Shown here one piece after another: positions 1 through 64,000 of a DNA stretch of 64,000 nucleotides. A program made the position numbers and the translations under genes. Positions within the stretch are counted from its first letter, which is position 1, and every line of letters starts with the position of its first letter. This DNA comes from Buchnera aphidicola (Cavariella theobaldi). Its GTDB lineage: Bacteria > Pseudomonadota > Gammaproteobacteria > Enterobacterales > Enterobacteriaceae. The notes beneath the pieces are model-generated. The model worked only from the letters and a program-made list of their open reading frames with translations. It ran no database searches and had not been told where the DNA came from. The DNA lies in NCBI RefSeq assembly GCF_964059165.1, contig NZ_OZ060413.1, positions 62,001 through 126,000 of the forward strand, written 5' to 3'.

Positions 1-600
1 ACCTGTACCAACAATTGCTGGAATTTCTAGCGACCTAGCTATTATTGATGTGTGTGATGTTTTACTACCTAAATCCGTTATAAAACCTAATACATATTTA
101 AGATTAATTTGAGCTGTTTCTGAAGGAGTTAAATCTTTTGCAATTAGAATCACTTCGTCGTTAATATTATTTAAATCAATTATATTTAAATTTAATATAT
201 TTTTTAATAATCGATGCCCTATATCTCGTACATCTATAGCTCTGTTTTTTAAATATTCATCTTGTAAATTAGATAATACTTTCGCTTGGCTTTCAATAAC
301 CAACTCAGTTGATGCAGCGGCAGAAATATGTTTCTTTTCAATTAAAGAAATAATTTCTTTTTCCAGTTCTTCATCTTCCAAAAGCATAATATGCCCTTCA
401 AAAATACTATCTTTTTTTGTTTTATTTTTTATTTCTACTAATTGATCAACTGATTTTTTTCTACCATTAAAAAACGTTTGTATTTCTTTTTTAACGTCTT
501 TAATAGTAATTTTTTTCCGGTTAATGACAATTTCTTCTTCTTTTAATAAAAGAGCGATGCCAAAAGCGATACCCGGTGATGCTAAAATGCCTGAAATCAT
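1..600 (-). CDS. ptsI: PTS enzyme I (PtsI), N-terminal 200 residues, cut by window edge
   Basis: Cytoplasmic phosphoenolpyruvate-protein phosphotransferase, which takes phosphate from PEP and passes it to HPr at the start of PTS sugar uptake. The reverse strand from the ATG at 600 reads [14 protein letters not shown], the family's usual N-terminus, and stays open to the window edge. The phosphorylated histidine lies in TSHTS at about residue 183. That is roughly six residues earlier than in E. coli because a linker near residue 65 is shorter. It lies 143 bases downstream of ptsH on the same strand, the conserved ptsH-ptsI order. The C-terminal PEP-binding part is outside the window. Confidence 0.95.
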
Positions 601-743
601 AACATTACCTTTAATGTTCATTATATTGATTTATAGAAAAAATATTGAATGTCAGGCAAAATTTTTTTTATATAAAATAATTTAGAAAACAATAATTATG
701 TTTTTATTTTGCAAAATTTTACATAGCTCTTTTTACTTAAAAA

Positions 744-1001
744 TTACTCCAATTCTATAATTATTTGAGATAAATATTGAATGGCTTGTTGTTCGTCTTC
801 TCCTTCTGCGGATAAAACAATGACACTGCCTTTAGCTAATCCTAATGTTTGAATTTTAAATAAACTTTTTGCATTAGCTTTTTTGCCATTATAAATAATA
901 TGAATTTCAGATATAAATTTTTTTGCTTCTTTTACAAATTGTGCTGCAGGACGAGTATGTAATCCATGTGGTGCATTTATTGTAATTGTCTTTTGAAACA
1001 T
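744..1001 (-). CDS. ptsH: Phosphocarrier protein HPr
   Basis: Small cytoplasmic phosphocarrier (85 residues, the family length) that moves phosphate from enzyme I to sugar-specific EIIA proteins. The phosphorylated His15 is in HGLHTRPA. Ser46, the HPr kinase site of Gram-positive relatives, is also present in AKSLFK. Located upstream of ptsI on the same strand, with a GTGAG-like ribosome site before the ATG. The bases between ptsH and ptsI show no other gene. Confidence 0.97.
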
Positions 1002-1182
1002 ATTTTTCTCACTTAATTGTGAATACGTGGTATGTGTTATTATTGTGAATAATGTTACTAAATGGCCTATATATAAATTATAAATGATAAATAAAAAAAT
1101 TTTTTAAAACATAATATTTCTTATGTCAATAATGCTAAAAATGTTTTTTATTATATCTGTATTTCTTGTTTTTATTTATTTT

Positions 1183-2133
1183 TTATAATAATGTAGAAAA
1201 TAATTCTGTACTTAAATAACGTTCACCAGAAGATGGCAGAATCACTACAATTGTTTTATTGACAAAACATCTTTGTTTTTGTATTTTTAAAGCAACTCCT
1301 AAAGCTGCACCAGAAGAGATACCCGCTAAAATTCCTTCTTTTTTCATTAAATTTTGAGATGTGAACATAGATTCTTCACTGGAGATGGTAATAATTTGAT
1401 CAATTATTTTTAAATCTAAATTTTTTGGAATAAATCCAGCTCCAATACCTTGAATTTTATGCGGCCCAGGTTTTACATCTTTGCCTGAAAGAAATTGAGT
1501 AATAACCGGAGATTCTGTAGGTTCTACAGCAATACTGATAAAATTTTTTTTATTTTTTATGTTTTTAATATATCTTGTTATTCCTGTAATAGTACCACCT
1601 GTTCCTACTGCAGATACGAGTACATCAATATTTCCATTAGTATCATTCCAAATTTCTGGTCCTGTAGTTTTTTGGTGAATTTCTGGATTAGCAGGGTTTT
1701 CGAATTGTTTTAACAAAATATATTTTTTAGGATTTAAAGATACAATATTATTTGCTTTAGTAATAGCGCCTTTCATACCATATTGACCGTCAGTTAAAAC
1801 TAAATTAGCTCCTAATGCTTTTAGTAGCATTTGTCTTTCAACAGACATAGTATCTGGCATAGTAAGAGTTAATTTGTAATTTCTCGCGGCGGCAACATAT
1901 GCTAATGCTATTCCGGTGTTACCACTAGTTGCTTCTATTAATTCTTTCTTTGCTGTCAATTGTCCTTTTTTTTCTGCACTCCATATCATATTAGCACCAA
2001 TACGACACTTTACACTAAAGCTAGGATTTCTGGATTCAATTTTAACTAAAATATTACCTAATCCCATATTATTTAAACGAACAAGTGGTGTATTTCCTAT
2101 AGTGAAAGAATTATCTGTATATATTTTTTTCAT
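1183..2133 (-). CDS. cysK: Cysteine synthase A (O-acetylserine sulfhydrylase)
   Basis: PLP enzyme that makes cysteine from O-acetylserine and sulfide in the cytoplasm. The 316 residues start with the [11 protein letters not shown] motif. The PLP lysine is about residue 42 in SVKCRIG, a slightly altered form of the usual SVKDRIG. The substrate loop TSGNTGIA and the PLP phosphate loop GTGGTITG follow. A good AAGG ribosome site precedes the ATG. It lies upstream of ptsH in the same direction, as in E. coli. CysK rather than CysM is chosen from length, overall similarity and the neighbouring pts genes. Confidence 0.95.
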
Positions 2134-2428
2134 ATTTACCTTAAATAGTATAAAATATATTTATAAGTCATATATCAAAAATTATTAATAAATTATTTAT
2201 CATTTATTTTGATATATATTTAATATACATAATAAAAAATAATTTTTTTAATAATTTTTTTTTTGAAAATTCAATAATTTTTAAGATATAGAAATATTTT
2301 TATGTAAAAACTTATAATTTGATTTTTCAAAATTATATATAAAAATAATTTAAATATACTAATATTATTAGTTATTTTTGGTATAAATTAAAAAAATTAT
2401 TTTTTTATTAACTAATATGTAACATTTT

Positions 2429-4441
2429 ATGAAATCTATTAAAAAAAAAATTGCTATATTACGTAAAAAAATTTTAAAATATGAATATTTTTATCATACT
2501 TTAGATCAATCAATTATTTCCGATGTAGAATATGATTATTTATTCAATCGACTATATCATCTGGAATCACAGAATCCAGAATTAATCACTTCCGATTCAC
2601 CTACGCAAAAAATCGGTTCACATAGAATAAATAAATTTAAAAAAATAGTGCATTTTTCACCTATGTTATCTTTAGAAAATACTTTTAGTTTATATGGATA
2701 TCTTAATTTTCAGAAAAAAATTAAAAGTTTTAAACATTGTTTGCGAGAAATATCTTTCTGTTGTGAATTAAAATTAGATGGTGTCGCTCTAAGCATTGTT
2801 TATGAGGAAGGTGAATTAATTCAAGCAGGTACTAGAGGTGATGGTTATATAGGGGAAAATGTGACTGATAATGTACGTATGATTAAATCTATTCCTATTA
2901 AATTAAAAGGCTATAATATCCCTAAGAGATTAGAAATTAGAGGTGAAATAATTATATTAAAATCAGATTTTATTGAATTAAATAATCAATTGAAAATAAA
3001 TAATAAAAAAATTTTTTCCAATCCCCGTAATGCTGCTGCAGGTTCATTACGTCAAATTAATCCTATTATTACAGCGCAAAGAAAATTACTTTTTTTTTGT
3101 CATGGATATAATTTTTTTAATGAATTAGATGATATTTCTAGTCATTATCACAGATTAAAAAAGTGTCAAGAATGGGGTTTTTTGATTAAAGAAGAAATGT
3201 TATTGTGCTACACTTCCGCAGAAGTATATAATTTTTATAAAAATCTTCAAGAAAAACGTTGTTTATTAGATTTTCATATTGATGGTATTGTTGTAAAAGT
3301 AGATTCAATACCATTGCAAAATAAATTAGGTTTTAATACAAAATTTCCAAGATGGGCTATTGCTTTTAAATTTCCTAGTGAAGAACATATTACAAGATTA
3401 ATTAAAATAAAATTTCAAGTGGGACGTACAGGTGTTATAACACCAGTAGGGTATTTAGAACCTATTCAAATATCAGGTGTTATAGTAAAAAAAGCATCAT
3501 TATATAATGAAAATGAAATCAATCGATTAAATATACATATTAATGATTTTGTTATAGTATGCCGATCAGGAGATGTAATACCTAAAATTATTGGAGTATT
3601 AGAAGAGAGAAGATTGCATGATGCAGAAAAAATATTTTTTCCTATTTTTTGTCCGGCATGTAAAAGTAAATTGATCAAAAATAAAGAAGAACCTATTATT
3701 CGTTGTCACTCTGGATTTACTTGTCATGCTCAAAAACAAAAAATGATACATCATTTTTTCTCTAAATCAGCTTTAAATGTAATGGGTTTGGGTCCAGAAA
3801 TTATTAAAAAATTAATAAAAAATAATATCATTCAAAATATAAATAGTGTTTTTTTTCTTACATCTTTACAATTACAACAAATAGATAATATTAAAGAAAA
3901 AAAAAGTATTAGCATTATTAATGCCATAATAAATTGTAAGAAAACAACTTTTAGTCGATTTATTTACGCTTTAAGTATACCTCATGTTGGAAAAATGGTA
4001 TCCAATAACATTGCTGCTTATTTTAAAACAGCACAAAAATTATTAGATACTAATATATTAGAATTAAGTATTATTCCTGGTGTTGGAAAAATTATTGCAA
4101 ATAGCATTTTTTGTTATATTTCCTCGCCTTCTAATCGGCGTATAATCATGGAGCTTACGAATAATATAGGTATTTTTTGGGATAAAGAAGAAATATCCAG
4201 CAAAATTTTAAAAAAAACATTATTTTTTAATAAAAGAATAGTATTAACTGGCACTTTTATACATTATTCACGAAAGCAATGTATAAATATTTTAGTAGGA
4301 TTGGGTGCTAAAATATCTAATACTGTTTCTAAAAATACTGATTTTTTGATTTATGGTAATAAAGTAGGTTCAAAATATTCGAATGCATTGCGATTAAAAG
4401 TAGAGGTTATAAACGAAGAAAAATTTTTAATGCTGATATGA
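2429..4441 (+). CDS. ligA: NAD-dependent DNA ligase LigA
   Basis: Seals nicks in duplex DNA during replication and repair, using NAD+. At 670 residues it is essentially full length. The adenylated lysine is residue 115 in ELKLDGVA. The OB fold follows, then a four-cysteine zinc finger starting CPACKSK, helix-hairpin-helix repeats (IPGVGKIIA) and a C-terminal BRCT domain beginning near IVLTGTF. Divergent from cysK across 295 bases of almost pure A/T (2134-2428) in which no gene is seen. It converges on the two tRNA genes that follow. Confidence 0.97.
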   Translation: MKSIKKKIAILRKKILKYEYFYHTLDQSIISDVEYDYLFNRLYHLESQNPELITSDSPTQKIGSHRINKFKKIVHFSPMLSLENTFSLYGYLNFQKKIKSFKHCLREISFCCELKLDGVALSIVYEEGELIQAGTRGDGYIGENVTDNVRMIKSIPIKLKGYNIPKRLEIRGEIIILKSDFIELNNQLKINNKKIFSNPRNAAAGSLRQINPIITAQRKLLFFCHGYNFFNELDDISSHYHRLKKCQEWGFLIKEEMLLCYTSAEVYNFYKNLQEKRCLLDFHIDGIVVKVDSIPLQNKLGFNTKFPRWAIAFKFPSEEHITRLIKIKFQVGRTGVITPVGYLEPIQISGVIVKKASLYNENEINRLNIHINDFVIVCRSGDVIPKIIGVLEERRLHDAEKIFFPIFCPACKSKLIKNKEEPIIRCHSGFTCHAQKQKMIHHFFSKSALNVMGLGPEIIKKLIKNNIIQNINSVFFLTSLQLQQIDNIKEKKSISIINAIINCKKTTFSRFIYALSIPHVGKMVSNNIAAYFKTAQKLLDTNILELSIIPGVGKIIANSIFCYISSPSNRRIIMELTNNIGIFWDKEEISSKILKKTLFFNKRIVLTGTFIHYSRKQCINILVGLGAKISNTVSKNTDFLIYGNKVGSKYSNALRLKVEVINEEKFLMLI

Positions 4442-4463
4442 ATATTGATTGAATTATTTTTTT

Positions 4464-4536
4464 TGGGTCGTGCAGGATTTGAACCTGCGACCAATTGATT
4501 AAAAGTCAACTGCTCTACCAACTGAGCTAACGACCC
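4464..4536 (-). tRNA. tRNA-Lys (anticodon TTT)
   Basis: Reverse-strand cloverleaf of 73 bases including discriminator A. The acceptor arms GGGTCGT and ACGACCC pair. The D-loop is AGCTCAGTTGGTAGAGC, the anticodon loop carries TTT and the T-arm has GGTTCAAATCC. The 3' CCA is not encoded; the next bases are A/T. It is eight bases downstream of tRNA-Val and probably co-transcribed with it. Confidence 0.96.
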
Positions 4537-4544
4537 TAAATTTT

Positions 4545-4620
4545 TGGTGGGTGATGACGGACTTGAACCGCCGACCTCCTCCGTGTAAAGGAGGAGCTCT
4601 ACCAACTGAGCTAATCACCC
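4545..4620 (-). tRNA. tRNA-Val (anticodon TAC), CCA encoded
   Basis: Reverse-strand cloverleaf of 76 bases. The acceptor GGGTGAT pairs with ATCACCC. The anticodon stem is CCTCC/GGAGG around a seven-base loop with TAC in the centre. The T-arm is GGCGGTTCAAGTCCGTC. The gene ends with an encoded CCA, unlike the adjacent tRNA-Lys. Confidence 0.96.
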
Positions 4621-4641
4621 TTTTATTTTCTTAGTTACCTT

Positions 4642-4669
4642 ATTGTAATGATAGAAAAAATAGAGTCAA
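4642..4669 (-). promoter_or_regulatory. Sigma70-type promoter for the tRNA-Val/tRNA-Lys unit
   Basis: On the reverse strand TTGACT (4664-4669) is followed after 16 bases by TACAAT (4642-4647). The latter ends 21 bases before the mature 5' end of tRNA-Val. Sequence match and position fit a stable-RNA promoter. Not tested. Confidence 0.6.
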
Positions 4670-4809
4670 TCTTTTTTTTTAAAAAATAGTATATTTTTTG
4701 ATATTTATGAATTTTACTAACAATATTTATTGTTTTAATGTTTTTAATAACATTATACTTATAATATTAATTTTAATATTTAAATGATATTTTATTATTT
4801 AAGGAATTT

Positions 4810-6234
4810 ATGCAAGTTAGAACTCGTTTTGCACCTAGTCCAACTGGTAATTTGCATGTTGGAAGTATTCGTACTGCTTTATATTCTTGGTTATTTGCCA
4901 GACATCACAATGGAAAGTTTATATTAAGAATAGAAGATACGGATTTTAATAGATCACAAATATCATCTGTGCAATCGATTTTAGATGGATTAAAATGGTT
5001 AGGTTTAGATTGGGATGAAGGGCCTTATTTTCAAAGTAAGAGATTGTATCGTTATAATAAAATCGTTGATACTTTGCTTCAACGAGGCAATGCGTATAAA
5101 TGTTTTTGTTCAATCGAAAAAATAGAAAAAGAAAGACAGCAACAAATATTAAAAGGGGAAAAACCACGTTATAAAAGAACTTGTAGAAATTTAAACATAC
5201 ATAATATTTTACAAAAAAATTATGTAGTACGATTTAAAAATCCAATTATCGGAGAAGTTACGTTTTATGATAAAATTAGAGGAAAAATTACTTTTGAAAA
5301 TAGAGAATTAGATGATTTAGTTATTCAACGTTCTAATGGAATGCCAACTTATAATTTGTGTGTAGTAGTAGATGATTTAGATATGAAAATAACACATGTA
5401 ATTCGTGGGGAAGATCACATTAATAATACTCCGCGTCAAATTAATATTTTAAAATCATTAGAAGCTCCCATTCCGATATACGGACATGTATCTATGATTT
5501 TTGATGAAAATGGTCATAAAATATCTAAAAGACAAAATGCTATGAATATCATAGAATACCGTAATAATGGTATTTTACCGGAAGCATTATTAAATTATAT
5601 TGTGCGTTTGGGATGGTCTCATGGAAATCAAGAAATATTTAGTATGCAAGAAATGAAAGAATTTTTTAGTTTAGAATCTGTAAATAAATCTTCTAGTGTA
5701 ATTAGCAAAAAGAAAATGTTATGGGTTAATAAACATTATATTAATACTTCTGCCACACCTCATATAGTAGATATTTTAAAAAAACATATGGAAAAAGAAA
5801 ATATTAATATAAAAAATGGACCTCGATTAGAATCTTTGATAGATTTATTAAAAAATCGTTTTTATACTTTAAAAGAAATAGCTCAATATTGTCGTTATTT
5901 TTATGAAGATTTTTCTTTTTCTGATAAAAAATTTATTCAAACATATTTAGTATTTGATAATTGTATTATTTTAGAAAAATTATATCAAAAAATATCTCAA
6001 ATTATAGTATGGCAATGTGAACATATTTCTAAAGTAATTAGCATTGTAGCTATCGAATGTAATATAGCGGTAAGAGAGATTATTACGCTTTTAAGAATCT
6101 CTATTACCGGCGATATTGTTTCACCGAGTATTAGTTCTGTTATATTTTTAATAGGTAAAGAAAAAGTATTATTTAGAATTAAAAAATTTATTAATTATAT
6201 TCAAGAAATAAATTGTGCTGATCAACGCTCATAA
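4810..6234 (+). CDS. gltX: Glutamyl-tRNA synthetase
   Basis: Class I synthetase that charges tRNA-Glu. It has 474 residues, the usual length. The HIGH-type signature is [11 protein letters not shown] near residue 10 and the KMSKS-type signature is GHKISKRQ near residue 237. A cysteine in the CFCS segment near residue 100 is what remains of the zinc-binding part. AAGGAATTT precedes the ATG as ribosome site. Monocistronic in appearance, between a tRNA unit reading toward ligA and tRNA-Ala. Confidence 0.97.
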
Positions 6235-6289
6235 TGTGATAGACATAATATAAATTTTTTATAACAAAAATATTTTGTAAAAAATATTA

Positions 6290-6318
6290 TTGACAGAATT
6301 CTTGTGTTTTTATATTGT
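6290..6318 (+). promoter_or_regulatory. Sigma70-type promoter for tRNA-Ala
   Basis: Perfect -35 box TTGACA (6290-6295), 17-base spacer, then TATTGT (6313-6318). It ends nine bases before the tRNA. Position and sequence agree well with a promoter that starts just ahead of the tRNA. Confidence 0.65.
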
Positions 6319-6327
6319 AATAATTTA

Positions 6328-6400
6328 GGGGCTATAGCTCAGACGGTAGAGCGCTTGCATGGCATGCAAGATGTCAGCGGTTCAATTCCGCTTAGCTCCA
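6328..6400 (+). tRNA. tRNA-Ala (anticodon GGC)
   Basis: Cloverleaf of 73 bases. The acceptor GGGGCTA pairs with TAGCTCC and includes the G3:U70 wobble that marks alanine tRNAs. The anticodon stem CTTGC/GCAAG holds a loop with GGC. The T-arm is AGCGGTTCAATTCCGCT. Discriminator A is present; CCA is not encoded. Confidence 0.96.
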
Positions 6401-6482
6401 TAAAAATAATAACTAAATTATACTTCATTATAAAAAATTATTTTATAAAAAAATAGTACAGAATTATTTTTGATATAAAATA

Positions 6483-6791
6483 TTATACGGGTTGATTCAT
6501 AATTTCTTGATAAGCAGAAATTAATTTATTTCTAATTTGTACTGCCATTTGTATGGCAATAGCAGATTTTTGCCAATCTATTAACACTTCATTAAGAGAA
6601 GTATTGGATTGATTTAATTCAAATTTTTCAGTATTTTTTTGTGCATTGATTTGTTCACGACTCACTTCTTCTAATATTTCTTTCATATTCTTCGAAAAAT
6701 TTTCATATTGAGAGCTATTTTTTTTTTGATTATTTACTAGAAGAAGCGCATTTGAATAATTATTATTATAATTAATATTGTTAATAGACAT
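6483..6791 (-). CDS. fliE: Flagellar hook-basal body protein FliE
   Basis: FliE is a small export-apparatus adaptor between the MS ring and the proximal rod. The product is 102 residues, the family length. The C-terminal half (VLIDWQKSAIAIQMAVQIRN) matches the FliE signature. The N-terminal half is low-complexity Asn/Ser. Transcribed divergently from fliF across 240 bases, exactly as in enteric bacteria, with TTAAGGAAA before its ATG. Confidence 0.93.
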   Translation of the reverse strand: MSINNINYNNNYSNALLLVNNQKKNSSQYENFSKNMKEILEEVSREQINAQKNTEKFELNQSNTSLNEVLIDWQKSAIAIQMAVQIRNKLISAYQEIMNQPV

Positions 6792-7031
6792 ATTTTCCTT
6801 AAATTAATCAAATAGTATTTTATATTTTTATTTATCGGATATTAACATATCTCTTAAAAAGATAAAAATCTTATGTATAAATTATTATACAATAATCATT
6901 TGAGTTTATAGTTAATTTAGACATTTAATGTTATATATGTAAAATATATCTAAGATAGTTTAAATAATTTTATCTTAATTAGTGTATTTTAATATTTTAA
7001 GCTAAAACTAACTTTAAGATAGGAATATTAC

Positions 7032-8702
7032 ATGAATTTTGGTAATTTAGAAAATTCAGTATTAAAAAATAAAAAAAAAATTATTACTTTTTTTTCTCGT
7101 TTTTTTACTAATTTTCGAATTTTATTTATTGTTGTATCAGCTTTAGTGATTACGGTTTTTTCTTTTTTTATATGGTTTAGATCTTCTAACAATACAGTAT
7201 TATATGATCACTTATCTTATGAAGATAAAGTCAAGGTTATTAATCAATTACAAAAAATGCATATTCCTTATAATTTTTCTGATAGCTCTGGCGAATTACT
7301 TGTTCCCAAAAACAAGATTAATGAATTGCGCTCTTATTTTTCTGATAATCATGCCGTTAAAAACGAAGATATTGGTTTCGAGCTATTTGATAAAGAAAAA
7401 TTTGGTATTAGTCAATTTCATGAAAAAATTAATTATCAACGTGCTTTAGAAGGTGAATTGTCACGTACTATAAAAAAAATTAATATTATTAACAGTGCAC
7501 GTATACATATTGCATTGCCTGAATCTTCTTTATTTTTAAAAGATAAAAGATCTTCATCAGTAGCTATTATATTAAATGTAAAATCCGGTCAATCATTACA
7601 TGCGCGTCAAGTAAGTGCTATTTTAAATTTTATTTCTCGCAGTATACCAGATTTATCCATTAAAGATATTACTATAGTGGATCAATTTGGAAATTTATTA
7701 AATTCATCATCTTTTGACAATGAACCAGCAGGTGATACGAATATTAAATATACTGAGTCTATTGAAAATCTTTATATAAATAGAATTAAAAATATTTTAG
7801 AGCCTTTATTAGGCAAAGGAAACGTTCATGCAGAAGTGACTGCTCAAATTAATTTTAATTCTGAAGAGCGCACGCAAGAGCAATATTCGCCTAATGGAAA
7901 GAAAAATGATCAATCTATGCGGTCTCGTCAGATAATTATTCATGATACAAAAGAAAATGTGCATACCGATACAACGAAATCGATGAACGCTGTATCTGAT
8001 GGTGTAAATTCGAAAAACAATTTAATTAATGCTGCCGATCATAATATTAAAAATAATAAGCTTGTGTTTAAGAAGATGAAAGATATGCGCAATATTCCTG
8101 TATCTAGTACGTCGCATATAAATCATGAAAATATAACAAATTATGAATTAAATCATATTATTTCACATACAAAAATTCATACTGGGGAAATTAAAAGATT
8201 ATCAGCAGCAGTGATAGTAAATTATGTAAAGAATAAAAACGGACAGTTTGTGTGTTTAAAACAAGAGCAATTAAGAAACATTGATCAATTAGTACATGAG
8301 GCAATAGGATATTCTAAATCTCGCGGTGATAGTGTGTATGTAATGAGTTCTTTTTTTGTTAAGAATGATAATGATATGCCATTGCCAGTAATATTACATC
8401 ATACTGCATCTGTGCCATTGTTTAATGTATTTTTCTGTATTCTAATATTTTTATTGATAATTTTTTTTATTATATTAATTATACGTAAATATATTTTTCT
8501 ATCTTTACAAAAAATGAGAAAAGATATACAAGATACAAAAGATTTAATAGAAAATAAGAAAAAAAAATCTTCTATTTTAGAAAAAAAAATTGATAAAAAT
8601 TTAAATGCAGATCAGTTAATTAGTAATATTTGTAATATATCTAATAAAAATCCACGTACTATAGCATTAATTATTCGAAAATGGATGAACAATAAAATAT
8701 GA
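7032..8702 (+). CDS. fliF: Flagellar MS-ring protein FliF
   Basis: Inner-membrane protein whose oligomer forms the MS ring that houses the flagellar export gate. The 556 residues have a first membrane segment at about 29-47, ring-building modules with the conserved YQRALEGELSRTI stretch at about 136-148, a long low-complexity periplasmic middle, a second membrane segment near 455-478 and a cytoplasmic tail that should bind FliG. AGGAATATTAC precedes the ATG. Its TGA overlaps the fliG ATG by four bases, indicating translational coupling. Confidence 0.95.
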   Translation: MNFGNLENSVLKNKKKIITFFSRFFTNFRILFIVVSALVITVFSFFIWFRSSNNTVLYDHLSYEDKVKVINQLQKMHIPYNFSDSSGELLVPKNKINELRSYFSDNHAVKNEDIGFELFDKEKFGISQFHEKINYQRALEGELSRTIKKINIINSARIHIALPESSLFLKDKRSSSVAIILNVKSGQSLHARQVSAILNFISRSIPDLSIKDITIVDQFGNLLNSSSFDNEPAGDTNIKYTESIENLYINRIKNILEPLLGKGNVHAEVTAQINFNSEERTQEQYSPNGKKNDQSMRSRQIIIHDTKENVHTDTTKSMNAVSDGVNSKNNLINAADHNIKNNKLVFKKMKDMRNIPVSSTSHINHENITNYELNHIISHTKIHTGEIKRLSAAVIVNYVKNKNGQFVCLKQEQLRNIDQLVHEAIGYSKSRGDSVYVMSSFFVKNDNDMPLPVILHHTASVPLFNVFFCILIFLLIIFFIILIIRKYIFLSLQKMRKDIQDTKDLIENKKKKSSILEKKIDKNLNADQLISNICNISNKNPRTIALIIRKWMNNKI

Positions 8703-9682
8703 TTTTAAACGGTGTTGAAAAAAGTGCATTATTATTAATGTCTATTGGGCCTGAACAATCCGGCGAAATATTAAAACATTTAACTTTCTTTGAAGTACAA
8801 AAATTGGTTTCTGCTATGATGAATTTAAACCAATTTTCTACTGAGACATTAACGCAAGTTTTACGTGAATGTTATGAGAATGCAAATAAAATGAACACTA
8901 TTAGCTGTAATAGTAAAGAGTATTTTTCTGTGATGTTGAAAAAAGCGCTTGGAGAAAAAAAAGGCAATTGTCTTTTGCAGGATACTTTAGAAGCTTATAA
9001 TACAAAGATCTATATTGAGGCTCTTAATTTCATGGAACCTAATCAAGTTTCTGCCTTATTGTCTAAAGAACATCCACAAATTATTACTACTATTTTAGTG
9101 CATTTAGAAAAAAAACAAGTCGCTGCAATCCTTACATTTTTAAATGATACAATACGATCAGAAATTATATTAAGAATCGCTGAATTTAATGGTATTGAAG
9201 AATCTAGTTTTGTAGAATTAAGACATGTAATCGATCATTTGCTAAAAAATAAAAAATTAGTATTATCTGATAAAGGTGGTATTAAAATTGCAGCTAGTAT
9301 TTTAAATTCTATGCAGTTACCATATGAAGAAAAGACTATTAAGAAAATGCATGAATATAACACTATTTTAGCATCTCAGATCATACAAGAAATGAATATA
9401 TTTGATAACATAATTTATTTAAAAGATCGTTATATAAAAACGTTATTACATTATATCGATGATGAAAAATTATATATTGCTCTGCAAAAATCTAATGATA
9501 TCGTAAAAAATAAATTTTTTAAGAATATGTCTCAAAAACAAGCGCACGATTTAAATAAGAGCTTACAAAATCCATCTTATATTTCTGATGCAGCTATAGA
9601 GAATGAAAAAAAATTAATATTGATGATGATTAAGAATATTTTAGAGAAAGAAAATGATGCGCATATTATAAGGAAAAAATAA
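8699..9682 (+). CDS. fliG: Flagellar motor switch protein FliG (torque charges mostly lost)
   Basis: FliG sits on the MS ring and normally transmits stator torque. The product has 327 residues, against about 331 in E. coli. The middle domain carries EHPQIITTILVHL near 124-136, matching the family EHPQ motif. In the C-terminal torque domain, the positions equivalent to E. coli K264, R281, D288, D289 and R297 are Q263, K280, K287, S288 and S296, so only one charge is kept. It overlaps fliF by four bases and fliH by one. Assignment is firm; a switch role in motility is doubtful. Confidence 0.94.
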   Translation: MILNGVEKSALLLMSIGPEQSGEILKHLTFFEVQKLVSAMMNLNQFSTETLTQVLRECYENANKMNTISCNSKEYFSVMLKKALGEKKGNCLLQDTLEAYNTKIYIEALNFMEPNQVSALLSKEHPQIITTILVHLEKKQVAAILTFLNDTIRSEIILRIAEFNGIEESSFVELRHVIDHLLKNKKLVLSDKGGIKIAASILNSMQLPYEEKTIKKMHEYNTILASQIIQEMNIFDNIIYLKDRYIKTLLHYIDDEKLYIALQKSNDIVKNKFFKNMSQKQAHDLNKSLQNPSYISDAAIENEKKLILMMIKNILEKENDAHIIRKK

Positions 9683-10380
9683 TGTCACAATTAACTACTA
9701 AAAAAGATTGGATTCGATGGAGTCCTCAAAAAATATTTTTAATAAACATGGAAAAAAATTATAAGCAATATTTATATACCCATAAAATTATTGAAAAAAA
9801 ATTATATACAGATATAAAAATTAATAAAGATATAGGTAATATTGAAAATATTTCACAAGCTGTACAAAAAACTTATTTTAATGATAAAGAAGTCAAAAAT
9901 TTGCAAAAAGAAGCGTATAAAAAAGGTTTCTCTATGGGGTATAAAAAATATAAAAAAAATGAAGAAGTTTTAAAGAGCCAAATAAAAAAATTATTTATTG
10001 ATTTTGATAATTCTTTATTAGCATGTGAAAATTTATTATTTTCTCATTTACTGAAGGTGGTGTTGAAAGTATCTGCATACGTAATTGGAAAGCATGTTGA
10101 TATTGATAAATCTAGTTTATTACAATGTATAAAGAATGTTACTTTAAAAGATAATTTTTTTCTTAAAAAACCTAATCTAGTAGTTCATCCTTCTAATAAA
10201 AAAATAGTAGAAAATATTTTTTTAGATTTTTTAAATATGCATAATTGGAAATTATCATACGATGATAATATAGATTTAAATAGTTGTAAAGTTATTTCAG
10301 ACAGAGGTGATATAGACGCTACCGTAAATGCTAGATGGCAAGAATTATGCCGACTAGTATGTTCAGAGGAGAATTCATGA
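9682..10380 (+). CDS. fliH: Flagellar export ATPase regulator FliH
   Basis: Cytoplasmic stalk protein that holds and restrains the FliI ATPase and links it to the C ring. The 232 residues include a conserved N-terminal Trp-rich peptide (KKDWIRWSPQ), the FliN-binding part in E. coli, then a Lys-rich coiled region with AYKKGFSMGYKKYKK and a C-terminal V-ATPase-E-like domain. It starts within the last base of fliG and overlaps the fliI start by four bases. Confidence 0.9.
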   Translation: MSQLTTKKDWIRWSPQKIFLINMEKNYKQYLYTHKIIEKKLYTDIKINKDIGNIENISQAVQKTYFNDKEVKNLQKEAYKKGFSMGYKKYKKNEEVLKSQIKKLFIDFDNSLLACENLLFSHLLKVVLKVSAYVIGKHVDIDKSSLLQCIKNVTLKDNFFLKKPNLVVHPSNKKIVENIFLDFLNMHNWKLSYDDNIDLNSCKVISDRGDIDATVNARWQELCRLVCSEENS

Positions 10381-11744
10381 ATTTAAAATTAAAAACATGG
10401 TTGAAAAAATTTTCTTTATTTGAATATCGTGTAAATCAATTGCCTAATATAATACATTATGGACGTTTAATTAGCATTAATGGTTTTGTTTTAGAGGTTG
10501 TAGGATTAAAAATTCCAATTGGTACTCAGTGTATTATTGAAAGACAAATAGATAATAATATTTTTAATATTACTGGTCAAGTAATTAAATTTACTGAAGA
10601 TAAGACTATATTGCTATCTTTTAATAATACAGATGGTATTTTCCCCGGTGCTCGCGTCTTTCCTATTGGCAATATTGGTACTAATTTAAATGGTGTTATA
10701 AAAAAATTACCATTAGGCATGAATTTATTAGGAAGAGTTTTAGACAGTGAAGGAAAACCTTTAGATAGTTTACCTATTTTAAATACTAAATACTTTACTT
10801 GTTTTAATGAAAAAATTATTAATCCATTAAAAAGAAAGCCAATAATTGATATATTAGATACCGGTATACGTGCTATAAATGGATTACTTACAATAGGTAG
10901 AGGGCAAAGAATAGGAATTTTTGCAAGCTCTGGGATTGGTAAGAGTGTTTTATTGGGTATGATGGCTAAATATACAAAAGCAGATGTTATTGTAATAGCA
11001 TTGATTGGTGAAAGAGGTCGAGAAGTTAAAGAATTTATAGAAAATATATTAGGAATTGACGGTCTATCAAGATCTGTAGTAATTGCAGCTCCTGCTGATG
11101 TATCACCTATATTACAGGTACAAGGAGCATCTTATGCTACTAGCATTGCAGAATATTTTCGTCAAAATAATAAACATGTATTATTAATTATGGATTCTTT
11201 AACACGTTATGCTATGGCACAACGTGATATTGCTTTGTCCATGGGAGAAGTACCAGTGTCGCAAGGGTATCCATCTTCTGTTTTTTCTAAAATTCCTCAT
11301 TTAATTGAACGCGCAGGTAATAGCTATACTCAAGGATCTATTACTGCATTTTATACAGTGTTAACAGAAAATGAAGAAGAACCAGATCCAGTTTCTTATT
11401 TTTCTCGTGCTATACTAGATGGTCATATTATATTGTCACGTTATTATGCAGAATTAGGGCATTATCCATCTATTGATGTAGAAGCATCTATTAGTCGTGT
11501 GATGCCATCTATTATTACTGAAAAACAATATTCTTATGCTTGTAATTTAAAAAAATTAGTGGCATCGTTTCAAAGAAATAGAGATTTAGTAAATATTGGT
11601 GCTTATATTCATGGAACTGATCCTGTATTAGATATGGCCATCAAAACGTGGCCTATGATAGAAAAATTTTTACAGCAAAAAATGTTAGAAAAAAGTGATT
11701 ACTTGCATTCATGTCAAACGTTAGAAAAAATATTTATTCAATAA
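10377..11744 (+). CDS. fliI: Flagellum-specific ATP synthase FliI
   Basis: Hexameric ATPase of the flagellar type III export apparatus, related to F1-beta. The ATG at 10377 is chosen over an earlier in-frame start because it follows GAGGAG and overlaps the fliH stop as ATGA; the product is then 455 residues. Walker A is ASSGIGKS, Walker B follows as VLLIMDSLTRYAMAQRD, and GERGREVKEF is the catalytic glutamate segment. All ATPase motifs look intact, unlike several other flagellar genes here. Confidence 0.95.
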   Translation: MNLKLKTWLKKFSLFEYRVNQLPNIIHYGRLISINGFVLEVVGLKIPIGTQCIIERQIDNNIFNITGQVIKFTEDKTILLSFNNTDGIFPGARVFPIGNIGTNLNGVIKKLPLGMNLLGRVLDSEGKPLDSLPILNTKYFTCFNEKIINPLKRKPIIDILDTGIRAINGLLTIGRGQRIGIFASSGIGKSVLLGMMAKYTKADVIVIALIGERGREVKEFIENILGIDGLSRSVVIAAPADVSPILQVQGASYATSIAEYFRQNNKHVLLIMDSLTRYAMAQRDIALSMGEVPVSQGYPSSVFSKIPHLIERAGNSYTQGSITAFYTVLTENEEEPDPVSYFSRAILDGHIILSRYYAELGHYPSIDVEASISRVMPSIITEKQYSYACNLKKLVASFQRNRDLVNIGAYIHGTDPVLDMAIKTWPMIEKFLQQKMLEKSDYLHSCQTLEKIFIQ

Positions 11745-11779
11745 TTGTATTTGTCTTATCGATCGAGTGTATAAATTAT

Positions 11780-12135
11780 ATGAAGCATAGAAAAAACTTA
11801 TTTTCTGTATTGGAAAAGATAGAAAAAAAAAAATAGAAATAGAATCAATTAAAATAAAGACATTATATCATCAAAAGATAGAGCATGATAAACAATTAAA
11901 ATTATTAATAAATTATCAAAATGAATATAAAGAAAAATTATATAATCAAAAGTTACTAGGGATATTTTCACATAATTGGAATAATTATAATAATTTTCTT
12001 TTTGTCTTAAGTATAATTATTGATAATAATATTGAAATGGCATCTGATAATAAAAAAAAAATTCAATATAGAATTCATATACTATTAAAAAATCAAATCA
12101 AATTAAAAACTTGGGAATTATTAAAAAATAAATAA
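11780..12135 (+). pseudogene. fliJ: Flagellar chaperone FliJ, frameshifted at an A11 tract
   Basis: An ATG at 11780 opens a frame reading MKHRKNLFSVLEKIEKKK and stops at a TAG directly after an 11-base A run (11823-11833). One frame over, exactly from the end of that run, 100 sense codons continue to a TAA at 12133-12135, ending KLKTWELLKNK. One extra A would give a 118-residue Lys-rich coiled protein between fliI and fliK, where fliJ lies in enterics. FliJ is the export stalk partner of FliI. The open downstream frame suggests the gene is still under selection, perhaps rescued by polymerase slippage, or that the run is miscounted. Confidence 0.75.
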
Positions 12136-12237
12136 TGAAATATTTTTTTACAAGAACCATTGGCTTAATAAATGCTCTGTAAATAATCTGTAAATGACGA
12201 TATTTAAAAGTAATATTAAAATAAGGATTTTTATATC

Positions 12238-13396
12238 ATGTTAGATACAATTCAAAATGTTATACTAAAAAAAAATATATTTTCTCATGCACGTCATCAG
12301 TCTTATGAAAAAAATAATTCAGATTTTTTCTCACATGTATTTTGTAATGAGTTAACTAAAAATTTATTAAGTAAAGAAATAGAATTTTCTAATATTGTTA
12401 CAAAAAAAAAAAGACAAAAATATTGTATCAAAACATTTTTTAATTAATTTTTTATTAGATACTTTTAATAGACAAGATATTTTTTCTGATTTTTCGAAAA
12501 AAAACAATTATTTTAAAAAAAAAAATAATCAGGACAATATTTTACATACATCATTTTTTTCAAATTATATTAATAATAAAATATTAAAAATAAAACAGTA
12601 TGAAAAAAATATAAAAATTTTAGAAAAAATTCATCTCAAAGATATTCCAGATACACAAGATAAAAATATTAGTAATAAAAAATCTATTGATTGTATAAAA
12701 CATGATGAAAATAATGCTCATACTAGATATTCTCATATATATGATATTTCTATGTTAAACATAGACAAAAAGAGTGCACATTTTATCAAATATAGAACAG
12801 ATATCATATCTTATATACAAGACATAAAAAAATACATTACTACTCCTGAATTTAACCTAAATTTACATAAAAATACGTTTCCATTGCAAAATCATGCAAT
12901 TCAAAAAATTTTTTTATTACAAAATTTAGATAAAGATAAATATTTCAATGATAATGTCTATCAACCCTGCAATAAAAATATTATTAAATGGAAAAAAGCA
13001 ATTAGTCAGCAGGTTTTATTTTTTGCTTGTCGAAAAGAAGATATAGCAGAAATACAGTTAGAACCTGAGCATCTTGGACTTATAGATATACGCATTAAAA
13101 TAAATAACAATACGGCAACAGTAAATTTTCTTTCTCATTGTAGAAAGATAAAAAATATTTTAAATCATGCAATACCTATTTTAAAATCTTCTTTTAAAAA
13201 GCATGATATTAAGATTGATGATATTAATGTGCATAGTGCTACTATTGAAAATAGTAAAGAATCAAAAAAATCTCATAGTTATCGCATTAATAGCACGAAA
13301 AATATTAGTAATACGCAACATATAAAACCAATATTAAATACAAATCAAAGAAATATGAAATATTTTGGCAATAAAAAAATTGATATATATATATAA
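12238..13396 (+). pseudogene. fliK: Hook-length control protein FliK, frameshifted at an A11 tract
   Basis: The frame from the ATG at 12238 (MLDTIQNVILKKNIFSHARH) runs through an 11-base A run (12402-12412) and ends at 12447. The frame one base over continues to 13396. Its C-terminal part, QVLFFACRKEDIAEIQLEPE then HLGLIDIRIK, matches the FliK C-terminal substrate-switch domain. Removing one A joins both into about 386 residues. FliK sets hook length and switches export specificity. It lies between fliJ and fliM, the expected place. The middle is low-complexity Lys/Asn/Ile. Functional status depends on slippage at the tract. Confidence 0.75.
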
Positions 13397-13481
13397 TATT
13401 TTTGATTATTTATAATATGAATATATTATAAAAAATATTTTAAATATTTTGTCAATCCATTGTGTCTACGAGGTATATATA

Positions 13482-14429
13482 ATGAATCAAAGGAATCATA
13501 CTATAGATCAATTTTCACAGTTTTATCAAAAAGATGAAACAGTAAAGGATATATTTTATATTGAAAAAATTAATATTTTTAAAAATATAAATAGTGTTTT
13601 TATTAATCAAATGATTAAAGAAATTTCTTTTTTAACTAATCAGAATATATATTTAAGTTCTTATAGTATGAAAATAGGGCTTGATAACGATAGTATAAAA
13701 ATGATTGAATCATTAACATATTTTAATTTAATTGAAATATTACCATATAAAAATCAATTATATACTGTTTTTTCTTCAAGCATGTTGTTTATTATAATAG
13801 ATATTTTATTTGGAGGTAATAATAAACATATCAATTGTAAAAATAAAAATGTAGATATTACCTCTACCGAAGTCTTTGTTAATCAAAAATTAATAGAATT
13901 ATTTAAAAAAGCTTACTCCGATGCTTGGAAAAATTTTTTTTCAATTGATATCAATTTAATTGATATAAAAAAAAATAAAGATTTAAATAAATCAAATTTT
14001 TTTTTGCAGGAAAAAATAATTATTCATCGTTTTTTGCTAAAAATGAATCAAATACGCTTTTATTTTTGTGTATTGACTCCGATATCCATATTAAATCTTT
14101 TTAATAAAAATAAATATTTATTTTTTAAAAATAGCATTCCAAAATGCACTTTGTCAGCCAAACCGATATCTATTAAAAATATTAGTTATATAAAATTTAA
14201 TATTATCGTGCAATTAATGGACTTTTCTGTTTCTGAAAAAAATATTTTCACTTTATCTGTAGGCGATGTATTATCTATTGATAATCCTAAAAAAATAATA
14301 GCTTATATTGATAATAAACCAATTTTTTTAGGTTATTATGCGGAATTGCATAAAAAATCTTGTATTATAATAGAAAAATTTATTAATATACAATCTACTA
14401 TAAAAGAGAAAAAATATTATCATGAATAA
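13482..14429 (+). CDS. fliM: Flagellar motor switch protein FliM (no CheY-binding peptide)
   Basis: C-ring protein that in motile bacteria binds CheY-P. The ATG at 13482 follows ACGAGG and is preferred to an earlier in-frame TTG, giving 315 residues. The middle domain (IDILFGG near 108) and the C-terminal SpoA domain ([20 protein letters not shown], about 271-290) are recognisable. The N-terminal EIDALL-type CheY-binding peptide and the GGxGR segment are absent. It overlaps fliN by eight bases. Confidence 0.9.
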
Positions 14430-14820
14430 TATACGAGATACAGTATATCAAAAAGATATAGATGTGAAAGAAGATATAGATGTGAAAGAAGATATAGATG
14501 TGAAAGAAGATATAGATGTGAAAGAAGATATAGATGTGAAAGAAGATATAGATGATATAACGAAAAAAAAAAATATTATATTTAATTCTTCTGTTAATAT
14601 TACCGTAGAATTGGGAAAAACTAAAATAACAATTCAAGATTTTCTTAATCTTTCTCAAGGTAGCGTATTAATTTTAGATAAATTACATGAAGAACCATTA
14701 GATATTTTTATCAATGGTTATTTAATTGCATCAGGTGAGATTGTATTTCTAGAAGAAAAGTATGGCCTTCGTATCACTGGTATTAAAAATGTTTCACAGT
14801 CTATTAATTTTACAATCTGA
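14422..14820 (+). CDS. fliN: Flagellar motor switch protein FliN with an 18-bp repeat expansion
   Basis: C-ring SpoA-domain protein of 132 residues that also docks FliH-FliI. Residues about 12-41 are five perfect copies of DIDVKE encoded by a tandem DNA repeat. The rest ([20 protein letters not shown], then GSVLILDK) is a normal FliN SpoA domain ending YGLRITGI. The repeat replaces the usual acidic N-terminal region, so total length is still near the family's. Starts eight bases inside fliM. Confidence 0.93.
14455..14553 (+). repeat. Tandem repeat, 18 bp x 5 plus a 9-bp partial copy, inside fliN
   Basis: Unit gatatagatgtgaaagaa, five identical copies at 14455-14544, then nine bases of a sixth. 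Each unit encodes DIDVKE in frame. Perfect identity in a fast-drifting AT-rich genome points to recent expansion or ongoing homogenisation by slippage. Confidence 0.97.
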
Positions 14821-14831
14821 GCTTAAATTTT

Positions 14832-16097
14832 ATGAATTATGATAATTATTATTTGCAATTAATACCTAGTATGTTTTCTTTATTACCTCATAATTTATCT
14901 TTATTTCAAATAATAAGTTCATTATCGCAAGTTATATTCTTTATATTAATTTGTGTGTGGTTTTTAAAAAAAATATCTTTTTTAAAAAAATATAAAAAAT
15001 TATCTTTAATTAAAATAATAGATAAAATATCAGTAGGAACTTACGAATCAATTATTATTGTAGATATTCAAGAAAAAAAAATAGTTTTAGGTGTGACTAG
15101 AAAAAATATTTCTTATTTATATACTTTACCATCGATGAATATAAAAGATCAAAATGTTCAAATAAAAGATCAAAATGTTCAAATAAAAGATCAAAATGTT
15201 CAAATAAAAGATCAAAATGTTCAAATAAAAGATCAAAATGTTCAAATAAAAGATCAAAATGTTCAAATAAAAGATCAAAATGTTCAAATAAAAGATCAAA
15301 ATGTTCAAATAAAAGATCAAAATGTTCAAATTTTAAAAAAAATTTTTTATTATTTTAAGAAAATATTAATATATTTTCAGACTACGTTGATTTTATTTTT
15401 GTTTTGTCCTACGGTATATGCTGATGTCTCTAATATTACAAATAATATGACAGATGGAGGAGATTTAAGTTGGTCTATACCAGTACAAACATTAGTTTTT
15501 CTTTCTTTGCTAACTTTTATTCCAGCATTTTTATTGATGATGACAGGTTTTACTAGAATTATTATTGTCTTTGGTTTATTACGTAATGCTTTAGGAACCC
15601 CATACGCACCGCCCAATCAAATCTTGATAGGTTTAGCTTTGTTTTTAACGTTTTTTGTAATGTCTCCTACTATAGATAAAGTATATATTAACGCATATAA
15701 ACCATTTAGTAATAAAACTATAAATATGCAAGAAGCTATTGTACAGGCGTCTATTCCTTTAAAAACGTTTATGTCTAATCAAACTCGCATATCTGATCTA
15801 GAATTATTTTCAAAATTAGCACATTTATCTTCTTATAAAGATCAAAAAGATATACCCATGCGTGTATTATTACCTGCTTTTATTATTAGTGAATTAAAAA
15901 CAGCATTTCAAATTGGATTTACAATATTTATACCATTTTTAATTATTGATTTAGTAGTGGCTAGTGTCTTGATGGCTCTTGGTATGATGATGGTGCCGCC
16001 TGCAACTATTGCTTTACCTTTGAAGCTTATATTATTTGTTTTAGTAGATGGATGGCAATTGTTAGTCAGCTCTTTGATACAGAGTTTTAATGTATAA
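14832..16097 (+). CDS. fliP: Fused FliO-FliP flagellar export gate protein with a nine-unit repeat linker
   Basis: One 421-residue frame. Residues 1-103 match FliO: a membrane segment at about 25-46, then a cytosolic part with [16 protein letters not shown] and KKIVLGVT. Residues 104-166 are nine copies of IKDQNVQ. Residues 167-421 match FliP. They begin with a hydrophobic signal-peptide-like stretch ending VYA before Asp198, followed by the conserved [30 protein letters not shown] and [12 protein letters not shown] segments. FliP forms the core of the export gate with FliQ and FliR; FliO assists its assembly. Signal peptidase cleavage after Ala197 would release a 224-residue FliP, the E. coli mature length. 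No good separate start for FliP is seen. Confidence 0.9.
15141..15329 (+). repeat. Tandem repeat, 21 bp x 9, perfect, linking FliO and FliP
   Basis: Unit ataaaagatcaaaatgttcaa repeated nine times without a mismatch over 189 bases. It is in frame, giving IKDQNVQ each time. The reverse strand is also open over it (repeated FYLNILI), an effect of the repeat rather than a gene. Confidence 0.98.
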
Positions 16098-16158
16098 ATT
16101 CTATATATGTTGTTGAAGCCAATATTGTAATTAATAATTTTAAAAAATAGAGATTTTT

Positions 16159-16428
16159 ATGACATCTGAATATGTAATATCAATATTTCATGACGCGATA
16201 AAAGTAACATTTATGTTGGCATCACCATTGTTATTATCTGCATTAGTTAGTGGTTTAATTATCAGTATATTACAAGCTGCTACACAAATTAATGAACAGA
16301 CTTTATCTTTTATTCCTAAAATTATTTCTGTTGTAGGAGTAATGTTAATACTAGGACCTTGGATGTTAGGTGTAATAATGGATTATATGTATCATTTATT
16401 TCGTAATATACCTCTGATTATGCAATAA
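16159..16428 (+). CDS. fliQ: Flagellar export gate protein FliQ
   Basis: Inner-membrane protein of 89 residues with two transmembrane helices (about 16-38 and 53-75). It forms the export gate with FliP and FliR. Family motifs ASPLLLSALVSGLIISILQA and NEQTLSFIPKI are clear. It lies 61 bases after fliP and overlaps fliR by one base (TAATG). Confidence 0.95.
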   Translation: MTSEYVISIFHDAIKVTFMLASPLLLSALVSGLIISILQAATQINEQTLSFIPKIISVVGVMLILGPWMLGVIMDYMYHLFRNIPLIMQ

Positions 16429-17195
16429 TGTTTCATTTTAATATTATTGATATAATGACATTGACAAGTTATTTTTTTTTGCCATTAGTGCGTATTTTGG
16501 CTTTTCTCTCTATATCACCAATATTTAATGAAAAAATTGTTAATAATAAGATAAAATTTATTTTAGCAGCTTGCATTACTTTTTTAATTGCACCTTTTTT
16601 ACCTAAAATTCATCTTTCATTATTTTCATCAGTAGGTTTGATATTATTTTTACATCAAATATTAATTGGTTGTGCTCTTGGTTTTATAATACAATTTTTA
16701 TTTATTACAGCAAATTTAGCTGGTGAAATTATATCTTTGCAGATAGGATTATCATTTGCGACTTTCTTTGATATGAACACTCATCTTGGTACTTCTATAA
16801 TATCTCGTTTATTAAATATTTATGTGTTATTTTTTTTCTTGGCATTAAATGGTCATTTACAGGTAATTAATATTTTAGTTAATAGTTTTTATGCTATACC
16901 TATTGATGAAAATTATTTGTATGCCAATATATTTTTAATTATATTAAAATTTTCTGGATATATTTTTATACATGGGATTACATTGTCATTACCAATAATA
17001 ATTTTTTTGTTGGCATTAAATATTGTTATGGGAATAATTAATCGTTTATCTCCGCAAATATCTATATTTTCTATGGGATTATCTTTAAATTTATTAATTG
17101 GAATTTCTTTGTTATACAATTTAATAATGTCTATATTTCCTTTTTTAAAAAATATTTTTAATGAATTAATGTTATTTATTGGTGATATATTTTAG
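16428..17195 (+). CDS. fliR: Flagellar export gate protein FliR
   Basis: Inner-membrane export gate subunit, 255 residues, with about six hydrophobic helices. Conserved features include LVRILAFLSISPIFNEK near the start, the GEIISLQIGLSFATFFD segment near 101-117 and LALNIVMGIINRLSPQISIF near 195-214. It is the last gene of the block. The next genes are on the other strand across a long hairpin. Confidence 0.94.
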   Translation: MFHFNIIDIMTLTSYFFLPLVRILAFLSISPIFNEKIVNNKIKFILAACITFLIAPFLPKIHLSLFSSVGLILFLHQILIGCALGFIIQFLFITANLAGEIISLQIGLSFATFFDMNTHLGTSIISRLLNIYVLFFFLALNGHLQVINILVNSFYAIPIDENYLYANIFLIILKFSGYIFIHGITLSLPIIIFLLALNIVMGIINRLSPQISIFSMGLSLNLLIGISLLYNLIMSIFPFLKNIFNELMLFIGDIF

Positions 17196-17246
17196 AATGA
17201 ATAAAATATTTTGGTTATAAAAGTTTATTTTTAGATAGAATAAATA

Positions 17247-17286
17247 TTTTATAAAGTATAATTTCTTTCAATTATACTTTATAAAA
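17247..17286. terminator. Bidirectional hairpin terminator between fliR and rpmG
   Basis: Perfect 17-bp inverted repeat (17247-17263 and 17270-17286) with a six-base loop. T-rich sequence follows on the + strand (ggtttttttaa). It lies between convergent fliR and rpmG, so it can serve both. Confidence 0.7.
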
Positions 17287-17322
17287 TGGTTTTTTTAATT
17301 TATATATATAAAAAAAATTTTT

Positions 17323-17490
17323 TTATTTTATTTTTCCTTCATTGTATAAAACATGTTTTCTAATAACTGGATCATATTTTTTTAAAACTAATTTGTCTGG
17401 AGTGTTTCTTTTATTTTTAGTTGTAGTATAATAATGTCCGGTTCCGGCAGAAGAAATCATTTTTATTTTTTCACGAATTTTTTTAGCCAT
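17323..17490 (-). CDS. rpmG: 50S ribosomal protein L33
   Basis: 55 residues, reading [20 protein letters not shown] and then [15 protein letters not shown], the L33 signature, and ending [10 protein letters not shown]. This is the normal E. coli length. It starts at 17490 after an AAGGAG ribosome site that lies inside the end of rpmB. The rpmB-rpmG order is conserved. Confidence 0.97.
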
Positions 17491-17714
17491 TCATTCTCCT
17501 TTATTTTTTTTAATACTAATTCGATGCCATATTTATCAATATAGCGCATACCATTAGTGGAAATACGTAATTTAATAAATCTTTTTTCTTCTGGTATCCA
17601 AAAACGATGATATTGAATATTGGGTAAAAATTTTCTTTTTGTTGCATTCATTGCATGAGAACGATTATTTCCAACCATTTGCTTTTTGCCAGTAATTTGA
17701 CATATACGCGACAT
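17463..17714 (-). CDS. rpmB: 50S ribosomal protein L28 with a C-terminal tail overlapping rpmG
   Basis: [11 protein letters not shown], then [17 protein letters not shown] and [16 protein letters not shown], identify L28. The 83 residues exceed the usual 77-78. After [11 protein letters not shown] the frame continues through the rpmG ribosome site and overlaps rpmG by 28 bases out of frame. An A8 run lies just before the tail: one fewer A would end the protein at VLKK. The tail may be real or the product of a recent indel. Confidence 0.93.
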
Positions 17715-18134
17715 TTTATTTCTCTTTTATATAAAATACATAATAAATTTTTTTACAATAATGTTATTTTAGCATATTTCAAAAAAATTATGATAATTTA
17801 TCATCTAATTATTTTATATAAAAATTATATTTATACTATAAAGATAGTATCTATAGATAACCATTTGATGCACATAAAAAATATAAAAATTTTTTATAGA
17901 ATCTATATTCTATTTTTTATATATTATGTCAGTAATGAATATAGAAGCATTATTTTTATAAAAATAATCTATCAAATATATTATGATAATCGCAATTTAT
18001 GATTGTGAATAAAAGTTTCAATATATACTTAAATAAATAAATTTTTTGTTGTTATTACTGAAATTATTAAGCAGTAAAATATATTAATGTCTTGATATAA
18101 ATCTAATTTAATACAACAAAATTAATTGAATATT
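17715..18134. other. Intergenic region with no recognised gene
   Basis: About 420 bases of A/T-rich sequence between the start of rpmB and the end of ppa. It must hold the rpmB-rpmG promoter. An open + strand frame overlapping the rpmB start has no recognisable motifs and is judged chance. Nothing else is seen. Confidence 0.6.
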
Positions 18135-18653
18135 TTATTTGGCACGTTGATATGCATTTCTAATTTCTAATTTAGCCTCTTTATGATCGCCCCATCCAAT
18201 AATTTTTACCCATTTTTCTTTTTCTATTTTTTTATAGTTTGTAAAAAAATGCACAATTTGTTGTTTTAATAGTTTTGGTAATTCTGATATATTATTTATT
18301 TTTTCATATTCTTTAGATATATCTTCATGCGGAACAGCTATTATTTTTGCATCTTCTCCTGACTCATCATTCATTTTAAGAATGCCAATAGGTTTACATT
18401 TAATAACCGCATTAGATTGTATAGGATAGGGAGAAGTTACTAACACATCTAAAGGATCTCCATCTAGAGAGAGTGTTTGGTTAATATATCCGTAGTTACA
18501 TGGATAAAACATAGGTGTTAATATGAATCTATCTACAAAAAGAGCATTATATTTTTTATTTATTTCATATTTGATAGGATGAGAATATGCAGGAATTTCA
18601 ATTATTACATAAATATCATTAGGGATATTTTCACCAGCAATTATCTTATTCAA
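18135..18653 (-). CDS. ppa: Inorganic pyrophosphatase
   Basis: Cytoplasmic enzyme that hydrolyses pyrophosphate made by biosynthetic reactions, pulling them forward. The 172 residues are close to the E. coli 176. The metal-binding signature DGDPLDVLV is at about 65-73. [15 protein letters not shown] and FYPCNYGYI are conserved substrate-pocket segments. Stands alone, divergent from pmbA. Confidence 0.96.
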
Positions 18654-18880
18654 AATTATTTTTCCTTATAAAAAATTTTTTATTATCATATTTTTATTTT
18701 AATGTTTTTGTACAATTTATACAAAAAAAGTATAATATAAAAATAAATTTTTAATATTTTAAAAATATTATATCTCACAATATAACATTCCTTATATTTA
18801 GATATAAAAATTTTTATATAATTATATTTTATAATATTTTTTTAAGGTTATATTTAAATATAAAAAATCAGGATAGAATA

Positions 18881-20221
18881 ATGCAATTAATACAAGAAAT
18901 AGAACAAGAAAAGAAATTTCTTATAAATACAGTTAAAAAGATTTTAGAATTAGTTAAAGGTAAAAATTGCTCTATTGAGGTTTCTATAAAAAAAACAATA
19001 GGTATTAATATTAATATTAGAAACAATATTACCGAACATATAGAATATAATAGAGATGGCGCGTTATTAATTACAGTATATAAACAATTCTCTAAAGGAA
19101 GTGTTTCCTCAAAAGATTTTAGTCTGAATAGTATTAAAAATATGGTAGATAAAGCATTAAATATTGCTAAATACTCTTCCTCTGATTTTTTTTCAGGTTT
19201 ACCTGAATTAGATTTATTATATTCTCAGAAAATAGATCTCGATTTATTTCATCCTTTAGAATTTAACATTAATAATTCTATTAATCTTGCTGTTGCAGCA
19301 GAACAAGCAGCATTTAATCATGACAAAAGAATTATCAATAGTGAAGGAAGTTGTTTTAATAGTCATATTAATATTATAGTGTTTGGTAATAGTCTCGGTA
19401 TGTTGGAAAGTTATAAATCTACTCGTCATTCTCTTTATACCTGTGTGATTGCTGAAGAGAATAATATTATGCAAAGAGATTTTGATTATTCTGTATCTAG
19501 AAAAATTGAGGATTTAGATGCATCAGAAATAATAGGTAAAAAAACAGCTACACGTGCAATTGCAAGGTTAGGATCAAAAAAAATAAAGAGTATAAAATCT
19601 CCAGTTATTTTTTCTTCAAATATATCTTCTTCCTTGTTTTCCCATCTTGTCAAAGCTATTAGTGGTTATTATGTACATCAAAAATCCACATTATTAATAA
19701 ATGATTTTAAAAAAAATATTTTTCCTAATTGGTTAGATATCGAAGAAAATCCTCATATAAAAAAAGGTCTAGGGAGTAAACCTTTTGATGGTGAGGGTGT
19801 GGCAACAAGAGTAAAAAATATTATTAAGAATGGTGTTTTAGAAACTTGGTTGTTAAATAGTTATATTGCTCGTAAGATGAAAACGGTGAGTACTGGTAAC
19901 GCGGGTGGAATTTATAATTGGTTTATAAAAAACAAAAATTTATCTTTTATAGAATTATTAAAAAAAATGCATAAAGGCTTATTAATAACGGAATTAATGG
20001 GTCAAGGAGTAGATATTATAAGTGGAAATTATTCGCGTGGTGCAGTCGGATTTTGGATTGATCATGGACAAATTCAATATCCAGTACACGAGATTACTAT
20101 TTCTGGCAATTTAAAAAATATGTGGAAGAATATTGTAAGTATTAGTAACGATATTGATGAGCGTACTAATATTCAATGTGGTTCTATTTTAATATCTGAA
20201 ATGCAAATATCAGGTAATTAG
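18881..20221 (+). CDS. pmbA: Metalloprotease TldE / PmbA
   Basis: Partner subunit of the TldD/TldE protease, which in enterics matures microcin B17 and degrades CcdA. The 446 residues include the conserved [35 protein letters not shown] and [15 protein letters not shown] regions and end ISEMQISGN. TldE normally lacks the HExxxH metal site found in TldD, and none is seen here. TldD is not in this window. GGAT precedes the ATG. Confidence 0.93.
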
Positions 20222-20255
20222 CTGATAAATTAATATTTATTTATCAATAATTATT

Positions 20256-20279
20256 AAAGGTAATACACTTATTACCTTT
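20256..20279. terminator. Hairpin between convergent pmbA and rnpB
   Basis: Perfect 10-bp stem AAAGGTAATA/TATTACCTTT with a four-base loop. It lies just after pmbA and just beyond the 3' end of rnpB on the other strand. There is no long T run, so rho-independence is uncertain. Confidence 0.5.
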
Positions 20280-20307
20280 ATTATATAAATAATATATTTT
20301 ATGTTTG

Positions 20308-20664
20308 TCAGAAGTTGACCTATAAGCCGGGTTCTGTATTTAACAGTCATTCATCTAGGATAGTAATCACTTACTAACTCGAGCAGCCTACCCAGGTTTA
20401 AAAGTACGAGCAATACATATAACCTCTATTTGGCTTTGCTCCAGGCGGAGTTTACCATGCCATAATTGTTACCAATTATGCGGTGTGCTCTTACCACACC
20501 TTTTCACCCTTTCCATTCTGTAATAAAATGGTGGTTTTTTTTCTGTTGCACTAGTCATAAGCTTGCGCTTTCCAGGGGTTACCTGGCGCCTTGCTCTATG
20601 GAGCCCGGACTTTCCTCTTTTTAGTTTTATATCACACTAAACAGCGACTGTCTTGGTCAACTTC
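20308..20664 (-). ncRNA. rnpB: RNase P RNA (M1 RNA)
   Basis: Catalytic RNA of RNase P, which matures tRNA 5' ends. On the reverse strand the RNA begins AGAAGTTGACCAAGACAGTC. It contains the near-invariant GGAAAGTCCGGGCTCCAT, AGTGCAACAGA, AGGGTGAAAAGGTG, GTAAACTCCGCC and CCAAATAGAGG blocks. It ends ACAGAACCCGGCTTATAGG pairing back to the 5' end. The ends are placed by similarity to E. coli M1 RNA and may be off by a few bases. Confidence 0.96.
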
Positions 20665-20672
20665 TAATAGCC

Positions 20673-20701
20673 AATTATATATTATTTTCATTATTTTGTC
20701 A
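20673..20701 (-). promoter_or_regulatory. Sigma70-type promoter of rnpB
   Basis: Reverse strand GTGACA (20696-20701), 17-base spacer, then a consensus TATAAT (20673-20678). It ends eight bases before the RNA 5' end. The -35 box overlaps the last codons of rsmI. Confidence 0.7.
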
Positions 20702-21571
20702 CTTTTCTTCTTTTTTTATTGCATATTGATATAAATTATTTTTTTTTGTTTTATGTATTTGAGATGTAATATAAACCGATTGTTTAAGTGTTAAAAATGC
20801 ACGTAATATATTAAATGTATTAATTTCTTTTTGGGATATTAATTTATATTTTGGAGGTTTAAATCCTTCTATAATAATAACTGTTTCTCCTTTATAAGAA
20901 TTTTTATTATGTTGCACCCATTCTAATATTATTTTTGCTTTTTCTTTATAAATAAATTCCCATTTTTTTGTGATTTCTTTTGCTAATGTTATGTATCGAT
21001 TATCATCTATTTCCTCTATTATATCTTGAATGCTTTCTAATATTCTATGTTTTGTTTCATAAAAAATGAGAGTGCGCTCTTCTTTTCGTAAAGATTTTAA
21101 AAGATTGCATCTTTCTTTTTTTTTAGAAGGAAGAAAACCTTCATAGCAAAAACGCTTTGCTGATATTCCTGAAGCAACTATTGCTGTAATAGCAGCACAT
21201 GCTCCCGGAAGTGGAGTTATTTGAATATCGTTTAAATGACATTCTACAACTAAAAAATATCCGGGATCATTAATTACAGGAGTACCTGCATTAGAAACTA
21301 GTGCAATATTTTTTCCTTTTTTTAATTGTTCTATTAAATAATTGCTTTGCTTTTTTTCATTGTGTTTATTCATTGCTATTATATAATTTTTGATATCAAA
21401 ATGATTTAGCAAAATAGTGGTATGATGAATATTTTCAGCAGCAATAATATGAACATTTTTTAATATTTCTACTGCACGGTATGTAATATCCGATAAATTT
21501 CCAATAGGTGTGGGCACAATATAAAGAATACCTTTATATTTTTTTTTAATATATGATTTGCATACAGCCAT
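20699..21571 (-). CDS. rsmI: 16S rRNA (cytidine-1402-2'-O)-methyltransferase RsmI
   Basis: SAM-dependent methyltransferase of the tetrapyrrole-methylase fold that modifies C1402 in the 16S P site. The first ATG, at 21571, gives 290 residues, close to E. coli; an earlier TTG at 21610 would add 13. ILYIVPTPIGNLSDITYRA and ALVSNAGTPVINDPG are the family signatures, followed by PLPGACAAITA and GFLPSKKKER. Two conserved acidic positions differ from E. coli (AAED to AAEN, SDAG to SNAG), which may matter for SAM binding. Confidence 0.92.
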   Translation of the reverse strand: MAVCKSYIKKKYKGILYIVPTPIGNLSDITYRAVEILKNVHIIAAENIHHTTILLNHFDIKNYIIAMNKHNEKKQSNYLIEQLKKGKNIALVSNAGTPVINDPGYFLVVECHLNDIQITPLPGACAAITAIVASGISAKRFCYEGFLPSKKKERCNLLKSLRKEERTLIFYETKHRILESIQDIIEEIDDNRYITLAKEITKKWEFIYKEKAKIILEWVQHNKNSYKGETVIIIEGFKPPKYKLISQKEINTFNILRAFLTLKQSVYITSQIHKTKKNNLYQYAIKKEEK

Positions 21572-21743
21572 AATTATTTCATCGTTTTGTAAGATATATG
21601 AATTAAACAAATTAACATATTTTGTAAGAAATATTAAAATTATATTTATTTTTTTAAAAACATATAAATAGAGAAATTATAGATCTTAAATAAATCTTAT
21701 ATAATAATATATTAACATATTTTTTTATACGTAAGGTTAAATA

Positions 21744-22961
21744 GTGAAGCGAGTGGTAATTACAGGTTTAGGCATTATTTCTAGTATTGGTAATGACAAA
21801 AAAAAAGTTTTTGATTCTTTATATTATGGTAAGTCTGGCATTGTATTTTCAGAAGAAATGAAAAATGCTGGAATGAAAAGTAATGTGTGTGGAAAGATTA
21901 AAATAGATATAGAAAATTTACGCAAAAATAAAATTTTTCGTTTTATGAATGATAGTTCTATATATGCTTTTTTATCTATGGAACAAGCTATTATAGATTC
22001 TTGTTTAAAAAAAAACTATTATCAAAAAAATCCTCGTGTAGGATTAATTGTAGGTTCGGGAGGTGGATCTCCTAAATATCAGAGATATGGTATAAATGCT
22101 ATGACTAGTAGACGCGGCTTAAAATCTGTTAGTCCGTATATTGCTATACAATCGATGTCTTCGAATATATCTGGTTGTTTATCTAGTATATTTAAGATTT
22201 ATGGAGTTAACTATTCTATTAGTTCTGCTTGCGCAACATCTGCTCATTGTATTGGCAATGCATTTGAACTTATTCAATCAGGTAAACAAGATCTAATTTT
22301 TGCCGGTGGAGCTGAAGAAATTAGTTGGGAGTTATCTTATCAATTTGATGCTATGCGGGTACTATCAAGAAGATTTAATGACAATCCTATTAAAGCTTCA
22401 CGCGTATATGATAGAAATCGTGATGGTTTTGTAATTTCTGGCGGTGGAGGTATATTGATCTTAGAGGAATTAAATTCTGCTCTATCTCGTTCAGCAAAAA
22501 TTTATGCAGAAATAATTGGATATTCTGCTACTTCTGATGGGAAAAATATGGTTTGTCCTTCTGGGGAAGGTGCTATTCGTTGTATGAATATGGCAAAAAA
22601 TAAAAAAAATATATATATTGATTATCTAAATGTACATGGAACATCGACAGTAGCTGGAGATCTAATAGAATTGCAAGCTATTAAAAAAGCTTTTTATCAT
22701 GAGAAAAAACCTATTATTTCTGCTACTAAATCAATTAGTGGGCATGCTTTAGGAGCTGCAGGAGTACATGAAATTATTTATATATTAATTATGTTGCAGA
22801 ATAATTTTATAGCCCCTACTATTAATATTGAAAATTTAGAGGCTGATGCTAAAGATATGAATATTATACGTAAAGTGATTAAAAAAAAAATTACTACTGC
22901 TATGTCAAATAGTTTTGGTTTGGGAGGTACTAATGTGTCGTTGGTAATAAAACGATACTAG
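21744..22961 (+). CDS. fabB: 3-oxoacyl-[acyl-carrier-protein] synthase I (FabB)
   Basis: Condensing enzyme of fatty-acid elongation. It starts with GTG at 21744 (GTGAAGCGAGTGG). The 405 residues match FabB in length, and the catalytic triad is present: Cys163 in SSACATSAH, His298 in NVHGTST and His334 in SGHALGAAG. The glycine-rich C-terminus FGLGGTNVSLV is intact. No other fatty-acid synthesis gene lies nearby. Confidence 0.96.
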   Translation: MKRVVITGLGIISSIGNDKKKVFDSLYYGKSGIVFSEEMKNAGMKSNVCGKIKIDIENLRKNKIFRFMNDSSIYAFLSMEQAIIDSCLKKNYYQKNPRVGLIVGSGGGSPKYQRYGINAMTSRRGLKSVSPYIAIQSMSSNISGCLSSIFKIYGVNYSISSACATSAHCIGNAFELIQSGKQDLIFAGGAEEISWELSYQFDAMRVLSRRFNDNPIKASRVYDRNRDGFVISGGGGILILEELNSALSRSAKIYAEIIGYSATSDGKNMVCPSGEGAIRCMNMAKNKKNIYIDYLNVHGTSTVAGDLIELQAIKKAFYHEKKPIISATKSISGHALGAAGVHEIIYILIMLQNNFIAPTINIENLEADAKDMNIIRKVIKKKITTAMSNSFGLGGTNVSLVIKRY

Positions 22962-23019
22962 TTAATATGTATTATGCTTTGTAATGATTTTATATTAATT
23001 AAACTCAGAGAGTTAGTTC

Positions 23020-23040
23020 AAAATAGATTGCATCTATTTT
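23020..23040 (+). terminator. Probable terminator after fabB
   Basis: Nine-bp perfect stem AAAATAGAT/ATCTATTTT with a three-base loop, 58 bases after the fabB stop. The T-rich 3' arm could serve as the release tract. Confidence 0.5.
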
Positions 23041-23105
23041 AATACCATGTAAAAGCGTATTTTATTTATACTTAAACGTTTATGAATATTTGAGGGGTGT
23101 TAACA

Positions 23106-24056
23106 TTGAATCAATTAAATCAGTTAAAACAGTTTACGATTATTGTTGCAGATACAAGTGATATAGAATCAATATATCAATATAAACCAGACGATGCCAC
23201 TACAAATCCTTCTTTAATATTGCAGGCAGTTAAAGTAGCGTCTAACAAAAATCTTATTGATAACGCAGTAGAATATGCTAAAAAGAAAGGTGGTTCATAT
23301 AAACAAAAAATAGAAAATGCAAGCGATAAAATTCTAATTGATATAGGAATAAAAATTTTACAGTGTATTCCTGGTTATATCTCTAGTGAAGTAGACGCAC
23401 GTTTATCTTTTAATAAAGAAAAATGTATTTTAAAAGCACAAAAATTAATTAATATGTATGAAGAACAAGGTATTTCAAGAGATAGAGTATTGATAAAATT
23501 AGCTTCAACTTGGGAGTGCATTAAAGCGGCAGAAGAATTACGAAAAGAAAATATTTTATGTAATTTAACTCTTTTATTTTCATTTGCACAAGCACGTGCT
23601 TGTGCTGAATCAAATGTCTTCTTAATATCTCCGTTTGTAGGTCGTATTTATGATTGGTATATATCTAAAAATTTAATAACATCATCTTCTTTTGAACAAG
23701 ATCCAGGCGTTTTATCGGTGCGAAAAATTTTTAATTTTTATAAGCGGCATTCCTATAATACAATAATTATGGGTGCTAGTTTTCGTCATATTGATCAAGT
23801 TTTATATTTAGCAGGATGTGATCGTTTAACTATATCAGTTAATTTGTTAAGAGAGTTACAGCTTAATACTGAAATAATAGAAAGAAAACTAATACCACCT
23901 ACTATCTTTGCAAAACCTCCTTCTCCATTATCTGAATCAGAATTTCGTTGGGAGCATAATCAAGATTCAATGGCAGTGCAAAAACTGTCAGAAGGTATAC
24001 AATTGTTTAGTAAAGATCAATTGGCTTTAGAAAAAATACTTTCTAAAGAAATATAA
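23106..24056 (+). CDS. talA: Transaldolase A
   Basis: Pentose phosphate enzyme moving a dihydroxyacetone unit between sugar phosphates. The TTG at 23106 is chosen over a GTG at 23097 because GAGGGG (23092-23097) is then eight bases upstream. This gives 316 residues starting [11 protein letters not shown], the E. coli TalA length and N-terminus. The Schiff-base lysine is residue 131 in VLIKLAST and the catalytic Asp is residue 16. The tal-tkt pair is conserved, 39 bases apart. Confidence 0.95.
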
Positions 24057-24095
24057 ATTATATTATAAATAAATATTGGGTCTTAAGGAAAATAT

Positions 24096-26093
24096 ATGTG
24101 TTCGCGCCAACAATTAGCTAATGCTATTCGTATATTAAGTATCGATGCAGTACAAAATGCAAAATCAGGACATCCTGGCATGCCAATGGGTATGGCAGAT
24201 ATTGCTGAAGTATTATGGAGAGAGTTTTTAAAACATAATCCACTTAATCCGAAATGGAACAATCGTGATCGTTTTATATTATCTAATGGCCATGGATCGA
24301 TGTTGTTATATAGTTTATTGCATCTTACTGGATATAACTTATCAATTAAAGAAATTAAAAATTTTCGACAATTAAACTCTCAAACACCCGGCCATCCTGA
24401 AGTCGGTGAAACACCTGGTGTGGAAACAACCACCGGCCCTTTAGGGCAAGGATTAGCTAATGCTGTTGGAATGGCTATAGCTGAAAAAACTTTAGGAGCT
24501 TATTTTAATCGAAAAAATTATGACATTGTTGATCATTATACTTGGGTATTTGTAGGTGATGGCTGTCTAATGGAAGGTATTTCACATGAAGTATGCTCTT
24601 TAGCAGGTACTTTAAAATTAGGTAAATTAATTGTTTTCTATGATAATAATGGAATATCGATAGATGGTCGTATATCGAATTGGTTTACTGATGATACAGA
24701 AAAACGATTTGAATCGTACAATTGGCATGTGATTAATAATGTGAATGGGCATGATAGTGAGTCTATTAGAAAAAGCATTCAAGAAGCAAAAAATATTTTA
24801 CATAAACCTTCAATTATTATTTGTAATACTATTATTGGTTTTGGATCACCTAATAAATCTGGAAGTGCAGAATCACATGGTTCTCCTCTGGGAGATGAGG
24901 AAATTACTTTAGTAAAAGAAAAATTAAAATGGAAATACTCTTCTTTTGAAGTACCTGACAAAATATATCAAAAATGGAATGCTGCTAAACAGGGAGTAAA
25001 ATCTGAAAAATTATGGAATGATTTATTTGATTCGTATAAATTACAATATCCTGATTTAGCTAAAGAATATATAAGACGTATTAATAAAGCCTTGCCTATT
25101 CATTGGAATCAAAAAACAAATAATTTTATTTTTAATCTGCAAAATAATCCAAAAAAAATTGCTACCCGTAAAGCGTCTCAAAATATATTAGAACATTTTC
25201 AACCTTTATTACCTGAATTAATTGGAGGATCGGCTGATTTAGCTCCTAGTAATTTAACCTTGTGTTCGTCTTCAATGTCTATAAAAGATTGTGCATCCGG
25301 TAACTATATTCATTACGGTGTTCGTGAATTTGGTATGACTGCTATTGCTAACGGCATATCACAGCATGGAGGATTTATTCCATATACTGCAACATTTTTA
25401 ATTTTTGTTGAATATGCGCGTAATGCGGTTCGTATGGCTTCACTCATGAATAGTAATCATATTTTTATTTATACTCATGACTCTATTGGATTAGGTGAAG
25501 ATGGTCCTACACATCAACCTATAGAACAAATAGCTAATTTACGAATGACTCCAAATTTAGTTGTTTGGAGACCCAGTGATCAAGTGGAAACAGCAGTAGC
25601 ATGGAAGATGGCAATTGAAAAAAAACTGGGCCCTACAGCACTTATTTTATCACGGCAAGATTTACAACAATTTAATAGAAATCCTCAACAATTAGAAAAT
25701 ATCGCTCGCGGAGCGTATATATTATATGATAGTAAAGCACCTTTAGATATTATTTTTATTTCTACTGGTTCTGAATTATCTATTACTCTAGCAGCAGCAA
25801 AACATATTTTTTCCTTGGGATATTCTGTTCGTGTAGTATCCATGCCTTCTACTAATATTTTCGATAATCAAGACATTTCATATAAAGAGGAAATATTACC
25901 ATCCGATGTTATAAAAAGAATTGCTATTGAGGCTAGTATAGAAGATTTTTGGTATAAATATGTAGGTTTAAAGGGTTTAGTTATTGGAATGAAAACATTT
26001 GGTGCTTCTGCGCCTGCAGAAGATTTATTTCAAAAGTTTGGATTTACTGTGGAAAATATAATACAGAAAGCACAATTTTTATTAGATTCTTAA
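24096..26093 (+). CDS. tkt: Transketolase
   Basis: Thiamine-diphosphate enzyme of the non-oxidative pentose phosphate pathway, supplying erythrose-4-phosphate for aromatics and ribose-5-phosphate for histidine and nucleotides. The 665 residues include the ThDP motif starting [13 protein letters not shown] near 154, [10 protein letters not shown], and the pyrimidine-domain segments [11 protein letters not shown] and [15 protein letters not shown]. Strong AAGGAAAATAT before the ATG. It follows talA and ends in a clear terminator. Confidence 0.97.
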
Positions 26094-26114
26094 ATCGTGT
26101 CAAGTCATATTAAG

Positions 26115-26149
26115 AAAATTATAGAGTTCTTTATACTCTATAATTTTTT
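26115..26149 (+). terminator. Rho-independent terminator after tkt
   Basis: Twelve-bp perfect stem (26115-26126 and 26136-26147) with a nine-base loop, running into six consecutive T bases. It lies 22 bases after the tkt stop. Confidence 0.8.
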
Positions 26150-26186
26150 AATATATTAAAGAATTAATCACTTTCTAGGAAAAAAA

Positions 26187-27314
26187 ATGATTTGTCCTAT
26201 TGTTAAATTAACACAAGATCTCATACGAATTCCATCTATCAGCCCTCAAGATTTAGGTTGTCAAGATATTTTAATACAACGATTACTTGCAATTGGTTTT
26301 ATAGTTAAAACCATTAATATTGCTGATACAAAAAATTTTTGGGCATATCGCGGTGAAGGTACAACATTAACATTTGCAGGACATACTGATGTTGTACCTC
26401 CTGGTGATAATACAAAATGGCATACTGATCCTTTCAATCCCATAATCGATAATGGAATATTATTTGGTAGAGGAGCATCAGATATGAAAGGTGCTTTGTC
26501 TGCTATGATAGTTGCGGCTGAACGTTTTGTAATAAAGTGTCCCAATTATTCAGGACGGTTGTCTTTTTTAATTACTTCTGATGAAGAGTCTAGTGCTGTG
26601 CATGGTACAAAAAAAGTAGTTGATTATTTAATATCAAAAAGTGAAAAAATTGATTATTGTATTGTAGGAGAACCATCAAGCACTTCTATTATAGGGGATG
26701 TTATAAAAAATGGACGTAGAGGATCAATAACAGCAGATTTAACTATTCATGGAATACAAGGTCATATTGCTTATCCTGAACTTGCAGATAATCCTATACA
26801 TAAAGGATTACCTATTATTTTAGAAATTTTATCTATAAAATTAGATAATGGCAATGATTATTTTCCTCCTACATCAATTAATATCCCTACGATTCATGCT
26901 GGTGAAGATTCTAGTAATGTTATTCCTGAGTCTTTATGTGTTAAATTTAATCTGCGTTTTAGCACAGAATTATCAGTTAGAGAAATTAAATTAGCATTTC
27001 ATAGTATATTAGATAAAAAAAATATAAAATATTCTATTAAATGGTCTTTATCTGGCTATCCTTTTATTACTAAAAAAGGAATTTTAATTAATAAGGTAAC
27101 TAAATGTATTTTAAAATTTAATCAAAATAAACCTATGTTATCTACCTCTGGTGGTACATCAGATGGTCGTTTTATATCAATCATGGGCTCTGAAATCATA
27201 GAATTAGGTCTTACAAATAGTACTATTCATAAGATTAACGAATGCGTTAAAATATCTGATTTAAAGATATTGTCTTTGATGTATCAAAATATTATGCAAA
27301 GATTACTAGTATAA
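26187..27314 (+). CDS. dapE: Succinyl-diaminopimelate desuccinylase
   Basis: Di-zinc hydrolase that releases LL-diaminopimelate for lysine and peptidoglycan. The 375 residues match E. coli. Metal ligands are in [26 protein letters not shown] and [14 protein letters not shown], with later ligands in IVGEPSS and the C-terminal [20 protein letters not shown] ribosome site before the ATG. Faces dapA and bamC on the other strand. Confidence 0.96.
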
Positions 27315-27362
27315 TTGTATTTAATATTATTTATAAATCTATAATTTTTATAAAAATATACA

Positions 27363-27395
27363 AAGTGCAGAATATCGCAATGATACTCTACACTT
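27363..27395. terminator. Imperfect hairpin between convergent dapE and bamC
   Basis: AAGTG/CACTT closes an interrupted stem with a GATA/TATC core around a five-base loop. It is centrally placed between converging genes. Weakly supported. Confidence 0.35.
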
Positions 27396-27474
27396 GAGAT
27401 ATAGAATTAATTGATATATATATTTATAATATAATAATTTTTTTATTTTTTATGGATTGCCTCTTCTTTCTATT

Positions 27475-27750
27475 TTAATATGATATTGGAGGAAATATAC
27501 TATATTTTTTTTGATTTAGTTCTTTTTTTGTATAAGGTATATTATATTCTTTATCAGGTTCTGGAAAATTTAAATTTTTTGGTATAATTAATTTTTTTAA
27601 TTTGCACTTTTTCTCTTGATACAAAAAAATATTTTTTTTTTGAAAATTATCTATATAAGAGCAAGAAGTAATAAAAAAAAATATAATGGGTAGAATTATG
27701 ATTTCTTTAAAAAATACAATATTATATTTTCGATAATGAGAGATTTGCAT
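27475..27750 (-). CDS. bamC: Reduced outer-membrane assembly lipoprotein BamC (N-terminal part only)
   Basis: The 91 residues begin with a hydrophobic signal segment ending in a lipobox, FFITSC, with Cys30 as lipidation site. The rest contains [20 protein letters not shown], which aligns with the extended N-terminal stretch of E. coli BamC (around HAPAGMILPVTSGDYAIPV) that lies along BamD. E. coli BamC has about 344 residues; both globular helix-grip domains are missing and there is no room for them before dapE. Its ATG overlaps the end of dapA by 29 bases, matching the enteric dapA-bamC operon. Confidence 0.8.
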
Positions 27751-28612
27751 ATGTAAGAGCTTTTTCGAGTTTTAAACAGGTTGAATTAATAATTGGCGTC
27801 ATAGGTAATCGCAGTGTATCATGTTTTATTAGTCCAATTTTTTTAGATACCCATTTTACTGGCATTGGATTGGGCTCTATAAATAATGCTTCATGTAATA
27901 GCATTAGTTTTTGATTAATTTTTCTAGCTTGAACAAAATCTTTTTTTAGTGCGAAAGAACACATCTGTGTCATTTCGTGAGCTGCTATATTTGCCGTAAC
28001 CGATATGACACCATGACCACCTAATTGCATAAAATCTAAAGCTGTTATGTCATCTCCGCTAATTAACAAAAAATCATTTTTGACTAATATTTTAATCTTA
28101 TTAATTCTGGATAAATCACCAGTAGCTTCTTTAATACCTATAATGTTTTTAAGATGAGATAAACGAGCAATTGTTTGGGGTAGTAAATCACAACCTGTAC
28201 GACTTGGTACGTTATATAAAATTTGTGGTAATTCAGTGTTTTCTGAAATTGCTTTAAAATGCTGATATAATCCTTCTTGAGTAGGTCTATTATAGTAGGG
28301 TGTTACAGTTAAACAGCCTGCAATACCAGATTTTTCAAATTTTTTAGTTAGTGATATGGCTTCTGTTGTTGCGTTAGCGCCTGTGCCTGCAATAATAGGA
28401 ATACGTTTATCTGCTATTTCCAATGTCATCATAACAATATTAACATGTTCTTTTTGGTTTAATGTAGCAGATTCTCCAGTCGTTCCAACAGAAACAATAG
28501 CTTTTGTTTTATTATGAACATGATAATCTATTATTTTTTTTAAACTAGATCTACAGAGTTCACCTTTTAGATCCATGGGTGTGATGAGTGCTACAATACT
28601 TCCTGTGAACAT
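27722..28612 (-). CDS. dapA: 4-hydroxy-tetrahydrodipicolinate synthase
   Basis: First committed lysine/diaminopimelate enzyme, condensing pyruvate with aspartate semialdehyde. The 296 residues have the Schiff-base Lys161 in GIKEATGD, Tyr133 and Arg138 in LYNVPSRTG and Thr44-Thr45 in GTTGESA. A very strong GGAGGAGGA ribosome site precedes the ATG. Followed by overlapping bamC. Confidence 0.97.
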
Positions 28613-28998
28613 AAGTTGTCCTCCTCCATAAAAACTTTATGGTGTGTTTGACATATATTTTAAATGAAGATAAATAATTTTCTATTAATAAATAATATTT
28701 CATAACTAATTATGATTTTTTAGCATTATTAACTTTTTATTAGCAATAAAGAACGTTCAGTATGTCTTGATTTTATAAAATAATAATTAATTTCTATAAA
28801 ATAATGTTTTTATTTATTTTTTTAATATTTATGATCATGAATGCGTAAAATTTATGGATGATATCATGATTACATACAATAAAAATATAATTTTATAAAA
28901 TAAGACACTTATGAATATATTTATCTTATCTAAAGATAATGAGAATATAAAATTTTGTATATAATATAATTTTTTATATTTATATATTGGATAGTAAT
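28613..28998. other. Intergenic region with no recognised gene
   Basis: 386 bases of A/T-rich DNA between dapA and aroC. Small palindromes such as ATGATATCAT occur but no coding frame, tRNA or convincing terminator is seen. It probably holds the dapA promoter and decayed DNA. Confidence 0.5.
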
Positions 28999-30084
28999 TT
29001 ATTTTTTTGTATTAAAAAGATCATGGTCATTGCACTGCGCCCTAAATCTTAATAAATGATCCATTAATACAATTGCTACCATGGCTTCTGTAATCGGTAC
29101 AGCTCGAATACCAACACATGGATCATGACGACCTTTTGTAATTATATCAACTGGTTCATGATTTTTATTAATTGTTTTTCCTTTTTTGCTAATACTAGAT
29201 GTTGGCTTAAAAGCCACTCTTAAAATAATATTGTCACCGTTACTAATACCACCTAAAACCCCTCCTGCATTATTGGTATTAAATCCATTCGGAGTTATTT
29301 CGTCACGATATTCACTTCCTTTTTTATGAACAGATGAAAATCCATCACCAATTTCTATACCTTTTGCTGCATTAATACTCATTAATGCATGTGCTAAATC
29401 AGCATTAAGGCGATCAAATACCGGTTCTCCGAGTCCAACAGGAACGCCTTGTGCAATAATTGTGATTTCTGCTCCGGTAGAATCACCCATTTTTTTTAGA
29501 TCTTTAATCATATTCTGTAAAGCAAAGATTTTTTTTGAATTAGGACAAAAAAATGGATTTTTTTCTACTTCTTCCCATGAGTGAAATTCACAATTAATGT
29601 TACCCATAGCTGACAAATATGCTTGTATAGAAATTCCATATTGTGTTTTGAGATATTTTTTTGCAATGGCACCGGCTGCAACTCGCATGGCAGTTTCTCT
29701 AGCTGAAGAGCGTCCGCCACCACGATAATCTCTTATTCCGTATTTTTTTTCATAAGTATAATCAGCATGTCCCGGTCTAAATATATCTTTGATATTCTGA
29801 TAGTCTTGAGAGCGTTGATCAGTATTATGAATAATTAATCCAATACTGGTACCAGTGGTGATTCCGTTAAATATTCCAGATAATATATGTACTTTATCTG
29901 CTTCATTACGCGGTGTTGTATAACGAGATTGTCCAGGTTTTCTTCGATTTAAATCATGTTGTAAATCTTCAGGGGAAAGGTTTAATCCTGGCGGCATTCC
30001 ATCTACTATACAGCCCAATGCAGAACCATGAGATTCTCCAAAAGTAGTTACACGAAAGATTTTTCCAATTGTATTTCCAGGCAT
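28999..30084 (-). CDS. aroC: Chorismate synthase
   Basis: Last step of the shikimate pathway, using reduced FMN to make chorismate. The ATG at 30084 ([20 protein letters not shown]) is preferred to a GTG at 30099 because it gives 361 residues, the E. coli length and N-terminus. Signatures [37 protein letters not shown] and [19 protein letters not shown] are intact. Feeds phenylalanine and tryptophan synthesis for the host. Confidence 0.97.
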
Positions 30085-30363
30085 TTTTATATAGCTCACA
30101 TTTTTTTTTAAAAGATATTATTATTCAAAAAAAATAAAAATATTTTTTCATATATTACTATTTTATATTAAAATTTTTATTTTTTTTAAATGTCTTTTAA
30201 TACATTATTTTATATGCAATGTTGAGAAACTTTTTTATTTGTTGTTTTTGTAAAAACTAAAATATATAATTAATAAAAATATTATAAGTCATAATAGAAA
30301 ATATTGTACAAAAAATGTTACTGTAATTATATATATTTATCAAGAGTTTGGTAATTAATAATC

Positions 30364-30891
30364 ATGAATAAAAAGAGGCAATGTGCCACCGAGGATAATA
30401 TTTTATTTCGTCAATATTTAACTAATACACGTGAGATAGTACAGGATACCATATTTCATTCCCGCATTCATAAAGTAAAAAATACTAATTTACTAAAACG
30501 TCTGTATATTGAAGAAGATGGGCATATTCATTATTTTTCTTATACAAACAAAAAAAAATATTTATTTCAAGATAATCCAGTATCTTATGTACGCAGTAGA
30601 CATTCACATAAAATTTTAAAAAATTTAAAAAAAGAAAAATATAATCCAGATATTTTTATTGATTTACATGGATTAACGCAATATCAGGCGCAAAAAGAAT
30701 TAGGTCGATTAATTACCATTTGCCGTAAAGAAAAAATTTTTTGTGCTCATATTATGCATGGATATGGTAAATGTATTTTAAAGCAACAAATACCTTTTTG
30801 GTTATCTCAACATCCTGATATTATAGCTTTTCATCAAGCTCCAAAAATGTTTGGTAGTGATGCCGCTATTATAGTGATTATTGAAATTTGA
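30364..30891 (+). CDS. smrB: Ribosome rescue endonuclease SmrB (Smr domain)
   Basis: In E. coli SmrB recognises collided ribosomes and cuts the mRNA between them. The 175 residues have a basic N-terminal part and a C-terminal Smr domain from about 96, with DLHGLTQYQAQKELGRLI and HIMHGYGKCILKQQIP, the family's DLHG and HGxG motifs. Next to aroC (divergent), a conserved enteric neighbourhood. Confidence 0.93.
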   Translation: MNKKRQCATEDNILFRQYLTNTREIVQDTIFHSRIHKVKNTNLLKRLYIEEDGHIHYFSYTNKKKYLFQDNPVSYVRSRHSHKILKNLKKEKYNPDIFIDLHGLTQYQAQKELGRLITICRKEKIFCAHIMHGYGKCILKQQIPFWLSQHPDIIAFHQAPKMFGSDAAIIVIIEI

Positions 30892-31062
30892 TCTTTTTAT
30901 AACTGTATAAATTCACATTATTAAATATTTTATAAATGGTTTTAAAAAGAAACAATTGGTTTTAGAGATATATTATATATTTTTAAAATCATATTATTTT
31001 TGATAAAAAATAAAATTTATATATTACATATATAAAATATTTTTTAAGGAATTATAAAAGCA

Positions 31063-31959
31063 ATGAATAACAATCGTGTACGTATAGCTATGCAAAAAAC
31101 TGGTCGTTTGAGTAATGATTCAATCAAATTGCTAACTAAATGTGGAATAAAAATCAACTTAAAACAGCAAAAATTGATAGTATTTGCTGAAAATATGCCA
31201 TTGGACGTTATGTTAGTCCGTGACGATGATATTCCTGGATTAGTTATGGATGGAGTAGTGGATTTAGGTATTGTAGGTGCTAATGTTTTAGAAGAAGTAT
31301 TATTATGTCGAGAAGCTCAGAGATTAGAAAGCTCTTATATTGTATTAAAACGTTTAGATTTTGGAATTTGTCGATTATCGATTGCAGTTCCTATAAACTC
31401 TCAATATTTAGATATAAATTGTTTAAAAAATAATAGAATTGCCACTTCTTATCCTCATTTATTAAAAAAATATCTTGATAAAAAAAATATTATTTTTAAA
31501 ACCTGTTTGTTAAATGGATCAGTTGAAGTCGCTCCGCGAGCAGGTTTATCCGATGTTATTTGTGATTTAGTTTCTACTGGCGCGACATTAGAATCTAATA
31601 GCTTACGTGAAGTACAAGTAATTTTTCATTCTAATGCATGTTTAATTTCTAAAAGCGGATATATTAATTCTTCAAAAAAAGAAGTGATTAGCAAATTAAT
31701 GACAAGAATACAAGGAGTTATAAAAGCTCGAGAATCCAAATATATTATGTTACATGCTCCAGTAAAAAAATTAGAAGAGGTTATTTCTTTATTGCATGGA
31801 GCTGAACGACCAACCATTTTGAAGTTAGCAGGTGATGATACTAGAGTGGCTATGCATATGGTAAGCAGTGAAACATTATTTTGGGAGACAATGGAAGAAC
31901 TAAAAAATCTAGGGGCTAGTTCGATTTTAGTTTTGCCAATTGAAAAAATGATGGAGTAG
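31063..31959 (+). CDS. hisG: ATP phosphoribosyltransferase
   Basis: First enzyme of histidine synthesis, joining ATP and PRPP. The 298 residues have E. coli length. [38 protein letters not shown] and the PRPP loop [11 protein letters not shown] are intact. The C-terminal histidine-feedback domain ends [13 protein letters not shown]. Opens an eight-gene operon. The 171 bases before it contain no His-codon leader peptide or attenuator like the E. coli hisL. Confidence 0.97.
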
Positions 31960-31966
31960 AGATGTG

Positions 31967-33274
31967 ATGCAAGATATAAAAAAAATCTTTTACTGGAATA
32001 CACTCAGTGCACATGAAAGAAAAAAAATTTTATTAAGGCCAATAGTAACACGTAAAAATATAATCACAAAAGAAGTAAAAAAAATTATTGAAAATATATG
32101 CAAGTATGGTGATAAAGCAATTCATGAATACACGATTTTATTTGATAATTATACACTAGATGAATTTCAGATTTCTGACAAAAAAATTGACTTATCTTTA
32201 GGAAACATCAATAGAGATTTAAAGAAATCTATTTTAATTGCAAAAAAAAATATTGAATGTTTTCATCAAGCTCAAATTATGCCTACAATAGATATTGAAA
32301 CTCAATCTGGAGTGCGTTGTCAGCAAATTAGTATACCATTAAATTCTGTTGGTATTTACATACCCAGTGGTACTGCACCTTTATTTTCTACTGTATTAAT
32401 GTTGGCAATACCTGCTAATATCGCAAAATGTAAAGAAGTTATTCTTTGCTCTCCACCTCCAATAAGCGATGAAATATTATATGTTGCATCTTTATGTGGA
32501 ATTAATAAAATTTTTCAAATTGGCGGCGCCCAAGCGATTGCTGCTCTTGCTTTTGGTACTGAAACAATTCCTAAAGTTGATAAGATTTTTGGTCCTGGTA
32601 ACGTATATGTGACAGAAGCAAAATTTCAAGTAAGTACTACTTTAAATGGACCTGCAATAGATATGTTAGCAGGGCCTTCAGAACTTTTGATTATTGCCGA
32701 TACAAAATCTAATCCTGATTTTATTGCTGCTGATTTATTATCACAAGCTGAACATGATATTTCTTCTCAGGTTATTTTAATTACTCCCGATGTAGAAATA
32801 GCGAAAAAAGTTATTTTTTCTCTTAACAAACAATCAAAAAAATTATCTAGATTAAATATCATTAATCATTCTTTAAAAAATAGTAAAATTATTATTGCTA
32901 GGGATATATTACAATGTATTGAAATATCTAATTTGTACGCGCCTGAACATTTGATTATTCAAATTGAAAATCCTAGAAGTATATTAGATAAAATCTCTAA
33001 TGCTAGTTCTGTTTTTCTTGGTCCCTGGTCTCCTGAATCAGCCGGTGATTATGCATCAGGCACTAATCATGTTTTACCAACATATGGTAAATCTATTACT
33101 AATTCTGCATTAGGATTATCTGATTTTCAAAAGCGTATATTAGTTCAAGAATTAACATATTCTGGTTTTATGACATTAGCTTCTTCTCTTGTTATTTTAT
33201 CTGAAGCAGAAAAATTAGAAGCACACAAGAATGCAGTAACAATTCGCATGAATATGTTAAAGGAATCAATATGA
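31967..33274 (+). CDS. hisD: Histidinol dehydrogenase
   Basis: Zinc enzyme doing the last two oxidations from histidinol to histidine with NAD+. It is 435 residues from the ATG at 31967 (a GTG three bases earlier is also possible). GIYIPSGTAPLFSTVLMLAI, GGAQAIAALAFGTE, KIFGPGNVYVTEAK and SAGDYASGTNHVLPTYG are the conserved cofactor and zinc segments. It lies seven bases after hisG and overlaps hisC by four. Confidence 0.97.
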   Translation: MQDIKKIFYWNTLSAHERKKILLRPIVTRKNIITKEVKKIIENICKYGDKAIHEYTILFDNYTLDEFQISDKKIDLSLGNINRDLKKSILIAKKNIECFHQAQIMPTIDIETQSGVRCQQISIPLNSVGIYIPSGTAPLFSTVLMLAIPANIAKCKEVILCSPPPISDEILYVASLCGINKIFQIGGAQAIAALAFGTETIPKVDKIFGPGNVYVTEAKFQVSTTLNGPAIDMLAGPSELLIIADTKSNPDFIAADLLSQAEHDISSQVILITPDVEIAKKVIFSLNKQSKKLSRLNIINHSLKNSKIIIARDILQCIEISNLYAPEHLIIQIENPRSILDKISNASSVFLGPWSPESAGDYASGTNHVLPTYGKSITNSALGLSDFQKRILVQELTYSGFMTLASSLVILSEAEKLEAHKNAVTIRMNMLKESI

Positions 33275-34368
33275 CAAAAGATAATGTTATAAATTTAGTA
33301 AGAGAAAATATTAAAAATCTCATACCTTATCAATCTGCAAGGCGAATTGGTGGTCATGGTACTGTGTGTCTAAATGCTAATGAATCACCTATTCCAGTAT
33401 TTTTTACGTTGAAAAAAAAAGAGTGGAATCGATATCCAGAATGTCAACCTACAGAACTCATTTCTGCTTATGCTAATTATGTGAATATAGAATATAATAA
33501 TGTTTTAGTGACAAGAGGTGCTGATGAAGGTATTGAGCTTTTAATTAAAGCTTTTTGTGAACCGAGAAAGGATGTCATCGTTTATTGCCCTCCAACATAT
33601 GATATGTATCAAATTACTGCAAATATATTTGATGTTTTAGCTCGAAAAATTCCTACTAAAAAAAATATTTGGCAACTAGATTTAATAAATATTCAATTAA
33701 ATTTACACTCAGTAAAAATTATATATATATGTAATCCTAACAATCCAACAGGCACTATAATATTACAAAATGATATCATAAAATTGTTAAATATAACTGC
33801 AGGAAAAGCTTTAATTGTAGTAGATGAAGCTTATATTGAATTTTCTTTGAAAGATAGTATGATTACTTATTTAAAAAAATATTCTCACTTAGTTATTTTG
33901 CGAACTCTCTCTAAAGCATTTTCTTTAGCTGCTATTAGATGTGGTTTTATTTTAGCTAATAAAGAAGTTATTAATATTTTGAATAAAGTGATTAGTCCAT
34001 ATCCTATCTCAATACCAGTTACTGATATTGCATGTCAATCACTGGAGAGTAAATCGATTGAATTAATGAAGAAGAGAGTATTATCAAATGATCTTAATCG
34101 TATATGGTTTATGGAAGAGTTAAAGACGTTACCTTGTACAGAGAAAATTTTTGATAGCAGTGCTAATTATGTATTAGTACAGTTTAAAATGTGTGAAAAA
34201 ATTTTTAAAGAATTATGGAGTAAAGGGATTATCTTAAGAAATCAAAATAAAAAAATGTATTTAAAAAATTGTATACGAATTTCTATTGGCACGCGCACTG
34301 AATGTATTTATGTAATAGATGAACTTAAACGTTTTTGTTTAAAAAACAATATTATGAGGAATAAGTGA
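33271..34368 (+). CDS. hisC: Histidinol-phosphate aminotransferase
   Basis: PLP aminotransferase converting imidazole acetol phosphate to histidinol phosphate. The 365 residues include NPNNPTGTII, VVDEAYIEFS and the PLP lysine in RTLSKAFSLAAIRCGF. The start overlaps the hisD stop (ATGA), and its own stop overlaps the hisB GTG start. Confidence 0.96.
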   Translation: MTKDNVINLVRENIKNLIPYQSARRIGGHGTVCLNANESPIPVFFTLKKKEWNRYPECQPTELISAYANYVNIEYNNVLVTRGADEGIELLIKAFCEPRKDVIVYCPPTYDMYQITANIFDVLARKIPTKKNIWQLDLINIQLNLHSVKIIYICNPNNPTGTIILQNDIIKLLNITAGKALIVVDEAYIEFSLKDSMITYLKKYSHLVILRTLSKAFSLAAIRCGFILANKEVINILNKVISPYPISIPVTDIACQSLESKSIELMKKRVLSNDLNRIWFMEELKTLPCTEKIFDSSANYVLVQFKMCEKIFKELWSKGIILRNQNKKMYLKNCIRISIGTRTECIYVIDELKRFCLKNNIMRNK

Positions 34369-35432
34369 AAGATAAAATTTTATTTATTGATCGCGATGGG
34401 ACATTGATTGATGAACCTGTAAGTAATTTTCAGGTAGATAATATAAAAAAATTAATATTTAAAAAACATGTTATCTCCTCATTATCTAAATTAATTCAAT
34501 TCGAATACAAGTTAGTCATGGTGACAAACCAAGATGGTTTGGGTACTTCCACTTTTCCTATAGAAAAATTTAATACGCCCCATTTTTTTATGCTGGATAT
34601 ATTTTATTCGGAAGGTATTACATTTGATGATATTCTTATTTGTCCTCATTTTTTACGTGATCAATGTGAGTGTAGAAAACCTAAAATTAAATTATTACAA
34701 CCATGGTTAATCGATAATTTAATTGACCGAAATCGTAGTTATGTTATTGGTGATAGAGATACAGATATGGAGTTAGCTAAAAATATAAATGTGATGGGGA
34801 TTCAATATCAAGAAGATAAGTGTACTTGGACTGATATTTTGAAAATTATTTTAACCAGAAATAGATATAGCGAAATAGTTAGAAAAACACAAGAAACAAA
34901 AATATATGTACAAGTCAGTTTAGATTTACCAGAAAAAAGCTCTATTAGCACTGGTATCAAATTTTTTGATCATATGTTAGAACAATTATCATTACACAGC
35001 GGGATTTATATAAAAATTTTAGCCAAAGGTGATCTTAATGTGGATGATCATCATACAGTAGAAGATACAGGTATAGTTTTAGGTCAAGCATTGTTAAAAG
35101 CGTTGGGACAAAAAAGAGGTTTAAGTCGTTTTGGTTTTTGTTTACCTATGGATGAAGCTCAAGCTAGTTGTATTTTAGATATATCTGGTCGTCCATATTT
35201 TAAATTTAAATCTAATTTTCTTTATCAAATGATTGGTGATTTAAATACCAATATGATTGAACATTTTTTTTATTCTCTTTCTTATTCCATGAATATTACA
35301 TTACACCTATCGAGTTTGGGTCGGAATGATCATCACTCCGCCGAAAGTTTATTTAAGGTATTTGGAAGAGCTTTGCGTCAAGCAATTAAAATAGATGGGG
35401 ATGTTTTACCAACCTCAAAGGGAATTTTATGA
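34365..35432 (+). CDS. hisB: Bifunctional histidinol-phosphatase / imidazoleglycerol-phosphate dehydratase
   Basis: Fusion enzyme doing two steps. The N-terminal HAD phosphatase (about 1-165) has the catalytic aspartates 9 and 11 in FIDRDGTL and a zinc loop starting CPHFLRDQCECRKPK. The C-terminal dehydratase (about 167-355) has the metal-binding FFDHMLEQLSLH, DDHHTVEDTGI and NDHHSAESLFK repeats. GTG start within GTGA, overlapping hisC and preceded by GAGGAA. Full length at 355 residues. Confidence 0.97.
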   Translation: MKDKILFIDRDGTLIDEPVSNFQVDNIKKLIFKKHVISSLSKLIQFEYKLVMVTNQDGLGTSTFPIEKFNTPHFFMLDIFYSEGITFDDILICPHFLRDQCECRKPKIKLLQPWLIDNLIDRNRSYVIGDRDTDMELAKNINVMGIQYQEDKCTWTDILKIILTRNRYSEIVRKTQETKIYVQVSLDLPEKSSISTGIKFFDHMLEQLSLHSGIYIKILAKGDLNVDDHHTVEDTGIVLGQALLKALGQKRGLSRFGFCLPMDEAQASCILDISGRPYFKFKSNFLYQMIGDLNTNMIEHFFYSLSYSMNITLHLSSLGRNDHHSAESLFKVFGRALRQAIKIDGDVLPTSKGIL

Positions 35433-36022
35433 TGCCTATAGTGATATTAAATACCGGATGTGCTAATTTAGCGTCAATCACTATTGCAATAAAAAAGTTA
35501 GGATATACGACTATAGTGACATGTGATCCTGCAGTAGTACATAATGCCAAAAAAATAGTTATTCCTGGAGTTGGTAGCGCAGTAACTGCAATGAGAGAAT
35601 TATCTAGAAATATGATAGTAAATGTAATTTGTAATGTTAAAACACCTGTTTTAGGCATTTGTCTTGGCATGCAATTGTTATGCAATTTTAGTGAAGAGGG
35701 TGGTGGTATTAAAACATTAGGAATATTAAAGACTCCAGTCTATCGATTAAGAAATAAAAATATTACATTGCCGCATATTGGATGGAATAAAATTATTTTT
35801 AATCGCGGTAGTATATTATTTAATAATATAAAAACGGGATCTAGATTTTATTTTGTACATAGTTATTTTGTACCTATTAATAAGTATACATTAGCCTGTT
35901 CCGATTATGGAATATCTTTTAGTTCTGTTATACAAAAAAACAATTTTTTTGGTGTTCAATTTCATCCTGAAAAGTCTGGAGATATTGGAGCTCAATTATT
36001 AAAAAATTTCTTAGAGATATAA
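35429..36022 (+). CDS. hisH: Imidazole glycerol phosphate synthase, glutaminase subunit
   Basis: Class I glutaminase that feeds ammonia to HisF. The 197 residues have nucleophile Cys78 in LGICLGMQLL and the His-Glu pair in VQFHPEKSGD near the C-terminus. Two ATG codons in a row (35429 and 35432) can both start it; the second gives the E. coli length of 196. Overlaps the hisB stop. Confidence 0.96.
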   Translation: MMPIVILNTGCANLASITIAIKKLGYTTIVTCDPAVVHNAKKIVIPGVGSAVTAMRELSRNMIVNVICNVKTPVLGICLGMQLLCNFSEEGGGIKTLGILKTPVYRLRNKNITLPHIGWNKIIFNRGSILFNNIKTGSRFYFVHSYFVPINKYTLACSDYGISFSSVIQKNNFFGVQFHPEKSGDIGAQLLKNFLEI

Positions 36023-36026
36023 TAAT

Positions 36027-36764
36027 ATGATTATTCCAGCATTTGATATTATTAATCATCAAGTAGTTCGTTTATATCAAGGTAATTATTGTAAAAAAAC
36101 GTGTTATGATATTGATTTGTACAATTATTTAAACGAGTACCATAAAAAAGGTGTTAAAATAATTCATTTAGTTGATTTAGATGGTGCTCAAAATAGCTCT
36201 AAAAGACAATTGCAATTTTTTAAAGATATTATATCTTATAAAATTATTTCTTTACAAATCGGCGGTGGTATAAGAACAGAAGAAGATATTAATACACTTC
36301 TTATGTTGGGAGCGAAAAGAGTTGTTATTGGTTCGGTTGCAATTGAAAAAAAAAATATAGTAAAAAAATGGTTAAATACTTACGGTGCAGATTCTATTGT
36401 TTTAGCATTAGATGTACACGTCAACAAGGATAATCATAAAAAAATTGCAATAAATGGATGGCAGAAAACAACGGATATTAGTTTAGAAGAAATATTAAAT
36501 TTTTTTTCTGATACAGGACTCAAACATGTTTTATGTACAGATATTTCTAGAGATGGTACATTATCAGGTCCTAACATAAAATTATACCAAGAAATTTGTC
36601 AAAATTTTAATAATATACATTTTCAAGCTTCTGGTGGCATTAGTACATACCATGATATTAGTTTACTGAAAAATATTGGAGTAAAAAGTATTATTATCGG
36701 ACGTAGTTTATTAGAGGGGCAGATTACTATACAAGAGGCGTTAAAATGCTGGCAAAACGGATAA
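36027..36764 (+). CDS. hisA: ProFAR isomerase HisA
   Basis: TIM-barrel isomerase of the fourth histidine step. The 245 residues have catalytic Asp7 in [10 protein letters not shown], phosphate-binding [11 protein letters not shown] and SGGISTYHD, and the second Asp in [15 protein letters not shown]. It overlaps hisF by 19 bases, so the two are probably translationally coupled. Confidence 0.96.
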
Positions 36765-37522
36765 TAGCGTGTCTTGATGTTAAAGATGGATCAGTAGTAA
36801 AAGGTGTACAATTTCAAGATCATACAGTAGTGGGTGATATTCTGGCTTTATCTCAAAAATATACAGAAGAAGGTATAGACGAATTAGTTTTTTATGATAT
36901 CACAGCTTCTACAGAAAATAAGTTAGTAGATAGAAAGTGGATTGAAAAAGTTGCAGAAATTATCAATGTTCCTTTTTGTGTTGCAGGGGGTATTAAAAGT
37001 GTACAAGATGCACAAATTATTTTATCTTCTGGCGCAGATAAAATATCTATCAATTCTTCAGCTTTAATAAATCCTTATTTAATAACAGAAATGGCTAATC
37101 GTTTTGGAGTCCAATGTATAGTAGTAGGCATTGATTCATGGTGGGATCATAAAAAAAACTGTTATATGGTGCATCAATACACAGGTGATATTGATCGGAG
37201 ATATCAAACAAATTGGAAAACATGTGATTGGATACAAAGAGTACAAAAATATGGAGCGGGAGAAATAGTATTAAATATGATGAATCAAGATGGTTTACAG
37301 AATGGATATGATTTAATACAATTAAAAAAAATGAGAAAAATATGTCAAGTGCCTTTGATTGCATCAGGAGGTGCTGGAAAAATAGAGCATTTTTATGATG
37401 TGTTCTATCATACTAATATAGATGGTGTATTAGCAGCATCTGTATTTCATAAAAATATTGTGCATATTCAAAATTTAAAAAGTTTTTTAATTAAAAAAGG
37501 AATAGAAGTGAGAGAATGTTAA
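36746..37522 (+). CDS. hisF: Imidazole glycerol phosphate synthase, cyclase subunit
   Basis: TIM-barrel synthase that uses HisH ammonia to make IGP and AICAR. The 258 residues have Asp11 in [15 protein letters not shown], the second catalytic Asp in VVGIDSWW, and the phosphate loops [11 protein letters not shown] and [11 protein letters not shown]. Overlaps hisI by seven bases. Confidence 0.97.
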
Positions 37523-38139
37523 CACAACAAGATTTATCTAGACTCAATTGGTCAAAAACTCATAATATGATACCGGTTGTAATTCAAAATTATGCCTCTC
37601 ATACAGTATTAATGCATGGTTATATGAATTATGATGCATTATTAAAAACACAAAGAGAGGGTTTAGTTACTTTTTATTCACGTACTAAAAAACGTTTGTG
37701 GACAAAAGGAGAAGTTTCCGGTAACTTTTTAAGAGTTATCGAAATTAGTCCAGATTGTGATTATGATACATTATTAATATTGGTTTCCGCTATTGGAGAT
37801 ACATGTCATTTAAGTAAAAAAAGTTGTTTTTTTTCAAAAAAATATCCTTTACATTTTTTATTTGAATTAGAAGAAATTATTAATACTCGAAAAAAAACAT
37901 TTAAAAAAAATTCTTATACAAAAGATTTATATCACTCTGGAACGAAACGGATTGCACAAAAAGTGGGAGAAGAGGCTATCGAAACGATATTAGCAGCTAT
38001 GAAAAAAGATAAAAATGAATTAATAAATGAAACTGCAGATTTAATTTATCACTTAATAGTCTTATTACAAGATCAAGATTTAAATCTGATAACAGTTATT
38101 GATACCTTAAAAAAGAGGCATTTATTGTCTTGTAAATAA
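37516..38139 (+). CDS. hisI: Bifunctional PR-AMP cyclohydrolase / PR-ATP pyrophosphatase
   Basis: Fusion for steps two and three of the pathway. The N-terminal cyclohydrolase (about 1-110) has [13 protein letters not shown] and the zinc cysteines in SPDCDYDT and DTCH. The C-terminal pyrophosphatase (about 118-207) has [19 protein letters not shown] and [16 protein letters not shown]. It is the last his gene; weak inverted repeats follow it but no strong terminator before gnd. Confidence 0.96.
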
Positions 38140-38292
38140 CTAAAATAGTATTTTTAACTATTTATAAATAGATATATTGATTTATACCATAAAATTATCT
38201 TATTCTCTTTATTTTACAATATATTTATAAATATAATATATAGTATATTATATATCATATATATTATTTAGCATATTAAATAAGGGAAAGAA

Positions 38293-39705
38293 ATGGCTAA
38301 ACAGAATATTGGCGTTATAGGCATGGCAGTAATGGGAAAAAATTTAGCTTTGAATATAGAAAGTCATAATTATACTGTTTCTATTTTTAATAGAACTAGA
38401 AAAATAACTGAAGAGGTTATTCAAAGTAACATAGGTAAAAAGATTTTTCCTTATTTTTCCATTGAAGATTTTGTTAATTCATTAATAAAACCTCGATGTA
38501 TTCTCCTAATGGTTAAATCTGGTCAAGCCACGGATGCAACAATTACATCGCTTTTATCTTATTTAGATAAAGGTGACGTCATAATCGATGGTGGTAATAC
38601 TTTTTATAAAGACACTATACGTAGACACGATATTTTATCTAAAAAAGGAATTGATTTTATTGGTATGGGAGTTTCTGGTGGCGAATCTGGAGCTTTAAAG
38701 GGTCCATCCATTATGCCTAGTGGAACAAAAGAAGCATATGCTCGAATTGCTCCCATGCTTAAAAAAATTTCGGCAAAATTTAATGGTGAACCATGTGTGA
38801 GTTATATTGGATCTGATGGCGCTGGTCATTATGTAAAAATGGTTCATAATGGTATAGAATATGGCGATATGCAGCTTATTGCAGAATCTTATCAAATATT
38901 AAAAACAGTTCTAAATAGTACTAATCAAGAATTAGCAAGTATTTTTCATGATTGGAATCAAGGTGAATTGAATAGTTATTTAATAGATATTACAAAAAAT
39001 ATATTTTTGGAAAAAGATAATGATGGAAATGATCTTCTTAATATGATTTTAGATCAAGCAGAAGATAAAAACACTGGAAAATGGATTAGTGCTAGTGCTT
39101 TAGAATTGCGTGAGCCTTTATCATTGATTACAGAATCTGTTTTTGCACGATATTTATCTTCTTTAAAAGTCCAACGATCTATTGCATCTAATATATTAAA
39201 AGGACCTAATTTAGATATTATTGCTAAAGATCAAAAAAAATATATTGAAGAAGTACGAAAAGCTTTATATTTAGGTAAAATTATCTCTTATGCACAAGGA
39301 TTTTCATTATTAAAGAAAGCATCAAAAAAATATTCATGGAATTTAAATTTTGGAGAGATTGCAAAAATATTTAGATCAGGGTGTATTATTCGAGCAAGTT
39401 TTTTACAAAAAATAACAGATGCGTATTCTAAGGATAAAGATATTGTTAATTTACTATTAACTCCTTATTTTTTAAAAATTGCTAATTTATATGAGAGTTC
39501 TTTGCGTAAAATAGTAATTTCCTCTGTAGAATACGGTATTCCAGTTCCCGCTTTTTCTTCCGCTATTGCATATTATGACAGTTATCGATCAGAGTTATTA
39601 CCTGCCAATTTAATTCAAGCGCAACGAGATTTTTTTGGTGCACATACTTATAAACGTATTGATAAAGATGGTATTTTTCATACAAAATGGAAAATAGTCT
39701 CATAA
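38293..39705 (+). CDS. gnd: 6-phosphogluconate dehydrogenase, decarboxylating
   Basis: Oxidative pentose phosphate enzyme producing ribulose-5-phosphate and NADPH. The 470 residues match E. coli in length. [17 protein letters not shown] is the NADP fold, a slight change from the usual [26 protein letters not shown] and [18 protein letters not shown] carry catalytic residues. AAGGGAAAG precedes the ATG. The his-gnd neighbourhood is as in enterics. Confidence 0.97.
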
Positions 39706-39770
39706 TTTGAATGCATATATAAATGTATATTAATATCATCGTATAAGTATTTTATAGTATGATTGATTTC

Positions 39771-39816
39771 AATAGCAGTAGATATCTCATTATGTCTCTG
39801 CTATTACATATTTTTT
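39771..39816 (+). terminator. Rho-independent terminator after gnd
   Basis: Eight-bp stem AATAGCAG/CTGCTATT (39771-39778 and 39798-39805) extended by an inner AGA/TCT pairing, then a six-T run at 39811-39816. It lies 66 bases after the gnd stop. Confidence 0.7.
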
Positions 39817-39899
39817 AATAGTTATAATAAATTATCTGTATGTATTTTGTATTATAGAAAATATTTAAATAAATTATATGTGATATAATAGGACAATGA

Positions 39900-40481
39900 A
39901 TGCGATTATGTGATGAAGATATTGAGATTTTATTAAATAAAAAAGAATTGATTATTATACCATATCCTAAAAAACAATTAATTAATGGTATTACAGTTGA
40001 TATACACCTTGGTGACAAGTTTCGTATTTTTCATGATCATAAAAGAGCATGTATTGATTTAAGTGGTTCTAAAGAAAATATAGCATTATCTTTATCAGAA
40101 ATTATGAGCGATGAAATATCTTTTTCTTCAGAAAAACCATTTTTTTTACAACCAGGTACTTTAGCTCTATCTTCTACTTTTGAAAATATAATCATGCCAA
40201 ATAATTTAGTAGGTTGGTTAGATGGTCGGTCTTCTTTAGCTCGTTTAGGTTTAATGGTTCATGCTACCTCACATCGTATTGATCCGGGATGGGAAGGTAA
40301 TATTGTATTAGAAATTTTTAATTCCGGAAAATTAACATTGGTATTACGACCTCAAATGAAAATTGCAGCATTGAGTTTTGAAATGCTTTCCAAATCTGTT
40401 TTGCGTCCTTATTCTTCTAGGCGCGAAGCTAAATATAAACAGCAAAATGGAGTAGTTTGTAGTCGTATTGACCAAGAATAA
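39900..40481 (+). CDS. dcd: dCTP deaminase
   Basis: Makes dUTP from dCTP for thymidylate synthesis. Its 193 residues are exactly the E. coli length. The catalytic core is in [20 protein letters not shown] and [16 protein letters not shown], with the general-base glutamate in IVLE. It starts at an ATG with no strong ribosome site. Confidence 0.96.
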
Positions 40482-40563
40482 TTTTTTATAGATATAATGA
40501 AAAATCTTTTAGAATTAATTGAATTTTATACATTTTTTACTTATTCAAAGAAACACAATATAT

Positions 40564-42204
40564 ATGGCTAATAGAAAAATTTTAATTACTTGTGCGTTTC
40601 CTTATGCTAATGGACCAATACATATTGGTCATATGTTAGAACATATTCAAGCTGATATTTGGGCTCGTTATCATAGAATGCGTGGTCGTGAAGTTTGGTT
40701 TATTTCTGCAGATGATGCGCATGGTACTGCCATTATGTTGCAGTCTGAAAAATTAGAAATTTCTCCAGAACAATTAATAGGTGATGTGATAAAAGAGCAT
40801 AAATTAGATTTTTTGAATTTTAATATTTCTCATGATAATTATTATTCTACTCATAGCACGGAAAATTTTTATTTTTTAAAAAAAATTTTTCTCAAATTAC
40901 AAAAAAAAGGATTAATTCAAGAAAAAATAATTTCACAGTTTTATGATAATATAAAAAATATTTTTCTTCCTGATAGATTTATTAAGGGGACTTGCCCTAA
41001 TTGCAAATCAAAAAATCAATATGGAGATAATTGTGAGGTATGTAGCGCTACTTATGAACCTGTAGATCTCATAGATCCAATTTCTGTTATTTCAGGTCAA
41101 CATCCTATCTTAAAAAAAACAAAACACTTGTATTTTGATTTACCATTTTTTAGTTCTATTTTGAAAAATTGGATACATTCTGGTGTTTTACATAATACCG
41201 TGATTAATAAAACGGAAGAATGGTTTAAAATAGGATTAAAACAATGGGGTATTTCTAGAGATGCACCATATTTTGGATTTAAAATTCCTAATTATTTAAA
41301 TAAATATTTTTATGTTTGGCTTGACGCTCCTATTGGTTATATTAGTGCCTTTAAAAACTTGTGTAGTTTTAATAAAAAATTACATTTCAAAGATCTTTGG
41401 TGTACAGACTCTGAATACGAATTATATCATTTTATCGGTAAGGATATTATTTATTTTCATACTTTATTTTGGCCTGCAATATTAGAAGCTGCCAATCTGA
41501 GAAAACCAAATAGTATTTTTGTACATGGTTATCTTACTATGAACGGATTAAAGTTATCTAAATCGCGTGGTGTTTTATTAACAGCAAAAGACTGGATAAA
41601 ATATTTTGATTCTGATAGTTTACGTTATTATTTTGCGAGTAAACTGTCAAATAATATTAATGATATTGAAATTAATTTAAAAGATTTTGTTCATAAAATC
41701 AATAGCGATATTGTCAATAAACTCGTAAATTTAGCAGCAAGAAATGCCAGCTTTATTAATATATATTTTGATAATTTTTTATCTCGTACTTTAAATGATA
41801 TAAAATTGTATCAGTATTTTATTGATTCTTCGAAAGATATTGAAATTTTTTTAGAAAATCGTGATTTTAGTTCTGTTATTCGTAAATCTATGATGTTATT
41901 AGATATGGCTAATCATTATATTAATGAAAAAAAGCCATGGTTAATTGCTAAACAAGATCCGAAAAATTCTGAATTACAAATTATATCTACTTTAGGTATT
42001 AATTTATTTAGAATTATTATGATTTTTTTAAAACCAATATTGCCTGATCTTGCAAAAAAAACAGAACTGTTTTTAATAGATGAGTTACGATGGAATAATA
42101 TTAATAAACCACTATTATCACATAAAATTAAAAAATTTATACCATTATATAAAAGAATTAACATAAATATAGTTGATCACTTAACGGCTAATTTTAAAGA
42201 ATAA
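40564..42204 (+). CDS. metG: Methionyl-tRNA synthetase without the C-terminal dimer domain
   Basis: Class I synthetase for initiator and elongator tRNA-Met. The ATG at 40564 is chosen because MANRKILITCAFPYANG is the family N-terminus; an upstream in-frame start adds only non-homologous residues. HIGH motif PIHIGHM, zinc knuckle CPNCKSKNQYGDNCEVC and KMSKS motif LKLSKSRG are present. At 546 residues it lacks the roughly 130-residue EMAP-like tRNA-binding domain of the 677-residue E. coli enzyme, which is dispensable for catalysis. Confidence 0.95.
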   Translation: MANRKILITCAFPYANGPIHIGHMLEHIQADIWARYHRMRGREVWFISADDAHGTAIMLQSEKLEISPEQLIGDVIKEHKLDFLNFNISHDNYYSTHSTENFYFLKKIFLKLQKKGLIQEKIISQFYDNIKNIFLPDRFIKGTCPNCKSKNQYGDNCEVCSATYEPVDLIDPISVISGQHPILKKTKHLYFDLPFFSSILKNWIHSGVLHNTVINKTEEWFKIGLKQWGISRDAPYFGFKIPNYLNKYFYVWLDAPIGYISAFKNLCSFNKKLHFKDLWCTDSEYELYHFIGKDIIYFHTLFWPAILEAANLRKPNSIFVHGYLTMNGLKLSKSRGVLLTAKDWIKYFDSDSLRYYFASKLSNNINDIEINLKDFVHKINSDIVNKLVNLAARNASFINIYFDNFLSRTLNDIKLYQYFIDSSKDIEIFLENRDFSSVIRKSMMLLDMANHYINEKKPWLIAKQDPKNSELQIISTLGINLFRIIMIFLKPILPDLAKKTELFLIDELRWNNINKPLLSHKIKKFIPLYKRININIVDHLTANFKE

Positions 42205-42226
42205 TTTTTTATTCTATTCAGTAATT

Positions 42227-43555
42227 TTATACGAATATAAATTGATTTATATTTTTTGATGGAATTTTATTTTTCCATGTAATTTTCCAAATTTTTTTAT
42301 TTTTTTCATTAGTATTTACAATAAAAACTCCCAAGGCGCTAATAAATCTATCATTATAAAATAATAATGGAATTTGATTACGCAACCAAGGCGGTATGTT
42401 TTTTTCTTGCCAAATTTTTTTGATATTTCTTTTTTTGTTTCTGCCTATAATTAATAAGGTTCCTTCATACTGAAATCTAATATTTATGAGTTCATTTTTT
42501 TTAGGTATAGGTAAAGACAAGCCTGCGGGATTTTGTTTTAATTCACCTAATGCATTAGGTAAAATTAAATTTTTACTTGTATCATGCCAAAATATAATTA
42601 TATTTTTTATTATTGGTTGCGTGGTTATTAAGTATAATACACTCTTAAAGCGTCTTATTTCTTTTTGATTGAGAACAATCTTAGGATTAGCATCTTTTTG
42701 ACTATATATCATTTGATAGTAAATAGAATGAATCATTTTGTATGAAGGCATTTTAATAGTTTTTTTAGAAATCCAATATCTTATTAATGAGTGACATTTT
42801 ATTTTATTAATATTTTTAAAATTTTTTATTTTTAAGCCATAATCTGATGTTATGTATTGTTTTATTTCTTGTTTAAGAAAATGTCTTAGTAGTATAGTTT
42901 CTTGTCGGCATATATTGGCGCTACGTGCACAATTTTTTAAAAAATAAGGCCATCTTTCTTGTAGAATGGGAATAATTTTATGTCGAATAAAATTACGATC
43001 ATATAAAATATCTGAATTACTAAAGTCTTCTATCCATTTCAGTTTATTATTTTGTGCATATAATTCCAAGTCTTGACGTATTATATTTAAAAAAGGACGA
43101 ATAATTTTTTTGTTTCCGAATTTACTTGTTTGTTCCATACCAGATAATCCAGTAGGACCGCTTCCTCTTTTTAAAGATAAAATTAATGTTTCACATTGAT
43201 CATTTAGATGATGTCCGGTAAGTAGTATTTCATTAATGCATAAATTTTGATAGATAATTGTATATCTTTTAATGCGCAACTGTTCTTCACAGTTATGTTT
43301 TTTTATCTTAATAAAGATATCTTTAATAATTAATGGTATTTTATACTTTTTGCATATTTTTTTGCAGTGTATAGCCCATTCTTTAGAAAGATAATTAATA
43401 TTATGATTAATATGTATTGCTCTTATTTGAATAGATGGAATGTTTTCTTTTTGAATGGTAAATATTTTATGCAATAATACTGTAGAGTCTAATCCTCCAC
43501 TGTATGCTATTAAGAATAATTTATTTTTAGATTGTTCAATAATTTTTTTAATCAC
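42227..43555 (-). CDS. tilS: tRNA(Ile)-lysidine synthetase TilS
   Basis: Converts C34 of the CAU tRNA-Ile to lysidine so that it reads AUA codons. The ATP-PPase loop is SGGLDSTVLLHK. HLNDQCETLILSLKRGSGPTGLSG and DRNFIRHKIIPIL are family segments. The C-terminal tRNA domain contains IWQEKNIPPWLRNQIPLLFY. There is no ATG near the expected N-terminus. A GTG at 43555 gives 442 residues, near the E. coli 432. The longer frame upstream reads through the tRNA-Val gene and is not credible. Confidence 0.88.
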   Translation of the reverse strand: MIKKIIEQSKNKLFLIAYSGGLDSTVLLHKIFTIQKENIPSIQIRAIHINHNINYLSKEWAIHCKKICKKYKIPLIIKDIFIKIKKHNCEEQLRIKRYTIIYQNLCINEILLTGHHLNDQCETLILSLKRGSGPTGLSGMEQTSKFGNKKIIRPFLNIIRQDLELYAQNNKLKWIEDFSNSDILYDRNFIRHKIIPILQERWPYFLKNCARSANICRQETILLRHFLKQEIKQYITSDYGLKIKNFKNINKIKCHSLIRYWISKKTIKMPSYKMIHSIYYQMIYSQKDANPKIVLNQKEIRRFKSVLYLITTQPIIKNIIIFWHDTSKNLILPNALGELKQNPAGLSLPIPKKNELINIRFQYEGTLLIIGRNKKRNIKKIWQEKNIPPWLRNQIPLLFYNDRFISALGVFIVNTNEKNKKIWKITWKNKIPSKNINQFIFV

Positions 43556-43611
43556 GTCTATAAATTGAATTAAAATAATTTTTGTGAAGTATATACGAAA
43601 ATAAAAATTTA

Positions 43612-43685
43612 TACGTTCGAGTGGACTTGAACCACCAACTTCTACCATGTCATGGTAGCACTCTAACCAATTGAGTTACGAACGT
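43612..43685 (-). tRNA. tRNA-Val (anticodon GAC)
   Basis: Reverse-strand cloverleaf of 74 bases: acceptor ACGTTCG/CGAACGT, D-arm ACTCAATTGGTTAGAGT, anticodon stem CTACC/GGTAG with loop ATGACAT (anticodon GAC), and T-arm GGTGGTTCAAGTCCACT. The first pair is A:U rather than the G:C usual for this tRNA. CCA is not encoded. Confidence 0.94.
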
Positions 43686-43904
43686 ATATAATTAAAGAAT
43701 ATATTATTTTTTATAATAATGCATCTAAATAATTATATATTATTTTTTTTAGAATATACAAATATTTTATTTGAAAAGATAATATTTCTATAGTATTAGT
43801 AATAATATAAAAATATCTGATTAATATTGTATATTTATTGTGAAAATATTTTATATTTTACATGAATATGATAATAAATAATAAATTTATATTAACGAGG
43901 TATT

Positions 43905-44546
43905 ATGTTTACAGGTATTGTACATGGCACAGCAAATGTTGTATCTATAGAAAAGAAAAAAAATTTTCATAGTTATACTATTAAGCTTTCATCTCTTTTA
44001 TCTGAAGGATTAAAAGTTGGAGCTTCAGTGTCAAATAATGGCTGTTGCTTAACAGTAAAACATATTGATAAATTATATTATACTTTTGATATTATGAAAG
44101 AAACATTAAATCATACTAATTTGGGAATATTAAATATTGGAGATTATATTAATATTGAAAGATCCGCTAAATATGGTGATGAAATTGGTGGTCATATAGT
44201 ATCTGGACATATCCTAAATACAGCAGAGGTTTGTCGCATATCTGAATTCAGTAATAATTATACTTTATGGTTAAAAATACACAACAAAAATATTATGAAA
44301 TATTTTTTTTATAGAGGATTTATTTGTATAGATGGTATTAGTCTTACTATTGGTGAAATTATTGAAAACGAATTTTGTATTCATATAATACCAGAAACTT
44401 TATTACGTACAACAATAAAAAATAAAAAAAAAGGCAGTTTAATGAATATTGAAATTGATGTTCAGACACAAATTATTGTGGATACAACAGAGCGTTTTAT
44501 AAATAATCAAAAAAAATATTTATTCAAAAATATAATATCCCATTAA
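43905..44546 (+). CDS. ribE: Riboflavin synthase, alpha subunit
   Basis: Dismutates two lumazines to riboflavin (gene also called ribC). The 213 residues form two similar lumazine-binding domains. The first starts [15 protein letters not shown] with the active-site NGCCLTV; the second contains [14 protein letters not shown]. It has the conserved SDEIGG-like [13 protein letters not shown] segment. ACGAGG before the ATG; no FMN riboswitch is seen upstream. Confidence 0.96.
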
Positions 44547-44661
44547 TACGGGTATAAAAAATAAAAATAATTTTTATTACTGGTTATAAATATTGTATTA
44601 GAAATTCATTAATAACATTTTATTATGAGAAGAAAAATAAAAAATAAAATAGGAATAATAA

Positions 44662-45243
44662 GTGAAGCACTATTTTTTTTTATGTTTATCTAATATATTC
44701 ATCGATAATTTTATTTTAGTAAAATTTCTTGGTTTATGTCCTTTTATGGGTGTTTCAAATAATATTCAAAGTGCTGTGGGTATGAGTTTAGCAACATCCT
44801 TTGTAATTATAATATCTTCATTTTTTTTATGGTTTATAAATGGATTTATCTTAATTCCATATGATCTTTTGTATTTAAGGATAATATTATATATTTTAAT
44901 TATTTCTGTACTTGTTCAGTTTTTAGAATTATTTTTAAAAAAAATTAGTTTTCGTCTATATCTTATGTTGGGAATTTTTCTTCCTTTAATTACAACTAAT
45001 TGTGCTGTGTTAGCTATTCCACTATTTAATATTTATTTACATCATACTTTAATAGAATCTATATTATATGGAGTCAGTGCATCTCTGGGTTATACTTTAG
45101 TAATGATAATATTTTCAAGTATACGAGAGCGTATCATAGTATCTGATATTCCTTTGATCTTTAAAGGTGCTCCCATTGCTTTAATTAACATTAGCTTAAT
45201 GTCAATTACATTTATGGGATTTCAAGGTATAATAAAATTATAA
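44662..45243 (+). CDS. rsxA: Electron transport complex subunit RsxA
   Basis: Inner-membrane subunit of the Rsx/Rnf complex, which in E. coli keeps SoxR reduced and in relatives couples ferredoxin-NAD+ electron flow to ion transport. GTG start at 44662 after TAGGAATAATAA. The 193 residues are the E. coli length, with six hydrophobic helices. [21 protein letters not shown] ([16 protein letters not shown]) and [13 protein letters not shown] are the conserved cysteine-bearing segments. First gene of rsxABCDGE. Confidence 0.96.
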
Positions 45244-45245
45244 TT

Positions 45246-45761
45246 ATGTTTATTTTTATTGTTATTTTTATATTGAGTATTTTTTCTTTTATTATAGGAT
45301 TAATATTAAGTTATAGCGCATATATATTACGAATAAAAAGTGATCCTATTATAGAACAAATAAATGAGTGTTTTCCTCAAAGTCAATGTGGTCAATGCGG
45401 ATATTCTGGTTGTTATCCTTATTCAAAAGCAATCATTAATAAAAAAGAGAAAATTGATAAATGTGTTCCAGGTGGCGAAGAAGTGATATTAAAAATTGCT
45501 CAATTATTAAATATCAAACTCACTATTAAAAATGCACTTCAAGATATAAAAAAAGAAATAGTAAACACAACTGTATCAATAGATGAATATAATTGCGTAG
45601 GATGTTCTAAATGTGCTTATTTTTGTCCGGTTGATGCAATCATAGGAGCTCCTAATTTTATTCATACAGTATTAGAAGATTTTTGTACAGGTTGTAACAT
45701 TTGTTTGTTACACTGCCCTACTAATTGTATTAAAATAAAAAAAAGATATGATAATGATTAA
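45246..45761 (+). CDS. rsxB: Electron transport complex subunit RsxB (iron-sulfur)
   Basis: Ferredoxin-like subunit with an N-terminal membrane anchor (about 1-25). A 4Fe-4S cluster site follows in [13 protein letters not shown] with a later Cys, then two classical ferredoxin motifs: [16 protein letters not shown] and [16 protein letters not shown]. At 171 residues it is shorter than the E. coli 192 at the C-terminal end. The last bases overlap a reading frame that belongs to rsxC. Confidence 0.95.
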
Positions 45762-47300
45762 TATAAAAATTTTCAAAATAAAAAAAATATTTAATTTTAT
45801 TTTTTCTATAAAAAAATGGAGATTATTATTTAATACTATTATTAGAAAAAAAAACATAATTTTTTAGGTGGTATAAAATGTTTTATGATAAAAGATAAAT
45901 ATAAAATATCTTCTATTAAAACATTTCCACTGTCTAAAAAATTTTTTATTTCTATCAAGAATGGAATCAATTTAAAAAATAGATTACGAATCAGTATCAA
46001 TCAGAAAGTGTTACGAGGGCAGCCATTAATTTTTGGACATAATCATACAGTGCCCGTACATGCACCTACATCTGGTTGGATAGAGGATATAATTTTTTAT
46101 TCAGATATTGATATTCCTACGCAAGATAATATTACTATTATCATTAGATCTGATACGAAAGATTCTTGGATACGTGTAAAAACTTATAAAAATTATAAAA
46201 ATTATACCCCCGATAAATTAATAAAGATTATTTATCAATCTGGTATTATTGGATTGGGTGGCGCAAAATTTTCATCTTCTAAAAAATTATTATTAAGTCT
46301 AAATAAAGTTCATACTTTAATTGTGAACGCAGTAGAAAGTGACCCTTATACAACATCTGATGAGTGTTTAATACATAATTATATAGAAGAAATATTGATA
46401 GGATGTGAAATTATTGCTTGGATTACAAAAGTAAATCTAATTTTAATAGCGGTTCAAGATGATAAATTAACATCTATTTCAATCATTAAATCATATATTA
46501 AAAATAAATCTTTATTTAAAATGTTTATTATAACTAATAAATATCCTGCAGGAAGTAGTAAAATTATTATTCAGGCATTAACAGGAAAAGATATACCACA
46601 CGGACAGCATGCTATTGACATGGGTTATTTGATTTTTAATATTGCAACTATATATTCTATTAAAAGAGCTATATTTAATGGTGAACCTCTTACTAATCGT
46701 ATAGTTACTATTGACGGTAATAAAAGTACATATCCTGGAAATTTTTGGATAAGAATAGGCACTCCTTTAGTGGATATTATACATTATCAGAAATGTAAAA
46801 AATATTCAGATTTAATCTTTTATTTAGGAGGTTTTTTTATGGGTGAAAAAACAGTCTATTTGGATAATATTACATTAAAAAGTGAAAATTGTATTTTAAT
46901 TATGTTAAAAAAAGAAGCAGATAAAAAATCAATGGAATACCAATGTATTCGTTGTGGTTACTGTTCTGAATTATGCCCAGTCTCTTTGTTGCCTCAACAG
47001 CTTTATTGGTATAGTAAAGCTAATAATCATATAAAAACAAAAGAATATTATATTTTAGATTGTATTGAATGTGGTATTTGTGAAAAAGTGTGTCCTAGTA
47101 ACATCCCCTTAATTAAATATTTTAAACATGAAAAAAAAATACATTATAAAATAGATTTGCAAAATCATCGTCAAAAAATATCTTTATTAAGATTTAATAC
47201 ACGTCAAAAAAGATTATTGGAGGAAAAAAATATAGTTTCTCAAATAGCACGAAAAGAGCAAATACAATTAGCAATACAACGTATGAAAAAAAAGTCATAA
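45754..47300 (+). CDS. rsxC: Electron transport complex subunit RsxC, 5' end frameshifted
   Basis: NADH/FMN and iron-sulfur subunit. The long frame from the ATG at 45885 carries [30 protein letters not shown], and two cluster motifs [12 protein letters not shown] and [12 protein letters not shown]. It lacks the long Ala/Lys repeat tail of E. coli. Homology starts earlier: the same frame reads FLGGIKCF just upstream. A frame from the ATG at 45754, overlapping the rsxB stop, reads without a stop to 45864. A one-base slip in the A9 (45846-45854) or T6 (45860-45865) run joins them into about 515 residues. The internal ATG alone would lose about 40 residues. Confidence 0.85.
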
Positions 47301-47313
47301 AAAAGAGAAAAAA

Positions 47314-48360
47314 ATGAATTTTCCTTATATATATCCGATGTATAGCATCAGAAAAATAATGTTTTTTGTTTTAATTGCCTGCATTCCTGGCATATGTGCA
47401 AAATGCTATTTTTTTGGATTAAATGTTTTAGTGCAAATATTTTTTTCTATTGTTATTTCTATATTATTTGAAATAATTATTTTAAAAATGTGTCATAAAA
47501 ACATTAAGTTTTATTTATATGATAATTCTGTTATTGTAACTGCTATATTATTTGGAGTTAGCCTTCCTTCTTTATTACCATGGTGGATTATTTTTATTGG
47601 TTTATTTTTTTCTATTATTGTTGCTAAACATTTATATGGTGGCATTGGACAAAATATATTCAATCCAGCAATGATTGGTTATGCAATATTATTGATATCT
47701 TTTCCATTATATATGAGTAATTGGAAAGAACGTGATTTATCTCTTTCATTAATCGAAGATGTTAAAGCATCATATAGTGTTATTTTTTTAAAAAATAGTA
47801 TATATCCTGAAGAAAATAATAACCCAGTATTAGTATCACCTGAATTATTTTCACAAGCTACCCCTTTAAATGATTTTAAAACACATTCTCACCTTAATTA
47901 TAATAATTTTTTACATTCCACTCTTGAAGAATATCAAATAGTTAATCTTAAAAATAGTTGGAAATGGATTAATATTAATTTTTTATTGGGTGGTATTTTT
48001 TTAATATATAAAAAAATTATTTGCTGGAGAATTCCATTAAGTTTTTTAATTACTTTAAGTTTTTTATCTACAATTACTTGGCTGTGGAATGCTACATTGT
48101 TTTCTTCTCCTATAATACATTTTTTATCTGGAGGAACAATGATATGTGCATTTTTTATTGCTACTGATCCAGTTACAATGCCTTGTACTAACACAGGTCG
48201 AATTATTTTTTCTATTATTACTGCTCTTTTGGTATGGTTACTACGTAATTATAGTAACTACCCAGATTCTATTGCCTTTTCAGTATTATTTTCTAATATG
48301 CTTGTACCGCTCATTGATTATTTCATTAAGCCATCTGTTTATGGTCATAAAAAAATATGA
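47314..48360 (+). CDS. rsxD: Electron transport complex subunit RsxD
   Basis: Multi-helix membrane subunit related to NqrB, carrying a covalently bound FMN in the family. The 348 residues are near the E. coli 352. The likely flavinylated threonine is Thr183 in [27 protein letters not shown] and [17 protein letters not shown] are family segments. It ends overlapping the rsxG start (ATGA). Confidence 0.95.
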
Positions 48361-48974
48361 AAAAAATAAATGTTATGTGGAAAAATTCTTTATTACTTAG
48401 CATATTTGCGACAATATTTATCGCCATGACAGTATTGTTTTTTCATATCACTAAATATAAAATCCTGCAATATGAAGAAGAAGCAAAAAAAATATTCTTG
48501 AAAGAAGTGGTATCTAAAGAAATATATAGTACTTGTATTAAAAAATTATATAAAGTCCAAGATATATTGCTGGGAGATAACAAAATTCATAATTTATGGA
48601 TATTTTTTAAAAATAAAGAAGCATATATTGCTGTTGCTGAAAGTGTTGCACCAGATGGTTATGCTGGATCAATTAATATTTTAGTTGCAGCAGATTTTAA
48701 TGGAACTATTATGGGTGTAAGAGTATTATCTCATCAGGAAACTCCAGGTATTGGAGATAAAATTGACTTTTCTGTGTCTAATTGGATTAGTCAATTTCAT
48801 AATATGCATGTGTTCAATATTTTAGATAACGATATTCTTTTAAAAAAATATGGAGGTAAAATTGAGCAATTTACAGGAGCTACCATTACTCCTCAGGCTG
48901 TTACCAATGCCATTAAAAGAACAGTTCTATTTATAAAAAATATCGTCAAAACTCATTACAAAGGAGTAAAATGA
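48357..48974 (+). CDS. rsxG: Electron transport complex subunit RsxG
   Basis: Single-span subunit (helix about 11-31) with a periplasmic FMN-binding domain related to NqrC. The 205 residues contain [16 protein letters not shown] and the flavin attachment motif [10 protein letters not shown]. It overlaps rsxD and rsxE by four bases each. Confidence 0.95.
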
Positions 48975-49657
48975 AATTAAAGCTTTTTTTATACAATCGC
49001 ATTTGGAAAAATAATTCTTCTTTAGTGCAGTTTTTAGGATTGTGCCCTTTATTAGCTATGACTACTAATATAACTAATGCTATTGGTTTAGGTATGGTTA
49101 CAACTATAGTATTAACTATGACTAATACAATTATTTCTGTATTAAAAATTTTTATACCTAAAGAAATTAGAATTCCAATTTATATGATTATTATTTCTTC
49201 AGTGGTTACTTGTACTGAAATGTTATTACATGCTTATCAATCAGATTTATATAAATCATTAGGTGTGTTTATTCCTTTAATTGTAACCAATTGCATTATT
49301 CTTGCAAGAGCTGATTTTATAGCCTATAAAAAATCTATATTTATTTCTTTTTTAGATGGTATTTTCATAGGTTTGGGCTCCACTATTGCCATTTTTATAG
49401 TAGGTGCTATAAGAGAATTTTTTGGTAATGGTACACTTTTTTTTGGAATCAATAAAATTTTTATTATATTTAATCATCATGAATACTGGACATTCATAGA
49501 TAAAAATCATACTATTCTTTTAGCTGTTTTACCTCCTGGTGGTTTTATGATATTAGGTTTTTTAATTGCTATAAAAAATATGATTAATATTAGAAAAAGC
49601 AATAAACTTTTTTCATATTGCACTGAATGTAAAAAAAATAATATAATCAAGAAATAA
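48971..49657 (+). CDS. rsxE: Electron transport complex subunit RsxE
   Basis: Six-helix membrane subunit paralogous to RsxA. The 228 residues include [18 protein letters not shown] and [17 protein letters not shown], then the long [14 protein letters not shown] and [14 protein letters not shown] segments typical of RsxE. The Cys-rich tail ends [10 protein letters not shown]. Last rsx gene; nth follows five bases later, as in E. coli. Confidence 0.95.
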
Positions 49658-49662
49658 TATTT

Positions 49663-50298
49663 ATGAATTATAAAAAACGTTATAAGATATTGTCTTTATT
49701 TCTTATTCATAATCCATATCCAAAAACAGAGTTAATTTTTTCTTCTTCTTTTGAACTGTTGTTGTCTGTTATGCTATCAGCTCAATCTACCGATTTTATG
49801 GTTAATAAAATTACTAAAAAATTATTTAAAATTGCTAATACGCCCGAAAAAATTCTTCAATTAGGCATAGAAAATTTAAAATTTTATATAAAAAGTTTAG
49901 GTTTGTATAATATTAAATCGGAAAATATTATTAAAACTTCTATTTTACTATTAAACAAGTACGATGGATTAATTCCACGAACTCGTTTTAAATTAGAACA
50001 ATTGCCGGGTGTAGGAAGAAAAACTGCTAATATTATATTGAATATATTATTTAAAAAAAATACCATTGCAGTAGATACTCATGTTTTTAGAGTATGTAAT
50101 AGAACTAATTTTGCTCAAGGTAAAAACGTTCAAGAATTAGAAAAAAAATTATTAAAAGTAGTGCCGACCATATTTAAGATTAATTTTCATTTTTGGTTTC
50201 TTTTGCATGGACGTTATATTTGTACTGCGCGTAATTTTCAATGTCAAAAATGTATAATATATAATTTATGTGAATATAAAAATAATATATTACTTTAA
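49663..50298 (+). CDS. nth: Endonuclease III
   Basis: Base-excision DNA glycosylase/lyase for oxidised pyrimidines. The 211 residues match E. coli. The helix-hairpin-helix with catalytic lysine is LPGVGRKTANIIL, the catalytic Asp is in AVDTHVFRVCNRT, and the C-terminal 4Fe-4S loop has four cysteines in CTARNFQCQKCIIYNLC. All catalytic residues look intact. Confidence 0.97.
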   Translation: MNYKKRYKILSLFLIHNPYPKTELIFSSSFELLLSVMLSAQSTDFMVNKITKKLFKIANTPEKILQLGIENLKFYIKSLGLYNIKSENIIKTSILLLNKYDGLIPRTRFKLEQLPGVGRKTANIILNILFKKNTIAVDTHVFRVCNRTNFAQGKNVQELEKKLLKVVPTIFKINFHFWFLLHGRYICTARNFQCQKCIIYNLCEYKNNILL

Positions 50299-50336
50299 TT
50301 TATAAAAACTAATATTAAAATTATTTGGATCCATAC

Positions 50337-52517
50337 GTGATTATTGCCACAGTAATCGTACATTTGTCTATTAAAAAATATTTTCAATATCGCGTTCCGA
50401 ATGATATGACTCCAGTCATTGGAGGGCGTGTTATAGTGCCTTTTCGTTCAAAAGAATTAATAGGTATTGTTTTATCAATATATACTAATGTTAATATAGA
50501 TGAAAAAAAATATAAATTTATTAAATCTATTATTGATAAAAAATCTCTTTATACTAATCTTTTGTTAGATATACTACTTTGGTCAAGTAAATATTATCAT
50601 TGCCCTGTTGGTGATGTTTTTTTTTCTGTTTTACCTAAATTTTTACAATCAGGTCATGCTTTACCAAAGACATATATCAAAAAATGGACACTAACTAAAA
50701 AAGGTTTATGTATAAATTTCAATGGTTTTAAAGATAATAAAAAAAAAATAAGTGCACTTTTATTGTTAAGGGAAAAAAGTATTTTAGATTATGAATTAAA
50801 AAAATATAATATATCTTCTATGATTTTGCAGGAGTTGATTATAGAAAAATTATGTAAAAAAACATTATTATCTGAAGAATTATTTAAGCAAGAAGATGTC
50901 TTTTTTAATAAAAAGAACATTATTTTAAATGATAGAATAGTATGTCAAATAAAAAAAATTTTAAAAAAAACATATTTTTCATATTGGTTATTAACAAAAA
51001 ATACTTTATTTATAAAAATAAAATTCTATCTTGGTTTGATAAAAAATATTTTAGAAAAAAAATCTCAAATTTTAATTATAGTTCCTTATATTAAAAATAT
51101 TCACCGTATTGTATCTTTATTGAATCGATATTTTTGTATTTCTATTGCTATTATTCACGCTCAACTAACAAGTATTCAATATTTAAGAAATTGGATTGCA
51201 ATTAAAGATGGAAAAAAAAATATTATTATCGGTACTAGTGAAAGTGTTTTTATTCCTTTTTTCAAATTAGGTTTAATTATTATACTAGAAGAAAATAGTT
51301 CTAATTATAAAAATACCAAGAAATTTAGATATAATACTAGAGATATAGGAATTCTTTTGGGTTTTAAAGGAAAAATACCTGTTATTTTAGATTCAGATAC
51401 TCCTTCATTAAAAACATTGCATAATATTTTTTTTAAAAAATGTTCTCGTGTTGATCTAAATTCAAATTATTTTTGTAAAAAAATACAGCAGAAAATAGTT
51501 GATTTAACACATGAAAAAATAAAATGCGGTTTATCACAATCTCTTATAGAGGAGATACATGATACTATTAAAAATAAAAAACAAATTTTGTTAATTTTTA
51601 ATAAATTAAATTTTATTTTTTTTGGTTTAACGTGTAGCTATTGCGGTTGGATAGCAAAATGTAATTTGTGTCATGATTATTTAGAAATTAACTTGTATCA
51701 AAAAATAATGTCTTGCAAATATTGTATTTTAAAAATTAAAATACCTATTTTTTGTGCGCGTTGTAAAGCTTTTCCTTTAATACAGTTGAATTTTGGTAAA
51801 AAATATATTAAAAATATAATAAAACGTTTTTTTCCTAATACACCCCTTATTTGTTTTCTAAAAAAAAATTCATTAAAAAAAAATCATGAAAATTTTTTAA
51901 AATTATCTTCTTTGAATCCTTGTATCATTATTATTACAGAAGAAATGGTACAAAATTATTTTTTTCCTCATGTAAAATTAATTGGTTTAATTTGTATTGA
52001 TCATTATTTTTATTCTACTAATTTTCGATTTATTGAATCTTTTTCTCAATTTTATATGAGTTTAAACCTAATAGTCAGAGATAATTTCTCTCCAGTAAAA
52101 GCAGTAATACAAACATCATTTGCATATCATAAAAGTTTATTAGAATTTTTTGATTTGGGATATTTTTCTTTTGCAAATAAGATATTAAAAAATCGAAAAA
52201 TTTTTTCATTACCTCCTTGGAATTATCAGATAACTGTTTATGCTCAAAGTTTTTCTGCAGAAAAGAGTTTTTATTTTTTATTATTTTTATATACTATTTT
52301 AAAAAAAAAATCTCAAAAAGATAGCACCTCTGTTTGGTTAGTAGGACCTTATCCTGATATTTCATTTCAATACAAAAAAGGTTTTATTTATTATTTATTG
52401 ATACAACATTCATCACAAGTATATCTACAAAAATTGTTAAAAAAGTCTCTATATCTTATTAGTTATTTTTCTATAGCGTATAAAGTAAAATGGTTTGTAA
52501 AAATAGATATAGAATGA
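50337..52517 (+). CDS. priA: Primosomal protein PriA homologue lacking helicase motifs
   Basis: In E. coli PriA restarts stalled replication forks. The GTG at 50337 aligns MIIATVIVHLSIKKYFQY residue for residue with the E. coli start; the product is 726 residues (732 in E. coli). The DNA-binding N-terminus, all eight zinc cysteines (from TCSYCGWIAKCNLC to FCARC) and the LPPW segment are kept. The Walker A loop is replaced by TKNTLFIKIKF, DEEH by LEEN (residues 317-320), and the VAGRAGRAG arginine motif by SLNLIVRDNFS. It can therefore hardly hydrolyse ATP. Likely a structural fork-binding or DnaT/DnaB-recruiting role, or decay. Confidence 0.88.
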   Translation: MIIATVIVHLSIKKYFQYRVPNDMTPVIGGRVIVPFRSKELIGIVLSIYTNVNIDEKKYKFIKSIIDKKSLYTNLLLDILLWSSKYYHCPVGDVFFSVLPKFLQSGHALPKTYIKKWTLTKKGLCINFNGFKDNKKKISALLLLREKSILDYELKKYNISSMILQELIIEKLCKKTLLSEELFKQEDVFFNKKNIILNDRIVCQIKKILKKTYFSYWLLTKNTLFIKIKFYLGLIKNILEKKSQILIIVPYIKNIHRIVSLLNRYFCISIAIIHAQLTSIQYLRNWIAIKDGKKNIIIGTSESVFIPFFKLGLIIILEENSSNYKNTKKFRYNTRDIGILLGFKGKIPVILDSDTPSLKTLHNIFFKKCSRVDLNSNYFCKKIQQKIVDLTHEKIKCGLSQSLIEEIHDTIKNKKQILLIFNKLNFIFFGLTCSYCGWIAKCNLCHDYLEINLYQKIMSCKYCILKIKIPIFCARCKAFPLIQLNFGKKYIKNIIKRFFPNTPLICFLKKNSLKKNHENFLKLSSLNPCIIIITEEMVQNYFFPHVKLIGLICIDHYFYSTNFRFIESFSQFYMSLNLIVRDNFSPVKAVIQTSFAYHKSLLEFFDLGYFSFANKILKNRKIFSLPPWNYQITVYAQSFSAEKSFYFLLFLYTILKKKSQKDSTSVWLVGPYPDISFQYKKGFIYYLLIQHSSQVYLQKLLKKSLYLISYFSIAYKVKWFVKIDIE

Positions 52518-52638
52518 TATATAAGAGTATTTTTTTGTATATTTTTGCTTATTGAACTTCTAAGTAATTAAGATATAATAAATTCTTATAAGTAAAATAT
52601 TTAAATAAAATATAAAAATGTATTAACATGGAGTGCAA

Positions 52639-53919
52639 ATGGTTACATTTGATTTTATTCATGAATTACGTAATAGATGTTTAATATCACATGTTAGTAA
52701 TGAAGAACAATTACAAGATATTATAAAAAACCAATCTATTGCTTTTTATTGTGGTTTTGATCCTACAGCAGATAGCTTACATATAGGGCATCTTCTTTTG
52801 CTCATTACTTTAAAAAGATTGCAGAAATATGGACATAAACCTATAGTCTTAGTAGGTGGAGGTACAAGTTTAATAGGAGATCCAAGTTTTAAAGAAAAAG
52901 AACGTTTATCTGATATTAATAATAACGTAGATAAATGGACGCAAAAAATAATCAAACAAATTTCTTTTTTTTTAGATTTTAATTGTGGCATGAATAGCGC
53001 TCTTATTTTAAACAATAATATTTGGCTTAAAAAGCTTGATTTGTTGTCTTTTTTACGTAATATCGGCAAACATTTTTCAATTAATACAATGATTAATCGT
53101 GATTCAGTAAAACAGCGTATTATAAGAACAGATCAGGGTATTTCTTTTACGGAATTTTCATATAGTTTATTGCAAGCATATGATTTTTTTATATTAAATA
53201 AAAAATATCAAGTTATTCTTCAAATTGGCGGATCTGACCAATGGGGCAATATTTCTTCGGGGATGCATTTAATTAACCGGTTATCTCAAAAAGATGTATA
53301 TGGTCTTACAATTCCCCTTCTTGTACAATCAAATGGAATTAAATTTGGTAAAACAGAATCTGGTACAATTTGGCTAGATGCTAAAAAAACTAGTCCTTAT
53401 AAATTTTATCAATTTTGGATTAATATTGATGATAATAGTGTATATTACTTTTTAAAATTGTTTACATTTGAAGAATTATCTATTATTGAATTATTAGAAA
53501 AAGAAAATAATATTAATAATCAAATTATTAAAGATAAATTATTTCTTGCAAAAACTATCACACGTTTAGTACATGGAAAAGAAAATTTATTAGCAGTTGA
53601 GAGAATTACCGAAGTTCTTTTTTCGAGAAAAATTCATTGTATTACTGAATCTGATTTTCAGCAATTAGAACAAGACGGTATTCCTTCAATAACAGCATAT
53701 CAAATAAAAGATTTGCAAGATGCATTAATATTATGTAATTTTTCGAAGTCTAGAACGCAATCTAAAAATTTAATTCAAGCTAATGCTATTTCTGTGAATA
53801 CTCAAAAAATTATAAATTTAAATTATATATTTAGTACTAATGATAAATTATTTAAAAAATTTACTTTATTATCTAAAGGTAAAAAACATCATTCTTTAAT
53901 TTGTTGGAAAAATTTTTAA
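52639..53919 (+). CDS. tyrS: Tyrosyl-tRNA synthetase
   Basis: Class I synthetase for tRNA-Tyr. The ATG at 52639, with GGAG just upstream, is chosen over a GTG six bases earlier; the product is 426 residues. CGFDPTADSLHIGHLL is the HIGH region, GGSDQWGNISSGMHLI the tyrosine site, and KFGKTESGTIW the KMSKS-type loop. The C-terminal S4 domain is present (SKSRTQSKNLIQANAISVN). Converges on sufA with only five bases between stops. Confidence 0.96.
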   Translation: MVTFDFIHELRNRCLISHVSNEEQLQDIIKNQSIAFYCGFDPTADSLHIGHLLLLITLKRLQKYGHKPIVLVGGGTSLIGDPSFKEKERLSDINNNVDKWTQKIIKQISFFLDFNCGMNSALILNNNIWLKKLDLLSFLRNIGKHFSINTMINRDSVKQRIIRTDQGISFTEFSYSLLQAYDFFILNKKYQVILQIGGSDQWGNISSGMHLINRLSQKDVYGLTIPLLVQSNGIKFGKTESGTIWLDAKKTSPYKFYQFWINIDDNSVYYFLKLFTFEELSIIELLEKENNINNQIIKDKLFLAKTITRLVHGKENLLAVERITEVLFSRKIHCITESDFQQLEQDGIPSITAYQIKDLQDALILCNFSKSRTQSKNLIQANAISVNTQKIINLNYIFSTNDKLFKKFTLLSKGKKHHSLICWKNF

Positions 53920-53924
53920 CGGTA

Positions 53925-54299
53925 TTAATTGATAGAAAAACTATCACCACATCCGCAAAGATTTTCAAATTTTTTGTTATTAAATTTAAATACCTTATTA
54001 ATATTATTTTGTATAAAATCTATCTTTACACCTTCTATTAATGAGATATGTTTGGAATTTATATATACTAAAATATTATTAATAGAAAATATTAAATCTT
54101 CTTTTTTTTCTTTTTTTACTAACTCCATAGTATATCGAAATCCAGCACAACCTGATTTTTTTATACCAATTCTTATTCCTTTATTATTAGCATTTGAATG
54201 TATTAAAAATATAATTTGTTTTATAGCGTGATCCGTTATAATAATTTTTTTCCATGAATTTTTATAAAATGCTTTTTTTTTGCTGTCTGATTCTTTCAT
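53925..54299 (-). CDS. sufA: A-type iron-sulfur carrier protein (SufA-like)
   Basis: Carries and delivers Fe-S clusters, needed here for RsxB, RsxC and Nth among others. The 124 residues have the three cluster cysteines: Cys51 in KSGCAGF and Cys115 and Cys117 in LCGCGDSF. The stretch from KVFKFNNKKFENLCGCG is closer to SufA than to IscA or ErpA, and the position beside ydiK also fits sufA. No other suf gene is adjacent. ErpA remains possible. Confidence 0.85.
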   Translation of the reverse strand: MKESDSKKKAFYKNSWKKIIITDHAIKQIIFLIHSNANNKGIRIGIKKSGCAGFRYTMELVKKEKKEDLIFSINNILVYINSKHISLIEGVKIDFIQNNINKVFKFNNKKFENLCGCGDSFSIN

Positions 54300-54545
54300 A
54301 ATTATATCTCTTAAAAAATTTTTTAATATTTTTTATATTTTATATAATATTTCTTTTTGTACATTATTTTTATAAAATTTGATGTTATAATTATTTTTGT
54401 ATATATAAACTATAATGTATTTAATATAAATAATAGTCTTTTTGCTAAAAATAAGAACTCTTTATAAAATTTTTAAGAAAAAATTTTTTTTGAAAAATTT
54501 TATAAAAACTATTTATCATATAAAATACTAAGGTCAAATAATTAT

Positions 54546-55646
54546 ATGCAAAATTCCAAGAGAAAGATGGATTTACCGAAATCTATTTTATCACTTATAT
54601 TTATTATTTGTATAACTATTGCAAGTTTTTTAGTTATTCGTCCATTTATTTTAGTTTTTTCTTGGTCAAGTATGATTGTAATTGTAACCTGGCCAATGAT
54701 GCTAAAAATACAGAAATTATGTGGAGGTAGACGATCGATTTCTGTAGTAATTATAATGATAATATTATTACTATTGTTTATTGTTCCTGTATTTTTTTTA
54801 ATTAATAGTCTCATTGCAACAAGTATACCATTAGTTCATTGGTTTGGTTCAAATATTGTAGATTTTCCAGAATTAATATGGCTGCAAGATATTCCTGTAT
54901 TTGGTAAAAAAATATTCATACATTATCAAGAATTATTAGATGGTGATAGCAACGAATTACTTCATGAAGTAAAACCTTATATGGTGCGCACCACTCAATT
55001 TTTTATTGTTCAGGCTAAAAATTTTGCATTGCTTATATTTCATTTGTTATTAATGTTATTATTTAGCGTATTATTATATTGGAATGGAGAAAAAGTTACT
55101 AATTCTATTCGCGATGTTGCATATCGACTCAGTAAAAAAAACGGTCATGCTATTGTGATGCTTTCTGTTCAAGCAGTTAGAGCAGTAGCATTGGGTGTTT
55201 TAGTTACAGCTTTAATTCAATCTGCATTATCTGGAATAGGATTATTAATTGCAGGTGTTCCATATTGGCCATTAGTTATGATGTTAACTATTTTTTCTTG
55301 TTTATTGCAATTGGGACCATTACCAGTTTTAATTCCATCTGTTTTGTGGTTATATTGGAACAATTATTCTACTTGGGGTACTTCTTTACTAGTATGGAGT
55401 TGTTTATTATGTATATTAGATAACATTATTAGGCCTTTGTTAATACGTATGGGTGCCGATGTACCTATTTTATTAATTTTATTTGGAGTGATTGGTGGTT
55501 TAATTTCTTTTGGAATGATTGGTTTGTTTATCGGTCCTGTAGTATTAATTATATTTTACCGTTTATTAATATCTTGGATGTACGGAACGCCTATTCCATG
55601 CTTTCCAGATAAATCCACGGACTTGAAGAGTATTGAAAAAAAATAA
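54546..55646 (+). CDS. ydiK: AI-2E family membrane protein YdiK
   Basis: Polytopic inner-membrane protein of the PerM/AI-2E exporter family, substrate unknown. The 366 residues have about eight hydrophobic segments and the family core GPLPVLIPSVLWLYW, NIIRPLLIRMGADVP and GMIGLFIGPVVL. Strong overall match to E. coli YdiK. 246 bases separate it from divergent sufA, and 284 bases of A/T-rich DNA without a recognised gene follow. Confidence 0.92.
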   Translation: MQNSKRKMDLPKSILSLIFIICITIASFLVIRPFILVFSWSSMIVIVTWPMMLKIQKLCGGRRSISVVIIMIILLLLFIVPVFFLINSLIATSIPLVHWFGSNIVDFPELIWLQDIPVFGKKIFIHYQELLDGDSNELLHEVKPYMVRTTQFFIVQAKNFALLIFHLLLMLLFSVLLYWNGEKVTNSIRDVAYRLSKKNGHAIVMLSVQAVRAVALGVLVTALIQSALSGIGLLIAGVPYWPLVMMLTIFSCLLQLGPLPVLIPSVLWLYWNNYSTWGTSLLVWSCLLCILDNIIRPLLIRMGADVPILLILFGVIGGLISFGMIGLFIGPVVLIIFYRLLISWMYGTPIPCFPDKSTDLKSIEKK

Positions 55647-55930
55647 TGTATTAATATTTCATATATTGATGCGAAAAATTGATCAGATACTATTACATAT
55701 ATAAATATATTTATATGATAATAATATCAAAAAATATTTCATAAAATATTAACAGTTTTTTTATTTTTTATTACATTTATACCTTGTCTTTATTTTATTT
55801 TTTTATTTTAAAAAATTGTCATACTATTGTAAATTTTTTTTTGATAACTTAAGCGATTTGAATAGATTATTTTATAATTGCTTTAATAATATCTTATTAT
55901 TTTAGAATAAAAATTTATTTAGAGAAAAAA

Positions 55931-56977
55931 ATGAAAAAAACAGATGAACTCCGTACAATTAGAATGGATCCTTTAATTACTCCATCTGAATTAGCACAAA
56001 AATATGCTATTACTTCAGATATTATGGATAATGTTATTACAACAAGGCAAAATATTGCACGTATTATGACTGGACAAGACTTACGACTACTTGTTGTCAT
56101 AGGACCTTGTTCTGTTCATGATCCCCTGGCTGCAGTAGAATATGCACATAGATTAAATGAATTACGTATAAAATATAAAGATCGTCTTGAAATAATTATG
56201 CGTACATATTTTGAAAAACCAAGAACAGTAGTTGGTTGGAAAGGTTTAATTTCAGATCCAGATTTAAATGGTAGTTTTAGAGTTAATCATGGACTATCTA
56301 TAGCTCGTAAATTATTACTAGATATTAATTCCATAGGTATGCCTGCAGCAACAGAATTTTTAGATATGGTTATAGGGCAATTTATTGCAGATCTTATTAG
56401 TTGGGGTGCAATTGGCGCGAGAACAACTGAAAGTCAAATTCATCGAGAAATGGCTTCTGCTCTTTCTTGTCCTGTAGGATTTAAAAATGGTACAGATGGG
56501 AATATACGTATTGCCATTGATGCTATTCGCGCCACACAAGCACGTCATTTATTTTTAGCACCTAATAAAAATGGGCAAATGACTATTAACCATACCAGTG
56601 GTAATCCGTATGGACATATCATTATGCGAGGTGGTCGAACACCTAATTATCATGCAGAAGATATTGATTTAGCTGTTAAATATTTGCGAGAATTTAATTT
56701 ATTAGAATATTTAATGGTTGATTTTAGCCATGGTAATTGTTTAAAAGAACATACTCGTCAAAAAAATGTTGCACGTTCTATTGCACATCAGATTGTTAAT
56801 GGTTCTAAGTTTATATTTGGTGTGATGATTGAAAGTTTCTTAGAAGAAGGATTTCAACAAGTAGTGGAAAATCAACCATTAATATATGGTAAATCCATTA
56901 CCGATGCTTGTTTAAATTGGAAAGATAGCAGTATTATTCTTAATCAATTAGCAGATGCTGTAGATGCTCGTTTTTAA
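55931..56977 (+). CDS. aroH: 3-deoxy-7-phosphoheptulonate synthase (AroH type)
   Basis: First enzyme of the shikimate pathway, joining PEP and erythrose-4-phosphate. The 348 residues are the E. coli length. RLLVVIGPCSVHDP, RTYFEKPRTVVGWKGLISDP, GARTTESQIHREMASALSCP and DFSHGN are substrate and metal sites. Sequence is closest to the tryptophan-sensitive AroH. Supplies chorismate via aroC. Ends in a strong terminator. Confidence 0.95.
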   Translation: MKKTDELRTIRMDPLITPSELAQKYAITSDIMDNVITTRQNIARIMTGQDLRLLVVIGPCSVHDPLAAVEYAHRLNELRIKYKDRLEIIMRTYFEKPRTVVGWKGLISDPDLNGSFRVNHGLSIARKLLLDINSIGMPAATEFLDMVIGQFIADLISWGAIGARTTESQIHREMASALSCPVGFKNGTDGNIRIAIDAIRATQARHLFLAPNKNGQMTINHTSGNPYGHIIMRGGRTPNYHAEDIDLAVKYLREFNLLEYLMVDFSHGNCLKEHTRQKNVARSIAHQIVNGSKFIFGVMIESFLEEGFQQVVENQPLIYGKSITDACLNWKDSSIILNQLADAVDARF

Positions 56978-56983
56978 TATTAT

Positions 56984-57016
56984 ATGCTAGTCAGAATTTT
57001 TGACTAGCATCTTTTT
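56984..57016 (+). terminator. Rho-independent terminator after aroH
   Basis: Perfect 10-bp stem ATGCTAGTCA/TGACTAGCAT (56984-56993 and 57001-57010), seven-base loop, then C and five T bases. Starts seven bases after the stop codon; the clearest terminator in the window with the one after tkt. Confidence 0.88.
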
Positions 57017-57217
57017 ATGTATTAAAAAAATATTATAATTAGAAAGAATCAATATGTAATAAAAATATTTTTCGAGACATGTATTAATTTATATGAACCT
57101 AATTTCTGTATACTTTAATAAAAATGTATACATAAATATATTATATTGTCTTAATTTAAAAGACTAATATATAACAAATATTACAGTCTTAAAAAAATTT
57201 TAATTAAGGATTTAAGA

Positions 57218-59149
57218 ATGCCTGTAATAAGTTTTGATGATGGCAGTCAGCAGGTATATGCACATTCTGTTTTATTGACAGATATTATAAAAAATATTAA
57301 ACCTAGTATAAGACAAACATTAATTTCTGTTGCGGTTAATGATCGATTTTCTAATATTGATGCTGTAATAAAAAAAGATTCTAAAATATCATTTTTTTAT
57401 AAACAAGATGATGATACGGTATTAAATATTATTCGATATTCTTGTGCGCAAATTTTAGGTTATGCACTAAAATTGACATGGCCACTTTCTAAAATTGGAA
57501 AACATGATATTACTTCAAATGGTTTTTATTGTGATGTAGATATAGAAAATAATATATCAGAAAAAGATCTTTTATTATTAAACAATTGTATGCAAAATAT
57601 TATCAAAAAACAATATAATGTTTTAATCAAAAAATTTTCTTTTCAAGAGGCAAAAGATATTTTTTTAGAGCGATCTGAACATTATAAAGCATCATTAATT
57701 AACGAAATAATAGATAAAAAAGAAAATATTTTCTTATATTATCATGAGCAACATATCGATTTTGATATAGGTATGCAAGTTTTTAACGTAAAATTTTGTA
57801 AGTATTTTAAATTACAAAATGTTTCAGGTGCATATTGGAAAAATAATAAAAAAAATAAGATGTTGCAACGTATTTATGGTACTGCTTGGTGTGATCAAGA
57901 TCAGATAGATAAATATTTAAATTATATAGAAGAATTAGATAAAAGAGATCATCGCAGAATTGGAAAATTTTTAAAATTATATCATATTCATGAAGCATCA
58001 CCAGGTATGATTTTTTGGCATAATAATGGTTGGATTATTTTTAATGAGTTAGAACTTTTTGTGCGTAATAAATTAAAAAAATATCAATATCAAGAAGTAA
58101 AAACACCATTATTAATGGATAAATCAATATGGAAAGAAAGTGGACACTGGGATAATTATAAAGATTCAATATTTACTACTTTATCCGAAAATCGTGAGTA
58201 TTGTATTAAGCCCATGAATTGTCCTGGACATGTGCAAATTTTTAATGTTGGTATAAAGTCATATCGGGATTTACCAATTCGTATGGCAGAGTTTGGAAGC
58301 TGTCATCGTAACGAATCGTCCGGTTCTTTGCATGGTCTTATGCGTGTTCGTAATTTTACTCAAGATGATGCTCATATATTTTGTACTACAGAACAAGTGC
58401 GTTCTGAAATACATAATTGTATTACAATGATATATGATTTTTATGATGTTTTTAATTTTAAGAATATTTTAGTTAAATTATCTACTCGACCTAAAAAGCG
58501 TATTGGTCATGATAGAATTTGGGATAAAACAGAAAAGGATTTATCCGATGCGTTATTAGAAAGTAACTTATCATTTGAGTATCAGATTGGTGAAGGAGCT
58601 TTCTATGGACCAAAAATTGAATTTATTTTACAAGATTCTTTAAATCGTCATTGGCAATGTGGAACTATTCAACTAGATTTTTATTTGCCTTCTCGTTTAA
58701 ATGCAGTTTATATTGATGAAAATAATCAGCGAAAATTTCCTGTAATGATTCATCGCGCGATACTAGGTTCTATTGAAAGGTTTATTGGTATATTAATTGA
58801 AGAAAGTTCGGGTCATTTGCCTGTTTGGTTATCTCCCGTACAAGTAATAGTGGTTAGTATTTCGTATAATCATGTTGCCTATGTTCAATATATTATGAAA
58901 AAGTTATCTAATTTTAATTTTCGTGTAACATGCGATATAAGACAAGAAAAAATTGGTTTTAAAATTCGAGAGCATATATTATATCGTGTGCCGTACATTA
59001 TTATTTGTGGAGATAAAGAAATGATGAATGATAAAATTTCTTTACGCACAAGAAATGGATGTAATTTAAGTATGATAGATATTAACGTTTTTATTCAAAG
59101 ACTACAGAAAGAAATTAGTACTCGTAGTTTTTGTCCAGTGGAGGAATAG
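57218..59149 (+). CDS. thrS: Threonyl-tRNA synthetase with a degenerate editing site
   Basis: Class II synthetase for tRNA-Thr. The 643 residues have a TGS domain (1-61), N2 editing domain (about 65-225), catalytic domain and anticodon domain. The catalytic zinc ligands are intact in KPMNCPGHVQIF, SSGSLHGLMRVR and VMIHRAILGS. The editing residues equivalent to E. coli H73, H77, C182 and H186 are Y74, Q78, D183 and Q187, so serine clearance should be lost. AAGGAT before the ATG. First gene of thrS-infC-rpmI-rplT-pheST; no obvious leader operator was identified in the 201 bases upstream. Confidence 0.96.
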   Translation: MPVISFDDGSQQVYAHSVLLTDIIKNIKPSIRQTLISVAVNDRFSNIDAVIKKDSKISFFYKQDDDTVLNIIRYSCAQILGYALKLTWPLSKIGKHDITSNGFYCDVDIENNISEKDLLLLNNCMQNIIKKQYNVLIKKFSFQEAKDIFLERSEHYKASLINEIIDKKENIFLYYHEQHIDFDIGMQVFNVKFCKYFKLQNVSGAYWKNNKKNKMLQRIYGTAWCDQDQIDKYLNYIEELDKRDHRRIGKFLKLYHIHEASPGMIFWHNNGWIIFNELELFVRNKLKKYQYQEVKTPLLMDKSIWKESGHWDNYKDSIFTTLSENREYCIKPMNCPGHVQIFNVGIKSYRDLPIRMAEFGSCHRNESSGSLHGLMRVRNFTQDDAHIFCTTEQVRSEIHNCITMIYDFYDVFNFKNILVKLSTRPKKRIGHDRIWDKTEKDLSDALLESNLSFEYQIGEGAFYGPKIEFILQDSLNRHWQCGTIQLDFYLPSRLNAVYIDENNQRKFPVMIHRAILGSIERFIGILIEESSGHLPVWLSPVQVIVVSISYNHVAYVQYIMKKLSNFNFRVTCDIRQEKIGFKIREHILYRVPYIIICGDKEMMNDKISLRTRNGCNLSMIDINVFIQRLQKEISTRSFCPVEE

Positions 59150-59152
59150 AGT

Positions 59153-59692
59153 ATTAAAGGTGGAAAAAGAATACAGTTAACGCGACCACATCGCATTAAT
59201 AGCGAGATACGTGCCGCAAAAATTCGCCTTACAGGAGTAGACGGCGATCAAATGGGTATATATAACTTATATGAAGCATTAGAAAAATCTGAAGATTTAG
59301 GATTGGATTTAGTAGAGATTAGTCCTAATGCGGAACCTCCTGTCTGCCGTATTATGGATTATGGTAAATTTCTTTATGAAAAAAGTAAATCTTCTAAAGA
59401 ACAAAAAAAGAAGCAAAAAATTGTTCAAATAAAAGAAATTAAATTTAGACCTAGTACAGACGAGGGAGATTATCAAGTTAAATTAAGAAATCTTGTTCGT
59501 TTTTTAGAAGATGGTGATAAAGTGAAGATTACTTTGCGATTTAGAGGTCGCGAAATGGCTCATCAAAAAATTGGTGTTAATGTATTAAATAGAGTAAAAA
59601 ATGATTTGATAGAGCTAGCAAATATTGAATCGTTTCCATCTAAAATTGAAGGTCGTCAAATGGTCATGATTTTATCACCTAAGAAAAAATAA
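59153..59692 (+). CDS. infC: Translation initiation factor IF-3, AUU start
   Basis: Binds the 30S subunit and checks start codons. The first ATG (59252) would cut off the N-terminal domain. Reading from ATT at 59153 gives [20 protein letters not shown], matching the E. coli IF-3 N-terminus, and 179 residues (E. coli 180). GAGGAA lies five bases upstream, three bases after the thrS stop. E. coli infC also starts at AUU and is autoregulated through it. [20 protein letters not shown] and [11 protein letters not shown] are conserved. Confidence 0.95.
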
Positions 59693-59755
59693 ATATTTTT
59701 ATATATTTATAACTTGATTTTTTAATAATTTTTTATAATTTTAATGAAATATTTT

Positions 59756-59953
59756 ATGTCAAAAATAAAAACTTTAAAAAGTGCAGCAAAAAGATTTAAA
59801 AAAACTGCATCTGGTAAATTTAAACGTAAACAGGCAAATTTACGTCATATTTTAACAAAAAAAACAACATCTAAAAAACGGCATCTTCGATCAAAAATTA
59901 TAGTATCTAAAAGCGATGCAGATAAAATTAAATCTTTTTTGCCTTATGTATAA
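59756..59953 (+). CDS. rpmI: 50S ribosomal protein L35
   Basis: Start at 59756 gives [17 protein letters not shown] and 65 residues, the E. coli length; an ATG four codons earlier adds non-homologous residues. [18 protein letters not shown] is the L35 signature. There is no clear ribosome site. In E. coli L20 represses rpmI-rplT by binding the leader. Confidence 0.96.
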
Positions 59954-59993
59954 ATAAATTTATACTAAGATAATTATAAATAGGAAAGCATAG

Positions 59994-60350
59994 ATGGCTC
60001 GTGTAAAACGTGGTGTAATAGCTCATGCTCGTCATAAAAAAATATTAAAACAAGCAAAAGGTTATTATGGCGCTCGTTCTCGTATTTATAGAGTTGCTTG
60101 TCAAGCAGTAATTAAAGCAGGGCAATATGCATACCGTGATAGACGTCAACGAAAAAGGCAATTTCGTCAGTTATGGATTACTCGTATAAATGCTGCAGTA
60201 CGTTTAAAGGAAATTTCGTATAGTAATTTTATGTTTGGTTTAAAGAAAGCATCAATTAATATTGATCGTAAAATATTATCCGATATGGCGATATTTGATG
60301 CATTGTCATTTAATGCCTTAGTTCATCAAGCTAAGCAAGCTTTATCTTAA
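59994..60350 (+). CDS. rplT: 50S ribosomal protein L20
   Basis: 118 residues as in E. coli. [20 protein letters not shown] and [13 protein letters not shown] are the family N-terminus that binds 23S rRNA. AGGAAAG precedes the ATG, 40 bases after rpmI. Confidence 0.98.
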
Positions 60351-60363
60351 ATATTAAAATTAA

Positions 60364-60386
60364 GAGGGGAAAATTATTATCCCCTC
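60364..60386 (+). promoter_or_regulatory. GC-rich hairpin after rplT
   Basis: Stem GAGGGGA/TCCCCTC with a nine-base loop, 13 bases after rplT, with no T run. It may protect the mRNA 3' end or be part of the pheST leader structure. Function unknown. Confidence 0.5.
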
Positions 60387-60447
60387 ATTATTAAAGGAAG
60401 TATATAGAAAAGTATATTTTTTTATTATTTATTTTAAAAAATAGAAT

Positions 60448-60473
60448 AAGCTTCCATGATGGAAGCTTTTTTT
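60448..60473 (+). terminator. Intrinsic terminator upstream of pheS, possible attenuator
   Basis: Stem AAGCTTCC/GGAAGCTT with a five-base loop, ending in seven T bases (60467-60473). It lies 50 bases before pheS, where E. coli has the pheM-controlled attenuator. It could simply end the rplT transcript. Confidence 0.8.
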
Positions 60474-60523
60474 ATGAGAGTAAAATATTTTATATTGATA
60501 ATCATTTTAAAAAGAGAATGTTT

Positions 60524-61507
60524 ATGCTTAATAAATTATTTCAAAAAATACAAATAGATATAAAATCTTCAAAAAATATAGAATGTTTAGAAACTCTGAG
60601 AATAAAATATTTAGGAAAAAAGGGTATAATAGCCAATTATATGCAAAAATTACAATTATTATCTCTTCATGATAAGAAAAAAAATAGCATTATAATTAAT
60701 GAAATAAAAAAAAAAATAATAATAGAAATTGAAAAAAAAAATATATTCTTAAAAGAGAAATTATTACAAGAACGTATTAAAAATGAAAAAATTGATATTT
60801 CATTACCTGGTCGTCGTATGCACAATGGTTCTTTACATCCTATTACTCATACAATTAATGATATAAAAAATTTTTTTTATGAATTAGGCTTTAAAATAAA
60901 ACATGGACCAGAAATAGAAGATGAATATCATAATTTTGATGCTTTAAATATTGATAAAAATCATCCGACTCGTGATAGTCAAGATACTTTTTGGTTTGAT
61001 TCTAATCGATTATTAAGAACACAAACTTCTAGTATGCAGATTAGAATTATGAAAAAGGATAAATTACCAATTCGTTTATTAGTACCTGGAAAAGTATACC
61101 GAAACGATTGTGATGCCACTCATACTCCGATGTTTCATCAGGTTGAGGGGTTGATAGTTGATAAAAATATAAGTTTTTCTAATTTAAAATGGATTATATA
61201 TAATTTTTTATATTCTTTTTTTAGTACTAGCGTATCCATTAGATTTCGACCTTCTTATTTTCCTTTTACAGTACTTTCAGCTGAAGTTGATATTATCAAT
61301 AAAAAAGGTCAAGCATTAGAAATATTAGGGTGTGGAATAGTACATCCTAAAGTATTAAAAAATGTTAACATTGATACTAATATATATTCTGCTTGCGCTT
61401 TTGGTATAGGTATTGAGAGAATAGCAATGTTACGTTATGGCATTTTGGATATCAGATCTTTTTTTGAAAATGATTTACGTTTTCTTATGCAATTTAAAAA
61501 TATATAG
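60524..61507 (+). CDS. pheS: Phenylalanyl-tRNA synthetase alpha subunit
   Basis: Catalytic subunit of the heterotetramer. The ATG at 60524 gives 327 residues, the E. coli length, and spaces AAGAGA correctly; an ATG six bases earlier is too close to it. The motif 2 region is VYRNDCDATHTPMFHQVEG and motif 3 is FGIGIERIAMLRYG. SLPGRRMHNGSLHPITHTI marks the start of the catalytic core. Followed by pheT nine bases later. Confidence 0.96.
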   Translation: MLNKLFQKIQIDIKSSKNIECLETLRIKYLGKKGIIANYMQKLQLLSLHDKKKNSIIINEIKKKIIIEIEKKNIFLKEKLLQERIKNEKIDISLPGRRMHNGSLHPITHTINDIKNFFYELGFKIKHGPEIEDEYHNFDALNIDKNHPTRDSQDTFWFDSNRLLRTQTSSMQIRIMKKDKLPIRLLVPGKVYRNDCDATHTPMFHQVEGLIVDKNISFSNLKWIIYNFLYSFFSTSVSIRFRPSYFPFTVLSAEVDIINKKGQALEILGCGIVHPKVLKNVNIDTNIYSACAFGIGIERIAMLRYGILDIRSFFENDLRFLMQFKNI

Positions 61508-61516
61508 TGAGATAAA

Positions 61517-63901
61517 ATGAAATTTAATGAAACATGGTTACGTGAATGGGTAAATCCAGTTGTCAGTAGTGATATTTTATGTCAACAAATAATTAATTCT
61601 GGTATAGAAATAGAGTTATTAAATGTATTTAATCCGTTATGTACCGGTGTTATAGTAGGAGAAATTATAGATTGTATAAAACATAAAAAGCATAAGCAAT
61701 GTAAAATAGTTAAAGTTAATATTGGAAAGGAAAAGTTATTAAATATTGTTTGTCGTGCATCTAATTGCAGAAGTGGTATTAAAGTGGTAGTAGCGACTAT
61801 TGGAGCTGTATTACCTAATAAAGTAGTTATTGATACACGCATAGTGCAAGGCGAAATATCGGAAGGAATGTTGTGTTCTTTTGCAGAAATAGGACTTTTT
61901 GAAAGTAATGATATTATTGAAGTGGATGTAAAAGAACCAATAGGCAAAAATATTAGCGAGATATTCTTACTAAAAGATAAAATCTTTAAAGTAACCACTA
62001 CACCTAATCGTCCTGATGGGTTAAGTATTTTAGGTTTAGCACGTAATATAGCTGCTACCAATAATCTTGTATTACCAATATTGTCATACAAAAAAAATGA
62101 TATAAAAATTAACAGAAAAATTTTTATTGATATTCACTCTAATAAAGAGTGCACTTATTTTGCAGGTCGTTTGATAAATAATATACAAGTAAATGTTAAT
62201 ACACCTTTGTGGATGAAAAAAAAATTATTTTTTTGTGATATGCTATCTAATGATGTTATTACAAATATTACTAATTATGTTTTAATGGAAATTGGACAAC
62301 CTCTTCATATTCTTGATGCAGATCAAATAAATGACGCTATTATTGTACGTATGGCGAGAGAAAACGAAAAAATAATTTTAAAAAACAATAATATAGTTTA
62401 TCTTGACAAAAAAATCTTAGTGATTTCTGATAATCAAAAAATACTATCTATTCCTGGTAATATAAATTCTGATATCGTTGATATAAAAAATAGTACTAAG
62501 AGTGTATTTTTAGGAAATGCCTTATTGAATAAAAGATCGATATTAAGTATTATGAAAAAATTTCCTTCTAATAAGATATTAGAATATTATCGCTATGGAA
62601 TAGATGAAAAATTACAAAATTATGCTATTGAATATGCTACGGATTTAATTTTAAAAATTTGCGGTGGAGTGTCTGGTGCGATTACAAAAAAAACATCATG
62701 TTTTAAAATTGATATTCATAAAAATATTTTATTACATCATAATAATATAAATAAAGTTATTGGTGTTTTTATTGATGTAAATACTATTTCACATATTTTG
62801 AAAAGATTAGATTATACATTTATTTTTAAAAGAGAATATTGGGATGTGATTCCGCCTAGTTGGAGATTTGATATCATTATCGAAGAAGATGTTATCGGTG
62901 ATATACTGCGTATATATGGATATGAAAATATTTTCCCAGTATCTTTAAAAAAAATATTTATTGTTCACAAAAAATATAAGTTAAAAGATTTTTTATTAGA
63001 TAAGGCGAAGATATTATTAACAAATAAAGGTTATTTTGAAACAATCACTTATTCTTTTATTGATCCCAAAAGACATAATATATTTTTTCCTCATCAGTCT
63101 AAATTATTAATATCAAATCCCATATCTAAAGATATGTCATGTATGCGTACGTCTTTATGGCCCGGGCTTCTACAAGCAGTATCTTATAATAAAAATCGTC
63201 AAAATCATAGTATTAAATTTTTTGAAAGTGGTTTATGTTTTCTTCCTGACAAAGATGCGATGCTTGGAGTAAAACAAGAGTTTTTTTTAGGAGGTATTAT
63301 TAGTGGTACATATATGCTAGAAAACTGGCATTCTTTAATAAGAAAAGTAGATTTTTATGATTTAAAGGGTGATTTAGAATGTTTATTAGAATCTATATGC
63401 GGATTAAATAATATAGAGTTTAGAAAAAAACCTATATTAGGTTTGCATCCGAAACAAAGTGCAGCTATTTATTTAAATAATCACTATATAGGAAAAATTG
63501 GCGCAATACATCCTCGGTTAGAAGAGTTATTTAATTTTCATGATAATATTTTTGTTTTTGAAATTTTATTTAATAAAATTACAAATTTTCCACCAGTAAA
63601 GATAAAAAAAATTTCTAAATTTCCTTCTAGTCGACGTGACATTTCTTTTTTGATATCTAAAGATATTGAAATGATTAATGTTATTGAAGAATGTAAAAAT
63701 TTTTTCAAAAAGGGCATAGTAGAAATTAATTTATTTGATATATACTTTTGCAAAAAAATTAGCATGACTCAGAAAAGTGTTGGTATTAGTTTTGTTTTTC
63801 AAAGTGATAATAAAACACTTCATGAAAATATGATTAATATCATGCTTGAAAGTTGTATAATATCATTAAATAAAAAGTTTCAAATTATTTTAAGGAAGTA
63901 A
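61517..63901 (+). CDS. pheT: Phenylalanyl-tRNA synthetase beta subunit with a degenerate editing site
   Basis: 794 residues (E. coli 795): an N-terminal tRNA-binding EMAP-like domain, B3/B4 editing domain (about 205-400), B5 helix-turn-helix, catalytic-like core and a C-terminal ferredoxin-fold anticodon domain. MKFNETWLREWVNP is the family start. In the editing pocket the E. coli E334 equivalent is Gly333, and the HTDASHRYERG segment with T354 and A356 is replaced by SNKILEYYRYG, so tyrosine hydrolysis is doubtful. The histidine of GQPLH is kept. ihfA follows after five bases. Confidence 0.95.
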   Translation: MKFNETWLREWVNPVVSSDILCQQIINSGIEIELLNVFNPLCTGVIVGEIIDCIKHKKHKQCKIVKVNIGKEKLLNIVCRASNCRSGIKVVVATIGAVLPNKVVIDTRIVQGEISEGMLCSFAEIGLFESNDIIEVDVKEPIGKNISEIFLLKDKIFKVTTTPNRPDGLSILGLARNIAATNNLVLPILSYKKNDIKINRKIFIDIHSNKECTYFAGRLINNIQVNVNTPLWMKKKLFFCDMLSNDVITNITNYVLMEIGQPLHILDADQINDAIIVRMARENEKIILKNNNIVYLDKKILVISDNQKILSIPGNINSDIVDIKNSTKSVFLGNALLNKRSILSIMKKFPSNKILEYYRYGIDEKLQNYAIEYATDLILKICGGVSGAITKKTSCFKIDIHKNILLHHNNINKVIGVFIDVNTISHILKRLDYTFIFKREYWDVIPPSWRFDIIIEEDVIGDILRIYGYENIFPVSLKKIFIVHKKYKLKDFLLDKAKILLTNKGYFETITYSFIDPKRHNIFFPHQSKLLISNPISKDMSCMRTSLWPGLLQAVSYNKNRQNHSIKFFESGLCFLPDKDAMLGVKQEFFLGGIISGTYMLENWHSLIRKVDFYDLKGDLECLLESICGLNNIEFRKKPILGLHPKQSAAIYLNNHYIGKIGAIHPRLEELFNFHDNIFVFEILFNKITNFPPVKIKKISKFPSSRRDISFLISKDIEMINVIEECKNFFKKGIVEINLFDIYFCKKISMTQKSVGISFVFQSDNKTLHENMINIMLESCIISLNKKFQIILRK

Positions 63902-63905
63902 ATTT

Positions 63906-64000
63906 ATGGTGCTTACAAAATCTAAAATTTTAGAAAACTTATTTGAAAAATTGCAATTAACTAAAAATGACATAAAAAAATGTTTAGATTTTTTTTTTAC
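63906..64000 (+). CDS. ihfA: Integration host factor alpha subunit, first 31 codons
   Basis: DNA-bending nucleoid protein subunit. MVLTKSKILENLFEKLQLTK followed by NDIKKCLDFFF matches the IhfA N-terminus ([20 protein letters not shown] in E. coli). AAGGAAG ribosome site at the end of pheT. The window ends inside the gene. The pheT-ihfA order is conserved. Confidence 0.92.
   Translation, partial: MVLTKSKILENLFEKLQLTKNDIKKCLDFFF

Follow-up and report, generated by a model that had tools for sequence, protein, structure and literature searches.

The window, by which we mean the whole 64,000-nucleotide stretch of Buchnera DNA under study, contains on its plus strand one reading frame in which FliO, nine 21-bp units and FliP with its signal peptide follow each other, with fliN as the upstream neighbor and an ORF at the fliQ position downstream (Table 1). 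That all three parts share a single frame had been proposed in a first-pass annotation of this DNA, and it is confirmed by Pfam, which places both domains above their cut-offs: FliO (PF04347) with 42.3 bits against 22 at residues 43-109, and FliP (PF00813) with 259.3 bits against 26.9 at residues 224-415, covering positions 2-191 of the 191-position profile. In the hydropathy profile, residues 21-53 stand out as the FliO helix and 177-197 as the signal peptide, and the helices of FliP are visible as well. The FliO part consists of a single transmembrane helix and then an antiparallel beta core, for which AlphaFold2 gave H22-56, E60-67, E73-79, E82-88 and E93-99 (pLDDT blocks of 50-80, in a model of low confidence overall); the core agrees with the description in PMC12403147. 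The model of the whole fusion reached a pTM of 0.34, which is too weak for a fold search, so that we used it for the FliO core only.

The FliP part is complete, again as first annotated: the signal-peptide-like segment lies at the conserved place, VYA/D is present in the sequence and the predicted mature part has 224 residues. Asp198 aligns with Gln22 of Salmonella FliP (phmmer, query 182-419 to residues 6-243 of the 6f2d FliP chain), and Salmonella FliP is cleaved, its mature N-terminus being reported at residue 22 (PMC12403130). The predicted signal peptide carries Ala at -1; sequence and Salmonella alignment fit a cleavable one, and the genome encodes signal peptidase I (lepB, C1:256906-257619).

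Table 1. Features of the fliO-fliP locus and further in-frame arrays of the same genome; plain coordinates are window positions.
Feature	Position	Strand	Basis
fliN, upstream neighbor	14422..14820	+	Pfam FliMN_C
Perfect in-frame array, 18 bp x 5.7 (VKEDID), FliN N-terminal tail	14453..14554	+	TRF score 204
Fused fliO-fliP frame	14832..16097	+	421 codons + stop; Pfam FliO and FliP above cut-off
FliO part: transmembrane segment ~21-53, beta-strand core ~60-99	14892..15158	+	hydropathy, Pfam, AlphaFold2
Array in FliO C-terminal tail, nine full 21-bp tandem units of ATAAAAGATCAAAATGTTCAA, perfect (IKDQNVQ x9)	15141..15331	+	TRF; exact unit positions; alignment to free-living FliO tails and 35 relatives of the genus
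Signal peptide of FliP within the frame; signal peptidase I predicted to cut after TVYA (Ala197/Asp198)	15357..15422	+	hydropathy 177-197, Salmonella FliP alignment
Codon TTA (residue 179) at aligned ancestral FliP ATG; start lost	15366..15368	+	53-genome alignment
Mature FliP, 224 residues	15423..16094	+	phmmer to 6f2d FliP, E 2.7e-97; Pfam FliP
ORF at fliQ position, downstream neighbor	16159..16428	+	named from operon position
In-frame array, 15 bp x 9.5 (NDIDK), in 2-oxoacid dehydrogenase E2	L177:5756-5897 (G000:C1:305756-305897)		TRF
Array, 36 bp x 2.4 (PIQEIPPEYPPN), in 127-codon ORF	L191:6145-6230 (G000:C1:566145-566230)	minus	TRF

The array itself is perfect. TRF reported a period of 21, 9.1 copies, 100% matches and a score of 382, compared with a highest score of 101 across 12 dinucleotide-preserving shuffles of the 587-kb contig, and nine exact units occupy 15141-15329 plus two bases, with a unit start every 21 bp, so that the nine identical copies first described stand. 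The array belongs to the C-terminal tail of FliO, and 12 codons separate it from the ancestral FliP start downstream. In the relatives about 35-45 residues separate the FliO beta-domain from the FliP start and end in a basic, helix-like segment (e.g. SLKNFSKISWKK), the counterpart of the FliO C-terminus in free-living relatives (e.g. FQSVMKNLLKRSGRG). In the window the repeat replaces the first part of this tail and leaves 11 residues before the FliP signal peptide. Because the array occupies the first part of the FliO tail in the alignment, it is located inside FliO; a position at the gene junction is ruled out by the alignment with both the relatives and free-living FliO. The 63-residue "repeat linker" of the first-pass annotation is hence correct as to its nine perfect copies, but the supposed linker is FliO's own C-terminal tail.

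No such 21-bp array was found in the other genomes when the genus (36 genomes including that of the window) was searched. FliP is present in all 36, and the frame is open through FliO in 33. The expectation that the fusion is common in Buchnera and the repeat probably not was therefore borne out, the array occurring in the window genome alone. The proposal that the fusion was made through the repeat failed: 32 other genus genomes are fused without any array, fusion without a repeat is the rule in the genus, and the repeat as cause of the fusion is ruled out. The fusion is in fact already known, since a passage of PMC2947984 states it for Buchnera sp. APS from the Shigenobu 2000 genome paper, and the repeats together with the lost separate FliP start are a modest new variant of it.

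The three remaining genus genomes (G010, G023 and G025) have a FliO part as well as a FliP part, in a frame split by indels or stops around A-tracts. G010 has eight A in the tract just before the FliP ATG, versus seven in its near relatives G001 and G008, while G023 and G025 have indels in A-tracts as read from the DNA, and G023 has tandem stops ahead of its FliP part. Of 17 further small genomes in the family, G079, G094, G125 and G219 have a frame that runs open through FliO; most others do not. In the free-living relatives that we read, fliO ends at or slightly past the fliP start, mostly in another frame, a layout in which short insertions or deletions could fuse or separate the genes. One genus displays the fusion at different stages: with the start kept, with the start lost, and with the frame split again near A-tracts.

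We then compared the FliP starts in an alignment of 53 genomes, which is gapped nearby and places the start to within a few codons. An ATG is found there in 29 of the 36 genus genomes, namely 26 of the 33 fused and all three split ones. It is missing in the window and in G013, G015, G016, G022, G028 and G031, the latter six carrying ACG, ATT, ATT, ATA, ATA and GTA at the aligned codon. When the 15 bases before each start were paired with the 16S tail, the mean duplex energy was -3.0 kcal/mol at the kept FliP ATGs and -0.27 kcal/mol at 409 Met codons inside mature FliP (rank test, p = 3e-12, a value inflated by the relatedness of the genomes). The start of FliO itself has no Shine-Dalgarno-like pairing in the genus (mean +0.8), so that pairing identifies starts only imperfectly here. 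Since an ATG with such pairing is kept in most relatives, FliP can probably be started separately there, as judged from the sequence, and most of the fused genomes (26 of 33) need not depend on cleavage of a precursor.

On the FliP tree, loss of the ATG takes four changes by parsimony, and its well-supported branches cannot be reconciled with fewer than two independent losses. All six ATG-less relatives possess another ATG 22 codons upstream with a duplex of -1.8 to -2.8; with G018 and G033, which also have this upstream ATG, the weak pairing spans -1.6 to -2.8. This codon is a possible replacement start in the six, and if it is usable, these genomes are not necessarily tied to the fusion by the loss of the ATG. 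The window is different in this respect. Its nearest in-frame ATG, at 15135 just before the array, gives +2.7 kcal/mol and the in-frame TTG at 15387 gives +0.4 kcal/mol, both without Shine-Dalgarno-like pairing; a further TTG follows at 15399. With these codons as a footnote, the earlier statement that no plausible separate FliP start is visible holds. As the FliP ATG is gone and no good substitute is available, the FliO-FliP precursor is most likely the only source of FliP in the window.

We consider it likely that this gene yields a FliO-FliP precursor which is cut by LepB at Ala197/Asp198 and is the sole source of FliP, and that the array is a young slippage expansion which needs no function of its own. 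A signal peptide such as that of FliP requires a cytoplasmic N-side. Salmonella FliO has an external N-terminus and a cytoplasmic C-terminus (PMC2947984), so that joining the two proteins needs no extra membrane crossing. For the window we infer that one precursor is translated from the frame, that the FliO helix is inserted N-out with the beta-domain and the tail staying cytoplasmic, and that this tail runs directly into the FliP signal peptide without a further crossing. LepB would then probably cut at Ala197/Asp198 and free a normal 224-residue FliP, leaving behind a two-helix remnant of FliO, repeat and signal peptide. Of the self-processing precursor proposed at first, the single frame and the site are retained, and lepB is present; "self" is misleading, because LepB would do the cutting.

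Two other fates of the protein have to be weighed here. FliP might still be made separately from a weak or non-standard start (ATG 15135, TTG 15387 or an ATT/ATA codon), the FliO frame being incidental. Most relatives keep a good separate start, and in-frame ATG and TTG codons are indeed available, but the pairing is absent at 15135 and 15387 and a start at 15387 would give a 12-residue leader without positive charge, so that we regard separate synthesis as unlikely. We give even less credit to a fusion that stays uncut and acts as a tethered pair in the export gate. FliO and FliP do act together in Salmonella (PMC2947984), and the 63-residue insert would make such a tether longer; however, Salmonella FliO is missing from completed basal bodies (PMC5542435), an absence more in line with FliP being released by cleavage than with a lasting tether, Salmonella FliP is cut, and VYA/D and lepB are intact here. 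A basal-body study of the pea aphid symbiont found FliP enriched, and a gel legend there gives it as 43 kDa; the searched passages of that study contain no mention of FliP cleavage. The branch leading to the window FliP is long (0.52 versus a median of 0.046 on the FliP tree), which makes its placement within the genus unsure, and the function of this FliP may be weakened.

Regarding the origin of the repeat, the array would have arisen lately by slippage in a stretch of FliO that is tolerant and probably disordered, and would have been kept because a length of 21 bp stays in frame; a function of its own is not needed. A TRF scan of the whole main contig gave six arrays by our criteria, four of them exact or nearly exact. 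These four lie in fliN (587 bp upstream of the fliO-fliP array), in fliO-fliP, in the 2-oxoacid dehydrogenase E2 gene and in a 127-codon ORF with no Pfam family above cut-off. All are in coding frame, and their periods of 18, 21, 15 and 36 (5.7, 9.1, 9.5 and 2.4 copies) are each divisible by three. The E2 array sits between the lipoyl and catalytic domains, and none of its type was seen in the 29 genus loci of this gene that were scanned. Slippage together with selective removal of frame-breaking lengths would, we infer, explain such arrays without special function. MutS and RecA models did not find mutS or recA in the window genome, whereas mutS is over cut-off in 21 of the 36 genus genomes. 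Loss of mutS as the cause of the arrays is not supported: G015 has mutS and a perfect fliN array, so that the loss is not required. The strongest arrays in this reduced genome without detectable mutS or recA are in frame and in apparently length-tolerant protein parts.

Should the copy number instead be an assembly artefact, which appears quite improbable to us, the 191 bp of identical units, exceeding many short reads, would be the reason; the nine-unit count does rest on the assembly. Both flanks are unique and in frame, though, and the doubt concerns the number of units rather than the existence of the array. Least credible of all is an adaptive or phase-like switch in which array length tunes the FliP supply. 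Identical units do imply recent change and the neighboring fliN also carries an array, but contingency loci are marked by units that are not a multiple of three, and steps of 21 bp never break the frame and hence provide no on/off switch; similar arrays are moreover found in unrelated genes here (E2 and the 127-codon ORF). Returning to the precursor cut by LepB, one may tentatively speculate, at somewhat less than even confidence, that in these symbionts two start sites gave way at least twice to one obligate FliO-FliP precursor for FliP production, supplying a chaperone-like partner and an export-gate subunit at a fixed 1:1 ratio, with a tail free to grow by slippage. The locus makes the supply of FliO and FliP as one cut precursor a testable question.

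In 1.4 Mb of sequence from relatives, scanned with similar TRF criteria, the only genic arrays were those in fliN of G015 (15 bp x 7.2), G033 (15 x 7.1) and G125 (24 x 19.5); a higher array rate in the window genome than in this sample is not supported. Several details of the relatives are worth recording. In the G033 array (L084:603-705) nine consecutive A disrupt the frame, and read-through of fliN may depend on slippage at this A-tract. The G015 unit AATGATATAGATAAC (L108:605-712) differs by one base from the E2 unit AATGATATAGATAAA of the window genome (L177:5756-5897), reflecting either convergence or a shared slippage-prone seed. G019 carries an almost perfect array of 19 bp x 9.5 that lies in no ORF of at least 80 codons (L226:16460-16641).

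We found no publications on coding minisatellites of Buchnera in the open-access literature. Coding tandem repeats are known from other endosymbionts, namely from tolA of Blochmannia, in which array length and unit vary between species (PMC4389277), and from genes of Portiera (PMC7821994). Both resemble the window in carrying in-gene tandem repeats in reduced genomes, but they concern other genes, and the tolA units measure 81-102 bp in the five array-bearing species. Closer at hand, the fliN arrays of G015, G033 and G125 are, like the fliO-fliP array, in-gene arrays, and lie within a disordered-looking tail of the flagellar gene next to it; they differ in gene and in unit (NDIDN, NENVQ and a 24-bp unit) and likely arose independently. 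Compared with Salmonella and E. coli, the FliO and FliP domains are the same and the FliP signal peptide and cleavage position align, but there the two genes are separate, with fliO ending at or just over the fliP start, while the window has one frame. The fusion of Buchnera APS, finally, agrees with the window in genes, order, single frame and type of symbiont, and of the two only the window lacks the FliP ATG and carries a 63-residue repeat in the FliO tail.

Follow-up and report, generated by a model that had tools for sequence, protein, structure and literature searches.

A Buchnera threonyl-tRNA synthetase that has lost the catalytic residues of its serine-editing site and retains the N2 domain

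The thrS locus

The window (the whole stretch of DNA analysed here, 64,000 nucleotides) contains a 643-aa open reading frame at 57218-59149 on the forward strand, on which all thrS features given below also lie. It encodes a complete threonyl-tRNA synthetase (ThrRS, gene thrS), as indicated by TIGR00418 (662 bits versus a cut-off of 384), by the Pfam core domains and by an alignment with E. coli ThrRS (1QF6) that runs end to end and is unambiguous around the editing site. The gene order in the window is ydiK-aroH-thrS-infC-rplT-pheS-pheT, in which ydiK and aroH, upstream of thrS, are names that we take to be correct from the translations. The downstream infC (59153-59692) appears to start at an ATT codon at 59153, three bases past the thrS stop, in the context ATT AAA GGT GGA AAA AGA ATA CAG. 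An ORF starting with ATG at 59252 is internal to infC. E. coli infC has an unusual AUU start, which seems to be conserved here. An Rfam search of window positions 55000-64000 gave no match.

The genome is reduced, with an assembly of 598,844 bases; the window corresponds to positions 62001-126000 of its contig C1. Its plasmid genes comprise leuABCD, a repA-like and a yqhA-like gene on contig C2 and trpEG on contig C4; contig C3 consists of N only. These leu and trp plasmids and the gene order point to Buchnera, and an obligate association with a host would follow from that identity.

The N2 (editing) domain of the ThrRS covers residues ~64-225 (57407-57892). It is full length by alignment and predicted fold, appears catalytically degenerate and is matched weakly by the tRNA_SAD profile (29.7 bits). 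Residue equivalences were taken from an alignment with 168 other ThrRS, E. coli included. Editing-proficient N2 domains carry H73, H77, C182 and H186, and none of the four is present here. The catalytic H73 is replaced by Y74 (57437-57439), H77 by Q78 (57449-57451), the catalytic C182 by D183 (GAT at 57764-57766) and H186 by Q187 (CAA at 57776-57778). In addition, C105 (57530-57532) replaces Y104, while K157 (57686-57688) and D181 (57758-57760), which correspond to E. coli K156 and D180, are kept alongside the equivalent of G184. The catalytic core (57944-58822) contains the zinc ligands C335 (58220-58222), H386 (58373-58375) and H512 (58751-58753), equivalent to E. coli C334, H385 and H511. 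Replacement affects the editing residues, and the synthetic site is conserved. A previous sequence-only reading had proposed the same four replacements, a change of the surrounding MCRGPH to FDIGMQ and intact zinc ligands in the core; the alignment confirms it residue by residue, and the coordinates it gave, 57437-57778, span exactly codons 74 to 187.

Distribution of the loss in Buchnera and related symbionts

C182 and H186 are absent from all 36 genomes of the genus. Because this loss recurs in 35 genomes other than the one studied here, it is neither chance nor sequencing error. Misalignment or an assembly error, to which we assign practically no probability, is ruled out by gap-free anchors on both sides of the site and by the same recurrence in independent genomes. 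Across the genus, position 182 is D in 35/36 genomes and N in one, position 186 is Q in 36/36, position 77 is Q in 34/36 and H in two, and position 104 is C in 33/36 and S in three. Position 73 is variable (Y/R/C/H/N/S), and the D180 equivalent is kept in 36/36. The full HHYKDCH set is found in 109/109 ThrRS of larger-genome enterobacteria. Judged from these residues, the editing-deficient state is genus-wide and ancestral in Buchnera.

Six sister Buchnera genera, recognised through synteny (aroH directly upstream of thrS), carry YQCL, YSVM, CQTQ, SNIQ, YQYQ and YCQS at positions 73/77/182/186. Both C182 and H186 are lost in these sampled genera, with a lone C182 in one of them as the sole exception. 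In three reduced symbionts, G005 (L293), G007 (L295) and G021 (L298), the ThrRS frames measure 409-413 aa and start at the catalytic core, N1 and N2 being wholly deleted; no split or free-standing N-domain gene was found among the ORFs neighbouring these truncated thrS genes. Relationships were derived from a five-gene FastTree LG tree, which has long branches and in which the deletion group is weakly supported internally. The lineages with deleted N-domains group with Buchnera in this tree. ThrRS editing loss may be older than Buchnera, the long branches making the grouping uncertain.

C182S occurs in the ThrRS of two symbionts, which read HHSH (L160, G029) and RHSH with H73R (L153, G058); these are possible early stages of editing loss. 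One genus genome (G067) has a split thrS (L167, G067:C1:3500-5900) with the break within the core. Its thrS and pheT frameshifts, near a contig end, are probably sequencing errors.

The retained N2 domain

In 36/36 genus genomes the N2 frame is open, and the length of N1-N2 is constant within two residues (240-242). The domain is under purifying selection: in close pairs its dN/dS is ~0.24-0.56 (about 0.3), which resembles that of the anticodon-binding domain (0.13-0.46), with 0.06-0.17 for the core. The AlphaFold2 model covering residues 1-242 reached a mean pLDDT of 91.7, and in Foldseek the modeled N1-N2 matches the E. coli editing domain (1TJE) with a TM of 0.85 and the whole ThrRS (1QF6) with a TM of 0.89. 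The fold of an editing-proficient N2 is therefore present in the predicted model. Removal of the editing domain from ThrRS leaves activation intact and impairs tRNA charging (PMC4267643). Because N2 is full length, has a predicted normal fold and is under purifying selection, the simplest and most likely reading is that the dead domain survives as a tRNA-binding part that would contribute to folding and to binding of the acceptor arm.

Editing sites of other synthetases

The editing positions scored in IleRS, ValRS, ProRS, LeuRS and PheRS are those generally associated with editing in these families. In the genome studied here, IleRS and ValRS have retained their editing residues, and in ProRS K279 is kept and H369Y is present. 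The INS domain of ProRS in ten genus loci (L175-L184) likewise keeps K279, with position 369 being F in nine and Y in one. LeuRS of this genome (L225) carries T248D, T252A and D345A. Across the genus, the full TTR..T..D set is present in 10/30 LeuRS loci (L263-L292), and the others (about two thirds) show varied losses; from its sequences, this CP1 mosaic looks like a loss in progress.

In the window, pheT (61517-63901, forward strand) encodes PheRS beta, of which the B3/4 editing domain (~62150-62665) carries E334G, G318N, T354K and A356L. The PheRS beta editing residues are degenerate in 30/30 genus loci and several replacements are fixed or nearly so (A356L in 30/30, H265N in 29/30, G318N in 28/30), the PheRS of the window keeping H265. 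The degenerate B3/4 domain is under purifying selection similar to that on N2 (median dN/dS 0.31). The homologous editing domain of AlaRS retains both of its histidines as well as Q584, C666 and H670 in 30/30 genus loci, and the loss is therefore selective.

Loss of editing and expected mistranslation

Single mutations in E. coli ThrRS decrease the editing kcat 70-fold (H186A), more than 500-fold (C182A/S) and 7000-fold (H73A) (PMC4041444). All four residues are replaced in the Buchnera enzyme, and this pattern gives good support to a loss of post-transfer editing. The known serine-editing chemistry is thus very probably gone, as the sequence-only reading had claimed.

Fidelity could be maintained without N2 if the synthetic site rejected serine or cleared Ser-AMP before transfer, so that little Ser-tRNA-Thr would be made. 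The yeast mitochondrial ThrRS, which has no N2, indeed performs tRNA-dependent pre-transfer editing, although such editing is insufficient in other ThrRS (PMC4267643). Against this explanation, the synthetic site gives no sign that its selectivity has evolved: all 17 synthetic-site residues examined are identical to those of E. coli in 35/35 complete genus proteins. We consider it unlikely; pre-transfer editing may nevertheless lower the serine error rate. Compensation in the synthetic site via T307S or V483I was rejected as well: none of the 17 threonine-site residues listed has changed, V483I also turns up in AT-rich symbionts whose editing is intact, and T307S has a scattered occurrence.

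A trans-acting factor, either unrecognised or supplied by the aphid, might instead clear Ser-tRNA-Thr in the symbiont. It would account for the tolerance of the loss over long evolutionary time, and free-standing Ser-tRNA-Thr editors, namely ProXp-ST1/2 and ThrRS-ed, exist elsewhere (PMC7373986). A search for a free-standing editing factor, also suggested by the earlier reading, was performed over the 36 genomes with the profiles PF04073, PF02580 and PF07973, the archaeal ThrRS-ed model lying outside its scope. Each of the three profile searches gave a positive result with E. coli, used as a control. The tRNA_edit profile gave one match per genome (36/36), each inside a frame of 570-599 aa, which encodes ProRS in those loci that were inspected. 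No free-standing INS/ProX/YbaK protein, no DTD and no AlaX was detected in the 36 genomes, tRNA_SAD being confined to AlaRS and ThrRS. Compensating trans-editors of these known families are absent from all 36 genomes, and that a protein is imported from the aphid is purely speculative. A hidden factor is accordingly highly improbable in our estimate.

With all catalytic residues gone and no known helper, Ser-tRNA-Thr should therefore be released. As the genome holds no known replacement for its hydrolysis, some serine is expected at threonine codons, and Thr-to-Ser mistranslation would thus take place in Buchnera. Based on the residues and their distribution, we strongly favor a normal, essential ThrRS, the only one of the genome, of which the editing site was lost in an ancestor and N1-N2 was kept for tRNA, with serine to be expected at threonine codons. 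In a Buchnera ancestor, the serine-editing site of N2 would have lost its catalytic residues, and the vacated pocket would then have settled on different residues in each deep lineage. tRNA-Thr would be charged normally via the intact zinc-containing core, and Ser-tRNA-Thr would no longer be hydrolysed after transfer. N1-N2 would be retained as it would still help to hold the tRNA acceptor arm and to stabilise the enzyme.

Conservation of the replacement residues

The replacements at positions 77, 104, 182 and 186 underwent 0-2 changes on the genus tree, versus an N2 median of 6. Compared with other replaced positions, the difference has a Mann-Whitney p of ~0.01 with position 73 included, for a choice of positions that was partly post hoc. 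Such unusual conservation is not predicted by pure decay and could mean that the pocket is re-used. D183, Q187, Q78 and C105, together with the kept K157 and D181, might form a new, conserved site for the hydrolysis of misacylated tRNA-Thr or for sensing of the charged CCA end, through a chemistry not found in other ThrRS. In its hydrolytic form, the pocket would bind aminoacyl-A76, and D183, Q187, Q78 and C105 would provide a new acid-base hydrolysis of Ser- or other misacylated tRNA-Thr.

Consistent with such a site, these four residues are nearly fixed over 36 species despite a variable N2, the K156, D180 and G184 equivalents are kept, and N2 is under purifying selection. Acidic residues also work in other editing sites, such as D345 in LeuRS and E334 in PheRS. 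The sister genera, however, carry V/C/Y/T/I/Q at position 182 and M/L/Q/S at position 186, and the degenerate PheRS shows a like fixation at A356L, H265N and G318N. Both observations weaken the conserved replacements as proof of a new function. Moreover, the loss of single residues is already crippling in E. coli (PMC4041444). We regard either form of a new site, sensing or hydrolytic, as very unlikely, and a degenerate pocket in a domain retained for tRNA remains the preferred reading.

Relation to known systems

Melnikov et al. (PNAS, 2018, as cited in PMC10057733, PMC7373986 and PMC11415595) reportedly described editing-deficient aminoacyl-tRNA synthetases (aaRS) in host-restricted bacteria. 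Their survey likely already covers the Buchnera ThrRS. That host-restricted bacteria lose aaRS editing, as the sequence-only reading had brought forward, is well established (PMC10057733, PMC11415595). These bacteria and the case presented here have in common host restriction, a small genome, mutation of the editing site and an aminoacylation core left intact; here the spread is resolved through a single genus and its sister genera. What is new is this genus-scale pattern, together with the selective persistence of AlaRS editing.

Li et al. (2011), as cited in PMC4014445 and PMC10057733, are said to have reported editing losses in ThrRS, LeuRS and PheRS of Mycoplasma, and the same three are hit in this Buchnera. 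According to a 2020 review, Mycoplasma species with three or more editing losses are not known (PMC7373986); unlike Mycoplasma in that account, this Buchnera is degenerate in all three, as read from its genes.

If serine is truly incorporated at threonine codons, Buchnera would represent a mutualist, not a parasite, with an error-prone code, and relaxed selection rather than immune escape would drive the loss of editing. The apparent loss in ThrRS and PheRS in every genome examined and in LeuRS in about two thirds, with AlaRS editing kept in all of them, amounts to a natural experiment on the types of mistranslation that cells can bear.

The yeast mitochondrial ThrRS (MST1) is likewise without post-transfer editing. 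In MST1 the whole domain is absent, whereas Buchnera keeps a catalytically stripped N2 with a predicted fold. An N1-N2-like fold also occurs outside a synthetase in the mammalian mitoribosome (TM 0.70-0.76, Foldseek), in matches that are labeled only as mitoribosome chains and that we take to be mL39. Unlike the N1-N2 of Buchnera, mL39 is a separate ribosomal protein and not part of a synthetase.
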